DNA from: an uncultured Flavobacteriales bacterium | GTDB taxonomy: Bacteria > Bacteroidota > Bacteroidia > CAIKAF01 | Direction of reading: 5' to 3' | Assembly (NCBI GenBank): GCA_903825395.1 | Contig: CAIKAF010000023.1 | Coordinates: 1-64,000 of the forward strand | DNA: 64,000 bases | Part shown: piece by piece, positions 1-64,000 of the stretch | Position numbering within the stretch: position 1 is the first letter of the stretch | Layout of the letters: the number at the start of each line of letters is the position of its first letter | Position numbers and translations under genes: made by a program | The notes under the pieces: generated by a model | Databases searched by the model: none | Told to the model about the DNA's origin: nothing | Seen by the model: the letters and a program-made list of their open reading frames with translations, nothing else

Positions 1-6
1 AGCAAG

Positions 7-188
7 GTAGAACAAGCGCCGCCAGAACCCCGTAGGGGTGACATTATTGTAGGTGGCATTTTTGAGGCTACCTCAACAAAAATGGTGTGGTTTTTTCAGA
101 AAAAAGGGTGAATTTTAGATACCCTAAACGTTCTACAATAATGTCACCCCTACGGGGTTCTGATGTCCTGAGCTCCAATCTGTTCTAC
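7..188. repeat. Family C palindromic element, two inverted copies
   Basis: A perfect 29-bp inverted repeat has arms at 24-52 and 133-161, separated by 80 nt. Each arm contains the short palindrome CCCCTACGGGG followed or preceded by the CTACAATAATG unit. An outer 8-bp pair, GTAGAACA at 7-14 and TGTTCTAC at 181-188, extends the symmetry. The same 27-bp unit recurs at 6137 and 6190. The size and symmetry suggest a miniature mobile or hairpin-forming element. No coding capacity is evident. Confidence 0.8.
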
Positions 189-257
189 TTTGGTCTTTTT
201 AATAGGTCTCTAAGACTTCGGTCATGCAATCCATAGAGGCCAGGTGCTCTTAGCTTG

Positions 258-353
258 CCCACTTTAGTACAACAAATGCCGCAGGACAGGAAATGCAATT
301 CCATGATAACAAATACGTTATAAAATAACCAAAAAAATGGTGGACAAGTCAGG
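258..353. repeat. Family M miniature element, copy 1
   Basis: The left end CCACTTTAGT and right end GGTGGACAAGTCAGG recur at 37260-37318. At the second site the ends form the inverted pair TGTCCAC/GTGGACA; here the left end reads GCCCAC. An internal AAATAACCAAAA block is also shared. Both copies lie next to family B repeat sequence. It looks like a decayed MITE or IS remnant; no transposase is seen. Confidence 0.6.
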
Positions 354-400
354 AGGAGGCGTAGTAAACGCAACCACGTTCTCATTCAACCCCAACCTCA

Positions 401-440
401 GAGAACTTTGCGCCGACATTGTGTTCTTGGTGGTAAAAAC
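401..440 (-). repeat. Family B repeat, partial copy
   Basis: On the minus strand this reads as the start of the family B element: a T-run, ACCACCAAG, then GTCGGCGCAAAG. It matches the beginning of the full copies at 20248-20378 and 37337-37458. The rest of the element is missing or diverged. Related TTTTTTACCGC and GCCGCAAAG fragments follow at 462-500. Confidence 0.6.
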
Positions 441-545
441 AAACCTGACGGCCCTAAATTGGTTTTTTACCGCAAAAGCCGCAAAGCTGGTTGCAAAGAC
501 AAGCCCACACCTCCCCATTCCGCCTTAAATCGCTACCTTTCGGCC

Positions 546-2207
546 ATGAAAATAGCCTTCATCCGCTATGCCGCCTGGCTCGGTCTGTTCTTGCCCTTTT
601 TGCCTTACCTCATTTGGCAACAAGATGCCTATGTGCGCCTGCACGACACCTTAGAAGGCGAATTGGTATGGCTGGAAGTGCTGCGCCAAAGCGGATTGGC
701 ATTTGATTTTTCTTCCGATGCCATGCTGCCCTCGATTCTTGGAGGTATTCCCCGCAACAGCTATCCCTCTGCCCATAGCCTACCCTACATTTTCGTCCAT
801 ATTTTCGGCATGTTTTGGGGCTATGTCGGGCTTTCCTTTATCCTTGCCCTGATTGGCTTTTTGGGCATGCGCCAATGGGTAAATCAGCTGTACCCCCAAG
901 CCCCAAAAGGCCTATCCGAAATGGCCGGGCTCTTGTTCTCTTGGATTCCATTCTTTCCCACCTTTGGTGCCGCCGTTATGGGATTGCCTTGGCTTTGGCT
1001 CTCGTTCCGGCGCATGCTTCAGCAACGCAGTACGGCCCTTGATGTTCTGCTCTGGTTCGTTTTCCCCTTTATGGCCTCTTTTATTTGGACGGTCATTTTA
1101 CTGGGATTTGCCTGGCTATGGGTGGGCATCAGCGCAACACGCCGCAAGCAATGGTCCACAGCCATGCTGCTTTCAGGATTGGCCTGGGGATTGGGAGTCA
1201 TCTTGGCGCATTATCCGGCCTTTGCACTGATGTTCAGCGGATTTGAATCGCACCGACAGGAATACCTGCCTTATCCCGACGGAACTCCGGCTATCCTGCC
1301 ACAGCTCCAAAATCTGATTCAAATTTTCGCGTTTAGTCATTATCACGTGGGCACCATAGTCACCCTGCCCATTGCGTTTTTGCTATTGATGGTCTGGCCT
1401 CAGCTGGGCCGCCGAGCCAAAACTACCTTTTATGTGCTGATGGGAATTCTCTTGTTCCAGGCCTTCTATCCCAGCCTTGAATTTTGGATGTTTCAGCATG
1501 TGGATTTGTTGCGCAGCCTCCGGCTAGATCGGCTTTCGCCTGCCTTCCCGGTGCTGTGGCTGTTTGCCTTAGTAGACGCAACCATGGTGGCATGGAACCA
1601 AGATTCCACTCGGCGGCTAGCGCTAATGGTTTGGGGGGCTGTATTCTTGACCACAGGACTCGGCAACGACCAGCACCTTCAAAATCTACGAAAAGCCATA
1701 GACAAAGACATCATGCCCAGCTACAGAGCTTATTTGGCCGAAGATCAAATGAAGAAAATCCAATGGTACATCGGAAAATCTCCGGAAACCTACCGGGTTG
1801 CCTCCATTGGTTTATCTCCAACCATCGCTCAATACAATGGCTTTTATACGGTTGACGGACTTCAATCTCAATACCCCCTGAAGCAAAAGCAAGCCATGCG
1901 CGCCATCATGGACGCCGAGCTGCAAAAAAATCAGGAGTGCCAAGCCTACTTCGAACACTGGGGCAACCGGTGTTATCTGTTTAGTGCTGAATTGGGTTGC
2001 GGTTTCGATGCCATTCATCAGGGCAAGGGAAAGCGGGGACAAATTCAGGCCCTTGAATTGAATGGAGAAGCCATGAAGGCCGCGGGACTCGATTATCTGT
2101 TGTCGGCCGTAAAGCTGCCCGATTCCCATCAATATCAGCATCTGCGCAGCTTTCACAACGGAGATTCGTGGTGGACCATTCATCTGTATCAAATTCAGCA
2201 TCCATGA
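546..2207 (+). CDS. Multi-pass membrane protein, possibly DUF6044/YkoS-like
   Basis: This is a 553-residue, strongly hydrophobic protein with roughly a dozen membrane segments and a soluble C-terminal part of about 150 residues. The start is placed at ATG 546, directly before the first membrane segment (MKIAFIRYAAWLG); an upstream TTG at 408 would add a charged leader from repeat DNA. After the first segment comes a periplasmic-looking stretch with HDTLEGELVWLEVL and GGIPRNSYPSAHS. This layout recalls the DUF6044/YfhO-type glycosyltransferase-C-like membrane proteins, but the match is from memory and weak. The substrate is unknown. The stop overlaps the start of the next small gene (ATGA), so the two are probably translated together. 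Confidence 0.7.
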   Translation: MKIAFIRYAAWLGLFLPFLPYLIWQQDAYVRLHDTLEGELVWLEVLRQSGLAFDFSSDAMLPSILGGIPRNSYPSAHSLPYIFVHIFGMFWGYVGLSFILALIGFLGMRQWVNQLYPQAPKGLSEMAGLLFSWIPFFPTFGAAVMGLPWLWLSFRRMLQQRSTALDVLLWFVFPFMASFIWTVILLGFAWLWVGISATRRKQWSTAMLLSGLAWGLGVILAHYPAFALMFSGFESHRQEYLPYPDGTPAILPQLQNLIQIFAFSHYHVGTIVTLPIAFLLLMVWPQLGRRAKTTFYVLMGILLFQAFYPSLEFWMFQHVDLLRSLRLDRLSPAFPVLWLFALVDATMVAWNQDSTRRLALMVWGAVFLTTGLGNDQHLQNLRKAIDKDIMPSYRAYLAEDQMKKIQWYIGKSPETYRVASIGLSPTIAQYNGFYTVDGLQSQYPLKQKQAMRAIMDAELQKNQECQAYFEHWGNRCYLFSAELGCGFDAIHQGKGKRGQIQALELNGEAMKAAGLDYLLSAVKLPDSHQYQHLRSFHNGDSWWTIHLYQIQHP

Positions 2208-2404
2208 AGCGCTGGCAACGTATTTGCATCCTACTCTTCCCCCCCATGTACCTGGGCAGAGCACGCCGTTCTGAACAAGCCTGGCTGGCCTGGGGCCAGG
2301 TCATCTTTGGCTGCTATTTGGCGGCATTAACGGTGCTGGCCCTGTCCGTCTTTTGGCATGGCGGCCGCTGGCTCCCCGTCCTTTCCGGATTTTTCGGAGG
2401 TTAA
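2204..2404 (+). CDS. Small membrane protein coupled to the upstream gene
   Basis: This is a 66-residue protein starting at ATG 2204, which overlaps the TGA of the upstream membrane protein by 4 nt. It begins MKRWQRICILLFPPMYLGRA and has one clear membrane segment near residues 30-52, followed by a short tail. The basic N-terminus and single span suggest a small inner-membrane partner of the upstream protein. A run of seven C at about 2239 could be a frameshift hotspot. No family is recognised. It ends 26 nt before repeat A1. Confidence 0.5.
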   Translation: MKRWQRICILLFPPMYLGRARRSEQAWLAWGQVIFGCYLAALTVLALSVFWHGGRWLPVLSGFFGG

Positions 2405-2429
2405 ATTTGAACATAATTTAGGATGCGTT

Positions 2430-2578
2430 GGGCGGCTGCGGGCTTTCAGCGCTAGTCCGCGGTTGCCGAAAGGCTGGCCCAGCGGGCTTGCGGTGGCTCC
2501 CAAGGTCGCCTCCGCGCCGCGCGGGCCAGGCTTCGGCACCCTTGCGGTCTAGCTGCTTCAATCCCTGCCGCGGGCGGA
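2430..2578 (-). repeat. Family A structured repeat, copy A1
   Basis: On the minus strand the copy runs from GGGATTGAAGCAGCTA, through a GC-rich arm and the apex GGCGACCTTGGGAGCC, into a complementary arm and CTAGCGCTGAAAGCCCG, ending GCCGCCC. The arms pair through GCCGAA/TTCGGC and GCCTGGCCC/GGGCCAGCC (one mismatch). It lies between the end of a plus-strand gene and the end of the minus-strand oxyR gene, a convergent gap. A 64-codon open frame across it is an artefact of GC-rich repeat sequence. Confidence 0.85.
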
Positions 2579-2716
2579 GTCATACCTAAAATACTGCGAA
2601 TTTCCTACCTGCGAATTCCCATCGGCGTAGAGGGCCTGGGTGCTACAACAACAGCGTAAGATTCTGCGTACTGGTTTCGTTGGCCTGATATACATGATTT
2701 TTTAGACCTACTCCGA

Positions 2717-3667
2717 CTACTTCCCCGTCTCGGATACAGGCATTAACGGAGTCCCCGATAAAGCCACCGCAGGCAGCAAAGGCAAAACGTATTCCCGAAT
2801 CACCTTGGCCGCCGTATTCAATATGGTTTTCCGGGCATAATTCTTCCGCACAACCAGACCCACACGACGGAAGGGAACGGGGGCCGAAAACATACGAATC
2901 CGACTCCGATCTTCCCTGCCCAACTCCAAGGTCGCCAGATGGGGAAACAACGTGCTGGATTCATGCCGCCGGACATGCCGCAACAAACCCTCCATCGACC
3001 CTGCAACAAAGTTAATCCGATGCGTAGCCGAAAACGGTCTTTCTACCCGATCGCAGAGCTCCAATACCTGCGAGCGCAAACAATGCCCCTCCTCCAACAA
3101 ACATAAATTTCCAACATTCAATTCGGCAGGATCAATTGGCCCGGCAGACATAGACTGGGCATCAAACAAAACCAAGGGCTCATCGTACAAAAACACTTCT
3201 TCCAATTCCGGATCCTTCACCGGAATCGAAACCAGGCCCATATCCAATTCTCCGGCTTTTAATTTCCGCACAATTTCCGACGTGGTTTGCTCGGTTACCG
3301 TCAAGAAAATCTCAGGACAGGAAGTTGAAAATAAACGCAAAAAGTCAGGCAATACATAAGGAGCAATGGTCGGAATGGCCGAAAAACGAAGCTCACCCCT
3401 ACACTCGCCTTTAATTTCATTGGCAAATTCATATAAACTTCGAATGTCTTGAACAATAGATTGCATACCTGGAAGCATCGCCCTCCCTTCTTCCGTCAAT
3501 TCAACAGGCTTGCGATTCCGGTCAAACAACAATACACCCAATTCCCCCTCCAGTTTTGAAACCATGGTGCTCAATGTAGATTGGCTGATGTGACAGGCCT
3601 CTGCTGCCGACTCAAAATGCCGGTGCTTGGCCAAAGCGATGACGTAGTTCAACTGTTGTATATTCAT
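2717..3667 (-). CDS. oxyR: LysR-type peroxide sensor OxyR
   Basis: This is a 316-residue LysR-family regulator, the usual length. Residues 1-60 form the winged helix-turn-helix (FESAAEACHISQSTLSTMV). The rest is the substrate-binding-like sensor domain. The OxyR redox pair is visible as C196 in LEEGHCLRSQ and C205 in VLELCDR, nine residues apart as in E. coli C199/C208. Oxidation by H2O2 is expected to form a disulfide and switch on target promoters. It is divergent from katG, a classic target, and an AT-rich palindrome over its own start codon is a candidate operator for autoregulation. Its 3' end faces repeat A1. Confidence 0.92.
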   Translation of the reverse strand: MNIQQLNYVIALAKHRHFESAAEACHISQSTLSTMVSKLEGELGVLLFDRNRKPVELTEEGRAMLPGMQSIVQDIRSLYEFANEIKGECRGELRFSAIPTIAPYVLPDFLRLFSTSCPEIFLTVTEQTTSEIVRKLKAGELDMGLVSIPVKDPELEEVFLYDEPLVLFDAQSMSAGPIDPAELNVGNLCLLEEGHCLRSQVLELCDRVERPFSATHRINFVAGSMEGLLRHVRRHESSTLFPHLATLELGREDRSRIRMFSAPVPFRRVGLVVRKNYARKTILNTAAKVIREYVLPLLPAVALSGTPLMPVSETGK

Positions 3668-3711
3668 CTATACTATAGATATCAGCATCTAAAATATCAT
3701 TTTTATCTATA
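3665..3711. promoter_or_regulatory. Candidate OxyR operator in oxyR-katG gap
   Basis: ATCTATA-C-TATAGAT (3666-3680) is a perfect 7-bp inverted repeat with one central base. The half-site ATCTATA recurs at 3705-3711. The palindrome overlaps the oxyR start codon. Its ATAG/CTAT content resembles OxyR half-sites. Binding is inferred from this and from the neighbouring genes. Confidence 0.55.
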
Positions 3712-3715
3712 TTAA

Positions 3716-6025
<2,310 letters not shown>

Positions 6026-6042
6026 TAGAGTGCAATCAAAGT

Positions 6043-6086
6043 ACGGAGGCGCAGGTTGGCAAAGCCAATCCGCCTCCGTTTTTTTA
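6043..6086 (+). terminator. Rho-independent terminator after katG
   Basis: ACGGAGGCG pairs with CGCCTCCGT, enclosing a second stem TTGGC/GCCAA, and a run of seven or more T follows. It lies 18 nt after the katG stop. Confidence 0.9.
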
Positions 6087-6121
6087 TGCGCCAAAATAGG
6101 TAGATCTAGTTTTTTTCGGGG

Positions 6122-6216
6122 CTACAATAATGCCACCTACAATAATGTCACCCCTACGGGGTTTTGGCGGCACTGGTTCTAATACCTGGCTACAATAATA
6201 ACACCCCTACGGGGTT
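6122..6216 (+). repeat. Family C unit, two further direct copies
   Basis: A 27-bp unit at 6137-6163 is identical to the arm at 133-159 and contains CCCCTACGGGG. A second copy at 6190-6216 differs at two bases. A partial CTACAATAATG precedes the first at 6122. The adjoining CCACCTAC/GTAGGTGG context is also shared with the copy at 26-52, which indicates common origin. The rest of the katG-downstream gap holds no gene. Confidence 0.8.
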
Positions 6217-6344
6217 GGGGCTTTGCTAACCCATTTTGCCCGCAGAAGGGCTTTTTGAGTGTTGAAATTTAATTTCTTTGGGGCAGCTGGTCCCGCTGTC
6301 TCCTGAAGTCAATCCAAGCTCGAAAACTATTGACTAGCTGGAAA

Positions 6345-7631
6345 TCAATAGCGAAGAATAACCACTCCGGAGCCTCCGGCTCCACCTGAGCAGGGAGAAC
6401 CTTGGCAGGCACCGCCGCCACCGCCTGTATTGGCTTGGCCGGCGCCTCCGGTTCCGCCCAAAACACAAGTGCCGTTGCCGCCGCCACCCAAACCACCCGG
6501 AGAAGGCGGATTGCAGCTGCTAAGAAACCCGCCGCCGCCGCCGGCATAAAACTGTGAGACCCCGGTAATGGAAAAGGCAAGGCCATCTCCGCCTTTCCCT
6601 CCGGATGGACCGGAATTGCCTGAAGCTCCTGCGCCGCCGCCGCCGCCGCCGCAAGAGCTGCCACCGTTGCCCCCTGCATTTCCCTGCCCGGGTTGGCCGG
6701 ACCCTCCGGCAGTTCCTGGGTGACCGCCGCCGCCGCCCGACCCACCGCTTAAACCATTGGAGCAGCTACGCCCAGCACCGCCTCCAAAAGCAACGATGTT
6801 GTGAAATTGGCTGTTTTGACCGTTGTTGTTGGCACTACCGCCGGCTCCAACCACAACGGAAATGGAGTTCCCAGGAATGACCGGAAATTGGGATTGGTAA
6901 ATAAGTCCACCCGCACCGCCGCCGCCGCCTTCCCAGCAACTACTTTGACCATTTCCTCCTCCGCCGCCGCCTGCAACCACCAAAAGTTCAATAGCATTTA
7001 GCCCTTGAGGCACCTGCCATTGGTGATTCCCAACCGAAGTAAACTGCACAACGAAGCCGGGGCTGGTTCTAAAGGTATCAATGGCACCGTACACGATTCC
7101 GTTAAAGGTTTCCACAAAAGCGCGGTAATGATATAAGGTATTGAAGTTTAAGTTTTTCATGCTTACTTGAAACGAGCCAATGCCAGGACTTACTCCGGCG
7201 GTGTCGTTCAAGATGCTGGGGTTTGCCTGCGTGCTCCAGCAAATGCCCTGAGAAACAATAGGTTGGTTTCCAATTTGAATGAGGTTGGCATGCCCTGTAG
7301 CTATGGTCCCAAACACCGAGTTTACAGAATCGGTCGAGATTTGAGGCAAAACAGGGCATGGTGAATACCAACCATCAATAGGGCCGCGGTAAAATTCCAG
7401 GCAACGGATATCGGTATTAAAAATAGTCAGACCCAAAGCAGGGTTGAGGATGGCCGTTCTTTGCTGAGTGGTTAAGCGGGGAGGCAAAAATCCACGGGTT
7501 GAGTCCACCAAATCAAGGATTGCACTGCTGTCGGGCTGAGTATTGATGGGGCTAATGACCACACCCTGTGCCAACAAGCCCAAAGAAAGCTGGCAGATGA
7601 CCAAAAGGGAAATGCTGATTCGTAGTACCAT
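6345..7631 (-). CDS. Secreted glycine-rich surface protein with tail-fibre-like module
   Basis: This is a 428-residue protein. ATG 7631 gives a clean signal peptide (MVLRISISLLVICQLSLGLL, cleavage near AQG). Residues about 35-75 hold a module frequent in Bacteroidota tail-fibre-like proteins (SSAILDL, GFLPPRLTT, NPALGLTIFNTD). A fibronectin-III-like region follows (GICWSTQANPSI, LYHYRAFVETFNG). From about residue 205 the protein is a glycine-rich domain beginning AIELLVVAGGGGGG and ending GSGVVILRY. This architecture points to an exported surface or adhesive protein; the function is not known. A -7 element lies only 3 nt upstream of the ATG. The N-terminal module is shared with the gene at 37552-38454. 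Confidence 0.8.
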   Translation of the reverse strand: MVLRISISLLVICQLSLGLLAQGVVISPINTQPDSSAILDLVDSTRGFLPPRLTTQQRTAILNPALGLTIFNTDIRCLEFYRGPIDGWYSPCPVLPQISTDSVNSVFGTIATGHANLIQIGNQPIVSQGICWSTQANPSILNDTAGVSPGIGSFQVSMKNLNFNTLYHYRAFVETFNGIVYGAIDTFRTSPGFVVQFTSVGNHQWQVPQGLNAIELLVVAGGGGGGNGQSSCWEGGGGGAGGLIYQSQFPVIPGNSISVVVGAGGSANNNGQNSQFHNIVAFGGGAGRSCSNGLSGGSGGGGGHPGTAGGSGQPGQGNAGGNGGSSCGGGGGGAGASGNSGPSGGKGGDGLAFSITGVSQFYAGGGGGFLSSCNPPSPGGLGGGGNGTCVLGGTGGAGQANTGGGGGACQGSPCSGGAGGSGVVILRY

Positions 7632-7634
7632 AAA

Positions 7635-7642
7635 CAAATGTA
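7635..7642 (-). promoter_or_regulatory. -7 element TACATTTG, leaderless start
   Basis: TACATTTG on the minus strand fits TAnnTTTG and is 3 nt from the ATG at 7631. Transcription would start at or beside the start codon. No clear -33 TTG was found at standard spacing. Confidence 0.55.
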
Positions 7643-7862
7643 GACAGGCAAGGGTGAATTTTAATGAAACCTTTGAATATTTATTGTTAAGAAAACAATC
7701 GGGCTGGAAGGCTCAACCTGATGCTTTTTGGTAGACCTATCGTAAACCATGTTTGGATTGTTTTCTTTGGGGCAGAGGGTGGCGGCTATTGTGGGTTGGA
7801 ATAAAGGAACACTTGCAAAAACACAAAAGGGCTGCATTTCTGCAACCCCCTTGTTGTACCTG

Positions 7863-7936
7863 TGGGCCCTGTTGGGCTTGAACCAACGACCCTCTGATTA
7901 TGAGTCAGATGCTCTAACCAACTGAGCTAAGGGCCC
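7863..7936 (-). tRNA. tRNA with CAT anticodon (Ile2 or elongator Met)
   Basis: This is a 74-nt cloverleaf with acceptor GGGCCCT/AGGGCCC, D-arm GCTC/GAGC, anticodon stem TCTGA/TCAGA around loop CTCATAA, and T-stem GTTGG/CCAAC. The discriminator base is A and no CCA is encoded. The CAT anticodon fits elongator Met or the lysidine-modified Ile2. The C4:G69 and C5:G68 pairs and the GGGCCC-TTAGCTCAG start resemble E. coli tRNA-Ile2, so Ile2 is slightly favoured. It is not the initiator type by general sequence. Confidence 0.95.
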
Positions 7937-7982
7937 TTCCCTTTGGGTGGGCAAAGGTATCAATTTTTCGTGGAGTATCGCC

Positions 7983-9089
7983 CTATTTTTTACGAACTAA
8001 ATCAATGTACACCGGGAAGTGGTCGCTGTGTCCACCCAAATACTTGGGTCCACTAAAGGTACGGTACGGCTTTTCTCCCAAATACCGCTCGTCCTTCTCA
8101 ATTAGCCAAGGAGCATTGAAAATTCCCGCCTCTCCCCCATCTACAACCAGCCCTTTCTCCCGTTTAAACAAAGCCCTACTAACCAACCATTGATCCAACA
8201 TTCCCCAGTGTTCTTGATATTTTTCAGTTCCTTCTCCTTTTTCCCAGGCCTCAAACATATAATTGACAAAATCTCCCGGCTTCAATTCGGCATCTCGGCG
8301 CTTGCCTCTCAATACTTCGGCCATGCTTTTGTCTCCGGGCTCATCATTAAAATCGCCCGATATCAAAATATTGGAATTGGGATTCGACCGCAAAATGCTG
8401 TCGCACATGCTCCGAATCAAATTGGCTACAAAAATCCGCTTGGGTTCTGAGGTTTGCTGCCCTCCCCAACGTGAAGGCCAGTGGTTGTAAAATAAGTGAA
8501 TGGTGTCTTTCTCAAATACCAACCCCTGCACATACAAAACATCCCTGGTTTTGAAGCCCGGATCTTCAGGAACGATGACAGGGCGATACTGGTGCGAAAG
8601 CACCCTTATTTTATCGGGACGATAGATTAAACAAACGTCTATGCCCCTGCGATCGGGACTGTTTTTATGGATAATTTGATACGAGGCATCTTTTAAGGCC
8701 GTTTCAGTAATCAATCGATGAATCACTTCTCTGTTTTCTACTTCGCAGAATCCAACCATGGCAGGAGCATCCCAACCACCCAAGGCAATCAAGGTCTTAG
8801 AATGGTTGTTAATTTTATGACGAAACCGACTTTCAGACCAACCTTTCACGCCACCTGCGACAAATTCTTCATCGTTGATTAAGGAGTCGTTCTCCGTGTC
8901 AAACAGGTTTTCCAAATTATAAAATGCAAGCCGGATGGCGTTGGCTGACTTTCGCTCAAACCTACTTAAATCATGCGCTCCAGACGCAGAGGCATCGGAA
9001 ATCTCATCGGAATCCGGTTGAACTTCTTGAGCACTGCAGGCCGATGAACCAATCGTAAGCAGAGCTATCCACAAGGCTAAGGTTTTCAT
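7983..9089 (-). CDS. Exported endonuclease/exonuclease/phosphatase-fold protein
   Basis: This is a 368-residue protein with an N-terminal hydrophobic leader and a possible lipobox (IGSSACSAQ, Cys about residue 18), so it is probably a lipoprotein. The catalytic core of the DNase I/AP-endonuclease/phosphatase superfamily is visible: RLAFYNLENLFDTEND near residue 55, the GFCEVEN metal-binding Glu, SGDFNDEPGDKS and the terminal GGHSDHFPVYID. These supply the metal ligands and the His of the phosphodiesterase active site. The substrate (extracellular DNA, phosphate ester or lipid headgroup) cannot be told. Repeat A2 lies upstream, between this gene and secG. Confidence 0.85.
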   Translation of the reverse strand: MKTLALWIALLTIGSSACSAQEVQPDSDEISDASASGAHDLSRFERKSANAIRLAFYNLENLFDTENDSLINDEEFVAGGVKGWSESRFRHKINNHSKTLIALGGWDAPAMVGFCEVENREVIHRLITETALKDASYQIIHKNSPDRRGIDVCLIYRPDKIRVLSHQYRPVIVPEDPGFKTRDVLYVQGLVFEKDTIHLFYNHWPSRWGGQQTSEPKRIFVANLIRSMCDSILRSNPNSNILISGDFNDEPGDKSMAEVLRGKRRDAELKPGDFVNYMFEAWEKGEGTEKYQEHWGMLDQWLVSRALFKREKGLVVDGGEAGIFNAPWLIEKDERYLGEKPYRTFSGPKYLGGHSDHFPVYIDLVRKK

Positions 9090-9180
9090 GGTATAAATGT
9101 ACTAAGCTTACGGTATTTTTTCATCGCAGCTGCTCCTTTCTTTTGTAGAAGTCCTTTCCTTATCGGGAGACAAAAGGCCT

Positions 9181-9326
9181 CGTTGTGCGCCCCCGATTGA
9201 AGCAGCTTGGGTACGCCAGCCACAGCTAAAGGGGCTGTAGCGAGGAGGCGACCTTGGGAGCCACCGCAGCGGCATAGCCCCTTGCTGTGGCTAAGTACCC
9301 TAGCGCTGAAAGCGGGATAAGGCGCC
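9181..9326 (+). repeat. Family A structured repeat, copy A2
   Basis: GATTGAAGCAGCT at 9195 opens the copy and TAGCGCTGAAAGC at 9301 closes it. The arms are unlike those of other copies but pair perfectly: GGGTAC (9209-9214) with GTACCC (9295-9300), AGCCACAGC (9218-9226) with GCTGTGGCT (9284-9292), and AAGGGGCT (9229-9236) with AGCCCCTT (9276-9283). The apex is GGCGACCTTGGGAGCC. The gap is tandem, downstream of secG and upstream of the nuclease-like gene, both on the minus strand. Confidence 0.9.
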
Positions 9327-9355
9327 AAAAAAAATAAAAAAATGAGAGGAAAGCC

Positions 9356-9691
9356 TTATTCCGGCTGAGCTGCGGGCACAGAGGGAGACTCAGGAGCTGG
9401 CATAGCCGGCATTTGATTGTCAAGCGTAGTCAATGGCTTGCGCGCCTGAGGCACATCTGTTTTTACTTCATAACTGAAGAAAAATCCACTGCTAATGCAA
9501 AGTACCGCCAACAAACCCATCAATTGCCAAGTGCGTTTTTCAATCAACTCAGTCTCCTTACGCGCTCCAAACAACTGATTTGAAACACCAATATTGGATG
9601 AAATGCCACCCCCTTTTGAATTTTGAATTAAAATAACCAAAATCAGTAGAACGGCTACCAATAAAATTACGACTGTCATTATAATATCCAT
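9356..9691 (-). CDS. secG: Preprotein translocase subunit SecG
   Basis: This is a 111-residue protein with two membrane segments (residues about 5-22 and 56-74) and the conserved SecG loop IQNSKGGGISSNIG followed by LFGARK. SecG assists SecYE/SecA in moving proteins across the inner membrane. The C-terminal tail of about 35 residues is Pro/Ala-rich, longer than the E. coli core and common in this phylum. It lies 10 nt after the small TPR-like gene and shares its transcription unit. Repeat A2 follows downstream. Confidence 0.92.
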   Translation of the reverse strand: MDIIMTVVILLVAVLLILVILIQNSKGGGISSNIGVSNQLFGARKETELIEKRTWQLMGLLAVLCISSGFFFSYEVKTDVPQARKPLTTLDNQMPAMPAPESPSVPAAQPE

Positions 9692-9701
9692 GGCAATTGG
9701 A

Positions 9702-10100
9702 TTAAGTTTGATTTGCTTCTTGCTTCAGTTTCGCAATAAGGTCTGCAAAGTACGCTTTTTTTTCAGGATTTTCCAAACTCAACTGCGCATAAACTGCCTG
9801 GGCCAATTGCAGTTTTTTCTGCTGAATATAAATGTTGGCCAAGGTTTCAGATACCCGATTCCCTTGCCCGTGCAGCTCTTCCGAATCTGTTGCCTGCTTA
9901 GGAGTTGCCGTGTTTTTCAAGGCCGATTTGTTGGGGCGAATTCGAATGTTTTCACGAACGAATTCATCAATGGCATTTCTTCGTGACTCTTCTGCCCTGG
10001 CCTCATCCAGTTTATTTTGCTCACACAACATCAACCAGGAGAAAAAGGTGTACCCTTTCTCTTCGGCAGATTTAAACTCTTCTTCAATGATGTATTGCAT
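9702..10100 (-). CDS. Short TPR-like protein upstream of secG
   Basis: This 132-residue soluble protein has no signal peptide. The C-terminal third reads as one tetratricopeptide-like helical pair (VSETLANIYIQQKKLQLAQAVYAQLSLENPEKKAYFADLI). The N-terminal YTFFSWLML and FVRENIRIRP segments resemble the C-terminal part of longer Bacteroidota proteins found beside secG. It may therefore be a naturally short or N-terminally shortened family member. Its function is unknown. The 10-nt gap to secG indicates co-transcription. Confidence 0.7.
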   Translation of the reverse strand: MQYIIEEEFKSAEEKGYTFFSWLMLCEQNKLDEARAEESRRNAIDEFVRENIRIRPNKSALKNTATPKQATDSEELHGQGNRVSETLANIYIQQKKLQLAQAVYAQLSLENPEKKAYFADLIAKLKQEANQT

Positions 10101-10228
10101 GGAAATGAAAAAAAAACAAACAGCACCTTCACCATTGGCACGGAAGAATCCTGCGCAAAAATGAAGGTTACTGCTTTATGCTTTGTGGGCGGCAGCTGGA
10201 TGCTTCTACCAACCCTATCCGATTAAAA

Positions 10229-10510
10229 TTAGTTGTCTTCTTTGCGGGCCTTGGCTTTTGATTTGCCTTTGCTGTCGCACGAAGCACCTGCATGGTCTTT
10301 GCTGCAGCACGCCTTTCCCTTTTCAGGAGCAGCAGCGGCAGAAGCGGTTTCTGCTTTGGCAGCACCCGATTGGCAACCTGATGCAGAGCCTTTGGAACAA
10401 CAGGCTTTCGCGGGTTTTGCATCAACAGGAGTGGCAGTAGTATTGGCTTGCTGGGCTTGAGCCGCTAAAGCGAAAGCACCGGCAAAAATAAAGGTCAGAA
10501 CAGTTTTCAT
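10229..10510 (-). CDS. Exported small protein with repeated CC motifs
   Basis: This is a 93-residue protein. ATG 10510 is chosen because a signal peptide follows at once (MKTVLTFIFAGAFALAAQAQ). The mature part is Ala/Lys-rich with motifs AKACCSKGSASGCQ, GKACCSKDHAGASC, and a basic KSKAKARK end. Paired cysteines next to Ser/Lys suggest binding of a soft metal such as copper or zinc. The divergent neighbour is a heavy-metal-associated-domain protein, which supports this reading. A TACCTTAG sequence at 10543-10550 on the minus strand is a near-consensus -7 element. The family is not recognised. Confidence 0.65.
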   Translation of the reverse strand: MKTVLTFIFAGAFALAAQAQQANTTATPVDAKPAKACCSKGSASGCQSGAAKAETASAAAAPEKGKACCSKDHAGASCDSKGKSKAKARKEDN

Positions 10511-10561
10511 AATCCCTTGAAGTTTGATGTTATTTAACAGCACTAAGGTAGGAAAATCACG

Positions 10562-10569
10562 TATCTTTG
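10562..10569 (+). promoter_or_regulatory. -7 element TATCTTTG of HMA gene
   Basis: TATCTTTG fits TAnnTTTG and ends 23 nt before ATG 10593. The opposing near-consensus element TACCTTAG at 10543-10550 would serve the divergent CC-motif gene. Confidence 0.65.
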
Positions 10570-10592
10570 AGAAACAACAAACAACGATTGCC

Positions 10593-10973
10593 ATGAAATT
10601 TCTTGCTCGAATCGAAATTCCGTTCAAAATAAATCTAGGGTTTGTTTGTTTTATGGGGTTTATGCTATGGCCTCTGGCTTCTAAAGCTCAACAGCAAACC
10701 GACACCCTCCGCATTGAAACATCGGCCATTTGTGGTATGTGTAAAAACCGTCTGGAAACGGAGCTGGGTTATTTGCCCGGCATTAAATCGGTGGGCGTAG
10801 ATTTAAATTCCAAAGTCGCCACGGTCATTTATAAGCCTAAAAAATTGGGGGCAGATGCCATCCGTGCTAAAATTTCGGCCTTGGGTTATCGAGCCGATTC
10901 AATTCCGGCCGACTCAAAAGCGTTTGAGCAGTTGCCCGCATGCTGCCAGGCCGAAGGATTGCATCATCCCTAA
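10593..10973 (+). CDS. Exported heavy-metal-associated (HMA) domain protein
   Basis: This is a 126-residue protein with a basic N-terminus, a hydrophobic export segment ending near PLASKAQQ, and one HMA domain. The metal site is CGMC in ETSAICGMCKNRLETEL, followed by the family's LPGIKSVGVDLNSKVATVIY and a final ISALGYRAD. A second cysteine pair, LPACCQAEG, is near the C-terminus. HMA domains bind Cu(I) or similar ions and pass them to partners. Because this one is exported it probably acts in the periplasm, perhaps with the divergent CC-motif protein. Confidence 0.85.
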   Translation: MKFLARIEIPFKINLGFVCFMGFMLWPLASKAQQQTDTLRIETSAICGMCKNRLETELGYLPGIKSVGVDLNSKVATVIYKPKKLGADAIRAKISALGYRADSIPADSKAFEQLPACCQAEGLHHP

Positions 10974-11037
10974 GCATGTGACCAAACAAAAGTAGGTGAG
11001 CACTTGGACTGAACTAGGGGCATTTTCCTGCTATTGT

Positions 11038-11045
11038 TACCTTTG
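11038..11045 (+). promoter_or_regulatory. -7 element TACCTTTG of peptidase gene
   Basis: TACCTTTG exactly fits the TAnnTTTG consensus, 20 nt before the first ATG of the S9 peptidase gene. Confidence 0.65.
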
Positions 11046-11065
11046 ATTTCTCGAACTTCACTCCA

Positions 11066-13192
11066 ATGATTATGCGTATCCGATTGGCTTCTATTCTTCT
11101 CCTTTTTCTACCTTCTTTCCTGATTGGGCAGTTGACCTTAGAACAGGCAACACTAGGCCAATGGCGGCAGTTTCGCCCCAAAGATGTAAACAACATCCAA
11201 TGGAAGGACGAACGGACTGTTACCTGCTGGGACATAAGTGGCATTCAACAGCTCAGCCCCAACGGAGATAAAACAATGCTGTACAGTTTAAGCCAATTGA
11301 ATGCGGTGCTAAAGGATAGCCTCAAGGGTTTTCCCTTTTCTTATTCTTGGACCAATCCAAGCACCCTGCACGTACAGCAGGGATTACGTATCATCCAACT
11401 GAATGTCGAGACAGGAACCCTACTTCGGGATTACACGCTTCCTGAAGATGCCGAGAACATCCATCCCCACCTGCCGAGTGGAAAAACTGCGTTTACCCGC
11501 GGTCAAAATGTGTGGTTGGCCGATTCAGACGGCGGACTTCGAGCACTCAGTTTTGATGAAGCCCCAGGAATTGTAAATGGTTCCGGGTATGTTCACCGCC
11601 AGGAATTTGGCATTAGTGAAGGCCTATTTTGGTCGCCCGACGGCCAATCCCTAGCCTGGTACCGAAAAGATGAAGGCATGGTAACGGAATACCCACTTGT
11701 GGAAAGTCCTGCCCGAATTGCAAATAACCGCCCGGTCCGCTACCCCATGGCGGGCATGAAGAGCGAAGAAGTGACGCTGCAGGTACTCAAATTGAATGGA
11801 GGACAGATTCAAACCCTTCAAACTCCAGGGGACAAAGAGCAATACTTAACTGCCGTTACCTGGTCGCCCAACAACAACCATCTGTATGTAGGGTTGCTGA
11901 ACCGAGGCCAAGACAGCCTCCGCTTGTGCCGATTTAAGGTGAGCGATGGAACCTTGGATGCGGTGTTGTTCCAAGAAATCGATTCTAGGTGGGTGGAACC
12001 GGAACACGGCCTTACATTCTTACCAAACAATCCCGACCAATTCATTTGGTGGAGCGAACGGGATGGCTACGATCAAGCCTATCTATATTCCAGCCAAGGC
12101 CAATTGATTCGGCAACTGACTACCGGTCCCTACGTGCTTACCAACATACATGGGATATTTGGAAATGAGCTCTGGATTACCCGAGCAGAGAACAACGGAC
12201 TTGACCGCCAAAGCTACGCGGTGCACCTGAAATCAGGGAAATACCGAAGGCTAACCGAGGGAGATGGAGTTCACACCCTAGTTCCCAATTCGGCAGGTAC
12301 AGCCTGGATTGATAAGTTATCCAATCCATTGTTGGCCAATCGGGTTGATTGGTGCAGCCCAAAAAGCAGAAAACGAATTTTAGATGCGACCAACCCTTAT
12401 CTTGAAAAAGGCATTGAACTGCCCAAGGTAGAGCAACTCACCTTGACCGCAGCAGACGGAAAAACGGCTGTAAATGCCAGAATTATTTATCCATCGAATT
12501 TTAATCCCGGGAAAAAATACCCCGTACTCATTTATGTGTATGGTGGACCGCATGCTCAAATGATTACGCGCTCCTGGATGTGGGGCGCTCGGCTTTGGGA
12601 CTTCTACATGGCGCAGGAAGGATATATTGTTTTTACCCTAGACAACCGCGGCTCTGCCTATCGGGGCAAAGAATTTGAAGGAATTATTCACCGGCAGTTG
12701 GGTGAAGCCGAAGCAGCAGATCAGCTTCAGGGCCTGAACTACCTTAAATCCTTGCCCTTTGTTGATAAAAAAAGAATTGGAGTCCATGGATGGAGTTTTG
12801 GAGGATTTATGACCACCAACTTGCTGACTCGAAATCCGGACGATTTTGCTGTTGGCGTTGCCGGTGGTCCGGTCATGGATTGGAGCTTGTACGAAGTAAT
12901 GTATGGAGAACGGTACATGGATCGGCCCCAAGAGAATGAAGAAGGGTATATGATAACCGATTTGACCCGCCGGGCAAAAAACCTAAAATCTCCCCTGTTG
13001 ATTATTCATGGAGATCAAGACGATGTAGTTGTTCCTCAGCATTCTATGCGGTTCCTAAAAGCTTGTGTGGATGAATCCATTCCTGTGGATTTCTTTTTAT
13101 ATCCGAACCATGCCCATAATGTGGTGGGGAAAGACCGGGTTCATTTAATGGATAAAATTACCCGGTATTTAAATCAGCATCTGAAGCCCTAA
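11066..13192 (+). CDS. Dipeptidyl peptidase IV-like S9 serine peptidase
   Basis: This is a 708-residue exported peptidase. A signal peptide (start at 11066 or at the second ATG, 11072) ends near SFLIGQ. Residues about 30-450 form the eight-bladed beta-propeller (SPDGQSLAWYRKDE and similar blade motifs). Residues 460-708 form the alpha/beta hydrolase. The triad is visible as Ser577 in GWSFGGF, Asp652 in HGDQDD, and His684 in YPNHAHNV. The family cleaves X-Pro or X-Ala dipeptides from peptide N-termini. A periplasmic role in peptide use is inferred. It ends 9 nt before the convergent gene at 13202. Confidence 0.92.
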   Translation: MIMRIRLASILLLFLPSFLIGQLTLEQATLGQWRQFRPKDVNNIQWKDERTVTCWDISGIQQLSPNGDKTMLYSLSQLNAVLKDSLKGFPFSYSWTNPSTLHVQQGLRIIQLNVETGTLLRDYTLPEDAENIHPHLPSGKTAFTRGQNVWLADSDGGLRALSFDEAPGIVNGSGYVHRQEFGISEGLFWSPDGQSLAWYRKDEGMVTEYPLVESPARIANNRPVRYPMAGMKSEEVTLQVLKLNGGQIQTLQTPGDKEQYLTAVTWSPNNNHLYVGLLNRGQDSLRLCRFKVSDGTLDAVLFQEIDSRWVEPEHGLTFLPNNPDQFIWWSERDGYDQAYLYSSQGQLIRQLTTGPYVLTNIHGIFGNELWITRAENNGLDRQSYAVHLKSGKYRRLTEGDGVHTLVPNSAGTAWIDKLSNPLLANRVDWCSPKSRKRILDATNPYLEKGIELPKVEQLTLTAADGKTAVNARIIYPSNFNPGKKYPVLIYVYGGPHAQMITRSWMWGARLWDFYMAQEGYIVFTLDNRGSAYRGKEFEGIIHRQLGEAEAADQLQGLNYLKSLPFVDKKRIGVHGWSFGGFMTTNLLTRNPDDFAVGVAGGPVMDWSLYEVMYGERYMDRPQENEEGYMITDLTRRAKNLKSPLLIIHGDQDDVVVPQHSMRFLKACVDESIPVDFFLYPNHAHNVVGKDRVHLMDKITRYLNQHLKP

Positions 13193-13201
13193 GACGGTGC
13201 T

Positions 13202-13633
13202 TTATGGTTGGGGCAGGGCAGCCATAACCAGAACCTCTGGAACTCCCAGCTGCAGCCGAAGCATGAGGTAGTCTGCCCGATTTGAAGCGATTAAAAACGT
13301 GGGCTTACCATCCCTTTCGCGCAGCACCAGCCAAGTGCCTTTTCCTTGAGCCAGCACAAATTCATCCGAAAAGCCCAGGCTATCTACCGGGGTCAACAGC
13401 ACCTTATCCATTAGGCCCAAGCTAAGAACCAGCTGATTTCCCTTTTCATTTTGTTTCAACTGAGCATGGGGAGTCAGTGTTTTAATGTTGGATTTTCCAT
13501 CAGAGGAGGCTTTATTTAGCAAGCCTATGGCCGAACCAATACCGGCATAGGCCACAAAAAAAATAGGAACCAAAGCCACCAGGAACATGCCCAGCAGAAC
13601 GGGCGTCATAATTGAAAATTTCGGATTACTCAT
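13202..13633 (-). CDS. Small membrane-anchored protein after gldA
   Basis: This 143-residue protein has one hydrophobic segment at residues about 10-38 (MTPVLLGMFLVALVPIFFVAYAG, shown in part) and a soluble C-terminal domain of beta character. It begins 3 nt after the gldA stop, so the two are co-transcribed and possibly coupled. No family is recognised. Its position suggests a role linked to the GldA transporter or its regulation, but that is inference only. Confidence 0.6.
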   Translation of the reverse strand: MSNPKFSIMTPVLLGMFLVALVPIFFVAYAGIGSAIGLLNKASSDGKSNIKTLTPHAQLKQNEKGNQLVLSLGLMDKVLLTPVDSLGFSDEFVLAQGKGTWLVLRERDGKPTFLIASNRADYLMLRLQLGVPEVLVMAALPQP

Positions 13634-13636
13634 GCA

Positions 13637-14551
13637 TCAATGGCCTGTTTTTTCCCTGAACACCTCTTCCAGGCTTTTGGTTTCTTTTTGAATTCCGTTT
13701 AAGGTCAGCCCTTGTTCCATAGCCCAACGTGAAATGGTCATGGCCATGCCTTTTTCAGTTTGAGTCACTATGTGCCAGCGTCGCCCATCAAGAGCCTTAA
13801 CCCGATCTACCCCGGGTATGTTGGACAACATGGTGGCTGCCAGCTCTTCTTCAAATTCAGCAAGCCACAGAATAGCCTGTCCGGTTGATTTTCCAATGGA
13901 TTGAATGGGGGCGTCTTCTACCAATCGGCCTTGGTCTAAAATCAGAACCCGTTGGCAAACCGCTTGGACTTCCTGAAGAATATGAGAAGAAAGAAGCACC
14001 GTTTTTTTCCCGGCCAGATTTCGAATTAGGTTGCGGATTTCTACCAACTGATTGGGGTCGAAACCGCTGGTTGGTTCATCGAGGATGACCACCTCGGGCT
14101 CATGAATTAGAGCCGCGGCCAAGCCTACACGCTGCTTGTACCCTTTCGACAAGGCTCCAGTGCGCTTATGTTGTTCACGACCAAGTCCGGTCATTTCAAT
14201 CATTTGACTGGTTCTTTTTGACAGCGTTTCCCCGGAAAGTCCATGCATCCTGCCCACAAAACGCAGAAATTCTTTCACGTACATATCGGGGTACAGCGGA
14301 TTGGATTCGGGCAAATATCCGACCCTTCGTTTTACCTCGAGGGGTTGAGATTGAATATTGAATCCGGATACCAACGCCTGGCCTTGATCGGCAGGGATAA
14401 AACCGGTCAAGATTTTCATCATGGTGCTTTTACCCGCCCCGTTGGGGCCTAAAAAACCAACAATTTCACCGTGTTGAATGGAAAAACTCACCTGATCCAG
14501 AGCCTTTTGGCTGCCGTATGACTTGGTAATGGATTGAACTTGAATGGACAT
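13637..14551 (-). CDS. gldA: ABC transporter ATPase, gliding-type GldA
   Basis: This 304-residue ATPase has Walker A GPNGAGKST at about residue 36, Q-loop region YLPESNPLYPDM, signature LSKGYKQRVGLA, Walker B VVILDEPTSGFDP and the H-switch SSHILQEVQ. The spacing and the LPESNPLY sequence fit the GldA group of Bacteroidota. In Flavobacterium, GldA with GldF and GldG forms an ABC transporter needed for gliding. Neither gldF nor gldG is in this window, so gliding cannot be inferred. A general export ATPase is the alternative. Confidence 0.85.
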   Translation of the reverse strand: MSIQVQSITKSYGSQKALDQVSFSIQHGEIVGFLGPNGAGKSTMMKILTGFIPADQGQALVSGFNIQSQPLEVKRRVGYLPESNPLYPDMYVKEFLRFVGRMHGLSGETLSKRTSQMIEMTGLGREQHKRTGALSKGYKQRVGLAAALIHEPEVVILDEPTSGFDPNQLVEIRNLIRNLAGKKTVLLSSHILQEVQAVCQRVLILDQGRLVEDAPIQSIGKSTGQAILWLAEFEEELAATMLSNIPGVDRVKALDGRRWHIVTQTEKGMAMTISRWAMEQGLTLNGIQKETKSLEEVFREKTGH

Positions 14552-14617
14552 ACCTAAACTACTTCAAACAAAGGAACAAAAAGAAGATGAAGGGGGCACC
14601 ATATATGGATTTAGAAA

Positions 14618-15595
14618 TTAAGAAATGCTAAATCCCAGGGCCCTTCGTACCCGGCTCAGGGTTTCATGAAGAATGGGGCGGGTGCGTTCTGCGCCTGCAG
14701 CCAAAATGGATTCTATGTCTTCCGTATTTTCCATTAAAGCGTGGTACTTCATTCGAGCCGGACCGAAATGTTCCAACACAATTCCGAGCAGTTCATTTTT
14801 GGCATGGCCATAGCCGTAGCCTCCGGCCTGGAGTTTATTGCGCATTTCAAGCGCGGCTGAGGCTGGGGCAAGCAATTTAAAAAGCTGATAAACAATGCAG
14901 GATTCTGCGTCTTTGGGGTCTTCAAGCGGAGTAGAATCGGTCACCACCGACATCAGCACCTTTTTAAGTTCCTTTTCCGGCAAAAAAACATCGATAAAAT
15001 TACCGTAGCTCTTGCTCATTTTCTGACCATCGGTTCCGGGAATCAACATCGTATCTTCGGCCACCCTTGCTTCGGGAACAACCAGAATATCTCCATACGT
15101 ATGGTTGATGCTTGCGGCAATATCCCGGGTCATTTCCAAGTGCTGAAGCTGGTCTTTCCCAACGGGAACCAAATGGGCGTCATAGCCCAAAATATCGGCG
15201 GCCATCAGCACAGGATAGGTAAACAAGCCGGCATTTACATCGCTCAGTCGATTGGATTTATCTTTAAAGGAATGGGCATTGGCCAGCATCGGAAAAGGCG
15301 TAAAGCAATTCAGGTACCAGGTCAGCTCCGTAATTTCAGGAATGTCAGACTGGCAATACAGGCGGTTTTTTTCAACATCAAATCCGCAGGCAATCCAGGT
15401 GGCTGCGACCTGACGGACTTTATGTCTTCGCTCAGAACCGTCTTTCACGGTGGTTAGCGCATGAAGGTCAGCAATAAACGCGAAGGCCTCCATTTCGAGC
15501 GCCTGGCTCAATTGAATCATGGGGTCAATGGCGCCCAAAATATTCCCCAGGTGGGGTTGATTTGTACTTTGAATGCCGGTAAGAATGCGCTTCAT
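14618..15595 (-). CDS. trpS: Tryptophanyl-tRNA synthetase
   Basis: This 325-residue class I synthetase charges tRNA-Trp. The HIGH-like motif is PHLGN near residue 18 and the KMSKS motif is GQKMSKSYGN near residue 195. The conserved DLHALTT and PVLMAADIL motifs for Trp and ATP binding are present. Its length is typical. It is divergent from the DUF3109 gene; a minus-strand TAATTTTG lies at 15612-15619. Confidence 0.96.
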   Translation of the reverse strand: MKRILTGIQSTNQPHLGNILGAIDPMIQLSQALEMEAFAFIADLHALTTVKDGSERRHKVRQVAATWIACGFDVEKNRLYCQSDIPEITELTWYLNCFTPFPMLANAHSFKDKSNRLSDVNAGLFTYPVLMAADILGYDAHLVPVGKDQLQHLEMTRDIAASINHTYGDILVVPEARVAEDTMLIPGTDGQKMSKSYGNFIDVFLPEKELKKVLMSVVTDSTPLEDPKDAESCIVYQLFKLLAPASAALEMRNKLQAGGYGYGHAKNELLGIVLEHFGPARMKYHALMENTEDIESILAAGAERTRPILHETLSRVRRALGFSIS

Positions 15596-15611
15596 AAACC
15601 AAAGTTTGCCT

Positions 15612-15639
15612 CAAAATTACCAATTCCCCCCTACCTTTG
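15612..15639. promoter_or_regulatory. Divergent -7 elements of trpS and DUF3109 gene
   Basis: The minus-strand TAATTTTG at 15612-15619 serves trpS. The plus-strand TACCTTTG at 15632-15639 serves the gene starting at 15657. Both fit TAnnTTTG. They are 12 bp apart, so the two polymerases probably compete. Confidence 0.65.
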
Positions 15640-15656
15640 TGGTAAGATTAGCCTTT

Positions 15657-16235
15657 ATGATAGAAATTGATGGCAAAGTAGTTTCGTTGGATGTGTTGGA
15701 TCAGTACTTTTCCTGCGACCTTTCCAAGTGCAAAGGGGCCTGTTGTGTGGAAGGAGATGCGGGCGCCCCGGTGTTGGAAGCCGAAAAAGAAATACTGCAA
15801 GCCATTTGGCCAAAGGTGAAACCGCATTTGCCAACGGATGGGGTTCAAGCTATTGAAGAGCAGGGCGTTTGGGTGGCCGACCCCAACGATGGAGAAGCCG
15901 TAACCCCCTTGGTAGAGGGCAAGCATTGTGCTTACACCATCTTTGAAAAAGGCACCGCATGGTGCGGCATAGAAAAAGCTTGGCGGGCAGGAGAAATCGA
16001 TTTCCAAAAACCCCTAAGTTGCCATTTGTATCCCATTCGCATTCAGCGGTATCCTGATTTTGAGGCGGTAAATTATGAGCGATGGCACATTTGCAAGCCG
16101 GCCTGTTCGTGTGGAGCAAAGCAAAAAACCGCGGTTTATGAATTTTGCAAATCGGCTTTGGTTCGCGCCTATGGGGAAGAATGGTACAAAAAATTAAAAA
16201 TGGCCGCAGACTGGCACTCTGAAAATCCGGATTAA
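15657..16235 (+). CDS. DUF3109 cysteine-cluster protein
   Basis: This 192-residue cytoplasmic protein has a Cys-rich N-terminal motif (SCDLSKCKGACC, about residues 18-29) plus more cysteines in HCAYT, AWCGI, LSCHLYPIR, ICKPACSC and EFCKSAL. This matches the DUF3109 family, related to YkgJ-type zinc or iron-sulfur proteins. ATG 15657 is chosen because it follows a consensus -7 element and starts the family's N-terminus (MIEIDGK). The biochemical role is not established. Confidence 0.85.
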   Translation: MIEIDGKVVSLDVLDQYFSCDLSKCKGACCVEGDAGAPVLEAEKEILQAIWPKVKPHLPTDGVQAIEEQGVWVADPNDGEAVTPLVEGKHCAYTIFEKGTAWCGIEKAWRAGEIDFQKPLSCHLYPIRIQRYPDFEAVNYERWHICKPACSCGAKQKTAVYEFCKSALVRAYGEEWYKKLKMAADWHSENPD

Positions 16236-16676
16236 TATTAAATTTCTAAATCATAAATTTCATGATTAGTCGGGTATTTGACAGCGGCAGTCTGGAAATT
16301 GAAAGAAAGTTTAGAGGCTAAACCTCGATTGCAGAAGAAAAGTCAGGGGGGATGGCTTTGTTCTTATTCTTAAGGAAAAAAAACTGAACTTCAAAACTTC
16401 TGAAGTCCTTTTTTAGCAAGGAATTTCACAATTCCTTGTTCATTTCGCCTGTATTCCTTTATGGCAAAGGCCTACAACCAATGTTAAGATTTGAAAGTCG
16501 AAAAACGAGCCGAATGATTGTTGAAAACATTGGGAAATTGTGAATAATTGGAGGGTGTTTTTTGTTGCTCAAGATTGTTTTTTATTGAAAATTTGTTCTG
16601 GTCTTAATGTCAGAGGGGCAAGCGAATTTTGAGTAGAGCAGAGAATTGACTGTTAGGCCTTTAAACTAAATATTGC
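16236..16676. other. Non-coding leader region upstream of nrdB
   Basis: These 441 bp hold no supported gene. A short hairpin ACTTCA/TGAAGT (16388-16406) is followed by CCTTTTTT and could terminate the DUF3109 transcript. It is followed by a perfect 9-bp stem CAAGGAATT-TCAC-AATTCCTTG at 16417-16438. The downstream 230 bp is AT-rich with no clear TAnnTTTG element or ORF. No known riboswitch or NrdR box was recognised by eye. Confidence 0.5.
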
Positions 16677-17702
16677 ATGAAAATGTCGGACGTATCACAA
16701 AAAGAAGCCCTATTGTCGCCTGTTGAGGAGGCCTTGAAGTCTAAATTGGTTATTGATGAGCCCATATTAGAAGAGAACCCCGACCGGTTTGTGCTTTTTC
16801 CCATTGAACACAATGACATTTGGCAATTGTATAAAAAACAACAGTCCTTGTTCTGGCGTGCGGAAGAGGTGGATTTGGCTCAAGATAAGAGCGATTGGAG
16901 TAAAATGACGGCCGATGAAAAGCATTTTTTGAAGTATGTATTGGCTTTTTTCGCGGCTTCAGATGGCATTGTGAATGAGAATCTTGCTGAAAATTTTGTG
17001 CGTGAGGTGCAGTACACCGAGGCCAAGATGTTTTATGGTTTTCAAATCATGATGGAGAATATTCATTCTGAGATGTATTCTCTGTTGATTGATACCTATG
17101 TGACCGATCCGGCCGAGAAAAAATCCCTGTTCCGCGCCATTGAAACCATGCCTTGCATCCAAAAGAAAGCCGAGTGGGCTTTACGTTGGATTGAATCGCC
17201 CAAGTTTACTGAGCGCTTAATTGCCTTTGCCGCCGTTGAAGGCATTTTCTTTTCCGGAAGCTTTTGCGCTATTTTTTGGTTAAAGCAAAAAGGATTGATG
17301 CCCGGTCTAGCCACCAGCAATGAATTTATCAGTCGAGACGAAGGTCTGCACTGCGAGTTTGCCTGCCACCTGTACACCAAGCACATCGTTAACAAATTGC
17401 CCGAAGAGCGCATCCATGAAATCATTGCGGATGCGGTTGAAATTGAGAAGGAGTTTATTACCGAGAGCCTTCCCGTTCGGTTGATTGGGATGAATGCAGA
17501 ACTGATGAAGCAGTACATTGAATTTGTGGCCGATCACTGGTTGAGTGTGTTGGGCTGCTCCAAATTGTACAATTCCAGCAACCCCTTCAGCTTTATGGAC
17601 TTTATTTCGCTGCAAGGGAAAACAAATTTCTTTGAGAAACGGGTAAGTGAATACAAAAAGGCAGATGTATCTACCGGCTTCAGCCTAGACGAAGATTTTT
17701 AA
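16677..17702 (+). CDS. nrdB: Class Ia ribonucleotide reductase small subunit NrdB
   Basis: This 341-residue ferritin-like protein holds the di-iron tyrosyl-radical cofactor used to reduce ribonucleotides. Iron ligands and the radical site are visible: E127-N-I-H130-S-E-M-Y134 matches E. coli E115, H118 and radical Y122. The second ligand helix follows in [10 protein letters not shown], and a further Glu/His pair is in [14 protein letters not shown]. The C-terminus ([18 protein letters not shown]) is the tail that docks on NrdA. The nrdA gene follows after about 50 nt, so the pair forms an operon. Confidence 0.96.
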
Positions 17703-17753
17703 GACCATTCACGCCCATTTGCCCCCTTTAATCGTATTTAATTGAATGCCTCT

Positions 17754-20171
17754 ATGGAAGCTATGAAAGAAATGTTCGTAATCAAACGCGATGGACGCCG
17801 CGAGAGTGTGAAGTTCGATAAGATTACGGCCAGAATCATCAAATTGTGCTATGGATTGAACCCCACCTATGTAGACCCAATCAAGGTGGCCATGAAGGTC
17901 ATCAATGGAATGTACACAGGGATTACCACTTCCGATTTGGACAATCTGGCATCTCAAGAGGCCGCAGCGATGTCGGTGGTGCATCCAGACTACGCTCTTC
18001 TTGCCAGCCGAATTGCTGTATCTAATTTGCATAAAGACACCGAGAAGTCGTTTTCCAAAAGCATTGATGCCTTATATCAATATATAGATCCGGTTACCGG
18101 AGAACCCGCTTCATTGATTGCCCAAGACGTTTGGGAAATCATCCAAAAAAATGCGGAGTTGCTTGACTCCACCCTAATTTATGACAGGGATTATCATTTC
18201 GATTATTTTGGGTTTAAGACGCTGGAAAAATCCTATTTGCTTCGACTAAAGGGGAAAGTGGCCGAACGTCCTCAGCACATGTACATGCGGGTAGCCATTG
18301 GCATTCACAAGGAAGATTTGCAATCGGCCATTGAAACCTACCATTTATTGAGCGAAGGCTGGTTTACCCATGCCACTCCTACCCTGTTTAACTCAGGTAC
18401 ACCCAAACCACAAATGTCCAGCTGTTTTCTGCTGCAAATGAAAGACGACAGCATTGATGGAATCTACGATACCTTAAAGCAAACAGCCAAAATATCTCAG
18501 TCGGCCGGAGGCATTGGTTTGGCGGTGCATAAAATCAGAGCGAAGGGCTCTTACATCAAAGGCACCAATGGCACCTCCAATGGAATTGTACCCATGCTTC
18601 GGGTGTTCAACGATACTGCCCGCTATGTAGATCAGGGTGGAGGCAAACGCAAAGGTTCTTTTGCCATTTACATTGAGCCTTGGCACGATGACATCATGGA
18701 TTTCTTGGAATTAAAGAAAAATACGGGGCAAGAGGAGCTTCGCACCCGAGATTTATTCTTGGCCTTGTGGATTCCAGACTTATTCATGAAGCAAGTGAAA
18801 GAGGACGGAGATTGGTATTTGTTCTGTCCAAATGAAGCTCCAGGCCTCAATGAGACACACAGCGAAGAATTCGAATCGAAATACCACGCCTATGTCAAAG
18901 AGGGCAAATACCGGCGGAAGATTAAAGCCCGAGCACTGTGGACCCGCATCATTGAGTCGCAAGTAGAAACGGGTACGCCCTACATGCTGTACAAGGATGC
19001 CGCCAACAGCAAAAGCAATCAGAAAAACCTGGGCACCATTCAATCATCGAACCTGTGTACGGAAATTATAGAATACACGGCCCCCGATGAAGTTGCCGTT
19101 TGCAACCTGGCATCCATTGCCCTGCCTAAGTTTGTAAAAGAGGACAAAAGCTTTGACCATGAACGGCTTTTTCAAATCACCTATACGGCTACCCGGAACT
19201 TAAACCGAATCATTGACCGGAATTACTACCCGGTAAAGGAAGCCCGCAATTCAAACATGCGGCACCGTCCCATTGGTTTGGGTATTCAAGGGTTGGCTGA
19301 CACCTTCGTCATGATGCGTGTGGCTTTTGATTCCGATGAAGCCAAGCAATTAAACCGAGAGATTTTTGAAACCATTTATTATGCGGCCTTAACTTGCTCG
19401 AAAGACCTTGCCAAAGTGGAAGGCCCATACGAAACCTTCCAGGGCTCGCCCGCAAGTCAGGGCATTTTGCAGTACGATATGTGGGGTGTTCAACCAAGCC
19501 AGCGCTGGGAATGGGATGTTCTAAAAGAGGAAATTAAAGAGCATGGGCTTCGGAATTCATTGCTACTAGCCCCAATGCCAACCGCATCTACCGCCCAAAT
19601 TTTGGGCAACAACGAATGCTTTGAGCCCTTTACCAGTAACATGTATATGCGCCGGGTATTGTCTGGAGAATTCCCGATTGTCAATAAGCACCTGCTGCGC
19701 GATTTGGTTCAACTGGGATTATGGAACAACGACATGAAAAACAAAATCATGCTGCACAACGGCTCCATCCAAAACATTGATGAAATTCCAGATAACATCA
19801 AGGCCTTGTACAAAACAGTGTGGGAGATTAAACAGAAAGATATCATCGACATGGCCGCCGACCGGGGCGCCTTTATTGACCAGAGTCAATCTTTGAACAT
19901 CTTTATGGAAAGTCCCACCTATGCTAAAATGACATCCTTGCATTTTTATGCCTGGGAGAAAGGACTAAAGACCGGCATGTATTACCTGCGTTCTAAGGCT
20001 GGAGCCGATGCCGTTCAGTTTACGGTGGACAAATCTGTAGCGGCTGTTCCAACCCAACAGGCTGAAGAAGTGGCGAACAATGACATTTCGGAAGAAATGA
20101 ATCCGGAAGTGGTAAGTCAATTGACCTGCTCTTTGGACAATCCAGAAGGGTGCGAAGCCTGCGGATCGTAA
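17754..20171 (+). CDS. nrdA: Class Ia ribonucleotide reductase large subunit NrdA
   Basis: This is an 805-residue catalytic subunit. Residues about 5-95 form the ATP-cone that senses dATP/ATP ([17 protein letters not shown]). The active site is visible as MSSCFLLQ with the redox Cys, and as SSNLCTEI holding the catalytic Asn-Cys-Glu triad. The C-terminal redox pair is in GCEACGS. ATG 17754 is chosen; TTG 17742 would add four residues. Together with NrdB it makes deoxynucleotides under aerobic conditions. A complete ATP-cone implies dATP feedback inhibition. Confidence 0.96.
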
Positions 20172-20189
20172 CATCACCAAAATCTTAGT

Positions 20190-20395
20190 GAACTTTGCGG
20201 CTCCATTTCCGGTCTTTTTGGTAAAAATTGGCCGGCATGCTTTGACGTTTTTTTTACCACCAAGGGCGCGAAGTCGGCGCAAATGGCACAGAGGAAATGT
20301 AGTTGTGGCGAGGGTGTGCAGGAGTTTGGATCTCCTTTGCGAACATTGCGGATCCCTTTGCTTCCTTTTTGGTAAAAATTGGCCGGTATGCCTTG
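20190..20395 (+). repeat. Family B repeat (full copy) within a 55-bp direct duplication
   Basis: The full family B element lies at 20248-20378: T-run, ACCACCAAG, GTCGGCGCAAA, GGCACAGAGGA, GCGAGGGTGT, CTCCTTTGCGAAC, ending GGTAAAAATT. It aligns along its length with the minus-strand copy at 37337-37458. A unit of about 55 bp ending TTTTTGGTAAAAATTGGCCG occurs at 20190-20245 and again at 20340-20395, so the element is flanked by a direct duplication. No gene is supported in 20172-20516. Confidence 0.75.
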
Positions 20396-20516
20396 GGTTG
20401 TACTAAAGGTGCAAAGCCGATAGAACGTACCGTTTCCAACCTTCAACTCCGTCTTTGTCTTTGCCAATCAAATGCGCCTGGCCGAGCATGGAATGATTTT
20501 TGTACCTTCACAGAGT

Positions 20517-20936
20517 ATGAAAAACGTGTTTTTGCTTTGGCTTTTTTGTTGCATTTCAGGCTGGGCTTTCGGTCAGACGGATTCTTTGAATGCTACTCTT
20601 AGCAACCAAAACATCCAATTTGCCCCTGGATTGGAAGGGCAGATTAGTTCCTTTAAAGAAGAACAGCGCAATCAATTTTACAAAGGATACAGCGTACAAA
20701 TTCTGAGCGCCAGTGGTCCTACTGCCCTACAGGATTTAGCAGGCATGAAGCAATCCTTCCTTCGGCTGCACCCCAATGTTCCGGTCAACGAAATTTGGGA
20801 GGCTCCCAATTGGAAACTTCGGGTTGGAGAATTCAAGAGCAAATTCAATGCGGCAGTGTACCGTCAATATTTGCTATCGGATTTCCCCAGGGCCTATGTC
20901 GTTGAAGGTGAAATTCGGAAGCGGTCAAAGCGATGA
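20517..20936 (+). CDS. Exported SPOR-domain protein
   Basis: This 139-residue protein has a signal peptide (start ATG 20517; an in-frame ATG at 20472 lies in repeat-derived sequence) ending near WAFGQT. The second half is a SPOR domain (GYSVQILSASG, then NEIWEAPNWKLRVGEF and AAVYRQYLLSDFP). SPOR domains bind peptidoglycan lacking stem peptides, usually at the division site. The stop overlaps the nadD start (ATGA), so the genes are coupled. A near-consensus TACCTTCA ends 6 nt before the ATG. Confidence 0.85.
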   Translation: MKNVFLLWLFCCISGWAFGQTDSLNATLSNQNIQFAPGLEGQISSFKEEQRNQFYKGYSVQILSASGPTALQDLAGMKQSFLRLHPNVPVNEIWEAPNWKLRVGEFKSKFNAAVYRQYLLSDFPRAYVVEGEIRKRSKR

Positions 20937-21517
20937 GCTCTACCAAAAGCGTTGCCCTTTATTTCGGCACATTTAATCCCGTTCACATTGGGCATATGGC
21001 TATGGCCAACTATATCGTTAGTCAGGGGCCGGTTCAATCCCTTTGGTTTGTGGTAACTCCACAAAATCCGCTGAAAGCCTCCAGCGGATTGTTGCCCGAT
21101 TATCAGCGGTTGGAGCTGCTTCGGCGGGCTGTCGGTGATGACCTTCGGTTCCGGGTTTCAGACGTAGAATTCAAGCTTCCAAAGCCCAATTATACTGCCT
21201 ACACCCTGATGAAATTAAAGGAATCGCATCCCAACCACAGTTTTTGGTTGGTCATGGGGGCCGATAATTTGCAAACCTTTCATAAATGGAAGAATCAGGA
21301 CTATATTTTGAATAACCACAGAATTCTTATGCTGCCGCGTCCAGGATATGACGGCGGCGAATGGGTCAACCACCCTTCGGTTCGCATACTGGATGCTCCA
21401 CAACTTGAAATATCTTCCACCTTCATTCGAAATTCCATTGCCCAGGGAAAAGATGTGCGGCATTTTATGCCCCATGCCGCTTGGGTCTATTTGGATGAAA
21501 TGAATTTCTTTCGGTAG
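20933..21517 (+). CDS. nadD: Nicotinate-nucleotide adenylyltransferase NadD
   Basis: This 194-residue enzyme joins nicotinate mononucleotide with ATP to make deamido-NAD in NAD synthesis. The nucleotidyltransferase motif GTFNPVHIGH is at about residue 12. The second motif is ISSTFIRNSI near residue 163, and MGADNLQTFHKW is also conserved. Length is normal. It overlaps the SPOR gene by 4 nt. Confidence 0.95.
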   Translation: MSSTKSVALYFGTFNPVHIGHMAMANYIVSQGPVQSLWFVVTPQNPLKASSGLLPDYQRLELLRRAVGDDLRFRVSDVEFKLPKPNYTAYTLMKLKESHPNHSFWLVMGADNLQTFHKWKNQDYILNNHRILMLPRPGYDGGEWVNHPSVRILDAPQLEISSTFIRNSIAQGKDVRHFMPHAAWVYLDEMNFFR

Positions 21518-21537
21518 CACAATCTCAAATTTCTATC

Positions 21538-21545
21538 TATCTTTG
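21538..21545 (+). promoter_or_regulatory. -7 element TATCTTTG
   Basis: TATCTTTG fits TAnnTTTG, 24 nt upstream of the lipoprotein ATG at 21570. Confidence 0.65.
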
Positions 21546-21569
21546 AATGAATAAAAACCCCAATACCGT

Positions 21570-22256
21570 ATGAAGCGCATCTTCGGTTACCTCAGCCTGT
21601 TAACAGGTTTTATCTTGTTTTTCTCTTGCGATAGCGGAGAAGGAGATTGCCAAAAAAATTGGTATGTCAGCCTTCGAAATTCATCGGCAATTGTAGAAAT
21701 TGACACCATCAACGATGAACTTTCCATGCAAATGGAAAATCCCTCTGGAGTAGATGCAGAAACCTATCAAAGAACCGTTAGTGGAGACTTCAACTTCCGG
21801 ATTGATTTCAGGAATTTTGCCAAGCCCAATTTGACCGACGATATTTCATACGCGGCGCTGGTATTGTATGACCCAACGGTTCCGGATACCATACTCGACA
21901 CCTCCATCGTTATGGCGGGGATTATGAATGGCAAGCTGTTTGCCGTTGCCACGGTGAGCGACACCGTGTACAAAAACACCAATGGAAACAAAGGAGTTTT
22001 CAATGTTCGCCGCACGGGCAACATGATTACAGTGAAATCCATCAGTGGTTTTGATACTGCCGTGATTGAACGGGTGTATAAAGCACAACCCAGTCGGATT
22101 GGCTTCCGCATTGGCACCTTGGATTCTTCCGTAGCTGCCAGTGGCATGTTGGGCATAAAAATTACCAATTTCGAAGTCATTACCGGAGCCAATCAAGGTC
22201 TTAATCCCATTGTTTCTGACGACTTCAAATGCAACTCGCTGGGTAAAAAAGACTGA
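21570..22256 (+). CDS. Hypothetical lipoprotein, beta-rich
   Basis: This 228-residue protein has a lipobox at LFFSC (Cys about residue 20), so it is probably lipid-anchored and exported. The mature part reads as beta strands of a concanavalin-like or laminin-G-like fold (VSGDFNFRIDFRNF, YAALVLYDP, FNVRRTGNMITV, RIGFRIGTL). No catalytic motif is seen. It has its own promoter and a strong terminator after it, so it is monocistronic. Confidence 0.7.
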   Translation: MKRIFGYLSLLTGFILFFSCDSGEGDCQKNWYVSLRNSSAIVEIDTINDELSMQMENPSGVDAETYQRTVSGDFNFRIDFRNFAKPNLTDDISYAALVLYDPTVPDTILDTSIVMAGIMNGKLFAVATVSDTVYKNTNGNKGVFNVRRTGNMITVKSISGFDTAVIERVYKAQPSRIGFRIGTLDSSVAASGMLGIKITNFEVITGANQGLNPIVSDDFKCNSLGKKD

Positions 22257-22285
22257 TTGTAAAGGTCAGGTCAACCAAAAAACAC

Positions 22286-22318
22286 AAAGCCCTCCAATGG
22301 TATTGGGGGGCTTTTTTT
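22286..22318 (+). terminator. Rho-independent terminator
   Basis: AAAGCCCTCCAAT pairs with ATTGGGGGGCTTT (one G-T wobble) around a short loop, followed by T7. It lies 30 nt after the lipoprotein stop, just before repeat A3. Confidence 0.9.
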
Positions 22319-22325
22319 ATGATGT

Positions 22326-22473
22326 GGCTTGCGGCAGGGATTGAACAAGGTAGCACGCCAAGCTGCCGGAGCCTGGCCCGCGCAGCGCGGAGGCGACTTT
22401 AGGAGCCCACGCAAACCGCTGGGCCAGCCTTCCGGCAGCTGCGGACTACCTGAGAAAGCCCGTCGGCCGCCCC
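22326..22473 (+). repeat. Family A structured repeat, copy A3
   Basis: GGCTTGCGGCAGGGATTGAA opens the copy, the apex is GGCGACTTTAGGAGCC, and GAAAGCCCG...GCCGCCCC closes it. The inner arm AGCTGCCGGA (22361-22370) pairs perfectly with TCCGGCAGCT (22431-22440). The next arm GCCTGGCCC pairs with GGGCCAGCC with one mismatch. It lies between a terminator and the uvrC promoter, both plus strand. Confidence 0.9.
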
Positions 22474-22497
22474 AATAAAACCAGCCTTTCGAATCCC

Positions 22498-22505
22498 TAT
22501 CTTTG
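22498..22505 (+). promoter_or_regulatory. uvrC -7 element TATCTTTG, leaderless start
   Basis: TATCTTTG ends 4 nt before ATG 22510. The transcript would start within a few bases of the start codon and has no room for a ribosome-binding site. Confidence 0.65.
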
Positions 22506-22509
22506 TACT

Positions 22510-24360
22510 ATGCCCGACGCGTCTTCATTTGCCCTGGCCGATCAACTTAAATCGCTGACCGATGCCCCCGGCGTGTACCGCTTTTTTGATGCCAACGGGA
22601 ATTTGCTGTATGTTGGCAAGGCGAAAAACCTGAAAAAACGCGTCAATTCGTACTTTCAGAAAGAACACGATTCGGCCAGACTGCGGGTGCTGGTGCGGAA
22701 AACAAGTCGGATTGAAACCCTGGTGACCGAAACCGAATGGGATGCCCTGCTGCTGGAAAACAACCTCATCAAAGCCCTGCAGCCCAGGTACAATATTTTG
22801 CTGAGGGACGATAAAACCTACCCTTGGATTTGCATAAAAAAAGAGCCTTTTCCGCGCATTTTCAGCACCCGAAAACAGCTGAAAGACGGTTCAGAATACC
22901 TGGGACCCTTTGCCTCGGTGAAGTCCATGCGCGCTGTGCTTGATTTAATTCGCAGCATTTACCCCCTGCGCAGCTGCACATTGAATTTGAGCGCCGAAAA
23001 CATTGCCGCAAGGAAATTTAAAGTATGCCTGGAATACCATTTGAACAACTGTCTCGGACCTTGTGTAGGGGAACAGAGCGAGGCCGAGTACATGGAAATG
23101 GTGGCCGAAGCCCGGGCCATTGTGCGCGGAAAAACAGGCAGTTTAATTCGGGAATTAAAGCAACAGATGAACGAATGTGCCGCCCAATATCGATTTGAAG
23201 AGGCCCAGCACATCAAACTCAAGTTGGAGAGCATAGAACAATTTCGGGCCAAATCGGTGGTGGTACAAATGGGCATGGAGCATTTAGATGTATTTGCCTA
23301 TGCCCGCGACAGCGAAGAAATTTATGTGCACTACCTGCAAATTTCAGAAGGAGCCGTTGTACAGGGATTTACCCTTGAACTGCAGCCCGGTTTGGAGGAA
23401 AGCGACGGAGAAATGCTGCGCATGGCCATGCTGGAATTGAGGTTGCGCTTTGATAGTGAGGCCCGTCAGGCGGTGGTGCCCTTTTTGCCGGAAGAAGAAT
23501 TTAAAGGATTGGAGCTGATTGTCCCTCAGCGGGGCGAAAAAAAGGCCCTGTTGGATTTGGCCGAACGGAACATTCGCTTTTATCGAAAAGAAAAGCTCAG
23601 CCAATTGTCGGTGAAAGACCCTGAACGGCATACCCAGCGGATATTGGAAACCCTGCAGCGCGACCTTCGCTTAAAAGAACTTCCGGTGCACATGGAGTGC
23701 TTTGACAATTCCAACTTTCAGGGCGCCTTTCCCGTTTCGGCCATGGTCTGCTTTAAACATGCCAAGCCCAGCAAAGCCGATTACCGGCACTACAACGTAA
23801 AAACCGTAGAGGGCCCCGACGACTTTTCTACCATGAAGGAAGTCATTTCAAGGCGCTACAGAGCCTGTGTTGAGCAGCCCGAAACCTTGCCTCAGCTGAT
23901 TGTTATTGATGGAGGAAAAGGGCAATTGAACGCAGCATTGCAGGCCTTATCTGAACTTGGATTGCAGCACAAAGTGGCCATCATTGGCATTGCAAAGCGG
24001 TTGGAAGAAATTTATTTTCCCAACGATTCTGTGCCAATGTACTTGGACAAGCGGTCGGAATCATTAAAGGTAATACAACAGATGCGCAATGAAGCCCATC
24101 GGTTTGGCATTGCACATTACCGACAGCGGCATCGGGCATCGCTGAAAAAAAGTGAGCTGGAAAACATAGCGGGCATCGGGAAAAAGCGGGCCCAAGATTT
24201 ATTAAAGGCCTTTAAATCCGTACGCCGGATTCGGGAAGCCAGCGAAGAGGAATTGAAGGGGGTAGTTGGAGCCGAAGTGGCAAGGGGAATCATCGATTAT
24301 TTTGCCCCTGAAGCATTGAATCTGTCTGGCGAAAACCATGGGGAAAGCGGCAACAATTAG
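22510..24360 (+). CDS. uvrC: Excinuclease ABC subunit C
   Basis: This 616-residue repair nuclease makes the two incisions around bulky lesions marked by UvrAB. The GIY-YIG domain is at residues about 14-95 (GVYRFFDANGNLLYVGKAKNLKKRV). A UvrB-interacting UVR motif is at about 215-250 (QYRFEEAQHIKLKLESIEQF, shown in part). An RNase H-like endonuclease domain follows (HMECFDNSNFQGAFPVSAMV, LIVIDGGKGQLN). Two helix-hairpin-helix motifs end the protein (ENIAGIGKKRAQDLLKAF). All expected domains are intact. Confidence 0.97.
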   Translation: MPDASSFALADQLKSLTDAPGVYRFFDANGNLLYVGKAKNLKKRVNSYFQKEHDSARLRVLVRKTSRIETLVTETEWDALLLENNLIKALQPRYNILLRDDKTYPWICIKKEPFPRIFSTRKQLKDGSEYLGPFASVKSMRAVLDLIRSIYPLRSCTLNLSAENIAARKFKVCLEYHLNNCLGPCVGEQSEAEYMEMVAEARAIVRGKTGSLIRELKQQMNECAAQYRFEEAQHIKLKLESIEQFRAKSVVVQMGMEHLDVFAYARDSEEIYVHYLQISEGAVVQGFTLELQPGLEESDGEMLRMAMLELRLRFDSEARQAVVPFLPEEEFKGLELIVPQRGEKKALLDLAERNIRFYRKEKLSQLSVKDPERHTQRILETLQRDLRLKELPVHMECFDNSNFQGAFPVSAMVCFKHAKPSKADYRHYNVKTVEGPDDFSTMKEVISRRYRACVEQPETLPQLIVIDGGKGQLNAALQALSELGLQHKVAIIGIAKRLEEIYFPNDSVPMYLDKRSESLKVIQQMRNEAHRFGIAHYRQRHRASLKKSELENIAGIGKKRAQDLLKAFKSVRRIREASEEELKGVVGAEVARGIIDYFAPEALNLSGENHGESGNN

Positions 24361-24382
24361 CCCTTAAACCCCCGATTTTCCC

Positions 24383-24390
24383 TACCTTTG
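24383..24390 (+). promoter_or_regulatory. rpoN -7 element TACCTTTG
   Basis: TACCTTTG fits TAnnTTTG, 28 nt before ATG 24419, just after the uvrC stop. Confidence 0.65.
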
Positions 24391-24418
24391 TAGCCAAGCA
24401 CTCATAAACCGATTTCCT

Positions 24419-25873
24419 ATGGCTGCGATGCGCCAATCCCTACAACAAAAGCTTCAGCAAAAATTGAGTCCACAACAGATTCAACTGATGAAGCTGTTGC
24501 AGGTTCCTGTGGCCGCGTTAGAGCAGCGCATCAAAGAGGAAATTGAGGAGAATCCGGCCCTGGAAGAAGGCGCTGAAACCACAGATCAGGAATTGGAGAC
24601 CGAGAATGCACAAGAAGAGAGCCAAGAAAATTCAGACCAAGATTTGGATTTGGGCGATTACCTTGACGACGACGATTATCCCTACTATAAAACACAGATC
24701 AGCAACCAGGGTGCGGACGACGAACACCGGGACATCCCCTACTCAGCCGGCCCCAGCTTTCAGGAACAGCTTACCGTTCAAATTGGCTGGCATGCCTTGA
24801 GCGATGCCGAACAAGTCCTGGCCCGCCACATCATTGGAAACATTGATGAAGATGGCTACCTGATGCGGGATGTTGAAGCCATGGTTGATGACCTGGCCTT
24901 TTCGCAGGGCATTGAAACCAGCTCGGAAGAACTGGAGCGGATTTTGGGCATTGTTCAGCAGTTTGATCCTGCCGGCGTGGGAGCCCGTGATTTGGCCGAA
25001 TGCCTGCTTTTGCAGCTCAGACGAAAATCAAAGAGCAGCTCAGCCCTTCATGCCATTGCCATCATGGAATTGTATTTTGAGGAGTTCAGCAAAAAACACT
25101 TTGAGAAAATCCAAAAGCGTTTGGGCTTGACCGAGGCCGACATGAAAGAGGCCATTCAGGAAATTACGCATTTAAATCCAAAACCCGGAAGTAGCGCCAC
25201 GGCGGCTCAACGCAACGTTCCCGTTATCGTGCCCGATTTTTCGTTGGTGGTAGATGAAGACAAACTGGAGCTGAGTCTAAACGGAAAAAATGCACCCGAG
25301 CTGCGGGTATCGAGGCATTACCACAACATGATGGAAGGCATAGCCCGACAAAAAAGGCAGCCCAATGAACAGGAAAAGCAAACCCTGCAGTTTGTCAAGC
25401 AAAAGCTCGACTCGGCCCGATGGTTCATCGATGCCATCAAACAGCGGCAACACACCTTAATGTTGGTGATGCATACCATATTGGAACTGCAAAAAGAGTA
25501 CTTTTTGAGTGGGGATGAGACCAAACTAAAACCCATGATTTTGAAAGATGTGGCCGACCGGGTCAATTTGGACATTTCGACCGTAAGCCGGGTGGCCAAC
25601 AGCAAATACATAGAAACTCCGTACGGCACCTTATTGCTGAAAAGCTTTTTCTCTGAATCCTTGTCCACCGACAGCGGAGAAGAAGTGTCCACTCGGGAGG
25701 TAAAAAAAATTCTGAGCGATTGCATAGAGGGGGAAGACAAGCGCAAGCCCATCACCGACGATCGTTTGGCCGAGGTATTAAAAGAGCAGGGCTACAACAT
25801 AGCGCGGCGCACCGTAGCGAAGTACCGTGAACAATTGGGCATTCCGGTGGCCCGACTTCGAAAAGTATTCTGA
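24419..25873 (+). CDS. rpoN: RNA polymerase sigma-54 factor
   Basis: This 484-residue sigma factor has the Gln-rich region I at its N-terminus (SLQQKLQQKLSPQQIQLMKL, activator contact), an acidic region II, the core-binding domain, and the DNA-binding C-terminus with the RpoN box ARRTVAKYRE near residue 465. Sigma-54 needs AAA+ enhancer-binding proteins and recognises -24/-12 promoters. No such activator is in this window. Its stop overlaps the start of the following membrane-protein gene. Confidence 0.96.
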   Translation: MAAMRQSLQQKLQQKLSPQQIQLMKLLQVPVAALEQRIKEEIEENPALEEGAETTDQELETENAQEESQENSDQDLDLGDYLDDDDYPYYKTQISNQGADDEHRDIPYSAGPSFQEQLTVQIGWHALSDAEQVLARHIIGNIDEDGYLMRDVEAMVDDLAFSQGIETSSEELERILGIVQQFDPAGVGARDLAECLLLQLRRKSKSSSALHAIAIMELYFEEFSKKHFEKIQKRLGLTEADMKEAIQEITHLNPKPGSSATAAQRNVPVIVPDFSLVVDEDKLELSLNGKNAPELRVSRHYHNMMEGIARQKRQPNEQEKQTLQFVKQKLDSARWFIDAIKQRQHTLMLVMHTILELQKEYFLSGDETKLKPMILKDVADRVNLDISTVSRVANSKYIETPYGTLLLKSFFSESLSTDSGEEVSTREVKKILSDCIEGEDKRKPITDDRLAEVLKEQGYNIARRTVAKYREQLGIPVARLRKVF

Positions 25874-26478
25874 TGCTGTGGCATGGGCTTTCCTGGCTGT
25901 TGCATCCCATTTGGCTTCCCATGGTCTCGGCCGCGCTTTTATTCCGGTTTCAGCCCTTTCTGCATGCGCATTTTCCGGCTCAGATGGCTTGGCGCATTGC
26001 GGGTAGCATTGGCTTATTCACCGCTGTGGTGCCGGGCATTTTATTGTTGATGATGCGCAGTTTGGGCTGGGTAGAATCGCTGAATGTAGAGCGTAGATCG
26101 GACCGAAAATTCCTGTTGTTTGTATCGGTTGTAGCGCATTACTTCAGCTTCCAATTGCTTAAAAACTCCGTTCCGGTCAGCGCCATACATGTGTTGTTGT
26201 TGGGCAGTTTGGTGGCCACGGCATTGACCTTTTTAGTGAATTTAATCTATAAAATCAGCTTGCATGCGGTGGGATGGGGCGGCATGGCGGGCATGGTGAT
26301 TGGGTTGTGGCCAACGGGGATCTTGTATTTTTTCCTGGTATTTTGCTCGGCCTTGCTGTTGGGGGGGCTTGCGTTAACGGCGCGTAGGGCGTTGGGGGCA
26401 CACAGTTGGGGCGAAATCGGACTGGGCTATTTGTTGGGCTTCAGCGTATTTGCCTTGTGTTTTCAGTGGTTCGGCTGA
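25873..26478 (+). CDS. Membrane protein with PAP2-like C-terminus
   Basis: This 201-residue protein has about six membrane segments. KISLHAVGWGGMAG and ARRALGAHSWGEIGLGYLLG resemble the second and third motifs of PAP2-type phosphatases, with His residues in comparable places. The first motif (K-x6-RP) is not obvious, so enzymatic activity is uncertain. It overlaps the rpoN stop and is probably co-transcribed. The repeat array G lies immediately downstream. Confidence 0.65.
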   Translation: MLWHGLSWLLHPIWLPMVSAALLFRFQPFLHAHFPAQMAWRIAGSIGLFTAVVPGILLLMMRSLGWVESLNVERRSDRKFLLFVSVVAHYFSFQLLKNSVPVSAIHVLLLGSLVATALTFLVNLIYKISLHAVGWGGMAGMVIGLWPTGILYFFLVFCSALLLGGLALTARRALGAHSWGEIGLGYLLGFSVFALCFQWFG

Positions 26479-26540
26479 GACATGCTGCACATTTATTTCA
26501 GTGGCTTTTTTGGGGGATTTGGGCGGCCGGTGGGGGGTCA

Positions 26541-26696
26541 CCGGTGGTTTCGGCTACGCTCAACCACCGGCACTGGTGCCTGAGCGAAGTCGAAGGCACG
26601 TTCAACCACCGTCACTGGTGCCTGAGCGAAGTCGAAGGCACGCTCAATCACCGCCATTGGTCACCGCCACGGGTGCCTGAGCGAAGTCGAAGGCAC
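26541..26696. repeat. Family G hairpin array (GAGCGAAGTCGAAGG)
   Basis: Three copies of a 25-bp unit with core GAGCGAAGTCGAAGG start at 26575, 26617 and 26672. Each has GTGCCT/AGGCAC arms and can form a hairpin. A fourth, inverted hairpin at 26541-26570 has stem CCGGTGGTT/AACCACCGG and loop TCGGCTACGCTC, which is nearly the reverse complement of the other loops. CAACCACCG spacers separate the units. Open frames across the array are artefacts. Similar GAGCGAAGTCGAAG repeats are frequent in Bacteroidota genomes. Confidence 0.8.
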
Positions 26697-26717
26697 ATCT
26701 CATTAGGATAGCGGTAT

Positions 26718-27026
26718 TCATTTTTTGTGATTTTTGTAATGGGTGCTATTTGTGCACTCAGCCAGCGTATGTAAGTCATTAAATATGCCATTAATCAACG
26801 CTTCTTTCTTTTTTCTGCTCCATCCCTGCACTTGCTTTTCTCTATAAAATGCTTTATCAATTCTTTGAAACTCTTCAAAGTACACCAATTTAACGGGCAA
26901 CCTTTTCTTTGTATGATTAGCACCTTCGCCTGCTTGATGTTGAGCGAATCTTAACTCAAGATTGTTGGTGCTACCCGTGTAGTAACTCCCATCAGCACAT
27001 TCTAATATGTACATCCATCCTTTCAT
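26718..27026 (-). CDS. GIY-YIG domain protein, UPF0213/YhbQ-like
   Basis: This 102-residue single-domain protein of the small GIY-YIG nuclease family has MYILECADGSYYTGSTNN at the N-terminus, the Arg in LELRFAQH, and a conserved FQRIDKAFYREKQVQGWSRKKK segment toward the end (Glu of EKQ is the likely metal ligand). Such proteins are often encoded in repeat-rich intergenic DNA and many are dispensable. The biological role is unclear. Its 3' end abuts the family G array. Confidence 0.88.
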   Translation of the reverse strand: MKGWMYILECADGSYYTGSTNNLELRFAQHQAGEGANHTKKRLPVKLVYFEEFQRIDKAFYREKQVQGWSRKKKEALINGIFNDLHTLAECTNSTHYKNHKK

Positions 27027-27331
27027 ATCAAATCAGCGTATCCCCCGAGCAATTACACCTCCAATGTTCCTGGAAACAAGTTTTGTAGTTTGTTGCAGGT
27101 GAAGGTGACTGAGAATTTCAACAGTTTTGTAAATATAGATTAATGCGCTGAACTTTGCCAAGTACTGAAACGGAAATGGGCTCTGCAGATGTGTAACCTA
27201 TCAGATAAATGGCCGCCTTCGCCTTGAATTCAGGCGAAAATTTTCGAATGGTCTGTTTTTTAATATCGTTTAGAAAAATTAGATTCTTTTTTAACTAAAC
27301 CTCTGGTCCAAATAGCGGGTAGTATTACTCC
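27027..27331. other. Gene-free stretch
   Basis: These 305 bp contain no supported gene. A hairpin TTCGCCT/AGGCGAA at 27218-27238 is followed on the plus strand by AAATTTTCG; it is too weak to call a terminator. The rest is AT-rich with no recognised motif. Confidence 0.4.
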
Positions 27332-27928
27332 CTACAATCCCTTCACCAATTCCTCCAGCGGCAGGCGCTGCCTGGGTGTCCATTCCCGGGTTAAAAAGGG
27401 TTCGTCCAGCTGCTCGGGCATGCCCGGATATCCCAAAACAAAGAAACATCCCAATTCATGGGGGCGTTCTTCTTCGACCAAGCTCTGGGCCAGTTCCGGG
27501 TCGTAGCCGCCCATTAAATGACCAAATATGCTCAAATCTGCCGCTTGAATGAACAAGGACGACAAGGCGGCACCCAAATCAAACATCGCATGCCGGTTGC
27601 TCATGTTGTAGGCCGGCAAATCGGTCAGCGTGTAGGCCATTCCCAACACCGGTGCATGCTGAGCCCAAGCTTGGTTTCCGGCACTTAATGCGTTCAGAAA
27701 TTGCTGAAAGCGCGGCTCGGGCCGAAAGGCGATTTCAAACCTCCAAGGCTGAGCATTCATGCTGCTGGCCGACCAGCGGGCGGCTTCAAACAGCGTACGC
27801 AATTCCGCTTTGGTTGGCAGCTCAGGACTAAACGAACGAATGCTCCAGCGGTTGCGAATGGCGGGCAGCAAACCTTCAGGTAAATTATCGGTTTTTGCCG
27901 CATGGGCGGATGAAACATAAGTACTCAT
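27332..27928 (-). CDS. Nitroreductase-family flavoprotein
   Basis: This 198-residue protein is of the FMN-dependent nitroreductase fold. The N-terminal RWSIRSFSPELPTKAEL and ARWSASSMNAQPWRFEI match the FMN- and substrate-binding motifs, and FDLGAALSSLFIQAADLSIFG forms the dimer helix. The family reduces nitro compounds or quinones using NAD(P)H; the physiological substrate is unknown. It is the last of three genes that each overlap by 4 nt, so its translation is coupled to the pirin gene. Confidence 0.88.
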   Translation of the reverse strand: MSTYVSSAHAAKTDNLPEGLLPAIRNRWSIRSFSPELPTKAELRTLFEAARWSASSMNAQPWRFEIAFRPEPRFQQFLNALSAGNQAWAQHAPVLGMAYTLTDLPAYNMSNRHAMFDLGAALSSLFIQAADLSIFGHLMGGYDPELAQSLVEEERPHELGCFFVLGYPGMPEQLDEPFLTREWTPRQRLPLEELVKGL

Positions 27929-28752
27929 ACATGCATGGGAATTTCCATCAATAACGCATAGGTACCGCTTTTGGTTGTAAAAGTAAATCCATTGGCATCG
28001 GTCATGCCCAAGGCATCCCTGCGCTTCAGGCTCTGTTGTTCAACCTGAGCCTCGCCTTCAATGATGAAAAAATACAGTCCGTTCCCGGGCTTTTTCAGGG
28101 TATAGGTGTGGCTGCTTCCGGCACTGGCTTCAATTAAATGAAACCAGGCGTCCTGATGAATCCAAACACCGGCATCCTCGGGATTGGGCGATAAAATTTG
28201 CTGCCAACGGTCTTGCCGCTCGGCCACATCAAAGGCCAGCTGGTCGTACCTTGGCCGAACCTGTTTTTCACGAGGAAACAGCCAAATTTGAAGCAGGCGA
28301 CAGGCCTCAGCAGCGTCACCATTAAATTCACTGTGCTGAATTCCGGTTCCGGCACTCATGACTTGAATTTCTCCTGCCCGAATGATGCCTTCATTCCCCA
28401 TGCTGTCGCGGTGCTTTAGGGCTCCCGACAAGGGAATGGTAATGATTTCCATGTTGTCGTGGGGGTGAGTTCCAAACCCCATTCCACCCGCTACCTCATC
28501 GTCGTTGAGTACGCGCAGTGTGCCAAAATGAATCCGTGCAGGATCATAGTATCCGGCAAAACTAAAGGTATGCCAGGTTTTCAACCAACCGTGGTTGGCA
28601 TGTCCTCGGCTTTCAGCGGCATGATAAACGGTTTTCATGGGGTTTGTGTTTAAGGGTTTTGAACGAAACAGGGCCGAAAATACAGATTGAGTGCTCAGGG
28701 CCGAGGCCAAGGCGGTGAGACCTGAGAGTTTTAAAAATTCATGGCGCTTCAT
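27925..28752 (-). CDS. Pirin-family cupin with N-terminal export signal
   Basis: This 275-residue protein begins MKRHEFLKLSGLTALASAL, a hydrophobic leader resembling a Tat-type signal but with KR instead of RR. From about residue 39 (MKTVYHAAESRGHANHGW) it is a standard bicupin pirin with the metal-binding residues in GTHPHDNMEIIT and GTGIQHSEFN. Some family members act as quercetin dioxygenases. A start at the internal ATG (28638) would give a cytosolic protein, but the overlapping coupled start favours the long form. It overlaps both neighbouring genes. Confidence 0.88.
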   Translation of the reverse strand: MKRHEFLKLSGLTALASALSTQSVFSALFRSKPLNTNPMKTVYHAAESRGHANHGWLKTWHTFSFAGYYDPARIHFGTLRVLNDDEVAGGMGFGTHPHDNMEIITIPLSGALKHRDSMGNEGIIRAGEIQVMSAGTGIQHSEFNGDAAEACRLLQIWLFPREKQVRPRYDQLAFDVAERQDRWQQILSPNPEDAGVWIHQDAWFHLIEASAGSSHTYTLKKPGNGLYFFIIEGEAQVEQQSLKRRDALGMTDANGFTFTTKSGTYALLMEIPMHV

Positions 28753-29039
28753 ACATACAGGGCTTTGGTTAATTCCATGGCAAATTCATCGATGGGACCC
28801 AGTCGGCGCAGCAGCTTTAGGTCCGGATTTTGGCGCAGGGCCTCCACCATCAACCAACGGTCGGTGGTTTCGCCGAAGCCCCCGCTAAGGACTAAAACGT
28901 CTAGGGACAGTAGCTGCACCAACCGCATGGCCGAGGCAGCATCTTGAGCCATGAGCACTTCGCGGCCTTCGGCCTGAGCCAAGACCCGAAGTTTTGGCAA
29001 CACCTCGCGCTGCGACCCGGTGATTAAGATTCGATGCAT
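28749..29039 (-). CDS. Small protein resembling a degenerate receiver domain
   Basis: This 96-residue protein has the pattern of a response-regulator receiver in its first 60 residues (MHRILITGSQ, REVLMAQDAASAMRLVQLLSLDVLVLSGG). The normal phospho-acceptor Asp would fall in LDVLVLSGG, where Asp appears before the strand rather than at its end, so it may not be phosphorylated. The C-terminus is short. It is the first gene of the overlapping operon with pirin and nitroreductase genes, next to tRNA-Thr. Function is unknown. Confidence 0.55.
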   Translation of the reverse strand: MHRILITGSQREVLPKLRVLAQAEGREVLMAQDAASAMRLVQLLSLDVLVLSGGFGETTDRWLMVEALRQNPDLKLLRRLGPIDEFAMELTKALYV

Positions 29040-29079
29040 GTAAATAGTTGTACCTACAAGTATATACCTAAAAAAATAG

Positions 29080-29152
29080 AGCCACCCAAGGGACTCGAAC
29101 CCTCGGCCTACGCATTACGAATGCGTTGCTCTACCAGCTGAGCTAGGGTGGC
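29080..29152 (-). tRNA. tRNA-Thr (CGT)
   Basis: This is a 73-nt cloverleaf with acceptor GCCACCC/GGGTGGC, D-arm GCTC/GAGC, anticodon stem ACGCA/TGCGT around loop TTCGTAA (anticodon CGT), and T-arm GAGGG/CCCTT with TTCGAGT loop (one G-T pair). Discriminator is T; CCA is not encoded. It reads ACG threonine codons. Confidence 0.97.
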
Positions 29153-29248
29153 GGCCGCAGAACAGAACGGATCTGTTTAGGGCAAAATTACAAGAAAAGA
29201 ATGATTCCTGCTGTCTAAAAATGCAAATGGGTATTGGGCAGGAGGCGA

Positions 29249-29394
29249 TTTGCGGGCGGGATTGAAGCAGCTACCCCGCAAGGCGCAAGCGGGCAAATGG
29301 CCCCCCGAAAAAGAGCGACTTTAGGAGCTCCTTTTTCGGGGTTGGCCATTCCCGCTTGCGGCGCGGAGTAGCGCTGAAAGCCCGGTTACCCGCC
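29249..29394 (+). repeat. Family A structured repeat, copy A4
   Basis: This is the clearest copy of the family fold. GGGATTGAAGCAGCTA at about 29258 and TAGCGCTGAAAGCCCG at about 29369 form the ends. Nested arms pair perfectly: CGCAAGCGGG (29284-29293) with CCCGCTTGCG (29351-29360), AATGGCC (29296-29302) with GGCCATT (29344-29350), and CCCCGAAAAAG (29303-29313) with CTTTTTCGGGG (29331-29341). The apex is AGCGACTTTAGGAGCT, where the closing pair is A-T rather than the usual G-C. It lies downstream of the secreted TPR-like gene and upstream in sequence of tRNA-Thr. Confidence 0.92.
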
Positions 29395-29403
29395 CAAATA
29401 CCC

Positions 29404-30816
29404 TTACTGAATGCGGGAAAGCAGCTGTTGTATTTGCTCTTCTGTGTACTGTTCCTCCCGAGCCAAGTGGCGCAGTTCAGCGGCCGACATGACCGAGCCC
29501 AGAAAGGACTCGATGGGCTGGCGCTGCACCCAAGATGCCATGGCCAGCCAGCGCAGAAATTGCCGGGCCGCCTGCTGGGGGTTGAACAGATACATGCCCG
29601 ACAGGCTTGAATTGGCTGTGTTGCTGCTGCCCATGCCCCAAGTTTCGGTATGCTGTATGGCCCAATCCCAGTAGCCCTGGCTGCGGTTCCAGCCGAAAAA
29701 CTGATGCCAACGCCGGGGAAGCGTATCCTGTGGCTGAATGTGTTGATGCAGAAAGCTCCACAGCGCATCGCTTTGCGGGCGCAAATGCTGAGCCAAATCG
29801 GTCCAGCGGCGCGGCGAAGCCCATACCATGGCGTTCAGCCACCAAAAAGCCTGTTCATTTGCCGGTCGGCGCCCCAGCAGCCGCGTTTGAGCCGCTGGCG
29901 TTTGATCCATGCTTTTGCCGAGCCAGAGCTGCATAAAATCGCGTTGCTCGGGCCGGTACGGAATGGCTCCGGGCAGAAAAACCCGAGACACAAAATCAGC
30001 TTTAGCGCGGTAAAATTGACTGCTATCGGGCCACGCATCCTGCAGCAAAGAGGCCCAAAACAGGCATCCACCGGGCGTATTCAAATCGGGATATTGCAGC
30101 TGTTTGGCACAAAAAAACAGAGAATCGAACTGCTTCAAATCGGCGTAGGATTGCATCAGAAAGGGATAATCTGGCCGTTCGAAGGGCGGCCCTGAACGAA
30201 GAAAATAGGTTTTAGCCTGCTGAGGCTGACGGTTGAGCACATGCAGCCGAGCCAGCATTAAAAATTCGGCGGTATCGGCAAATCCGCGGGCCTCAATGAA
30301 GGAAAAATCGTTCAGGGCCAGGCTCAAACATGCCGCTCGGAAACTGCTGTCGGTTCCTGCCCAAGGGGCGGGATTGCCTTGATATTGATTCCGGCCATCG
30401 ACGCTGGCATTGAACAGACCTGTGCTGAGCATTTCATAGGCCATTAAGGCCCGGCGGCCCAGCAATTCAGGATATGGGCCAAAGGTTTGAATGGCTGAAT
30501 CGATGCGGTGCATTCCTTCTTGGCGTTGCCCATTGCGGAACAAGCACCAAGCGGCCACCTGGTGTCCCTGGGCGCAATCGGGTTCTCCATGCACCACCGA
30601 CAAAGCGAAGGCCAGCGCCTTTTCGCTGTCGTTTAAGTCTAGGCTTTGCAAAGCAAAGCGCAACTGTAGGTCGCTCCAGTCGGAGCAAGAAGCCAAGGGC
30701 TTTAATGGAATTTCGTCCAGCTTTAGAAGGGGAGAAAAACGAGGCTTTTGTGCGTTTCCCAGCTGTGAATAAAGAACAAAAAGGGCTGCAATGCACCAGA
30801 AACCAATCCGAATCAT
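29404..30816 (-). CDS. Exported helical-repeat protein
   Basis: This 470-residue protein has a signal peptide (FWCIAALFVLYSQLGNAQ). The mature part is alpha-helical with degenerate TPR-like pairs (ALQSLDLNDSEKALAFALSV, AAWCLFRNGQRQEGMHRIDS). It is rich in Trp and Gln. No catalytic motif is seen. It overlaps the stop of the SDR gene by 4 nt, so the two are coupled. Its role is unknown; protein-protein contact in the periplasm or at the outer membrane is plausible. Repeat A4 begins just past its stop. Confidence 0.7.
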   Translation of the reverse strand: MIRIGFWCIAALFVLYSQLGNAQKPRFSPLLKLDEIPLKPLASCSDWSDLQLRFALQSLDLNDSEKALAFALSVVHGEPDCAQGHQVAAWCLFRNGQRQEGMHRIDSAIQTFGPYPELLGRRALMAYEMLSTGLFNASVDGRNQYQGNPAPWAGTDSSFRAACLSLALNDFSFIEARGFADTAEFLMLARLHVLNRQPQQAKTYFLRSGPPFERPDYPFLMQSYADLKQFDSLFFCAKQLQYPDLNTPGGCLFWASLLQDAWPDSSQFYRAKADFVSRVFLPGAIPYRPEQRDFMQLWLGKSMDQTPAAQTRLLGRRPANEQAFWWLNAMVWASPRRWTDLAQHLRPQSDALWSFLHQHIQPQDTLPRRWHQFFGWNRSQGYWDWAIQHTETWGMGSSNTANSSLSGMYLFNPQQAARQFLRWLAMASWVQRQPIESFLGSVMSAAELRHLAREEQYTEEQIQQLLSRIQ

Positions 30817-31613
30817 CCCTTCCGATTTTCCTTTTCAAACACCTTAATCACTTGACTATTAACAAATCCGGGGAATAATTTACCCAACACATAGGTTAAC
30901 TTACCTTGAGCGGTGAGTACCAATTTGGGTTTGCGTTGTTGAACGGCCTTCAGGGTGAGCTTAGCCACCTCTTGAGCGCTCATCATTTTACTTTCATCGC
31001 GGGGTGATTCGCCTTGGGCCTGACCTTGGGCATTGAGGGCAGTATTGCGAATGTTGGAGGCGGTAAATCCGGGGCAGCAAATCAACACATGCAGTCCGGA
31101 GGCGGCATGTTCCAGCCGGATGGATTCCAGCAGTCCATGCATAGCGAATTTTGAAGCGCAATAACCGGTGCGGCCTGGCAAGCCCTGAAAGCCGGCCACC
31201 GATGAGATGCCAACTAGGGAGCCTTTGGATTTTAGCAGTAGAGGCATGGCCGCTTTCGAGCAATACACCGTGCCCCAGAAATTTACATCCATCACATTGC
31301 GAAGCACATTCACATCCAATTCGTGAAAAAGAGCGCGCATGGAAATGCCGGCGTTGTTAATCAGCACATCCAGTCGGCCGTATTTGGCTTCAATGGCTTG
31401 GAAAAAGGCCTGACACTGTTCTTCTTGTCGGACGTCAACGGGCATGGAGAGGCAAGATTGCCCTAAGGCTTCAATTTCCAATTGAAGCGCTTTTAATTCT
31501 TCGGTATTGCGTCCGCAAGCTGCAATCTGAGCGCCTTGTCTTGCACCCTCTATGGCCAGAGCCCTTCCTATGCCTGAGGTAGCTCCGGTTATGGCCAAAA
31601 CACTATTTTTCAT
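30813..31613 (-). CDS. Short-chain dehydrogenase/reductase
   Basis: This 266-residue classical SDR has the nucleotide-binding motif ITGATSGIGRALA, the stability motif INNAGIS, the catalytic Ser in VGISSVAG and the catalytic pair YCASK. It uses NAD(P)H to oxidise or reduce a hydroxyl or keto group; the substrate is unknown. The C-terminal KPKLVLTAQGKLTYVLGKL resembles membrane-associated SDRs of lipid metabolism. Its start is only 33 bp from the divergent acetyltransferase-like gene. Confidence 0.9.
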   Translation of the reverse strand: MKNSVLAITGATSGIGRALAIEGARQGAQIAACGRNTEELKALQLEIEALGQSCLSMPVDVRQEEQCQAFFQAIEAKYGRLDVLINNAGISMRALFHELDVNVLRNVMDVNFWGTVYCSKAAMPLLLKSKGSLVGISSVAGFQGLPGRTGYCASKFAMHGLLESIRLEHAASGLHVLICCPGFTASNIRNTALNAQGQAQGESPRDESKMMSAQEVAKLTLKAVQQRKPKLVLTAQGKLTYVLGKLFPGFVNSQVIKVFEKENRKG

Positions 31614-31634
31614 ATCAACGCAAAGTACATTTTT

Positions 31635-31642
31635 TATCTTTG
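31635..31642 (+). promoter_or_regulatory. -7 element TATCTTTG, leaderless start
   Basis: TATCTTTG ends 3 nt before ATG 31646. The whole divergent gap to the SDR gene is 32 bp, so the two promoters must overlap. Confidence 0.65.
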
Positions 31643-31645
31643 AGC

Positions 31646-32821
31646 ATGCTATTTACGGTCGAAAAGGTAGAAAATAAAGCTCAGATACGGCGTTTTCACG
31701 CCCTACCGTTTAAGCTGTATAAGCGTGATAGCCTTTGGATTCCGCATTTAAAGCAGGATGTAGAAAAGGTTTTCGATGCCTCAAAAAACAAAGCATTTCG
31801 GGGTGGAGAGGCCGTGCGCTGGTTGCTGAAGGACGCTTCGGGCCAAGACATTGGTCGGGTAGCTGCATTTTACAATCAAAAAACCGCCAAATCTTTTGCT
31901 CAGCAGACGGGAGGCTTCGGTTTTTTCGAGTGCATTGACAACCAAGATGCTGCCTTTGCTCTGTTTGATGCCTGTAAGCAATGGTTGCAGGAACGGGGAA
32001 TGGAAGCCATGGATGGCCCTATCAATTTTGGCGAAAAAAATGCCTTTTGGGGTCTATTGGTAGATGGGTTTGAACATGTTCCTGCCTATCAAATCAACTA
32101 CAATCCTTCTTATTATACCTCCTTTTTTGAAGCGTACGGATTCAAAACCTATTACGAACAATATGTGTTTTGGCGCAGAACCGATGCTCCGGCACAAGAA
32201 ATATTTGTGCGAAAAGCCGAAATGCTGAAATTTGTAGAAGGGTTTGAAGTGCGCAGTGTGCGTAGGGTTTCAGAGGCTCAGTTGGCCAAGGACTTTTTGG
32301 CCGTGTACAACGAAGCCTGGGGAAATCATGCCGGGTTTAGTCCCATGAAATTGGCTCAGGCTCAGGCCATCATGAAAGCCATTCGGCCGGTGAAAGACCC
32401 CGACATCAGTTTATTTGCCTTTTATAAGGGAAAGCCCATTGGATTTTACATCAACCTTCCTGAACTGAATCAGATTTTCAAGCATGTGCATGGAAATTTA
32501 AACCTGTGGGGCAAGCTGGTTTTTTTATGGCATAAATGGAGGCGAACACCCCACACCATGTTTGGAATTGTATTTGGAATTGTGCCTGAATGGCAAGGCA
32601 AAGGAGTAGAGGGAGCCATGATAAAATATGCGGAAGACCACATTGTACCTAAGGGGCAATATGTAGATACTATCTTGACCTGGATTGGGGACTTCAACCT
32701 GAAAATGCTGCGCATTTGCGAAAACCTGAACGCAAAAAAGCAAAGAACCCTAATTACCTATCGGTATTTGTTTGACCGGGAAAAACCCTTTGAGCGCCAT
32801 CCCTTCATTGGAAAAAAATGA
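31646..32821 (+). CDS. GNAT-like acetyltransferase family protein
   Basis: This 391-residue soluble protein has two GNAT-like halves. The conserved Bacteroidota form is recognisable by FHALPFKLYKRDSLWIPHL near the start, DGPINFGEKNAFWGLLVDGF at about 130, and the acetyl-CoA-loop-like GIVPEWQGKGVEGAMI near 318. The substrate is unknown. ATG 31646 is chosen; TTG 31640 lies inside the -7 element. It overlaps the glycosyltransferase gene by 4 nt. Confidence 0.75.
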   Translation: MLFTVEKVENKAQIRRFHALPFKLYKRDSLWIPHLKQDVEKVFDASKNKAFRGGEAVRWLLKDASGQDIGRVAAFYNQKTAKSFAQQTGGFGFFECIDNQDAAFALFDACKQWLQERGMEAMDGPINFGEKNAFWGLLVDGFEHVPAYQINYNPSYYTSFFEAYGFKTYYEQYVFWRRTDAPAQEIFVRKAEMLKFVEGFEVRSVRRVSEAQLAKDFLAVYNEAWGNHAGFSPMKLAQAQAIMKAIRPVKDPDISLFAFYKGKPIGFYINLPELNQIFKHVHGNLNLWGKLVFLWHKWRRTPHTMFGIVFGIVPEWQGKGVEGAMIKYAEDHIVPKGQYVDTILTWIGDFNLKMLRICENLNAKKQRTLITYRYLFDREKPFERHPFIGKK

Positions 32822-33918
32822 AGTCGGTCAATCGTAAATTGCTGATTTTATGTCCTTATCCAAAAGGAACAGCTCCAAGCCAACGGTTTCGATTTGAGCA
32901 GTACCTAATGCACATAGAGCAAGCAGGCTGGGAAGTTCGGCAAGAGCCCTTTTGGGATGAAAAAAGTTGGCAGATATTGTATCAAAAAGGGCATGTTATT
33001 CAAAAACTGATGGCCATAGTTCGGGGCTACTTACGGAGGTATGCCTTGCTGATTCAGGGATTGGATGTGGATGTAGTGTTCGTGCACCGTGAAATTTCGC
33101 CTATGGGATTCCCTTGGGTGGCCTGGTGGCTGAGTCGAATACTAAAAAAGCCCATCATCTATGATTTTGACGATGCCATTTGGATTCCCAACACCAGCCA
33201 CAGCAATCGGTGGAGCCTTGGGTTCAAATCGTATGGAAATACCGCCAAACTCATTCGAATGTCCACACAGGTATTTGCCGGAAATGCCTTTTTGGCTCGG
33301 TTTGCACAGAGCTGTGGTGGGAAGGCGCACATTCAAATTGTTCCCACCACCATTGATACCGAACACCACCACAACAAAGTCGCATCGGCCCCAGAACATC
33401 CCTTTGTAATTGGCTGGACGGGATCTCATTCCACCATGACCTATCTGGACGATTTGCGCCCGGTGATTGAAACCTTAGCCAAGGAAATTCGGTTGAAATG
33501 GGTTGTAGTATCGGATGTTGCGCCTGAGTTTGACATGGATGTGTTGGAATTCAGGCCTTGGACAAAAGAAACTGAAGTGGAGACCATGTTGGATTTTCAC
33601 GTTGGCGTCATGCCCTTGCGTCCTGACGCCTGGGCAGAGGGCAAATGTGGGTTCAAGGCCTTGCAGTATTTGGCATTGGGAATTCCGGCCTTGGTTTCGC
33701 CGGTGGGAGTAAACAGCGAAATAGTGCATAACGGCAAAAACGGATATTTATGTTCTGATGCCTCAGAATGGCTGCATTGCTTGCGGTTGTTGGCCGGGGA
33801 CAAATCGCTACTCCAGGCGCTGTCGGGTCAAACCAGGACTGGAATCATTGAAAACTATTCGGTGTTGGCGCACAGGGGCACCTACATAGAAACCCTGAAT
33901 TGGCTGGCCAAAATGTAA
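32818..33918 (+). CDS. Glycosyltransferase, GT4-like
   Basis: This 366-residue GT-B-fold protein has the N-terminal LLILCPYPKGTAPSQRFRFE typical of GT4 enzymes, the family motif IIYDFDDAIW near residue 115, VIGWTGSHSTMTYL at about 197, and the donor-binding region EGKCGFKALQYLALGIPALVS near 285. It probably transfers a sugar to a cell-surface glycan. Only the acetyltransferase-like gene shares its operon, and no large polysaccharide cluster surrounds it. Confidence 0.88.
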   Translation: MKSVNRKLLILCPYPKGTAPSQRFRFEQYLMHIEQAGWEVRQEPFWDEKSWQILYQKGHVIQKLMAIVRGYLRRYALLIQGLDVDVVFVHREISPMGFPWVAWWLSRILKKPIIYDFDDAIWIPNTSHSNRWSLGFKSYGNTAKLIRMSTQVFAGNAFLARFAQSCGGKAHIQIVPTTIDTEHHHNKVASAPEHPFVIGWTGSHSTMTYLDDLRPVIETLAKEIRLKWVVVSDVAPEFDMDVLEFRPWTKETEVETMLDFHVGVMPLRPDAWAEGKCGFKALQYLALGIPALVSPVGVNSEIVHNGKNGYLCSDASEWLHCLRLLAGDKSLLQALSGQTRTGIIENYSVLAHRGTYIETLNWLAKM

Positions 33919-33956
33919 AAAACTGGGGAATCGTGCCCCTGCACCAAAATTTCGCT

Positions 33957-33964
33957 TAATTTTG
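33957..33964 (+). promoter_or_regulatory. accB -7 element TAATTTTG
   Basis: TAATTTTG fits TAnnTTTG and ends 24 nt before the chosen accB ATG at 33989. Confidence 0.6.
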
Positions 33965-33988
33965 AGCCTTGCATCTAAACTTTTTGCG

Positions 33989-34468
33989 ATGGAATTAAAA
34001 GAAATTCAAGAGCTGATTAAATTCGTTGCCAAAGCAGGCGTTGCTGAGGTGGAATTGGAATCCAAAGGGTTCAAAATTGTGGTTAAGACCCAGCATAAAT
34101 CTCAGGAGAATACAGTGTATGTGCAGGCTCCTGTGGCCGCTGCTCCGGCTCCCGTTGCAGCCGCTCCGGTTGCGGCAGCGGCAGCGGCATCGCCTCCGGC
34201 TGCTGCTCCGGCTGAAGACAACAGCAAGTACATTACCGTTAAGGCTCCGATGGTTGGCACATTCTACCGCCGTCCATCACCCGACAAGCCCTTGTTTGTA
34301 AATGTAGGTGACGAAGTGAAAGCGGGTGGTGTGTTGTGCATCATTGAGGCCATGAAGCTGTTTAATGAAATTGAATCGGACATTTCAGGTCGGGTTGTTA
34401 AAATTTTGGTGGACGACGCTTCACCGGTGGAATACGACCAACCCCTATTCCTGATAGATCCCTCTTAA
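33989..34468 (+). CDS. accB: Acetyl-CoA carboxylase biotin carboxyl carrier protein
   Basis: This 159-residue carrier has an N-terminal helical domain ([20 protein letters not shown]), an Ala/Pro-rich flexible linker at about residues 48-85, and the biotinyl domain at 88-159. The lysine to be biotinylated is in IEAMKLFNE; the usual residue after it is Met, here Leu. AccB carries CO2 from AccC to the carboxyltransferase for malonyl-CoA synthesis. ATG 33989 is favoured over TTG 33962, which lies within the -7 element. The accC gene follows after 35 nt. Confidence 0.95.
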
Positions 34469-34503
34469 TACGGGAAAGTAGGTTTTACTTAAACTCAACG
34501 ATT

Positions 34504-35841
34504 TTGTTTAAAAAAATACTCATTGCCAATCGGGGCGAGATTGCCCTGCGGGTTATTCGTACATGCCGGGAAATGGGCATCAAAACGGTGGCTGTCTATT
34601 CAACAGCCGATCGAGAAAGTTTACATGTGCGGTTTGCAGATGAAGCTGTTTGCATCGGTCCTGCTCCAAGCAAAGAATCGTATTTAAACATGGCGGCGAT
34701 TATTTCGGCGGCAGAAATCACCAACTCGGATGGCATTCATCCTGGGTATGGATTTTTGTCGGAGAATGCCAAGTTTTCGCATATTTGTGAAGAGCATGGC
34801 ATTAAATTCATAGGGCCTTCCCCTGAAATGATTACAGCCATGGGCGATAAGGCTACTGCCAAAGCCACCATGATTAAAGCCGGTGTACCCACCGTGCCTG
34901 GTAGCGAAGGCTTGATTGACACCCTTGAAGATGCGCTAAAAGCAGCCTCGGAAGTTGGTTACCCCGTCATGATTAAGGCCACTGCAGGCGGTGGAGGTAA
35001 AGGTATGCGCATCATCCGTAGCGATGAAGAATTAAATGTGCAATGGGACAAAGCCCGTGCCGAAGCCGGTGCAGCTTTTGGGAACGACGGCATGTACATG
35101 GAAAAATTCATTGAAGAGCCTAGGCACATTGAAATTCAAATTGCCGGCGACCAAAACGGAAATGCCTGCCATTTGTCTGAACGCGATTGCTCGGTGCAAC
35201 GCCGTCACCAAAAATTGGTGGAAGAAACCCCTTCCCCATTCATGGACGACAACCTACGCGAAGCCATGGGAAAAGCCGCCATCAAAGCCGCTGAAGCGAT
35301 TCGGTATGAAGGCGTTGGAACCGTAGAGTTTTTGGTGGACAAATACAAAAACTTCTACTTCATGGAAATGAACACCCGCATTCAGGTGGAGCATCCCATT
35401 ACAGAAGAGGTGATAAACTACGATTTGATTAAAGAACAAATCAAAATAGCCGCTGGGATTCCCATTTCAGGAAAGAACTACTATCCTGAAAAACATGCTA
35501 TTGAATGCCGAATCAATGCGGAAGATCCCTACAATGGCTTTAGGCCAAGTCCGGGTAAAATCACCACATTGCATGTACCGGGAGGCCATGGAGTTCGTGT
35601 AGATACCCACGTGTATGCAGGCTATACCATTCCTCCGCATTACGATTCCATGATTGCAAAATTAATCGTGGTGCACCAAACCCGGGAAGAGGCCATCGAT
35701 AAAATGCTGCGTGCACTTCAGGAATTCGTGATTGAAGGAATCAAAACCACCATTCCTTTCCACATCCAACTGATGCAGGACGAACGTTTTCGAAAAGGAG
35801 ACTATACGACCAAATTCATGGATGATTTTGTGCTGAAATAA
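34504..35841 (+). CDS. accC: Acetyl-CoA carboxylase biotin carboxylase subunit
   Basis: This 445-residue ATP-grasp enzyme carboxylates biotin on AccB with bicarbonate and ATP. The start is TTG at 34504, giving the standard N-terminus [17 protein letters not shown]; no ATG fits. The ATP-binding glycine loop is [27 protein letters not shown] and [15 protein letters not shown] contain active-site residues. Carboxyltransferase subunits are not in this window. Confidence 0.97.
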
Positions 35842-35852
35842 AGGCACAATTC

Positions 35853-36638
35853 ATGGCTATGCTCAAACATTTAGGAAGAATCGTACAGATTCCGTACATG
35901 GTATGGGCGTTTGTATGGTTCGTTGTACTCATGGTATTGGCTGCGGCCTGGGCGGCTCCCGTGTATGCCATTATGGGAGCCAAAGGACAAAAAATAATGT
36001 TTCCTGCCTACAAGCTATGGGCTCGAATTTGGTTTGTACTGTGCGGCATTCGGTTGGTGGTAGAAAACAAAGAGTACATCAACTCGGCCCAGCCGGCCAT
36101 TATTGCCGCCAACCATTCCTCGCACTTGGATGTGCTGAATGGAGCCCTAGCTTCGCCGATTATGGTCCGGGCCCTAGCCAAAGTGGAATTAAAAAAAATA
36201 CCAGTATTGGGCTACATGTTCCAAACCAGCAGCGTATTTGTTGACCGCTCTTCGCCTGAAAGCCGGAAACGAAGTGTAGAACGCTTGCAGCGCACCTTAA
36301 ATGCCGGTTTTTCGTTGTTTTTATTCCCTGAGGGAACTCGAAACCGAACTCAAAAACCGCTCACACCCTTTTACGACGGAGCCTTTAGAATTGCCATATT
36401 GTCTCAGCGACCTATTGTTCCCTTAGTCATTTTGGGGGCCACCAAGGTAATTCCTATGAAAGGCATTTCGTTAACACCAGGAACCATACGCTGCAAATAT
36501 TTGCCCCCCATTCCTACCAAAGGTCTTGGAGAATCTGATTTAAATGCGTTGAAATCAAAGGTATTTACAATCATGGAAGCGGAGCTGTTGGCTCAACATC
36601 CGGAGTTGTATGTATTGTCGAACAGCGCCCAAGATTGA
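35853..36638 (+). CDS. plsC: 1-acyl-glycerol-3-phosphate acyltransferase PlsC
   Basis: This 261-residue membrane-associated acyltransferase has two N-terminal hydrophobic segments, the catalytic HX4D motif NHSSHLD near residue 88, the glycerol-phosphate-binding FPEGTRN near 158, and VPLVILG near 189. It converts lysophosphatidate to phosphatidate. It lies 11 nt after accC, so fatty-acid initiation and phospholipid assembly genes are co-transcribed. Confidence 0.93.
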   Translation: MAMLKHLGRIVQIPYMVWAFVWFVVLMVLAAAWAAPVYAIMGAKGQKIMFPAYKLWARIWFVLCGIRLVVENKEYINSAQPAIIAANHSSHLDVLNGALASPIMVRALAKVELKKIPVLGYMFQTSSVFVDRSSPESRKRSVERLQRTLNAGFSLFLFPEGTRNRTQKPLTPFYDGAFRIAILSQRPIVPLVILGATKVIPMKGISLTPGTIRCKYLPPIPTKGLGESDLNALKSKVFTIMEAELLAQHPELYVLSNSAQD

Positions 36639-36667
36639 ACTGCCTGAATTATCTGTATTTTTAACGC

Positions 36668-37204
36668 ATGTTCAGCGCCTTGACCATGCCTAAGTCCACC
36701 CCATTGCTGAAGCCATTACTTCCAATTGTGGTATTGTTTTTCAGTGGGTTACAAAGCTGCAAAATCAGTCTTTCGGGCATTTCTATCCCAGAAACGGCGC
36801 GTACAGTTTCCGTAGAGAACATCGAAAATCAAGCGGCGCTTACCAATCCGGCTTTCCCCCAGCAATTTACCGAAGACCTGCGGCAGCGTTTTTTGTCGCA
36901 AACCCGGTTGCAAGTCATCAACGCCAACGGAGATCTGGGATTCTCGGGAAGCATCACCCAATATCAAACACAATCGTTGGCATTGACGGGCAACGAGACT
37001 TCAGCCCTTACCCGATTAAGCATTTCCATAAAGGTTAAGTTTGACAACCAGTTAAATCCGGAAAAAAACTTTGAAAAAACCTTCACCCGATTTGCTGACT
37101 TCGAGGCCAATCAGCCCCTTTCAGCGGTTGAATCAACCTTATTGCAAGAGCTGTCGGAGCAATTGGTGCAGGATATTTTTAACGAGGCATTTTTGGATTG
37201 GTAG
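36668..37204 (+). CDS. lptE: LPS-assembly lipoprotein LptE
   Basis: This 178-residue protein has a signal peptide with lipobox LQSC (Cys about residue 31). The mature domain matches Bacteroidota LptE: CKISLSGISIP, NPAFPQQFTEDLRQRFLSQT, GDLGFSGSITQYQ, and FTRFADFEANQPLSAVE. LptE plugs and assembles the LptD barrel that inserts lipopolysaccharide in the outer membrane. It starts 29 nt after plsC and is likely the last gene of the acc-pls-lpt operon. In-frame starts at 36668 and 36686 are both possible. Confidence 0.85.
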   Translation: MFSALTMPKSTPLLKPLLPIVVLFFSGLQSCKISLSGISIPETARTVSVENIENQAALTNPAFPQQFTEDLRQRFLSQTRLQVINANGDLGFSGSITQYQTQSLALTGNETSALTRLSISIKVKFDNQLNPEKNFEKTFTRFADFEANQPLSAVESTLLQELSEQLVQDIFNEAFLDW

Positions 37205-37259
37205 GGCCGGCCTTGGGCTTCACCTAAATTAAATGGGCTAGCCAATTGGGCTTCTAACG

Positions 37260-37318
37260 TGTCCACTTTAGTTCAAACCCATGGTAATAAATAACCAAAA
37301 CAGGTGGACAAGTCAGGA
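37260..37318. repeat. Family M miniature element, copy 2
   Basis: This 59-bp sequence has ends TGTCCAC and GTGGACA (7-bp inverted repeat), with CCACTTTAGT, AAATAACCAAAA and GGTGGACAAGTCAGG shared with the copy at 258-353. It lies 55 nt after lptE and is followed within 20 nt by family B sequence. Confidence 0.65.
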
Positions 37319-37336
37319 ATCAAGGCATAGCTGCCA

Positions 37337-37509
37337 TTTTTTACCACAGAGGGCGCAAAGGGGGCCGCGAAGGTTCGCAAAGAAGGCTCGAACACCCTCG
37401 CTGCACGACATCTCCTCTGTGCCCTTTGCGCCGACTTGGGGAGCTTTATGGTAAAAAAACAATCAAATCATAACGGCCATTTTTTACCACGGAGGGCGCA
37501 AAGGTTCTT
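37337..37509 (-). repeat. Family B repeat, one full and one partial copy
   Basis: The full copy at 37337-37458 is the minus-strand equivalent of 20248-20378. The element is itself an imperfect inverted repeat: TTTTTTACCACAG at one end and GGTAAAAAA at the other, with GGGCGCAAAG and CTTTGCGCC inside. A second partial unit, TTTTTTACCACGG plus GGCGCAAAGG, is at 37480-37509. The lptE to 37552 gap holds no gene. Related ACCACAGAGG-type repeats are widespread in environmental bacteria. Confidence 0.75.
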
Positions 37510-37551
37510 AAAGGAGCCTAATTCTGCGGTTGAATCAACCGTAAGGCCAAA

Positions 37552-38454
37552 TTAAAAAGAGCGAATTGCCCGTACATATTCATGAATGGATTTATTCAGA
37601 TTCATTCCATAAAAGGCATAATAAAAGGCACTACCGGAACTGTATTCGGTACTGCTCCAATACTCTACCGTTTTCAAAAGGTCAGCCCCATTAATGGTGG
37701 AAAGCGTTTTATTTACATTAAATCGATTTTGCCATAAATAGCCCCATTCATCAAAGGCCGGCAAATACCAATCGCTGAACCCTCCCGAGACCAAATCTAG
37801 GCACAACTTGGCAGCACTGTTGATGTGTCCCGGCTGAGCAACAATGGCATTGCTGTTCGCCAAGTCATCCCACAAACTTTGAGCCGATGGTCCAATCAAG
37901 GTACCGCTGACATTGCTGTAGGGATAACTTGTACTGATGTCGTTCGGAGCTACAATCAAACCATGTTCCATGCCTAAATTGTCTTTCCATAGATGAAAAA
38001 TCACTCCGCCCCCAAACGATTCTCCAATGTAGTGGCTAAAATTTCCTGAGCCTCCACCTTGTCCACTTTGAAGGGCAATCCACTGACTGCCTGTATAATA
38101 ATAAAACATCGCATCATCTGTATTGAAAATCAACAAGCCCATGGCCGGATTCGGAATGGCCTGATGTTGAGCCGTGGTCATCCGGGGCAGTAAAAAACCG
38201 CCGGTTGTTGAACTGATTTCAAGTACAGACGAGGAGTCAGGGTTTGAGGTGTTTATCCCCGTCCGCATGGCATCATTGATCGAGAATATGGTATTCCCAT
38301 CGCTGTTTTTCACTTCCACCGCCTGCGTTGATGAGGTATTTCCCAGCCCCTTGACTTCCAATCTTGCGTTGGGTGTGGATGTGCCTATTCCAACATGTTG
38401 GGCATGTAAGGCAACAGCATAAAGAGCAAAAAAACAAGAAAGTATTCGAACCAT
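37552..38454 (-). CDS. Secreted protein with tail-fibre-like and DUF1566/Lcl-type domains
   Basis: This is a 300-residue protein when started at ATG 38454, which begins a signal peptide (MVRILSCFFALYAVALHAQ). Next come tail-fibre-like modules (VGIGTSTPNARLEVKG; SSVLEISSTTGGFLLPRMTT; NPAMGLLIFNTDD), and from about residue 145 a DUF1566/Lcl-type domain (SGGFSDWYLPAFDEWGYLW, VEYWSSTEYSSGSAF, final YVRAIRSF). Such proteins are exported surface proteins, possibly adhesins; no enzyme motif is seen. The GFL-PRMTT block matches the protein at 6345-7631. Confidence 0.8.
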   Translation of the reverse strand: MVRILSCFFALYAVALHAQHVGIGTSTPNARLEVKGLGNTSSTQAVEVKNSDGNTIFSINDAMRTGINTSNPDSSSVLEISSTTGGFLLPRMTTAQHQAIPNPAMGLLIFNTDDAMFYYYTGSQWIALQSGQGGGSGNFSHYIGESFGGGVIFHLWKDNLGMEHGLIVAPNDISTSYPYSNVSGTLIGPSAQSLWDDLANSNAIVAQPGHINSAAKLCLDLVSGGFSDWYLPAFDEWGYLWQNRFNVNKTLSTINGADLLKTVEYWSSTEYSSGSAFYYAFYGMNLNKSIHEYVRAIRSF

Positions 38455-38604
38455 GTGCATTGATTTTTTTACGTAATGGAACGGCACCCCAATTCCGAGC
38501 GGTTCCCATTCTTGTATTCGATTAAAAGAAAAGAATCCCAAAGATATCATAAGCAGACCCGAGGAATCAAGATGAAACTAAAATCTTGATCTAGCCATTT
38601 TAAT

Positions 38605-38811
38605 TTATGGCCCAAACGTTTCTACATCGTTTCCCTCCGCGTCCTTTTTCCTGCCTTTTGAGCTTAAATCAATCGTGGCTCCTCCGCCCCCAGATTGCCC
38701 TTGTGTTTCTGATTTTTTGCGCTGCCCATAATTTTTGGCCAGCCAAGAAATCAATCGAAATACCAAATAGGCTATAAACGCTGTTCGAACAATGGCCCAA
38801 ATCTTCCCCAT
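38605..38811 (-). CDS. Small membrane protein, DUF4834-like
   Basis: This 68-residue protein has one membrane segment at residues about 5-25 (WAIVRTAFIAYLVFRLISWL), then a basic, glycine-rich, charged tail. This fits the small DUF4834-type proteins of Bacteroidota. It lies 3 nt after the carB stop and is co-transcribed. Function is unknown. Confidence 0.6.
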   Translation of the reverse strand: MGKIWAIVRTAFIAYLVFRLISWLAKNYGQRKKSETQGQSGGGGATIDLSSKGRKKDAEGNDVETFGP

Positions 38812-38814
38812 ACC

Positions 38815-41625
38815 TTAACGACTTAAATACAAGTTTCGCTCCGAGTAAATCTTAGTAAAAAACCGGTCTCGTAAATTATCGATGAAATAAATGGCTTCTC
38901 CTGTGCTTTTCATTTCAGGGCCTAGCTCTTTACTTACATTCGGAAATTTTGAAAAAGAAAATACCGGGATTTTTATGGCGTATCCCTCCAACTTCGGAGC
39001 GTAGGTGAAATCAGATATGCGGTGGGTTCCCAACATCAGTTTAGCGGCCCAATTGACGTAAGGCTGTTGGTAGGCCTTGCATATAAAAGGTACTGTTCTT
39101 GATGCTCTGGGATTGGCCTCAATAACAAATACCTGGTCGTCTTTGATGGCAAATTGAACATTGATCAAGCCCTTCACCTGCATGGTCAGAGCAATTTTCC
39201 TGACGTATTCTTCCATCTTCTCCATGACCAAAGCACCTAAGTTGTAGGGCGGCAACACCGCATAGGAATCGCCCGAATGTATTCCCGCCGGTTCAATGTG
39301 CTGCATCATTCCAATAATCATGACCTCATCTCCATCGCAGAGGGCATCGACCTCGGCTTCAATGGTTCGCTCCAAAAAGTGATCCAACAGCACCTTATTC
39401 CCTGGAATATCCCTAAACAATTCAATCAAGTGCGATTCCAGTTCTTCATCGTTCAATACGATTTTCATTTTTTGGCCTCCCAATACATACGAAGGTCGAA
39501 CCAGCAATGGGAATCCCAATTCCTTTGACAAAATAAGGGCTTCATCCACCGTTTCAACGGTTCCAAATTTCGGATAGGGAATGTCTAAGGATTTCAACAG
39601 GTTTGAAAACCGCCCTCGGTCTTCTGCCCAATCTAGCGATTCATAGCTTGTTCCCAACACAGGAATGCCAAAACGGTTAAGCTTTTCGGCCAGTTTCAAG
39701 GCGGTTTGCCCCCCCAGCTGCACGATAACCCCCAAGGGCTTTTCATGCTCAATAATGTCGTACAGATGCTCCCAAAAAACCGGCTCGAAATACAATTTAT
39801 CGGCCGTATCCGGATCGGTTGATACGGTTTCGGGATTGCAATTCACCATAATGGCCTCATAACCCACCTCTCGGGTAGCCAAAACTCCATGCACACAACA
39901 ATAATCAAATTCAATGCCTTGCCCAATCCGATTGGGCCCCGACCCCAATATAATTACCTTGGGCTTGTCGCCGCATACCGATTCATTTTCTTCATCGAAG
40001 GTGGAATACAAATAGGGCGTAAAGGCTTCAAACTCGCCCGCACAGGTATCTACTTTTTTCCAAACCCGACGGACGCCCAAGGCCTTTCTATATGCACTCA
40101 CCTCGCTTTCCAATCGACCCGTCAAATGCCCAATTTGCCGGTCTGAAAATCCCTTTTGCTTGATGTGCCTCAATGCTGTTGCATCGTAGGCTTCCAAGCT
40201 GCTTTGCTGCATTGATTTTTCCAACAAAGCCAATTCTTGAATTTGGCTCAAAAACCAAGGATTAATTTGAGTACTGCGCTGAACTGTAGATAAGGGCATT
40301 CCGAGCAAAAATGCATCGTACACATGAAATATGCGGTTCCAACTTGGATTCTCTAAGCTGTAAAGTATTTCATCTCGGTTGGTCTTGCCTTTGCCATCTG
40401 CCCCCAATCCATTGCGGGAAATTTCTAAACTCTGTGCTGCCTTTTGAATGGCCTCTTGAAACGACCGCCCAATGCCCATCACTTCGCCCACCGATTTCAT
40501 TTGTAGGCCCAGTTTGGTATCTGCTCCTTTGAATTTGTCAAAATTCCAACGTGGAATTTTAACAATCACATAGTCTAAGGTGGGCTCGAACAAGGCTGTA
40601 GTTCCGGTAATTGGATTTTTAAGTTCGTCTAAGGTATATCCAATAGCCAGCTTGGCTGCAATGCGGGCAATGGGATACCCTGTAGCCTTACTGGCCAAAG
40701 CCGAAGACCGACTAACCCGCGGATTGATTTCTATGGCCAGGATTTCGCCGGTTTCTGGATGTGCGGCGAACTGTACGTTGCAGCCTCCGGCAAAATTCCC
40801 AATCGAGCGCATCATGTGAATGGCCATATTCCGCATACGTTGGTACACCGTATCGGGCAAGGTCATCGCCGGAGCCACAGTAATGGAATCTCCGGTATGT
40901 ACGCCCATCGGATCTACATTCTCAATGCTGCAAATAATAACCACATTGTCTTTGGCATCCCTCAGCAATTCAAGCTCAAATTCTCCCCAACCAAAAATGG
41001 ATTTTTCAATCAATACCTCATGAATCGGACTGGCATGCAGGCCCCTGTCGAGCAATTGCTCAAAGTCGGCCCGTTCCTTCACAAAAGCCCCTCCACTGCC
41101 GCCCAGCGTAAATGAAGGCCGTATAACCAGTGGAAACCCAATCCGTTGAGCAATGTCTTTCCCTTCCAGCAAGGAATTGGCCGTAGCCGAAGGCGCCACC
41201 GGTACGGCAATATCATGCATCAATTGCCGAAATTGTTCCCGGTCTTCGGTTCGGTCAATGGCCTCAATATCCACCCCAATTAAGCGAACTCCATACTTTT
41301 CCCACAATCCGGCATCAAAACACTCTTTACATAAATTCAGCGCCGTTTGCCCCCCCATGGTCGGAAGCACCGCATCGATATGCTCTTCGTTCAAAATGGC
41401 CTCAATCGATTCCGGCACCAAGGGCTTCAAATAAATCCGATCGGCCATCACCGGATCGGTCATAATGGTGGCGGGATTGCTGTTTATCAGCACCACCCGA
41501 ATGCCCTCCTCGCGCAAAGCACGAGCGGCTTGGCTTCCAGAATAATCAAATTCACAGGCTTGTCCAATAACAATGGGACCGCTTCCTATAATTAAAACGG
41601 AGCGAAGTGAGGAATCCAAAGGCAT
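38815..41625 (-). CDS. carB: Carbamoyl-phosphate synthase large chain without allosteric domain
   Basis: This 936-residue enzyme makes carbamoyl phosphate for arginine and pyrimidine synthesis. Both ATP-grasp halves are complete: first [15 protein letters not shown] and [15 protein letters not shown]; second [17 protein letters not shown] and [14 protein letters not shown]. The protein stops soon after [16 protein letters not shown], while the 1073-residue E. coli enzyme continues with an allosteric domain for UMP and ornithine. A similar length is usual in Bacteroidota. CarA is not nearby. A -7 element TACCTTTG lies 17 nt upstream. Confidence 0.96.
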
Positions 41626-41642
41626 ACGTGGCTTTTGGATTT

Positions 41643-41650
41643 CAAAGGTA
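41643..41650 (-). promoter_or_regulatory. carB -7 element TACCTTTG
   Basis: TACCTTTG on the minus strand fits TAnnTTTG, 17 nt before the carB ATG at 41625. Repeat A5 starts about 40 bp upstream of it. Confidence 0.65.
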
Positions 41651-41691
41651 CGAAACTTTCCTCAGGCAGGCTGTGGAGCGTTTCTTTTTTT

Positions 41692-41839
41692 GGGCGGTGT
41701 ACGGGCTTTCACCGGTTGTCCGCGGCTGGCGGAAGGCTGGCCCAGCGGGCTTGCGGTGGCTCCTAAAGTCGCCTCCGCGCCGCGCGGGCCAGGCTCCGCC
41801 ACCCTTGCGGGCAACCCGGCTCAATCCCTACCGCAGGCG
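41692..41839 (-). repeat. Family A structured repeat, copy A5
   Basis: On the minus strand it opens GGGATTGAGCCGGGTT, passes the apex GGCGACTTTAGGAGCC and closes AACCGGTGAAAGCCCG...CCGCCC. The outer pair changes in both arms relative to other copies: CCGGGTT opposes AACCGG, where others have GCAGCTA opposing TAGCGC. TGGCGGA/TCCGCCA is an inner stem. It lies in the divergent gap between carB and the dnaE-like gene, so it cannot act as a terminator for either. Confidence 0.88.
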
Positions 41840-41938
41840 CATCAAAAAAATACCTGATTTTTCTACTATGCACATTGAAGTTCTAAAAATTAATGCCATT
41901 TTAATTGTCTGTATTATGACACTTTTTTTGACAAAAGC

Positions 41939-44869
41939 ATGCACCTAAATCTACACTCTCACTTTAGCCTACTCTATGGCGTTCATAGCCCTGAAATGCT
42001 TCTGAAAAAAGCAGCCGAACTGGGAATTACTCAAGCCGCTCTAACCGACATCAATGCAAGCTCAGGCATGGCCGATTGGCTAAGGCTGGCAGCAAACTAC
42101 AACATTCATGCCGCCGTGGGCATCGATTTCCGCGAACGAAAAGGGCCCTACCGCCTGCACCGATACCTCACTCTGGCAAAAAACAACGACGGCCTTGCAC
42201 AAATTAACGCATTGCTCACAAGCCATTTATGCCAAAAACAAATCCTACCTGACAGACCCCAACTCAATCAAGCCCATATTGTTTATCCCTTCCAAAGCAA
42301 GCTTCCTTTGGAAGAGTTGGCCGACAACGAATGGATTGGAATCCGCGAACAAGACCTCAGCCTACTCCAAAACTCTCCATGGAAAACCTCCTCAAAACTG
42401 GTCATTTGCGCCGGCGGAGATTTTTTCTGCCGCGAAGACCACCACCTTCACCGCTTGCTGCGCGCCATCGACTGCAACGAACTCCACAGCCGACTCCCCG
42501 ACGACTGCCTTGCCGATCCCGACGAACGACTGAAATCAGAAAATGCCCTCTGCCATACCTTTCGAAATTACCCCGAACTGATATTAAATACCCGCGAACT
42601 CCTCGCCGATTGCCATGTCAATCTCGAGTTCGGCGTTAACAAAAACCGAAAACACTTCGGAAAAAATGCCCGTGAAGACTTCCGAAAACTATATCAGGAA
42701 AGCTATGCCGGACTCCACCAACGCTACTCTCCTCCCAGCCCCACTAGCGTAGAACGCCTGGAAAAAGAACTGCACATGATTGAAAACTTGGGCTTCACCT
42801 GCTATTTCCTTATCGCCTGGGACATGATTCGCTTTGCAAAAGAACAGGGCTTTTTTCATGTAGGGCGAGGCAGCGGAGCAAACAGCCTTGCCGCTTACTG
42901 CTTGGGCATTACCGATGTAGACCCCATTGAGTTGGATTTGTATTTCGAACGGTTCATCAATCCCCACCGGGCAAATCCCCCTGATTTTGACCTGGATTTT
43001 TCATGGAAAGACCGAGATGTCGTTCTCGATTACCTATTCCAAAAATACCCCTCCGGCCATACCGCTCTTATTGCCACGTATCAAACATTTCAGGAACGCC
43101 GGGCCTTCCGAGAACTGGCCAAAGTGTTTGGATTGCCTGAATCAGATTGGGATACTGTTCTGAACTCAACCCAAAGCGACCCCATCCACAAGGCCATTCG
43201 ACATTTTGCCGCACGACTCAAAGACATGCCCGCACACCTAAGCATTCATGCCGGCGGAGTCCTCATCTCTGAAAAACACCTTTGCCATTACTCCGCACTT
43301 CAACGCCCTCCAAAAGGATTCCCCATGGTGCAATTCAGCATGCTGGAAGCAGAAGACCTGGGACTATATAAATTCGATGTTTTAAGTCAGCGCGGACTGG
43401 GCCACATTCGAGATGCCATGGAAAGCATTGAAAAAAAGCTCAACATTAAAGTCCCAATTCGCCAACTGGAACAACTTAAAGCCGACCCCAACGTGCAGCA
43501 CTGCATCGAAACCGGAAAAACCCTGGGTTGCTTTTATGTGGAATCTCCAGCTATGCGGATGCTGCTCAAAAAGCTAAAGGCCAAAACCTATCCCGATTTA
43601 ATCGCTGCCAGCTCCATCATTCGGCCTGGGGTGGCAAAATCTGGAATGATGCGCGCCTATATTGAGCGCTTTCATCAACCCGACAACGTAGAATACATCC
43701 ATCCCGATATGAAGAGGCTGCTCAAAGAAACCTTCGGAATTATGGTATATCAGGAAGATGTCATTAAAGTGGCCCATCATTTTGCCGGACTTAGCTTGGC
43801 CGAAGCCGATGTACTGCGCCGAGGCATGTCTGGTAAATTTAGAAGCCGAGAAGAGTTTGCTAAAATAAAAGCACGATTTTTTGAATGCTGCGAAGCCAAA
43901 GGACATTCCTTCGAAATCGCTGAAATGGTATGGAAACAGATGGAAAGCTTTGCCGGCTATTCCTTTTCAAAAGCCCATTCAGCTTCGTATGCCGCAGAAA
44001 GTTTTCAAAGCCTTTACCTAAAGGCACACTACCCCTTGGAGTTCATCGTGGCTGTTATCAATAACTTCGGAGGATTTTACCGCACTGAAATTTATCTGCA
44101 CGAAGCCCGGTTGGCCGGAGCCCACATCGAACGCCCCAGCCTAGAACATAGCCAGTGGTTAAGCCACCTGGAGGACAAAACCATCTGGCTGGGCTTTATT
44201 CATATCAAAGGCATTGAAGAACAAACCATCCAAGTATTGATCGATGAACGCAAAATAAATGGCAACTTCAAGAACATTGCCGACCTAAAAGCCAGAACAG
44301 CAATACGACCAGAACAATTGGATTTGTTAATCCGAGCCGATGCTCTACGCAGCTGGAATCAGGGTTGGAAAAGCCTGCTTTGGCAATCGGCCGCCCTGCC
44401 CAAGCACCAACAAGGAAAACAACCTTTGTTGTTCGAATCGCCCGCCCTTCCTGAAGTTATGCCCGAATTGCATTATGGTCCGAAAGACCGAGCATTGCAA
44501 GACCTAGAACTGTTTGGATTTACCGTAGAATCTTTGTTTGCATTGGCTCCGGAGCCTACCGAAGGATGCATACCAGCACATGGCTTCCAGCACCACCTTG
44601 GACGCGAAATCCGAGCCGAAGGATATTTGGTCACCGTAAAACCCACACGCACTCAGCAGGGCGAACGAATGTACTTTGGCACATTTATCGATCGGGAAGG
44701 AAATGCCATAGATACCGTTCATTTCCCTCCGGTAGCATCTCGATTTCCATTCCGAGGAAAAGGAGTTTACCTTTTGCAAGGAACGATTACAGAAGATTTC
44801 GGTGTCTTACAGCTTGAAATTCAGCAGATGCATTTGGCAATAAAAAACCCGGTCAACCATCAGGGGTGA
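41939..44869 (+). CDS. Second DNA polymerase III alpha subunit, DnaE2/ImuC-like
   Basis: This 976-residue C-family polymerase has an N-terminal PHP domain (LNLHSHFSLLYGVHSPEML) at about 1-200, the polymerase core with catalytic Asp pair in PDFDLDFSW (D351 and D353), GRGSGANSLAAY near 305, and LRRGMSGKFRSREEF near 620, and a C-terminal OB domain near 860-950 (EIRAEGYLVTVKPTRTQ). It is shorter than replicative DnaE and lacks the C-terminal clamp-loader-binding extension. That is typical of mutasome DnaE2/ImuC enzymes. The partner genes imuA/imuB are absent from the flanks. Confidence 0.85.
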   Translation: MHLNLHSHFSLLYGVHSPEMLLKKAAELGITQAALTDINASSGMADWLRLAANYNIHAAVGIDFRERKGPYRLHRYLTLAKNNDGLAQINALLTSHLCQKQILPDRPQLNQAHIVYPFQSKLPLEELADNEWIGIREQDLSLLQNSPWKTSSKLVICAGGDFFCREDHHLHRLLRAIDCNELHSRLPDDCLADPDERLKSENALCHTFRNYPELILNTRELLADCHVNLEFGVNKNRKHFGKNAREDFRKLYQESYAGLHQRYSPPSPTSVERLEKELHMIENLGFTCYFLIAWDMIRFAKEQGFFHVGRGSGANSLAAYCLGITDVDPIELDLYFERFINPHRANPPDFDLDFSWKDRDVVLDYLFQKYPSGHTALIATYQTFQERRAFRELAKVFGLPESDWDTVLNSTQSDPIHKAIRHFAARLKDMPAHLSIHAGGVLISEKHLCHYSALQRPPKGFPMVQFSMLEAEDLGLYKFDVLSQRGLGHIRDAMESIEKKLNIKVPIRQLEQLKADPNVQHCIETGKTLGCFYVESPAMRMLLKKLKAKTYPDLIAASSIIRPGVAKSGMMRAYIERFHQPDNVEYIHPDMKRLLKETFGIMVYQEDVIKVAHHFAGLSLAEADVLRRGMSGKFRSREEFAKIKARFFECCEAKGHSFEIAEMVWKQMESFAGYSFSKAHSASYAAESFQSLYLKAHYPLEFIVAVINNFGGFYRTEIYLHEARLAGAHIERPSLEHSQWLSHLEDKTIWLGFIHIKGIEEQTIQVLIDERKINGNFKNIADLKARTAIRPEQLDLLIRADALRSWNQGWKSLLWQSAALPKHQQGKQPLLFESPALPEVMPELHYGPKDRALQDLELFGFTVESLFALAPEPTEGCIPAHGFQHHLGREIRAEGYLVTVKPTRTQQGERMYFGTFIDREGNAIDTVHFPPVASRFPFRGKGVYLLQGTITEDFGVLQLEIQQMHLAIKNPVNHQG

Positions 44870-44874
44870 CCGGG
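44842..44874 (-). terminator. Terminator of the helicase gene inside dnaE 3' end
   Basis: CCCGGTCA (44848-44855) pairs with TGACCGGG (44867-44874), and on the minus strand a run of six T follows. It lies about 40 nt beyond the helicase stop and overlaps the last codons and TGA stop of the dnaE-like gene. Confidence 0.85.
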
Positions 44875-44915
44875 AAATGTCAATACAACAGAGTGGGCTT
44901 TTCGACCTTCTGTGG

Positions 44916-46274
44916 TTAAGATACCACCGCGCTCTCTTTATTCGCAAACGGGCGCTTCTTTTTCTTACTCCGCTGGGGCAAAGGCTCGCTCATCAGTTCA
45001 GCCACAAGCTGTGCTTTGGTAGGCCGCTCTTTCCGTTCTGTCAACGCAGGCCGTTCACGAGGCTTATCGGTCAAGGTAAAGGCCCGACCCGAGTTTCCGG
45101 CACGGCCTGTACGACCAATCCGGTGTATATAGCTGTCGTAGGTTCTTGGAATTTCAAAGTTAATCACATCTGAAACCAGAGGAATATCTAGACCACGGGC
45201 AGCCACATCGGTAGCCACCAATACCCTGATTTTTCCTTTGCGGAAACTTTCCAAGGCCCGATTCCTGTAGGCCTGGCTTTTATCTCCGTGAATCTCATCC
45301 GCGCGTATGCCCGCTTCTTTCAACTTTTGAGTGATTCGGCTAACTCCCCGCTTGGTTTCTGAGAACAAAAGCACTTTATCGCCGGCTTGTTCTTTCAACA
45401 GGCGAATCAAGGTTGCATGCCGCCCAATGTTTTCATCTACATACACCACCGCTTGTTCTACTTGGTCGCTTGGCGAACTTCCGGAATTCACCTGCACTCG
45501 AACCGCGTCTCCAGGCTGAATCCTACGAATTTCAGGTTCGATTTTACCTTGCACTGTAGCGCTAAACAATAAGGTTTGAGCCCGTTCTGGCATGGCATCG
45601 GCAATCATGTGAACATCTTCCACAAAGCCCATATCGAGCATACGGTCAAATTCATCAAGAATCAACGTGTTGAATCCACGTAAATCCATATACCCGCGCT
45701 CCAACAAGTCCATTAAACGACCTGGAGTACCGATCAAAATTTCAGGATCCCGCCGCAAATGACGCAAGTCATTCATAATGTCCGTCCCCCCTGTGAAACA
45801 AGCTGTTTTAATGGAAGTTCCATTAATTAAGGCCGCGGCATTGGTACCAATTTGATTGGCCAACTCGCGGGTTGGAGAAATAATCAACACCCGAATTTTG
45901 GGTTCAGATGTGATTTTGCGCTGAAGTAAGGGCAATAAAAAAGCAATGGTTTTACCGGAACCGGTCCGAGCTAAACCAATTACATTCTTTGCCTGCAAAA
46001 CAGGATCCCAGGTATTCTCCTGAATCTCTGTCATGCGGTGAATGTTTTGCTTTTGAAGATTGCGCAACAAACGATGATGCAATCCCGTCTCTTCGAAGGT
46101 TCGGGTTTCAACAACAGGCCGCTCTTCTGGAGCCACGGCACTTTTGGTTAACATCGCTACCGAAATGTTTTCTCGGTCATCAAACTTCTTTTTTCTTTTT
46201 TTCGGACCAGCACTGCCGCGTCCCTTAGAGAATGATCCCCCGGGCTTTCCCGAAGAATATCTTTTTTCTACCAT
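44916..46274 (-). CDS. DEAD-box RNA helicase, RhlE-like
   Basis: This 452-residue helicase has a basic N-terminal tail, Q-motif region FEETGLHHRLLRNL, motif I ARTGSGKT, motif Ia PTRELANQ, motif II DEFD (instead of DEAD), motif III SAT, motif V ATDVAARGLDIP and motif VI HRIGRTGRAG. The C-terminus is basic. It remodels RNA, probably in ribosome assembly or mRNA decay. A TATCTTTG element at 46381-46388 implies a leader of about 100 nt. Confidence 0.93.
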   Translation of the reverse strand: MVEKRYSSGKPGGSFSKGRGSAGPKKRKKKFDDRENISVAMLTKSAVAPEERPVVETRTFEETGLHHRLLRNLQKQNIHRMTEIQENTWDPVLQAKNVIGLARTGSGKTIAFLLPLLQRKITSEPKIRVLIISPTRELANQIGTNAAALINGTSIKTACFTGGTDIMNDLRHLRRDPEILIGTPGRLMDLLERGYMDLRGFNTLILDEFDRMLDMGFVEDVHMIADAMPERAQTLLFSATVQGKIEPEIRRIQPGDAVRVQVNSGSSPSDQVEQAVVYVDENIGRHATLIRLLKEQAGDKVLLFSETKRGVSRITQKLKEAGIRADEIHGDKSQAYRNRALESFRKGKIRVLVATDVAARGLDIPLVSDVINFEIPRTYDSYIHRIGRTGRAGNSGRAFTLTDKPRERPALTERKERPTKAQLVAELMSEPLPQRSKKKKRPFANKESAVVS

Positions 46275-46380
46275 GTGTGTCTGTTTTTATTTCTGCCGGA
46301 ATTGATCGACTCTGCTTCAAACTTAAACGCTAATTGTCGAAAGAAAAGATAAACAGGCGGCAGAAAACTGATTTAGGGTA

Positions 46381-46388
46381 CAAAGATA
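46381..46388 (-). promoter_or_regulatory. Helicase -7 element TATCTTTG with ~100-nt leader
   Basis: TATCTTTG on the minus strand fits TAnnTTTG. It is 106 nt from the helicase ATG at 46274, much longer than other leaders here. Confidence 0.55.
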
Positions 46389-46416
46389 GTATTTTTTCCC
46401 AACTTGACGAATGGGC

Positions 46417-46445
46417 AAAAAAAAGCCGACTCAAGGCCGGCCTTT
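46417..46445 (-). terminator. Terminator after small lipoprotein
   Basis: On the minus strand AAGGCCGGCC...CGGCTT folds as an imperfect short stem followed by a run of eight T. It lies about 20 nt past the lipoprotein stop at 46465. Confidence 0.65.
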
Positions 46446-46464
46446 TCTTTGCATTTTTTACTGA

Positions 46465-46656
46465 TTAAGCAGCAGGAGCAACTTCAGCAGCAGCAGTAGT
46501 GTCAGCAGCAGCAGTGTCAACAACTGGAGCCTCTTCAACTACGATTGCAGATGAATCAACAGCAGTTGAATCAACAGCTGGAACTTCTTCAGCAGCACCT
46601 CCACCGCAAGCAGCTAAGAAAGCTACAACGGCCATAGATAAAAGAACTTTTTTCAT
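46465..46656 (-). CDS. Small acidic lipoprotein
   Basis: This 63-residue protein starts at ATG 46656 (MKKVLLSMAVVAFLAACGG). The lipobox LAAC puts the lipid-modified Cys near residue 17. The mature part is low-complexity, rich in Ala, Val, Asp and Thr (AVDSTAVDSS, PVVDTAAADTTAAAE). Such short acidic lipoproteins are common in Bacteroidota and their role is unknown. A near-consensus TTCCTTTG at 46688-46695 with TTG 20 nt before it is a plausible promoter. Confidence 0.75.
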   Translation of the reverse strand: MKKVLLSMAVVAFLAACGGGAAEEVPAVDSTAVDSSAIVVEEAPVVDTAAADTTAAAEVAPAA

Positions 46657-46763
46657 GGTTAAAATTGTTAATGGTTTGTTAATGGGGTCAAAGGAAAGAA
46701 AAATTTTAATTCCTACCAAAGAGATACGTTAAAAAGACAAAAATTTAGTGCAATATTTACACA

Positions 46764-47264
46764 ATGTATGCATTTGAAGAGCGGCAACGGTTTAATCAAT
46801 GGTGGATTTGGTTGATTGTAGCCAGCCAACCTCTATTTGTTTTTTTGTCGGAATCAACAGATTCGTTCTCCTTGGCCTCGTTGTGGCCCTTAGGTTTTAC
46901 TCTGTTTATTGTGATATCTCTTCGCCTTTTTAAATTGGAAACCAGAATCCATGCCCATGGAATTTCAGTGCGGCTATTCCCGATTCACCTAAAATTTAAA
47001 ACATTTACTTGGGATGAATTGGAATCCATTTCGGTTCGCAGCTACAACCCTCTTCGCGAATTTGGTGGCTGGGGCTATCGAAGCTGGGGAGGAAAAAAGG
47101 GCAATGCTTGGAATATTTCTGGCAACCAAGGCCTACAATTGCAATTTAAATCGGGCAAAGAATTGCTTATTGGCACTCAGCAACCCGTGGCCCTGTTCCA
47201 GTGCTTTGAAAAATTGATTCAAGAATCCCCCAATTCAAGCATTCCATTCAAGAATTTTAAATAA
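46764..47264 (+). CDS. Membrane protein with PH-like domain, DUF6141-like
   Basis: This 166-residue protein has two N-terminal membrane segments (residues about 14-30 and 38-55), then a soluble beta-rich domain (RIHAHGISVRLFPIHLKFKTF, WDELESISVRSYNPL, LQLQFKSGKELLIGTQ). The start MYAFEERQRFNQWWIW fits the DUF6141 pattern as remembered. The soluble part resembles bacterial PH-like domains. Function is unknown. The next gene starts 9 nt later. Confidence 0.65.
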   Translation: MYAFEERQRFNQWWIWLIVASQPLFVFLSESTDSFSLASLWPLGFTLFIVISLRLFKLETRIHAHGISVRLFPIHLKFKTFTWDELESISVRSYNPLREFGGWGYRSWGGKKGNAWNISGNQGLQLQFKSGKELLIGTQQPVALFQCFEKLIQESPNSSIPFKNFK

Positions 47265-47273
47265 ACTTGACCT

Positions 47274-47960
47274 ATGATTAAATCCCTCGTTTTAACTGCT
47301 AGTCTTTTCCTCTGCTCTTCAATCCTATTTGCTCAAGGCGGCGGAGCAGGTTATTTCCATATTGGAGGCGCCCAAATCTCTGGTATTCCTTCCGCATCTT
47401 TACTCCCAGCTGGAGCACCGAAATTATCTGAAACCCACTTAACTGTAGGCGGCAGCGGCTATCTGTTGTTTAAAAAATGGATGTTCGGATTGGAGGGGAA
47501 CGGCGGAATGGCCGGTGAAAATAGAATGGACACCCTAGGCATGGGCCGCTCTTTTGGTACATTTCAATTTCAGGGCGGATATGCCATTGTGAACAATCCC
47601 CGACTTAAGGTCTTCCCCCTCTTAGGTCTTGGAGTTATGCAAAACAACTTGCGCGTTCGCCATATTCCAGCTACTCCTATAGATTTATCCAGCATCAATG
47701 CGAATTATGCCCTCCAAGAAACTCAATTCCAACAAACCAACTATGTTGCCTCCATAACCATGGGCTTAGATTACGTGTTAAATAAATCAAGAGAATCAAG
47801 TTCTGGTGGCTGGATGATTGGGGTACGTTTACAGTACTTGGCTGGCTGGCCCGACAAAAATTGGACGATGTCCGGAAATCCCATCAGTAGCGCTCCTTCG
47901 GCTTCCCCGCAAATGCTTTCCCTTAGTGTTGTGCTGGGCGGCGGAGCATTTAGCCACTAA
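47274..47960 (+). CDS. Exported beta-barrel-like protein
   Basis: This 228-residue protein has a signal peptide (SLVLTASLFLCSSILFAQ). The mature part alternates short amphipathic strands and glycine-rich turns (LTVGGSGYLLFKKWMFGLEGNG, FGTFQFQGGYAIV, YVASITMGLDYVL, WMIGVRLQYLAGW). This suggests an 8- to 10-stranded outer-membrane barrel. No family is recognised. It is probably co-transcribed with the preceding gene. Confidence 0.65.
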   Translation: MIKSLVLTASLFLCSSILFAQGGGAGYFHIGGAQISGIPSASLLPAGAPKLSETHLTVGGSGYLLFKKWMFGLEGNGGMAGENRMDTLGMGRSFGTFQFQGGYAIVNNPRLKVFPLLGLGVMQNNLRVRHIPATPIDLSSINANYALQETQFQQTNYVASITMGLDYVLNKSRESSSGGWMIGVRLQYLAGWPDKNWTMSGNPISSAPSASPQMLSLSVVLGGGAFSH

Positions 47961-47979
47961 AGAAATTCATACTCGGGCC

Positions 47980-48672
47980 TTAGCTTCCAGAACTTGACTT
48001 TGTTATCCACCGCCAAAATGCCTTTCGTTCGGAGGCATCAACAAAGGGCTTCCACATTTCTTTCCACCAAGAGGTTTTCTGCATTTCAGGTTGCGCTGCC
48101 TCAACATGCTGGTCATCGGTGCTGACCACCTGATTATCCCGCTTCCACATTTCTCCTCCTTCCGATTGCTGCAAGGAATCGGCAACATCAAAATGTTTTT
48201 TTGCGAGCTGAGGGCGGCCTTTTCGCTCCAAAATAAGCCCTAAGTTGTTGTGCGTTATGGCATCTCCCGGGTCAAGCTCCAACGCCCGTTCATAATCGGC
48301 CTGAGCCCCTTCAGCATCCCCTAGTTTTTCTCGAATAAATCCCCTTGATGCATACCTGTACGGATTGTTTGGCTCAACTTCTACCGCCAAATCTAAATCC
48401 AATATAGACAAGGCCTTTTTACCCAAATGCAAATAGATCACAGCACGTTCTGCCAACAATTCAGGCTGACTCGGAAACAATTCTAAACCCGTACTCAACA
48501 TTTTCAAGGCCGCCTCATGCTGACCCAATCGACTTAAACACATTCCCCGATACAAATAATCTTCATAGCAACCTGGAAGGTCTGCGCCCAAAACATCCAA
48601 AACCTTCTGGAATTCTTTTTCCTGAAAAAGCAGCAAAACCTGAGAACGAATGGTGTTGAATTGATTGGCCAT
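47980..48672 (-). CDS. Tetratricopeptide-repeat protein
   Basis: This 230-residue protein has no signal peptide. Four to five TPR units span residues about 15-160, for example DYLYRGMCLSRLGQHEAALKM, LLAERAVIYLHLGKKALSIL, PYRYASRGFIREKLGDAEGA, and ITHNNLGLILERKGRPQLA. The C-terminal 60 residues are Trp-rich and not repeat-like. TPR proteins serve as scaffolds; the partner is unknown. Confidence 0.85.
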   Translation of the reverse strand: MANQFNTIRSQVLLLFQEKEFQKVLDVLGADLPGCYEDYLYRGMCLSRLGQHEAALKMLSTGLELFPSQPELLAERAVIYLHLGKKALSILDLDLAVEVEPNNPYRYASRGFIREKLGDAEGAQADYERALELDPGDAITHNNLGLILERKGRPQLAKKHFDVADSLQQSEGGEMWKRDNQVVSTDDQHVEAAQPEMQKTSWWKEMWKPFVDASERKAFWRWITKSSSGS

Positions 48673-48764
48673 GTGAATATAGATGAAGCAAAATGGAGAT
48701 TAAATGCCTGTATTGAAAATGCAGAAAGTAAATATACTGCTCTTCATTTGAACATCGGTTTTGC

Positions 48765-48772
48765 TATTTTTG
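48765..48772 (+). promoter_or_regulatory. -7 element TATTTTTG
   Basis: TATTTTTG fits TAnnTTTG, 16 nt upstream of ATG 48789 and the probable start of the oxidase-ruvB-queG transcript. Confidence 0.55.
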
Positions 48773-48788
48773 TTGATTAGGTGAACCT

Positions 48789-49421
48789 ATGATTAAAAAA
48801 GAATTAAAAACCTCGGGTAAGATAGGCGATTCGTCTGGCCGCTATCAAGTACATCCTTTAAAAACTTTGTTGTTTTTTTGCATGGCTGCGAGCGGACTGC
48901 TCTTTCTAGTCATGCTATCGATGTATACTGCTCAGCGATTTCATGGCGCAAATGCTCAATTGAACATAGAGTTGCCCAAGTTTTTTGTTCTGAGTACCCT
49001 ATGCATTGCCGGATCTTCGGGTTTAATGATGTATGCCAAAAGGGAATTTAAAAAGGAAAACCTACGTGGCGCCATCTATGCCTCTTCCTTTGGCCTCTTA
49101 CTGGGGCTTACCTTTTTGGTATTTCAGGCCTTCGGCTGGATGGAGTTCTTTTCCTTAGGATTTGGTTTCCCAACCGTCAATGTGGCAAGTTCATACGTGT
49201 ATGTGATTAGCGGAATTCACTTTGCACATGTTATTGGGGCCTTAATTGGGTTGACCTACATCCTAATTCAGCAGTTTCGCAGTCTGGGCGACCCGGTAAA
49301 AGAGCTGATTTTTTTCACCAATCCCTTCGAAAAAACCAAATTGGATTTGATTGCTACCTATTGGCACTTTACTGATATTGTTTGGTTAATTCTGTTCGTT
49401 TATTTCCTGCTCACTTTCTAA
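48789..49421 (+). CDS. Haem-copper oxidase subunit III family protein
   Basis: This 210-residue protein has five membrane segments. The family motifs are present: [18 protein letters not shown] at the N-terminus, the Glu-bearing segment around [27 protein letters not shown] and [13 protein letters not shown] at the C-terminus. It would be subunit III of an aa3- or bo3-type respiratory oxidase. Subunits I and II are not in this window. The next gene, ruvB, starts 4 nt after its stop. Confidence 0.88.
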
Positions 49422-49425
49422 TGCT

Positions 49426-50478
49426 ATGGCAATGAACGAAAATCTGGACCCCAATCCTGAGCGCCTCCACCCTCAAGAAAAAGAAATAGAACAAACACTC
49501 CGGCCCTCGGCCTTTCAAGAGTTTTCAGGCCAAGAGAATGTGGTTGCCAATCTTCAAATTTTTGCTCAAGCAGCTCGACAACGACAAGAGGCCCTAGATC
49601 ATGTTTTATTGCATGGCCCACCGGGATTAGGGAAAACCACCTTGGCCAATATTATTGCCAACGATTTGGGCGTGGGCATTAAAATCACCTCAGGACCGGT
49701 TCTGGAAAAACCAGGCGACTTAGCTGGCCTTTTAACCAATTTGGCCCCCAACGACGTATTGTTCATTGATGAAATTCACCGGTTAAATGCCACTGTTGAA
49801 GAGTACTTGTACTCAGCCATGGAAGATTTCCGGATTGATATTTTGATTGACACCGGCCCCAGCGCCCGTTCCGTTCAAATCGCTTTACATCCATTTACCT
49901 TGGTTGGAGCTACAACACGCAGCGGTTTGCTTACGGCTCCGCTTCGAGCCCGATTTGGAATCAACGCTCGACTTCAATATTATTCCGCCTCCGTTCTTTC
50001 TGGCATCGTTCGAAGATCAGCCGGAATTCTAGGACTTGTTATTTCAGATGAAGCGGCTGAAGAAATTGCTCGAAGAAGCCGGGGGACCCCTCGAATTGCC
50101 AACGCTCTGTTGCGCCGAGTGCGTGATTTTGCTCAAATTAAAGGAGATGGCAGCATTACGCACGATATTGCTCGCATAGCATTGTCAGCGTTAAATGTTG
50201 ATGCATATGGGTTAGACGAGATGGACAACCGCATTTTAACGGCCATGATTTCCAAATTTAAAGGAGGCCCAATTGGCCTTACTACTATAGCCACAGCGGT
50301 GGGCGAAGATTCTGGAACCATTGAAGAGGTGTACGAGCCCTATTTAATTCAGGAAGGATTTTTGGCGCGTACGCCCAGAGGAAGAGTGGTCATGGAAAAA
50401 GCCTACCACCACCTCGGTTTTCCATACCAAATTGGCGGAAGTCAGCCCGGCCTCTTTGATTCCAATGAACCATTCTGA
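49426..50478 (+). CDS. ruvB: Holliday junction helicase RuvB
   Basis: This 350-residue AAA+ motor drives branch migration with RuvA. Walker [10 protein letters not shown] is near residue 66, Walker B LFIDEIHR near 116, sensor I GATTRSG near 162 and the Arg finger region LRARFGI near 172. The C-terminal winged helix ends with [17 protein letters not shown]. Its length is normal. It overlaps the start of queG by 14 nt. Confidence 0.97.
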
Positions 50479-51427
50479 ACTGCTCATCCATAGGTCGGCC
50501 GTAGTTAAAAAAATTGCGCTGAACCTGGGCTTTGATGCTTGCGGCATTTCTTCCGCCGAATTTTTGGAAGATGAAGCTCCCCGCCTAGAGCAATGGCTAA
50601 AACAAGGGAAACATGGGCGCATGCACTACATGGAAAAGCATTTTGATTTGAGGCTGGATCCCCGTTTGCTAGAGCCCGGCACAAAAACCGTAATCTCTCT
50701 CCTATACAACTACTTTCCCGGCCATGAGAAAACCACGGCGGCCGATGCGCCCAAACTCAGTCGCTATGCCTTAGGAGAAGATTACCATTTTGTGGTTAAG
50801 CGAAAGTTGAACGAACTTACCCAACAGGTACAAGAAATCCTAGGTCCATGTTCAGGAAGGTACTTTGTTGATTCTGCCCCCATTTTAGAAAAGGCCTGGG
50901 CCGCCAAATCAGGGCTCGGCTGGATTGGGAAACACAGCAATTTAATTTCACCCAAAAAAGGCAGTTACTTCTTTTTGGCCGAATGGCTGGTAGATTTAGA
51001 CATGGCTCCAGATCATTCAGTACCTGATTATTGCGGAGATTGTACGCGCTGCATCGACGCCTGTCCAACAGAAGCCATTGAACCCTACTCCGTGGACGGG
51101 AGTAAATGCATTTCCTACTTTACCATTGAGCTCAAGGATTCCATTACGGGGGTGAATCCCAATCAATTTAAAGATTGGATGTTTGGATGCGACATTTGCC
51201 AGGAAGTTTGCCCCTGGAACCGATTTTCAACCCAACACGCTGAACCGGCCTTTTTGCCTAAACCTGAATTCATGGACATGACCCGCACAGATTGGATGAA
51301 CCTTAGCCAAGAAAGCTTTCAAAAGGTGTTTTCAAACTCTGCGGTAAAACGGACCGGATATCATGGCTTGATGCGAAACCTCCACTTTTTAGCCTCAGCC
51401 AACCCCGCTGAAGATACGGAACACTAA
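50465..51427 (+). CDS. queG: Epoxyqueuosine reductase QueG
   Basis: This 320-residue iron-sulfur, cobalamin-dependent enzyme performs the last step of queuosine synthesis in tRNA. ATG 50465 is chosen. The cobalamin-binding N-terminal part includes [14 protein letters not shown]. Two [4Fe-4S] clusters are supplied by [12 protein letters not shown] and [12 protein letters not shown]. It overlaps ruvB by 14 nt. Its stop also overlaps the convergent membrane-protein gene by 4 nt. Confidence 0.95.
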
Positions 51428-51852
51428 GGCAGTTCTGGGAAGAAAAACCGCCGAGAAAACCATGGACCTACCCTGCTCCAAATGTAGGCCACAACAAGAT
51501 TGAAGATCAATAAAAATTGATGATTCTGCCAGGAAGAAGCCGCAAAATTAAAGGCTTCCCAGCCCATTTCCTTATGCTGGATGCTCATAACAGCAATGGG
51601 CAGTGTAACAAATAAGGCTAAGCTTTTAGCTGTTTTTAGCGGCAAAGGTATTTTGTACCAGATATAAGAAGACAAGGCCGCTGCCACCCACATTAATACC
51701 AGATGAAACAACATAAACAAGGCTACATCAGGTCCCATGACCTCAATGCCTCCAATTCCCTCCGAAAAAAGAAAATAAACTCCCGAGCTAAGTGTCCAAG
51801 CAGCTAAAAAACCGTAAAATATAGTTCTGGTAGGCACAAGGTTAAAGTTCAA
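51424..51852 (-). CDS. Small integral membrane protein
   Basis: This is a 142-residue protein if started at TTG 51852 (GTG 51837 is the alternative). An upstream ATG in the same frame would overlap most of the neighbouring gene and is unlikely. It has four membrane segments (YGFLAAWTLSSGVYFLF, ALFMLFHLVLMWVAAAL, SLALFVTLPIAVMS, FLLIFNLVVAYIW). No family is recognised. It overlaps the preceding gene by 11 nt in a different frame. Confidence 0.6.
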   Translation of the reverse strand: MNFNLVPTRTIFYGFLAAWTLSSGVYFLFSEGIGGIEVMGPDVALFMLFHLVLMWVAAALSSYIWYKIPLPLKTAKSLALFVTLPIAVMSIQHKEMGWEAFNFAASSWQNHQFLLIFNLVVAYIWSRVGPWFSRRFFFPELP

Positions 51853-52198
51853 GCGGGTTAAAAATAAAACGGGCCTCAGTTGGATTCTCAGGTACAACAA
51901 ACAAACAACAATGCGTATCCGTAGGTTTATACGTAGAAATAAAGGCCTTTGCCTTTTCAATGGGAATGATTCCTTTTCGGATAAAATCCTCTGTAGTAGA
52001 CACATACAAGGAAAACCCGTGTGTGCCCTCGCATTCGGCCAGCAAGGTAGAATCAGGAAAGGGAGGAACCGAAAGGATGTAAATTGGATATTTGCTGATG
52101 TCCTTTTTTAACACCAAATTCATGGAATCTCGAATCACAGATGAAAAATCCCTGTAGGCTTCCTGAACCTGACTCAGCAGAGAATTGGACTCACTCAT
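51842..52198 (-). CDS. Hypothetical small cytoplasmic protein
   Basis: This 118-residue protein without signal or membrane segment is helical at the start (SQVQEAYRDFSSVIRDSMN) then alternates strands and helices (YPIYILSVPPFPD, GFSLYVSTTEDFI, CCLFVVPENPTEARFIF). No family is recognised. It is coupled by overlap to the following membrane-protein gene. Confidence 0.6.
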   Translation of the reverse strand: MSESNSLLSQVQEAYRDFSSVIRDSMNLVLKKDISKYPIYILSVPPFPDSTLLAECEGTHGFSLYVSTTEDFIRKGIIPIEKAKAFISTYKPTDTHCCLFVVPENPTEARFIFNPLEL

Positions 52199-52266
52199 GG
52201 GCCAAAGGTACGAATAGCCGCAGAATGCCCAAGAAGCTGTATGCCTTAGCGCAAACGAACCAAGTC

Positions 52267-53217
52267 TTATTTCACCAAATCGTACAGTACGTCCAGTTTA
52301 GGAGACAAAATAATTTCTGTCCTTCTATTCTTAGCCTTGTTCTCCGGGCTGTCGTTTGGCGCCACAGGGCTGTATTCTCCCTTGCCACTCGCCGTAATTC
52401 GAGTTTTTTGAACTCCACCATCTTTAATTAAAATCCGCACAATCGAAGTAGCTCTAAGCACCGACAGATCCCAGTTGTCCTGCAAATTTATAGCCGGTTT
52501 CATAGGAACATCATCGGTATGCCCTTCAACCAAAATCTGCAAAGTTGTGTCGGCATTTAGGGCTTGACCCAGCTGGGTCAATGCTTTTTTCCCATTTTCT
52601 GCAACTCCAGTCGAACCTGAAGCGAACAGCAATTTTTCCGATAAGGAAACATACACCTTACCGTTGCGTACCTGCACTGTCAACCCTGCCCCTTCATACG
52701 ATTTTAGGGCTTTGGCTACTGTAGTTCGAAGCGCTTGCATTTCCCGGTCCCTACGAGCCAAAATTTCTTCGAGTTCAGTTAGGCGCGCTATTTTCGCTTT
52801 TAGGGCTTTCTCCAATGCCAATACAGAGTCTTCACGCTGCAGCAATTGGGTTCGGGCATCCCTAAGTTGATTCATCATTTCTGTGGTTTCCGACTCTCTC
52901 CCCTTCAATAATTTACGGTAATTCTCTTCCAACATCTGATTTTGCCTCATTGCCTCTTGAATTTCATGCTGCAAACGACGCAATTGATTTCCAGTAGTAT
53001 TGGTATCTGATCTTAACCCGGCAACATCAGCCGACAATTGCTCATGACTCAACCTAAGATTGCCCAATTCCCCGGCCTGATTTGCCGACAAAGCAAGAAG
53101 GCTATCCGACATCCGCTGAAGTTGGGTCTTCTGCAATTCAAGTTCCTTAAACTGACGGGAAGAAACACACCCACTTGAAATCAGTAGGATAAGCAAAATA
53201 GGATAGATGTACCGCAT
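52267..53217 (-). CDS. OmpA-family lipoprotein with coiled coil
   Basis: This 316-residue protein starts at ATG 53217 with a lipoprotein signal; the lipobox ISSGC places Cys near residue 17. Residues about 20-165 form a long heptad-rich coiled coil. The C-terminal OmpA/MotB domain binds peptidoglycan: LLFASGSTGV, VEGHTDDVPM, NWDLSVLRATSIVR and NRRTEIIL. It probably ties the outer membrane to the cell wall. No partner genes are adjacent. Confidence 0.9.
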   Translation of the reverse strand: MRYIYPILLILLISSGCVSSRQFKELELQKTQLQRMSDSLLALSANQAGELGNLRLSHEQLSADVAGLRSDTNTTGNQLRRLQHEIQEAMRQNQMLEENYRKLLKGRESETTEMMNQLRDARTQLLQREDSVLALEKALKAKIARLTELEEILARRDREMQALRTTVAKALKSYEGAGLTVQVRNGKVYVSLSEKLLFASGSTGVAENGKKALTQLGQALNADTTLQILVEGHTDDVPMKPAINLQDNWDLSVLRATSIVRILIKDGGVQKTRITASGKGEYSPVAPNDSPENKAKNRRTEIILSPKLDVLYDLVK

Positions 53218-53488
53218 GGCTTGGAATTTATGACTCAAATTTATATCTAATCCCCAGCCGAATCCACCGAATTTATAGGGGTTTTCAACATCAAATGGTT
53301 AATGTTGAAACCGGTTTCAAACTAAGTAACGAATACCTAAAGGCCAACACCCCTTCCTAATCCAAAGCGAAGGCACGCTTTCATTTTAAATTCGCCGCAT
53401 TATTCCCATTCTGCAAACCAAGGAAAACAGGAGGAAAGGAAGACCGAAAACTCCAACTTTAAGGTGATAATATTTTTATTGGATTTCC

Positions 53489-53518
53489 TTGACATCCCCT
53501 CACAGTTTGGTATCTTCG
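53489..53518 (+). promoter_or_regulatory. Full promoter TTG-N19-TATCTTCG
   Basis: TTG at 53489-53491 and TATCTTCG at 53511-53518 are separated by 19 nt, matching the Bacteroidota -33/-7 layout. The -7 element ends 4 nt before ATG 53523, implying a leaderless or nearly leaderless mRNA. Confidence 0.7.
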
Positions 53519-53522
53519 TGGT

Positions 53523-54479
53523 ATGAATCTTCGCTCAAATCTTCGATATGCTGAAGATGTTCGAACCCTATTGTTCATTGGGACATATTTCCTGCTGCTT
53601 ATCCTCGCCTGGGCCTCCACCCATCAACCCTGGTATATCTGGCTGATATTTAGCGCCCTACTTTGCCTGTGGTCGTTTTTTTGCGCCACCATCGTTCACA
53701 ATACCATTCATTCGCCTGTATTCAGAAAAAAATCCTGGAACAAACTATTTCAGATGGTTTTAAGCTTGACCTATGGCCATCCTGTTAGTGCCTATGTACC
53801 CGGACATAATTTTTCCCACCATCGGTTCACTCAAACCCCGCTCGATTCAATCCGAACACAAAAAGCCCGCTTTCGTTGGAATTTCTTGAATCAGCTGTTT
53901 TTCTTTTACCTTATGGTTCCAGCTATTCTTAGGTCGGAACGCAAGTTCATTCGCCGCATGCGGGCAGAACGCCCAAAATGGTACAGGCAATACATCATTG
54001 AATCCATCATTTTAAACGCATTTCGAATTGGTTTATTGATTTTGGATTGGAGGGCCTTTATTTGTTTTGTCTTAATTCCTCACCAATATGCAGCATGGGG
54101 TATTGTAGGAACAAATTATTGGCAACATGAAGGCTGCGACGAAACCCACCCCTACAACCACAGCCGCAATTTTACAGGAAAATGGCTGAATTTTTTTGCC
54201 TTCAACAATGGCTACCATGGCATTCATCATCTACGGCCAGGCCTACACTGGAGCCTTCTGCCAGAAGCCCATCGCCGATTTATTGCACCTCACATTCATC
54301 CAAATCTAGAACAAGAAAACCTACTGAATTATATTTGGAAAGCATATGTATACCCTGGAAAACGCGTTGATTACCTAGGAAATCCCGTGGTTCTGTCTCC
54401 ACCACAACCAGACTTAGATTGGGTAGATCAAATCCCAATTTCCAAACATGAAAGTGATTTAGGTGCGGTTCGAGGATAG
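53523..54479 (+). CDS. Membrane fatty-acid desaturase family protein
   Basis: This 318-residue di-iron membrane enzyme has the three His boxes HNTIH (residues about 59-63), HNFSHH (about 98-103) and GYHGIHH (about 236-241), plus the additional NYWQHEGCD motif. Four or more membrane segments surround them. It would introduce a double bond or hydroxyl into an acyl chain or related lipid. It has its own promoter, so it need not be co-expressed with the next two genes. Confidence 0.88.
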   Translation: MNLRSNLRYAEDVRTLLFIGTYFLLLILAWASTHQPWYIWLIFSALLCLWSFFCATIVHNTIHSPVFRKKSWNKLFQMVLSLTYGHPVSAYVPGHNFSHHRFTQTPLDSIRTQKARFRWNFLNQLFFFYLMVPAILRSERKFIRRMRAERPKWYRQYIIESIILNAFRIGLLILDWRAFICFVLIPHQYAAWGIVGTNYWQHEGCDETHPYNHSRNFTGKWLNFFAFNNGYHGIHHLRPGLHWSLLPEAHRRFIAPHIHPNLEQENLLNYIWKAYVYPGKRVDYLGNPVVLSPPQPDLDWVDQIPISKHESDLGAVRG

Positions 54480-54515
54480 CTATACCTCTTCATTTCACCC
54501 GAATCTTTACCCAGG

Positions 54516-54547
54516 TTTGGGTCTGTAGCCACCCCCATGTATCTTTG
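54516..54547 (+). promoter_or_regulatory. Promoter TTTG/TATCTTTG of ligase gene
   Basis: TTTG at 54516-54519 precedes TATCTTTG at 54540-54547 by 20 nt. The -7 element ends 6 nt before ATG 54554. Confidence 0.7.
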
Positions 54548-54553
54548 AGTGCT

Positions 54554-56044
54554 ATGATCCGGGCTTTCCCTTTCTTATTTCGCCACCTTGGAATGCTTGG
54601 ACTGGGCATGATTGCCCTTGGTTTATCCACTTCTCACTCCTTAATGTCCATTGGCTTAGGGCTGGCATGCCTTGGTTTATTGGGATCGGGCCCCGCTCAC
54701 CTTGGTTATCCAAACTCAGAAAAATGGTGGCTGCTTCCCCTCCTTTTTTGTTTGACTGCCCTACCCGCCTTAATGGCGCTTCCTGATCCGGCGGCCCTGC
54801 GCGAATTGCGACTCAAACTCCCCCTATTGCTTCTTCCTTTGGCGTGGTACCACCTAAATCCCAAACAAAAGGAAATCAAGGTGCTGTTATGGGCCGCAGC
54901 TGTCGGCACCCTTTGCGCATTTACTGTCGGAGCCCTAAAATTTTCCGAAGCATGGCCTCAAGTACAAGCCCGATTATTCTCGCCCTTTATTTCAAATGTT
55001 CGAATGGGAATTCTTCTAACGCTAACAGCGGCCGGCTTATGGTGGGTTGACCGAAGCTGGCGCAGCTGGACCTTTATTGCCTTTTCACTCATCTACCTCC
55101 TATTCCTACAGGCCATCACGGCTATACTGCTGTCTTTCCTTTTAATCCCTTTGCTGCTGCCATCTAAAGGTAGACTTTGGGCTTTTGCCATCCTCCTCTT
55201 AGGGTCTTCTGCCCTTGGATTATGGACTTGGAGCATGTACCAACCCGATCCAGAACCCGAATTCTATCCGCTATACACCGCACAAGGCCATCCATATAAA
55301 TACGATTTTAATGACCCTTCGATTGAAAACGGTAAGTACGTCTGGCGCTATGTTTGCCCCTTTGAATTGCGAAAAGAGTGGTCCAAAAGGAGTGCTATCC
55401 ATATCGATTCGGCTCATAACTTGAATTACCCCATCTATCCAACCCTCGTACGCTATTTAACGTCCAGGGGACTCAGAAAAGATGCCCAAGGCATTTCAGC
55501 TTTGTCTCCGCTAGAAATAAAAGCCATTGAATCAGGGGTTGCCAATTGGTTGGAATTGGAAAAACCTCCAATCCGAGCCCGATTGCATGAATTGATTCGG
55601 GACATGCATTATTACAGTAAAACCGGGAATCCCAACCACAAAAGCCTCCCTATCCGAATTGAACTTTGGAAAGGCGCATTGAATTTGCTGGTTCAACATC
55701 CTTGGCTGGGGGTTGGAATTGATTCGTTGCGTCCGCAATTGGCTCAGCATTTAAAACACATGGGTAGCCCACTTAAAGGAACTTATGGCACCTTAAATCC
55801 ACACAATCAATGGCTTTTTTTAGCCCTCAGTGCAGGTATTCCCTTTTTGCTCCTTTGGCTACTCCTCTGGTTCTCTCCTGTTTTATTTTTAAAAAACTCA
55901 TTGAATTCATTCTTTGTGTTTTTCTTCGCTATGATTAGCTTGGCTATGTGTACGGAAGATGTATTGGATACACAGGCGGGGGTATTTCACGTGGTGTTTT
56001 TTTGGGTTCTCACGCTTCAATCTCCTGTAAGTGCTAAAAATTAA
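54554..56044 (+). CDS. O-antigen ligase/polymerase-like membrane protein
   Basis: This 496-residue protein has about ten to twelve membrane segments and a large periplasmic loop of roughly 130 residues (from PDPEPEFYPLYTAQGHPYK to the IELWKGAL segment). HPWLGVGIDSLRP and GTLNPHNQWLFLALSAGI are the Wzy_C-type motifs of O-antigen ligases and polymerases. It joins or extends glycan on the periplasmic face. The flippase gene starts within its last codons. Confidence 0.85.
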   Translation: MIRAFPFLFRHLGMLGLGMIALGLSTSHSLMSIGLGLACLGLLGSGPAHLGYPNSEKWWLLPLLFCLTALPALMALPDPAALRELRLKLPLLLLPLAWYHLNPKQKEIKVLLWAAAVGTLCAFTVGALKFSEAWPQVQARLFSPFISNVRMGILLTLTAAGLWWVDRSWRSWTFIAFSLIYLLFLQAITAILLSFLLIPLLLPSKGRLWAFAILLLGSSALGLWTWSMYQPDPEPEFYPLYTAQGHPYKYDFNDPSIENGKYVWRYVCPFELRKEWSKRSAIHIDSAHNLNYPIYPTLVRYLTSRGLRKDAQGISALSPLEIKAIESGVANWLELEKPPIRARLHELIRDMHYYSKTGNPNHKSLPIRIELWKGALNLLVQHPWLGVGIDSLRPQLAQHLKHMGSPLKGTYGTLNPHNQWLFLALSAGIPFLLLWLLLWFSPVLFLKNSLNSFFVFFFAMISLAMCTEDVLDTQAGVFHVVFFWVLTLQSPVSAKN

Positions 56045-57488
56045 AGATGGATTTATAGGCTATGCCGCCTTTTCAGGGCTGGTTCATCTTTCTATTAAAT
56101 TAGGCTGGGTTCTGGGCATGGAGCCCGCCGTACAGCGTCATTTAGGTTCTGAAGAATGGGGACGGTTTTTCTCTGCCTACAGTCTGGCAGGTATGCTATT
56201 GGTTATTATTGATGCTGGACTTTCCATTCACTTGACTCGGGTTCTTTCTACCCAGCCAGAATCCATGCCAAAAACATTTAAACAGCAACTGGTTTTAAAA
56301 TTGGCACTTTTTGCACTGTATGGTTTATGCCTTTGGGCCGGACATGCACTGCTGCAATGGCCAGACGATCAGCTTTTACTTCTAATGCTCCTAGGAGTTT
56401 TTCAAGGGTTTTTATCGTGGAATGGTTTTCTTCGCATATTTCTGGCCGCCAAAGGTAAGTTTAGAGGCGAAGCCATTTTGGCCAATGTTGACAAATTCAC
56501 CTTGTTGCTCGCATTGGGATTGGCTTTTGGTTTTGGCGCTGAAAATCTAATTCAAAATGGCCTGTATTATTCGGCTCTTTTGGCTGCAGTAGCCTTTATT
56601 TCTTGGACCATAACCTTTTGGATTGTTTTTGCTCAAATTGGAATATCAGGCCAATGGTTTGCACTGTCAGACTGGATTTCCTGGCTAAAGAAAGGACTCC
56701 CTTATGCGCTGTTAACCTTGATGATGGGCATGTATCTTCGATTGGAACTGGTGTGGATGCGCACCTTTCTTCCAGACGGTTCGGAAACCGATCAGGCAAT
56801 GGGAATGTATGCCGCGGCCTGGCGACCACTAGAAGCATTTTTCCAATTTTCAGCCCTCTTCTCCATAATTGTACTTCCCATGGCCGCACGCTGGCTTCAC
56901 CACAAAAAAGATGTAAGTACGTTATGGTGGACTGTTGTAAGCAGCATGGGACTTATGGCTTGGGCCCTGGCTGGCCTACTCTGGTGGGCGCCCCTTCCTC
57001 TGACTTCAGCACTGTACCGCTCAGACCTCATTCCTACGGCTCAAATCATGTCGGCTTTAGCACCAGGTTTGATGGGCCTTAGTCTATCGCTCATTGCCGG
57101 AACCTTTCTTACCGCCGCAGGAAAAATTCGAGTTCTCATTGCTGTGGCATTGCTAACCTGCTGTGTTCAGTTCGCTGCAGATTGGTTTTGGATTCCCACA
57201 AACCATGGCATTGGGGCAGCATGGGCATTCTCACTGGGGCAATGGGTTTCCGCCTTGAGTTTAATGGGAGCCGCCTACCGTTTTAATCTCATCCAATTCC
57301 GGCAGTCAGCAGCGCTGCGCACCACCTTTTTGCTGGTCTTCTGCATTTCTTTTCCCGCCATATTTGTTGCCCTGAACGGAGACCCAAAATGGGCATGGAT
57401 TCTCTTACCCCTTTTCATAGGCATCGCTGCGCCCGCCCTCATGTGGTCCATTTGGAAGCACTCCACCGACGTTTTGAATCCGGATTGA
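56031..57488 (+). CDS. Polysaccharide flippase, Wzx/MATE-like
   Basis: This 485-residue protein has twelve to fourteen membrane segments of the oligosaccharide flippase fold. It starts at GTG 56031, overlapping the ligase-like gene by 14 nt. Characteristic features are LGSEEWGRFFSAYSLAGML near the N-terminus, paired helices with short loops, and a Trp-rich middle. It would move lipid-linked glycan across the inner membrane for the coupled ligase-like enzyme. No glycosyltransferases are adjacent. Confidence 0.85.
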   Translation: MLKIKDGFIGYAAFSGLVHLSIKLGWVLGMEPAVQRHLGSEEWGRFFSAYSLAGMLLVIIDAGLSIHLTRVLSTQPESMPKTFKQQLVLKLALFALYGLCLWAGHALLQWPDDQLLLLMLLGVFQGFLSWNGFLRIFLAAKGKFRGEAILANVDKFTLLLALGLAFGFGAENLIQNGLYYSALLAAVAFISWTITFWIVFAQIGISGQWFALSDWISWLKKGLPYALLTLMMGMYLRLELVWMRTFLPDGSETDQAMGMYAAAWRPLEAFFQFSALFSIIVLPMAARWLHHKKDVSTLWWTVVSSMGLMAWALAGLLWWAPLPLTSALYRSDLIPTAQIMSALAPGLMGLSLSLIAGTFLTAAGKIRVLIAVALLTCCVQFAADWFWIPTNHGIGAAWAFSLGQWVSALSLMGAAYRFNLIQFRQSAALRTTFLLVFCISFPAIFVALNGDPKWAWILLPLFIGIAAPALMWSIWKHSTDVLNPD

Positions 57489-57493
57489 TTTTT

Positions 57494-57646
57494 AGGGCGG
57501 CTGACGGGCTTTCCGCGCTAGTACGCAGCAAAAAACCGGTTGGAGTTGGGCCAAAAGTAGCTCCTCACGTCGCTCTTTTGCCCTGCCTCCAACATCGGTT
57601 TTTTGCTTTGCGCGCTAGCCGCTTCAATCCCTGCCGCAAGCCCCCT
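57494..57646 (-). repeat. Family A structured repeat, copy A6
   Basis: On the minus strand it runs GGGATTGAAGCGGCTAGCG, apex AGCGACGTGAGGAGCT, then CTAGCGCGGAAAGCCCG and GCCGCCC. The arms are unlike other copies but pair: AGCAAAAAACCG (57527-57538) with CGGTTTTTTGCT (57596-57607), GTTGGAG with CTCCAAC, and CAAAAG with CTTTTG. The apex closing pair is A-T as in A4. It follows the flippase stop by 5 nt. Confidence 0.9.
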
Positions 57647-57655
57647 CAAAGAAAA

Positions 57656-58396
57656 ATTCATTTTTTTGCCAAATCCATCCGTTTGGTTCGAGGCGTGAAT
57701 AGGGGTTGGTTTCTAAGGGACTTGGAGTCCCTTTCGGGGTTATCGTTGATGCCAATACCGATTTCCTGAAGGCTACGCTTTGGCTTACCCAAAAAAGGGT
57801 GCCTCGCGCCCTTCGGGTCGCCAAACTTCTCCTACCATTTAATGGAATCTTGAAAATTAATTTGATCTCCTCCTCCTCTTTTCCTCTCCCCCTCAAATCC
57901 CCTTCCAATTTCCCCTCCTATAAAAAGGATGAATTTGCCAGTTCATCCAGTCTCATTCCCATGCTCCCGCTTCCTGCACCAGCAAAGTTGCCTTTGCACA
58001 ATTCAGAAAGCTTTTCTGAGACTCCCCAAGGCGAATCTGGTTCCGTTTTTCAACTTTCCCAAATCCCCGTAGTTCACTCCAAAAAGTGCCCTAACTATTC
58101 TTCGCCACCCCAAATACGTGACGAAGTTTTTCTTTTTAACGTTTCATCGATGAACTTCAAATTTACGCGAGGATTTTCAAAGTTTCAAGGGAAAAGGCCA
58201 TTTTTTTTAATGAACAATAATTTGATTTGAAGGATACAACCCTCTAATTGGCTTGCGGTATTTCACTTCAAGGCAGATTAGCGGGGTTGAAATAAGCTCT
58301 TCTGTTGGTCAAGTAGAACAACGGCAGCAGGGTTTAACTCCTTTTTACGCCCACCTCATTTCCAAAAAGAGTTGAATTTGTCTAACTCTTGTGTCC
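57656..58396. other. Gene-free region with pyrimidine tract
   Basis: These 741 bp lack a convincing gene. An open frame at 57706-58230 has biased, low-complexity composition and no recognisable family. Short inverted repeats are visible: GGGACT/AGTCCC at about 57717-57731, and GGATGAA/TTCATCC near 57927. A C/T-rich tract lies at about 57868-57910. Nothing else is recognised. Confidence 0.45.
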
Positions 58397-60658
58397 TTAT
58401 TGCACAATTTCCAATTTGGCAAATTTCAATAAAAGTCTCTTTTCGCCAGATTCATTGAACAATACTGTAGCTGTTTTTTGACCGGCGGGTCCATCGATTC
58501 CTATTATTTTCCCTTGACCAAAGCGATTGTGCTTCACCACCATTCCCACTTTGTAATCAGCTGCAAGATTTGCATTTGAAGGTGTTTTGGACACATCAGA
58601 CACCTTGCGTAAGCGCGAATGAGCGGGTATGGAAAAGGTGGAACTGATGTTTCTGCGAAAGGGATCGGGCGCTCCTCCGGCTCCTGGTCTGCGGGAAGCT
58701 ACGGGTTCAAGATATTCTTGATTTAATTCAGAAATAAAGGGAGATGCCTCGCTGTGCACCAGGCTTCCATACCGATATCTTGTGGTGGAATAACTGATGC
58801 TCAATTGCTTCATGGCCCGGGTAATGGCGACGTAAAACAATCGACGTTCCTCTTCCATTTCTGCGCGAGAATGCATGTTTTGCTGATTTGGAAAGAGGGA
58901 ATCCTCCAATCCAACCACAAATACTTCTTGAAATTCGAGGCCTTTGGCCGCATGAATGGTCATTAAAGATACCTTGGGAGTGTTGTCGTCATCGGTTTCA
59001 TCTGCATCAGTCAGCAAAGCCACATCCTCCATAAAGGCAGGCAATATTGGCCTGCCATCGGGCAAATTCTCTTCTCGATCGGCAAATTCCTTGATTCCAT
59101 TCAACAATTCCAAAATGTTCTCGTACCTACTAACCCCTTCCGGCGATTTATCGGTATATAAGTCTTGTAGCAATCCACTGTTTTGAGCAATTTCAGTGGC
59201 AAGATCATAGGCGTTTGCGTTCATTAGGGCACCTTGAAATCTCAGTATCATAAACCTGAAATCCTCGATTTTCGCCCGGATTCCAACCCCCAACCCCAAG
59301 CCTAGGGATTCAATATTTTCAAGCACTTCCCACAAAGAAATATCGTTGTCTGAAGCGGCCACAAACAATTTATCCAAGGTCGTTTTCCCTATGCCTCGGG
59401 CGGGATAATTAATGATGCGTTTTAGCGCTTCTTCATCGGCAGGATTGATGACTACACGAATGTAGGCCAACAGGTCTTTAATCTCTTTTCGGTGATAGAA
59501 CGACAAGCCACCATAGATGCGATATGGAACATTTAGCTTGCGTAAGGCTTCTTCCAGCGCGCGGCTTTGCGCATTGGTTCTATACAAAACAGCAAACTGG
59601 TCGTGGGGTGTATGCGCTCTAAGGTGGGTTTCATGAATGCTACTGGCCACGAATTGTCCCTCTTCATTATCGGTCATGGCCCGATACAACTTGATTTTAT
59701 TGCCCTTTTCGTTCTGGGTCCAAACCGTTTTTGGAATTTGCCCCCGGTTGTTGGCAATAATGTGATTGGCGGCTTCCACAATACATTGGGTACTGCGGTA
59801 GTTTTGTTCCAGCTTAAATGTTCTTAAATCGGGGTAATCCTGTTCAAAATCTAAAATGTTCTGAATGTTGGCCCCGCGGAAGGCATAAATGGATTGAGCA
59901 TCATCGCCTACTACACATATGTTTTGGTAGAGCGCGGCCAATTGTTTTACAATTGAATATTGTGCAAAATTGGTGTCTTGAAACTCATCAACCAGCAAAA
60001 ATTGAAAGCGATTTTGGTACTTGTATAGCACTTCCGGAAACCTCAAAAACAATTCATAGGTTTTAAGAAGCAAATCATCAAAATCCATGGCTGAGGCCTT
60101 GAAACAACGCCCCGAGTACAGGGCGTATATTTCTGCCATTCTTGGCCGGCGCGCTTCTTCATCTTCGGCTTTTAAAACCTCATTTTTTTCATAGGCGGCA
60201 GCAGTAATTAAGGCATTTTTAGCGGAAGAGATTCGGTTGTAAACCGTAGAGGCCTTATAGGTTTTATCGTCCAGACCAAGTTCATTAATGATGGTTTTTA
60301 GTAGGCTTTTGGCATCGTCGGTATCGTAAATGCTAAAATTACTTGGGTAGCCTAATTTATCGGATTCCGCACGAAGAATTCGGGCAAAGACGGAGTGGAA
60401 CGTTCCCATCCACAAGCTTCGGGCATCGGTTTCTCCGATAACCTTTGAAATGCGTTCCTTCATTTCCCGAGCGGCCTTATTGGTAAAGGTCAAGGCCAGG
60501 ATTTGAAAAGGGTCTATACCTTGTTCTACTAAAAAAGCAATTCGATACGTCAATACCCGGGTTTTGCCAGAACCTGCTCCGGCAATAATCATAATCGGAC
60601 CTTCAACCGTTGTTACGGCCTCCCGCTGTGGGGGATTGAGTTCATTTAAGTATTCCAC
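58397..60658 (-). CDS. UvrD/PcrA-type DNA helicase
   Basis: This 753-residue SF1A helicase has motif I AGAGSGKT at about 27, Ia TFTNKAAREM, motif II LLVDEFQDTN, motif III VGDDAQSIYAFRGA, motif IV region EQNYRSTQ, motif V VSLMTIHAAKGLEF, and motif VI FYVAITRAMKQL. The C-terminus (DYKVGMVVKHNRFGQGKIIG) is the PcrA/UvrD Tudor-like domain that contacts RNA polymerase. It unwinds DNA 3' to 5' in repair and transcription-coupled processes. Confidence 0.94.
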   Translation of the reverse strand: MEYLNELNPPQREAVTTVEGPIMIIAGAGSGKTRVLTYRIAFLVEQGIDPFQILALTFTNKAAREMKERISKVIGETDARSLWMGTFHSVFARILRAESDKLGYPSNFSIYDTDDAKSLLKTIINELGLDDKTYKASTVYNRISSAKNALITAAAYEKNEVLKAEDEEARRPRMAEIYALYSGRCFKASAMDFDDLLLKTYELFLRFPEVLYKYQNRFQFLLVDEFQDTNFAQYSIVKQLAALYQNICVVGDDAQSIYAFRGANIQNILDFEQDYPDLRTFKLEQNYRSTQCIVEAANHIIANNRGQIPKTVWTQNEKGNKIKLYRAMTDNEEGQFVASSIHETHLRAHTPHDQFAVLYRTNAQSRALEEALRKLNVPYRIYGGLSFYHRKEIKDLLAYIRVVINPADEEALKRIINYPARGIGKTTLDKLFVAASDNDISLWEVLENIESLGLGLGVGIRAKIEDFRFMILRFQGALMNANAYDLATEIAQNSGLLQDLYTDKSPEGVSRYENILELLNGIKEFADREENLPDGRPILPAFMEDVALLTDADETDDDNTPKVSLMTIHAAKGLEFQEVFVVGLEDSLFPNQQNMHSRAEMEEERRLFYVAITRAMKQLSISYSTTRYRYGSLVHSEASPFISELNQEYLEPVASRRPGAGGAPDPFRRNISSTFSIPAHSRLRKVSDVSKTPSNANLAADYKVGMVVKHNRFGQGKIIGIDGPAGQKTATVLFNESGEKRLLLKFAKLEIVQ

Positions 60659-60789
60659 TACCTAATCCTTTGGCTTTCAGGACATTTTTTGTTTCCAATC
60701 TCGAATGCTTTCGATTCAACTCCTGCTTTGTTCGCTTAACACAGCAGAGAAAAAACCGGAACTACAATGACCCCGAAATTTGATTTCCT

Positions 60790-60797
60790 CAAAGATA
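60790..60797 (-). promoter_or_regulatory. Candidate -7 element TATCTTTG of uvrD-like gene
   Basis: TATCTTTG on the minus strand fits TAnnTTTG. It is 131 nt from the ATG at 60658. Confidence 0.45.
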
Positions 60798-60860
60798 CAA
60801 AACGGAATAGGGAGCCGAGGCGTTTTTGCACCAATAAATCAGAAACTTTTTAACCAAAAT

Positions 60861-61736
60861 TTAAATACTAACGCTGGCACGCTGAGTTGACAAAAGAGAG
60901 GGTACAAAAACGATGTTCCCCTTAAATAATTTCAATAAATGATGCGCGTGGGAATAGCCAAACACGGCCGGCAACATTCCATCCTCTTCGGCCACCATCA
61001 CTAAGGTGTCGATCTTGGATTGACGAAGGAAAGGGGGCAATTCCTTTTTCGCTGATCGGCAAGGAAGAATTTCGGAACTGGCTTCAAGTCCTGGAATTTC
61101 CATAAGTCCTTGAGCTTGCCGAACCAATGCCTTTAGGTGTCCTCGCTCTGTAGGGTTGTAATTAAAATCCAAGCCTACAATATGAATGTGAGGTTTCCAC
61201 AATTGGGCCAAGGCTTGGGCCGTTGGAATTTTTGTACGGGTATGCCTGTTTTGACTATCAATCAGCAATCCCATCCTTAAAATGGGTTCAAATAGCACTT
61301 CTGAATTCAAGGCCATAACCGGAATTTTAAACCGATGGCTAAATTCATAAATGGGCAAACTCCCAAGGTATTTAGACATACGCCCATCGCTGGAGTGAAC
61401 ACGAATCAACAAAGGCCTTCCCTTTTTCTGAAAAAACCCTTTCCAATCCTGAGACTTAGCGGGCAACCAATCGTAATGAATCTGCGCCGGAAATTCATCA
61501 TGCACCTTCTTAACAATGTCCTTTAATTTGGCAACCACAGCCTCTTGAAACGCTGCTTTATCGGTGAATGTAGAAAAAGCATGTTCTTTTAAAAATCCGG
61601 GATGCTCAGGAATCCAGATTTCCAAGGGCCAGTTCCAATCTAAGGCCAATTGAGCGGCCCGGCGTACATTCTGCCTGCCGCTTTCGGTCAAATCAAAAAC
61701 GAGGGCCAAACTTTTAGGGGTTGATGGAGTACTCAT
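60861..61736 (-). CDS. Universal-stress-protein-like tandem-domain protein
   Basis: This 291-residue cytoplasmic protein has two UspA-like alpha/beta halves. The first begins SLALVFDLTESGRQNVRRAA and the second near MGLLIDSQNRHTRTKIP, ending NIVFVPSLL. The usual ATP-binding motif G-x2-G-x9-G-(S/T) is not evident, so it may be a non-nucleotide-binding form. Its role in stress tolerance is inferred from family only. Repeat A7 lies upstream. Confidence 0.7.
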   Translation of the reverse strand: MSTPSTPKSLALVFDLTESGRQNVRRAAQLALDWNWPLEIWIPEHPGFLKEHAFSTFTDKAAFQEAVVAKLKDIVKKVHDEFPAQIHYDWLPAKSQDWKGFFQKKGRPLLIRVHSSDGRMSKYLGSLPIYEFSHRFKIPVMALNSEVLFEPILRMGLLIDSQNRHTRTKIPTAQALAQLWKPHIHIVGLDFNYNPTERGHLKALVRQAQGLMEIPGLEASSEILPCRSAKKELPPFLRQSKIDTLVMVAEEDGMLPAVFGYSHAHHLLKLFKGNIVFVPSLLSTQRASVSI

Positions 61737-61824
61737 ATGCCACTAATTTCCTCAAAAGTTAAGGATTAATTTTTTAATTGTCAAGCCTTTAACATTTTAA
61801 TTTAAACATTTTGTTTACACGACA

Positions 61825-61974
61825 GCTTGCGGGCCGGATGGAGCAGGGTCAGCCCGCAAGGACCGAAGCCCTGGCTACGCGAGGTGCGGAGGCGACCTTG
61901 GGAGCCACCGCAAACCCGCTGTAGCCATGGCTGAGGACCGCGGACTGCCCGCGACAGCCGGAATTCCCGCCCCA
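61825..61974 (+). repeat. Family A structured repeat, copy A7
   Basis: It opens GCTTGCGGGCCGGATGGAGCA, has apex GGCGACCTTGGGAGCC, and closes CCGGAATTCCCGCCCC. It is the most diverged at the ends. Arms pair through AGCCC...GGCTAC with GTAGCC...GGCT. It lies in the divergent gap between the stress-protein gene and lipocalin gene, about 20 bp upstream of the latter's -7 element. Confidence 0.82.
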
Positions 61975-61992
61975 AAACCCCTTAAAAAAATG

Positions 61993-62000
61993 TACCTTTA
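61993..62000 (+). promoter_or_regulatory. Lipocalin -7 element TACCTTTA
   Basis: TACCTTTA differs from TAnnTTTG at the last base and ends 4 nt before ATG 62005. Confidence 0.5.
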
Positions 62001-62004
62001 ACCT

Positions 62005-62529
62005 ATGATTCAAAAAATGATGCAAGGGATTTTAGGTGCCGGCCTGATGGGCCTGTTTGGTTGCGCAGCTCAGCCCCCGCTCGAAACGGTGCAATATGTT
62101 GATTTACAGAAGTATGCGGGAAAATGGTATGAAATTGCTTCCTTCCCAACCCGATTTCAGGCCGGATGCCAAGCGACAACGGCAACCTATACGTTAAGCC
62201 CGGAAGGTCATGTTGTGGTTGAAAACCGATGCCGACGCGACAGCCTTAACGGTGAATTGTCCTACATTAATGGCAAAGCCTGGGTTGAACCCAATTCCGG
62301 GAATGCCAAATTAAAGGTCCAGTTTTTTTGGCCCTTCCGTGGAAAATATTGGATTTTAGAGCTTGACCCCGAGTACCGGTATGCCGCCGTTGGCCACCCA
62401 AACCGAGAATACCTTTGGATTTTATGCCGCGAGCCTAAAATGGAGGCTGCTCAATTTCAAGAAATTTGCCGCAACCTGAAGGCCAAAGGATTCGATATCA
62501 ACCGCCTTGTACTCACTCCTCAGAAGTAA
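62005..62529 (+). CDS. blc: Bacterial lipocalin, Blc-like lipoprotein
   Basis: This 174-residue protein has a lipoprotein signal (lipobox LFGC, Cys about 20) and one lipocalin barrel. The hallmark GKWYEIASFPTRFQAGC is at about 37-54, followed by ATYTLSPEGHVVVENRC, AKLKVQFFWPFRGKYWILEL and YRYAAVGHPNREYLWILCR. Blc binds fatty acids or lysophospholipids at the outer membrane. The hemW gene starts 8 nt later, so they are probably co-transcribed. Confidence 0.93.
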   Translation: MIQKMMQGILGAGLMGLFGCAAQPPLETVQYVDLQKYAGKWYEIASFPTRFQAGCQATTATYTLSPEGHVVVENRCRRDSLNGELSYINGKAWVEPNSGNAKLKVQFFWPFRGKYWILELDPEYRYAAVGHPNREYLWILCREPKMEAAQFQEICRNLKAKGFDINRLVLTPQK

Positions 62530-62536
62530 GCACTAC

Positions 62537-63652
62537 ATGGGTCTTTATGTTCATATTCCCTTTTGCCGAAAGGCCTGCCACTACTGCGATTTTCATTTTA
62601 CAGTCAATTTAAACGGGGTTAAGCCCCTGCTTCAGGCGCTATCGATAGAGGCTCAAAATCAAGCCCCGTTCTGGACTCAGCAAACCTTTGATTCCATCTA
62701 TTTTGGAGGTGGGACGCCTGGATTGTTGGGCCCCCGGCAACTGGAGCCCCTGCTGAACACGCTGAGGAGCAACTTTTCTATTGCTGCAGAGGCTGAAATT
62801 ACGCTGGAAACCAACCCGGATGATTTGTTGGAATTTGGAGCTCACGCTTGGAAAGATTTGGGAATCAATCGATTAAGCCTCGGGGTTCAATCGCTAAACA
62901 CCCAGGTGTTGGCTCGACTCAACCGGGCCCACGATGCCAAGCAAGCGCTTCAGGCCCTGGATAAAATTGAAGCTGCCGGGGTTCAACGCGTTTCGGTGGA
63001 TTTAATGTTTGGATTGCCCGGTCAAAGCCGCGAAGATGTATTGAGCGCCGCCCGCGAACTGGCCCAGCGCAATGTACACCACATTTCAGCCTACGGACTC
63101 ACGGTAGAAACCGGCACTCAATTGGAATTGGCTGTGCGCAAAGGCAAAGAACAGCTGCCCGAAGAGGAAGAATCGGCCGAGCAATTTTTGAGCCTGCATT
63201 CGGTATTGAGTGAAGCTGGATTTGAACATTATGAGGTATCCAATTATGCTCGCGCGGGGCAGCGTTCCCGACACAATTCAGCCTATTGGAGTGGAGAAGA
63301 TTACTTAGGACTTGGCCCTTCTGCACATAGCTTGCAGGCCGACAAACGCTGGTTTAACCGCTCTTCCAATGGCGCCTATGTGCAAGCCATGCAACAGAAC
63401 ACCTCCATTCAAGACTTGGAAGAATTAAGCGCCAATCAAAAAGTGAACGAATGGTTAATGACCCGCATGCGCACCTTGGAAGGTGCAGAAGCAAAAGAAG
63501 CCATTCGGCGGGTTGGAAAAACACAATGGAACATCTGGCAAGATTTAAAGTCGGAATTCCCCGCATCGTGGTTCCAAACCGATAAAGACCTGGCCTTTAC
63601 TGCCGAAGGCTGGTTGATGATGGATTCCTATTTGCGTAAAGCCATTCTGTAA
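62537..63652 (+). CDS. hemW: Radical SAM protein HemW
   Basis: This 371-residue protein starts at ATG 62537 (MGLYVHIPFC). The radical-SAM cluster is CRKACHYCDF, near residues 10-17; IYFGGGTPGLL and LETNPDDL follow as SAM-contact motifs, and RLSLGVQSLN is conserved. HemW is a haem chaperone for respiratory enzymes; it was formerly annotated as oxygen-independent coproporphyrinogen oxidase. The C-terminal HemN-like domain is complete. Confidence 0.93.
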   Translation: MGLYVHIPFCRKACHYCDFHFTVNLNGVKPLLQALSIEAQNQAPFWTQQTFDSIYFGGGTPGLLGPRQLEPLLNTLRSNFSIAAEAEITLETNPDDLLEFGAHAWKDLGINRLSLGVQSLNTQVLARLNRAHDAKQALQALDKIEAAGVQRVSVDLMFGLPGQSREDVLSAARELAQRNVHHISAYGLTVETGTQLELAVRKGKEQLPEEEESAEQFLSLHSVLSEAGFEHYEVSNYARAGQRSRHNSAYWSGEDYLGLGPSAHSLQADKRWFNRSSNGAYVQAMQQNTSIQDLEELSANQKVNEWLMTRMRTLEGAEAKEAIRRVGKTQWNIWQDLKSEFPASWFQTDKDLAFTAEGWLMMDSYLRKAIL

Positions 63653-63777
63653 TTCCAAGCCGTAGAAGGCAATTTCAGCCCATTGGCGATTGGAAATCAC
63701 AACACATACTAAAGTTGAAAAGCTGCCGTTTAAGGTGACTGCAGTTACCAAAGGTGAAAATATCCAAAGTGGCTGCT

Positions 63778-63785
63778 TAATTTTG
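63778..63785 (+). promoter_or_regulatory. -7 element TAATTTTG of dsbD-like gene
   Basis: TAATTTTG fits TAnnTTTG and lies 20 nt upstream of ATG 63806. Confidence 0.55.
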
Positions 63786-63805
63786 CAATCCAAACCATTG
63801 ACATT

Positions 63806-64000
63806 ATGCGATTCATTTTTGCCATCATCGGTTGGTTGAGCCTGGTTTTTATGCCCGCGCAAGCCCAGCAGGAAAATATACATTGGGCCTTATCTGTACA
63901 GCCCAATGGAAAAGGGAACTACAGCTTGGTTATGAAAGCCAAAGTGGCTCAGGGATGGCATTTATATTCTCAAACGAATCCGCCAAACAAAACTGTTTTT
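63806..64000 (+). CDS. DsbD-like thiol:disulfide interchange protein, N-terminal fragment
   Basis: The first 65 codons of a gene run off the window. A signal peptide (MRFIFAIIGWLSLVFMPAQ, cleavage near AQAQ) is followed by ENIHWALSVQPNGKGNYSLV and KVAQGWHLYSQTNPP, which match the start of the N-terminal domain of DsbD-type proteins. Full-length proteins carry a membrane core and thioredoxin domain that move electrons to the periplasm. Those regions lie outside this window, so the call is partial. Confidence 0.65.
   Translation, partial: MRFIFAIIGWLSLVFMPAQAQQENIHWALSVQPNGKGNYSLVMKAKVAQGWHLYSQTNPPNKTVF

Follow-up and report, generated by a model that had tools for sequence, protein, structure and literature searches.

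The apex described here tops a hairpin element of ~146 nt (family A) that lies between genes and is present in ~190–200 copies per genome. We read it, with moderate confidence, as the capped tip of an imperfect palindrome that acts as folded single-stranded DNA or as an extruded cruciform, along the lines of REP and REPIN sequences. The analysis started from a 64,000-nt stretch of an uncultured Flavobacteriales genome (the window). Exact matches to GCGACNTTNGGAGC numbered 192 in this 2.63-Mb genome (G000) against one for a reversed control pattern, and the family A apex is therefore not a product of chance. The congeners G001, G003 and G005 carry 200, 155 and 177 matches, respectively; G002 and G004 have one or two, and the rest of the class has practically none. 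A covariance model of 146 positions, built from 89 copies (R1), gave 108 matches in 859 kb of G000 (genome-scale element counts by R1 in this genome used stretches totalling ~0.86 Mb) and, of 100 genomes sampled from the class, matched 18. The viral contigs, plasmids and phages searched gave no match to the element, and the possibility of phage or plasmid cargo was rejected on this ground.

All seven family A copies that a sequence-only reading had listed in the window were recovered by covariance model search and by sequence: A1 (2429–2573, minus strand, loop CTTG, 143.3 bits), A2 (9185–9328, plus strand, CTTG, 77.2 bits), A3 (22329–22473, plus strand, TTTA, 127.5 bits), A4 (29250–29396, plus strand, 113.7 bits, E 4.5e-25), A5 (41691–41836, minus strand, TTTA, 148.9 bits), A6 (57494–57639, minus strand, neck AGC/GCT, loop GTGA) and A7 (61827–61973, plus strand, CTTG), the last two also being model matches. 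Apices with the loop CTTG lie at window positions 2495, 9247 and 61891 and those with TTTA at 22392, 29314 and 41758. Copy A4 illustrates the layout on the plus strand. The left half (GCGGGCGGGATTGAAGCAGCTACCCCGCAAGG, nt. 29250–29284) and the right half (ending in GCGGAGTAGCGCTGAAAGCCCGGTTACCCGCCC, nt. 29365–29396) of a conserved outer frame, delimited from the flank/frame logo and, on the left, also from A1, enclose an exchangeable inner hairpin with approximate limits of nt. 29285–29364, drawn from orthologous sites at which the frame is the same and the inner hairpin differs. At its tip lies the apex AGC-GAC-TTTA-GGA-GCT (AGCGACTTTAGGAGCT, nt. 29314–29329), comprising the neck, a predicted tandem G.A and C-G step, and the tetraloop TTTA (nt. 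29320–29323), of which positions 1 and 4 covary genome-wide as T..A, C..G or G..A.

The sequence-only reading had described necks of GGC/GCC in five copies and AGC/GCT in A4 and A6, with GAC and GGA unchanged throughout the seven, and this is what we found. Its alternation of C..G and T..A in the loop is likewise borne out, as is the G..A of A6, except that the middle bases of A6 are TG rather than TT. Among 202 model-found copies from three genomes (three species), the pattern NGC-GAC-NNNN-GGA-GCN is kept in 193, a count in which GAC/GGA conservation is slightly favoured because the model was built from copies selected on the apex pattern. When copies were instead selected on their ends, just three true copies among ~92 had another apex (GGCGACCARCGGAAGCC); this subtype, with the same outer frame, lies at L068:6335–6482 and at L092:3444–3586 and 16303–16445. 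In the 193 copies the neck pair is G-C in 167 and A-T in 26, with no mismatch and no G.U step, and loop positions 1 and 4 are T..A (89), C..G (83), G..A (19), C..A (1) or A..A (1). The middle bases of the G..A-closed loops vary (GTGA, GCGA, GTTA, GTCA), in keeping with a GNNA loop; GNRA and CUUG loops are classic RNA tetraloops too. When the apex was left out of tree building, C..G and T..A loops occurred together in at least 26 disjoint supported clades, an approximate number given recombination among copies. The earlier proposal of a paired neck and a co-varying loop closure is thus strongly supported, and independent variation of the two sides did not occur among the genomic copies. GAC/GGA, which had been proposed as an internal loop, is probably not simply an open one: set antiparallel, the two triplets would most simply form G.A and A.G, followed by a C-G pair closing a tetraloop (CTTG, TTTA or GNNA).

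Below the apex, the outer frame hardly changes (GCGGCAGGGATTGAANNRGGTAGCCCGCAAGG ... CCGCGGACTACCNNTGAAAGCCCGNNNGCCGCCC), and the inner stem varies widely in sequence at a nearly constant length. Changes on both sides are seen at 44 of the 52 pairs in the alignment of 89 copies, and the covariation score is 0.347, compared to 0.111 for shuffled alignments and at most 0.102 for slid partners. Whereas G.U pairs are normally tolerated in RNA helices, two alignments here held 87 and 76 G.U against 103 and 82 A.C, each ~1.5% of pairs; in well-paired columns only, the numbers were 63 vs. 35 and 58 vs. 48, a mild G.U excess. A change on both sides of a pair does not by itself point to RNA, given that some such changes arose when the inner hairpin was exchanged as a block (see below) and that G.U intermediates are almost absent.

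The window family is an extended, apex-capped relative of Flavo-1 (RF01705; Weinberg et al. 2010, PMC2864571) rather than a member by threshold, as distant R1 matches coincide with Flavo-1 hits just under or below the threshold. R1 and RF01705 matched the same coordinates on the same strand at six loci (L136, L135, L123, L121, L124 and L119), and the best RF01705 score among the R1-found relatives was 41.0 bits (L136), short of the curated gathering threshold of 42 bits. RF01705 hits in the congeners G001, G002, G004 and G005 had E-values of 1e-4 to 1e-6; there was no match in the window copies to E 5 and none in typical copies to E 10. Together, these intermediates connect the family by homology to Flavo-1, which itself matches 37 of 100 sampled genomes, often in high copy, with at least 42 copies scored in G079. 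The two have in common the outer frame GGGATNGAAGCGG...AGCGGAWAGCCC, the phylum and the high copy number, whereas the window copies are ~2x longer and have a conserved inner hairpin capped by GAC-tetraloop-GGA. Matches to microRNA-like Rfam families were far below threshold and were set aside as generic hairpin noise. For 15 years Flavo-1 has stood among the candidate noncoding RNAs without a function. The capped variant has ~200 diverse copies in each genome, and several species share orthologous copies, which makes the question of RNA or DNA directly testable and supplies a dense set of natural mutants of a hairpin cap.

Were the element to act as DNA, the plus strand would fold into a long hairpin, and its strand-specific irregularities (a tandem G.A at the base, a bulged A and another tandem G.A at the tip) would mark the strand to be used by a binding or processing protein. 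At the tip, the G.A/C-G/tetraloop cap would have to remain closed, and past spread would be the work of an HUH tyrosine (RAYT-like) transposase. The foremost alternative, possible though doubtful in our view, is a structured noncoding RNA, transcribed from the plus strand, whose G.A/tetraloop cap would be the binding site of a protein or an RNA. The strong covariation, the GNRA and CUUG-like apex loops and the chain of homology to RF01705, typed as an sRNA in Rfam, all speak for an RNA of this kind. Against it, G.U is rare and about as common as A.C, a G.U intermediate of the neck is seen in none of the 193 copies, and the orientation relative to the left and right neighbour genes is mixed; furthermore, in the transcriptome of F. 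psychrophilum, Flavo-1 lies indifferently sense or antisense to transcripts, with many copies untranscribed (PMC9723704). For these reasons action as DNA is favoured, although not proven. We count the GNRA/CUUG loops and the mild G.U excess against the DNA reading. Block exchange also suppresses intermediates, which weakens the argument for DNA, and the purine-rich mismatches of the plus strand fit any single-stranded plus strand, be it RNA or DNA.

The copies avoid genes, with none of 108 inside a gene in one gene call and 7 of 211 in a cruder one (3/107, 2/53 and 2/51). Their right ends lie within 30 nt of the stop codon of an opposite-strand neighbour in 38 of 60 cases, compared to 5 of 42 for starts, a proximity that repeats in G001 and G005; in A4, 8 nt separate the right end from the stop codon of a minus-strand gene (29404–30816). 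A role in 3' end protection or as a transcript boundary has been proposed for E. coli REPs, and an mRNA hairpin with such a role at gene 3' ends, on either strand and with the strand-specific features incidental, would suit both this placement and the very stable fold (z = −7.8 as RNA and −8.9 as DNA for A4). We nevertheless regard it as unlikely, as the strand-asymmetric unpaired motifs are nearly invariant, many copies sit before gene starts, and the hairpin is not an intrinsic terminator. The latter would need a G+C-rich hairpin with a T-run and was rejected, there being no T-run after the hairpin on either strand: the right flank is 46% A, 6% G and 22% T, and the left flank is without an A-run. 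In G000, G001 and G005, the 20–25 nt to the right of the element are nearly 50% A on the plus strand and very poor in G (6–9% over 20 nt), whatever the direction of the neighbouring gene. Pairing between the left and right flanks was also dismissed, the two being complementary in composition only and not copy by copy (−8.91 vs. −8.90 kcal/mol), and a signal of replication-strand bias was weak and inconsistent.

Comparison of orthologous sites indicates that the copies are long-standing. Sites of G000 copies are occupied in G003 (16/16), G001 (8/8) and G005 (11/14), as are all nine sites compared between G001 and G005, and across these four genome pairs the orientation at occupied sites is always the same. 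Taken from the G005 copies, 12 of 19 sites in G000 are occupied in the same orientation, one has an opposite neighbour and six appear empty, so gains and losses do occur; the empty sites are too diverged for a duplication or the exact boundary of an insertion to be read. Occupancy persists across flanks of 71–90% identity, and orthologs are more alike than random pairs in both the outer (0.87 vs. 0.73) and the inner (0.77 vs. 0.64) parts. At the sites orthologous to A7 (61827) in G001 and G005, the element is 91–92% identical and the coding flanks 71%, which suggests that individual copies may be under selection, with gene conversion towards a consensus as the alternative source. If selection does hold copies at conserved places, a repeat family would have turned into part of the working layout of the genome. 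More speculatively, and as a tentative suggestion only, Flavo-1 and its relatives may form, rather than RNAs, a Bacteroidota-wide class of folded DNA that is REPIN-like, has a fixed frame and an exchangeable inner hairpin, carries a protein-read cap in this genus, and has been long kept in place because individual copies benefit the cell.

At some sites the inner hairpin has been exchanged as a block while the outer frame was kept. Some ortholog pairs share the frame and have inner hairpins only 42–48% identical (L227:9643 and L239:11048, for instance, have wholly different inner hairpins at 0.46), and the inner hairpin is entirely different at the sites orthologous to A6 in G001 and G005. It could be argued, then, that the double-sided changes are mostly block replacement by gene conversion and that the covariation says little about selection on pairing. 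The A-T neck, confined mostly to a few lineages (8 changes vs. 25 when shuffled, in the tree without the apex), would agree with this. We hold such an account to be quite improbable, however, given the recurrent loop-pair switches across clades, the replaced inner hairpins, which are always well paired themselves, and double changes that are as many as broken pairs among the orthologs (132 vs. 126).

By analogy, the reading as folded DNA would make the element REPIN-like. REPs and REPINs with their TnpA-REP (RAYT) transposases (PMC3116915, PMC8266576, PMC8049555) likewise comprise hundreds of intergenic imperfect palindromes with strand-specific mismatches, form head-to-head doublets with a short spacer, persist vertically and occur in carriers with and without a RAYT. 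Family A is a high-copy extragenic imperfect palindrome with conserved mismatches, and its close pairs are inverted: all 12 pairs less than 1 kb apart are head-to-head (−/+), nine of them spaced 38–76 bp, with most copies being singlets. It differs from REPs in being ~4x longer and in lacking a GT[AG]G foot, this motif being near the left end in 22 of 205 copies and within the frame helix in 64 of 202. A possible further parallel is offered by the 'atypical secondary structures' found beside TnpA-REP genes of subclass 2.6 in Bacteroidetes (PMC6006769), which also lack a GT[AG]G foot and have copies elsewhere in the genome; the RAYTs beside copies of our element, by contrast, mostly resemble those of subclass 2.4 (YIxNNP, in-frame insertions).

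RAYT-like genes (~190–330 aa) are present in G000, G001, G002, G003, G004 and G055, and none was detected in G005 despite ~177 copies of the element. Of the four RAYT-like genes examined in G000 and G001, three have an intact copy shortly upstream in the opposite orientation (P ~0.001 against a background of 693 genes), and the fourth has a truncated one; the link is only suggestive, as it was found after several looks. It is very improbable that the resident RAYT still moves the element today as a non-autonomous transposon: these upstream copies and the few orthologous sites that differ in occupancy speak for such activity, but all 16 sites are common to G003 and most to G001 and G005 in the same orientation, and G005 has no RAYT found. 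The absence of a GT[AG]G foot and of a RAYT in G005 also counts against the DNA reading, as do the scan of RAYT genes in Flavo-1-rich genomes, which found no Flavo-1 match nearby, and the presence of GTAG-footed REPs belonging to the RAYTs here. A GTAG-footed hairpin repeat, GTAGAGACGCAC...GTGCGTCTC, lies beside RAYT-like genes at L357 and L210 and is probably the cognate REP of the adjoining RAYT; the repeat at L357 sits inside a truncated copy of the ~146-nt element and breaks it up.

Other mobilisers were also considered. Genes of 150 aa matching Pfam Y1_Tnp showed no clear enrichment of copies, and an apparent orientation rule at these genes was partly an artefact of unoriented loci. They carry repeats of their own, GACCCCTTCGGGGTC hairpins, which follow the 150-aa Y1 transposase genes in several Bacteroidota (L053 after 1998, L169 after 1872). 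Retroposition was rejected, as G000, G001, G003 and G005 gave no RVT_1 hit for a reverse transcriptase. The window also holds a different repeat family at 26556–26694, made up of three 42-nt direct repeats that each end in TGCCTGAGCGAAGTCGAAGGC, adjoined by a minus-strand open reading frame (nt. 26718–27026, 102 aa) that by eye resembles a GIY-YIG endonuclease.
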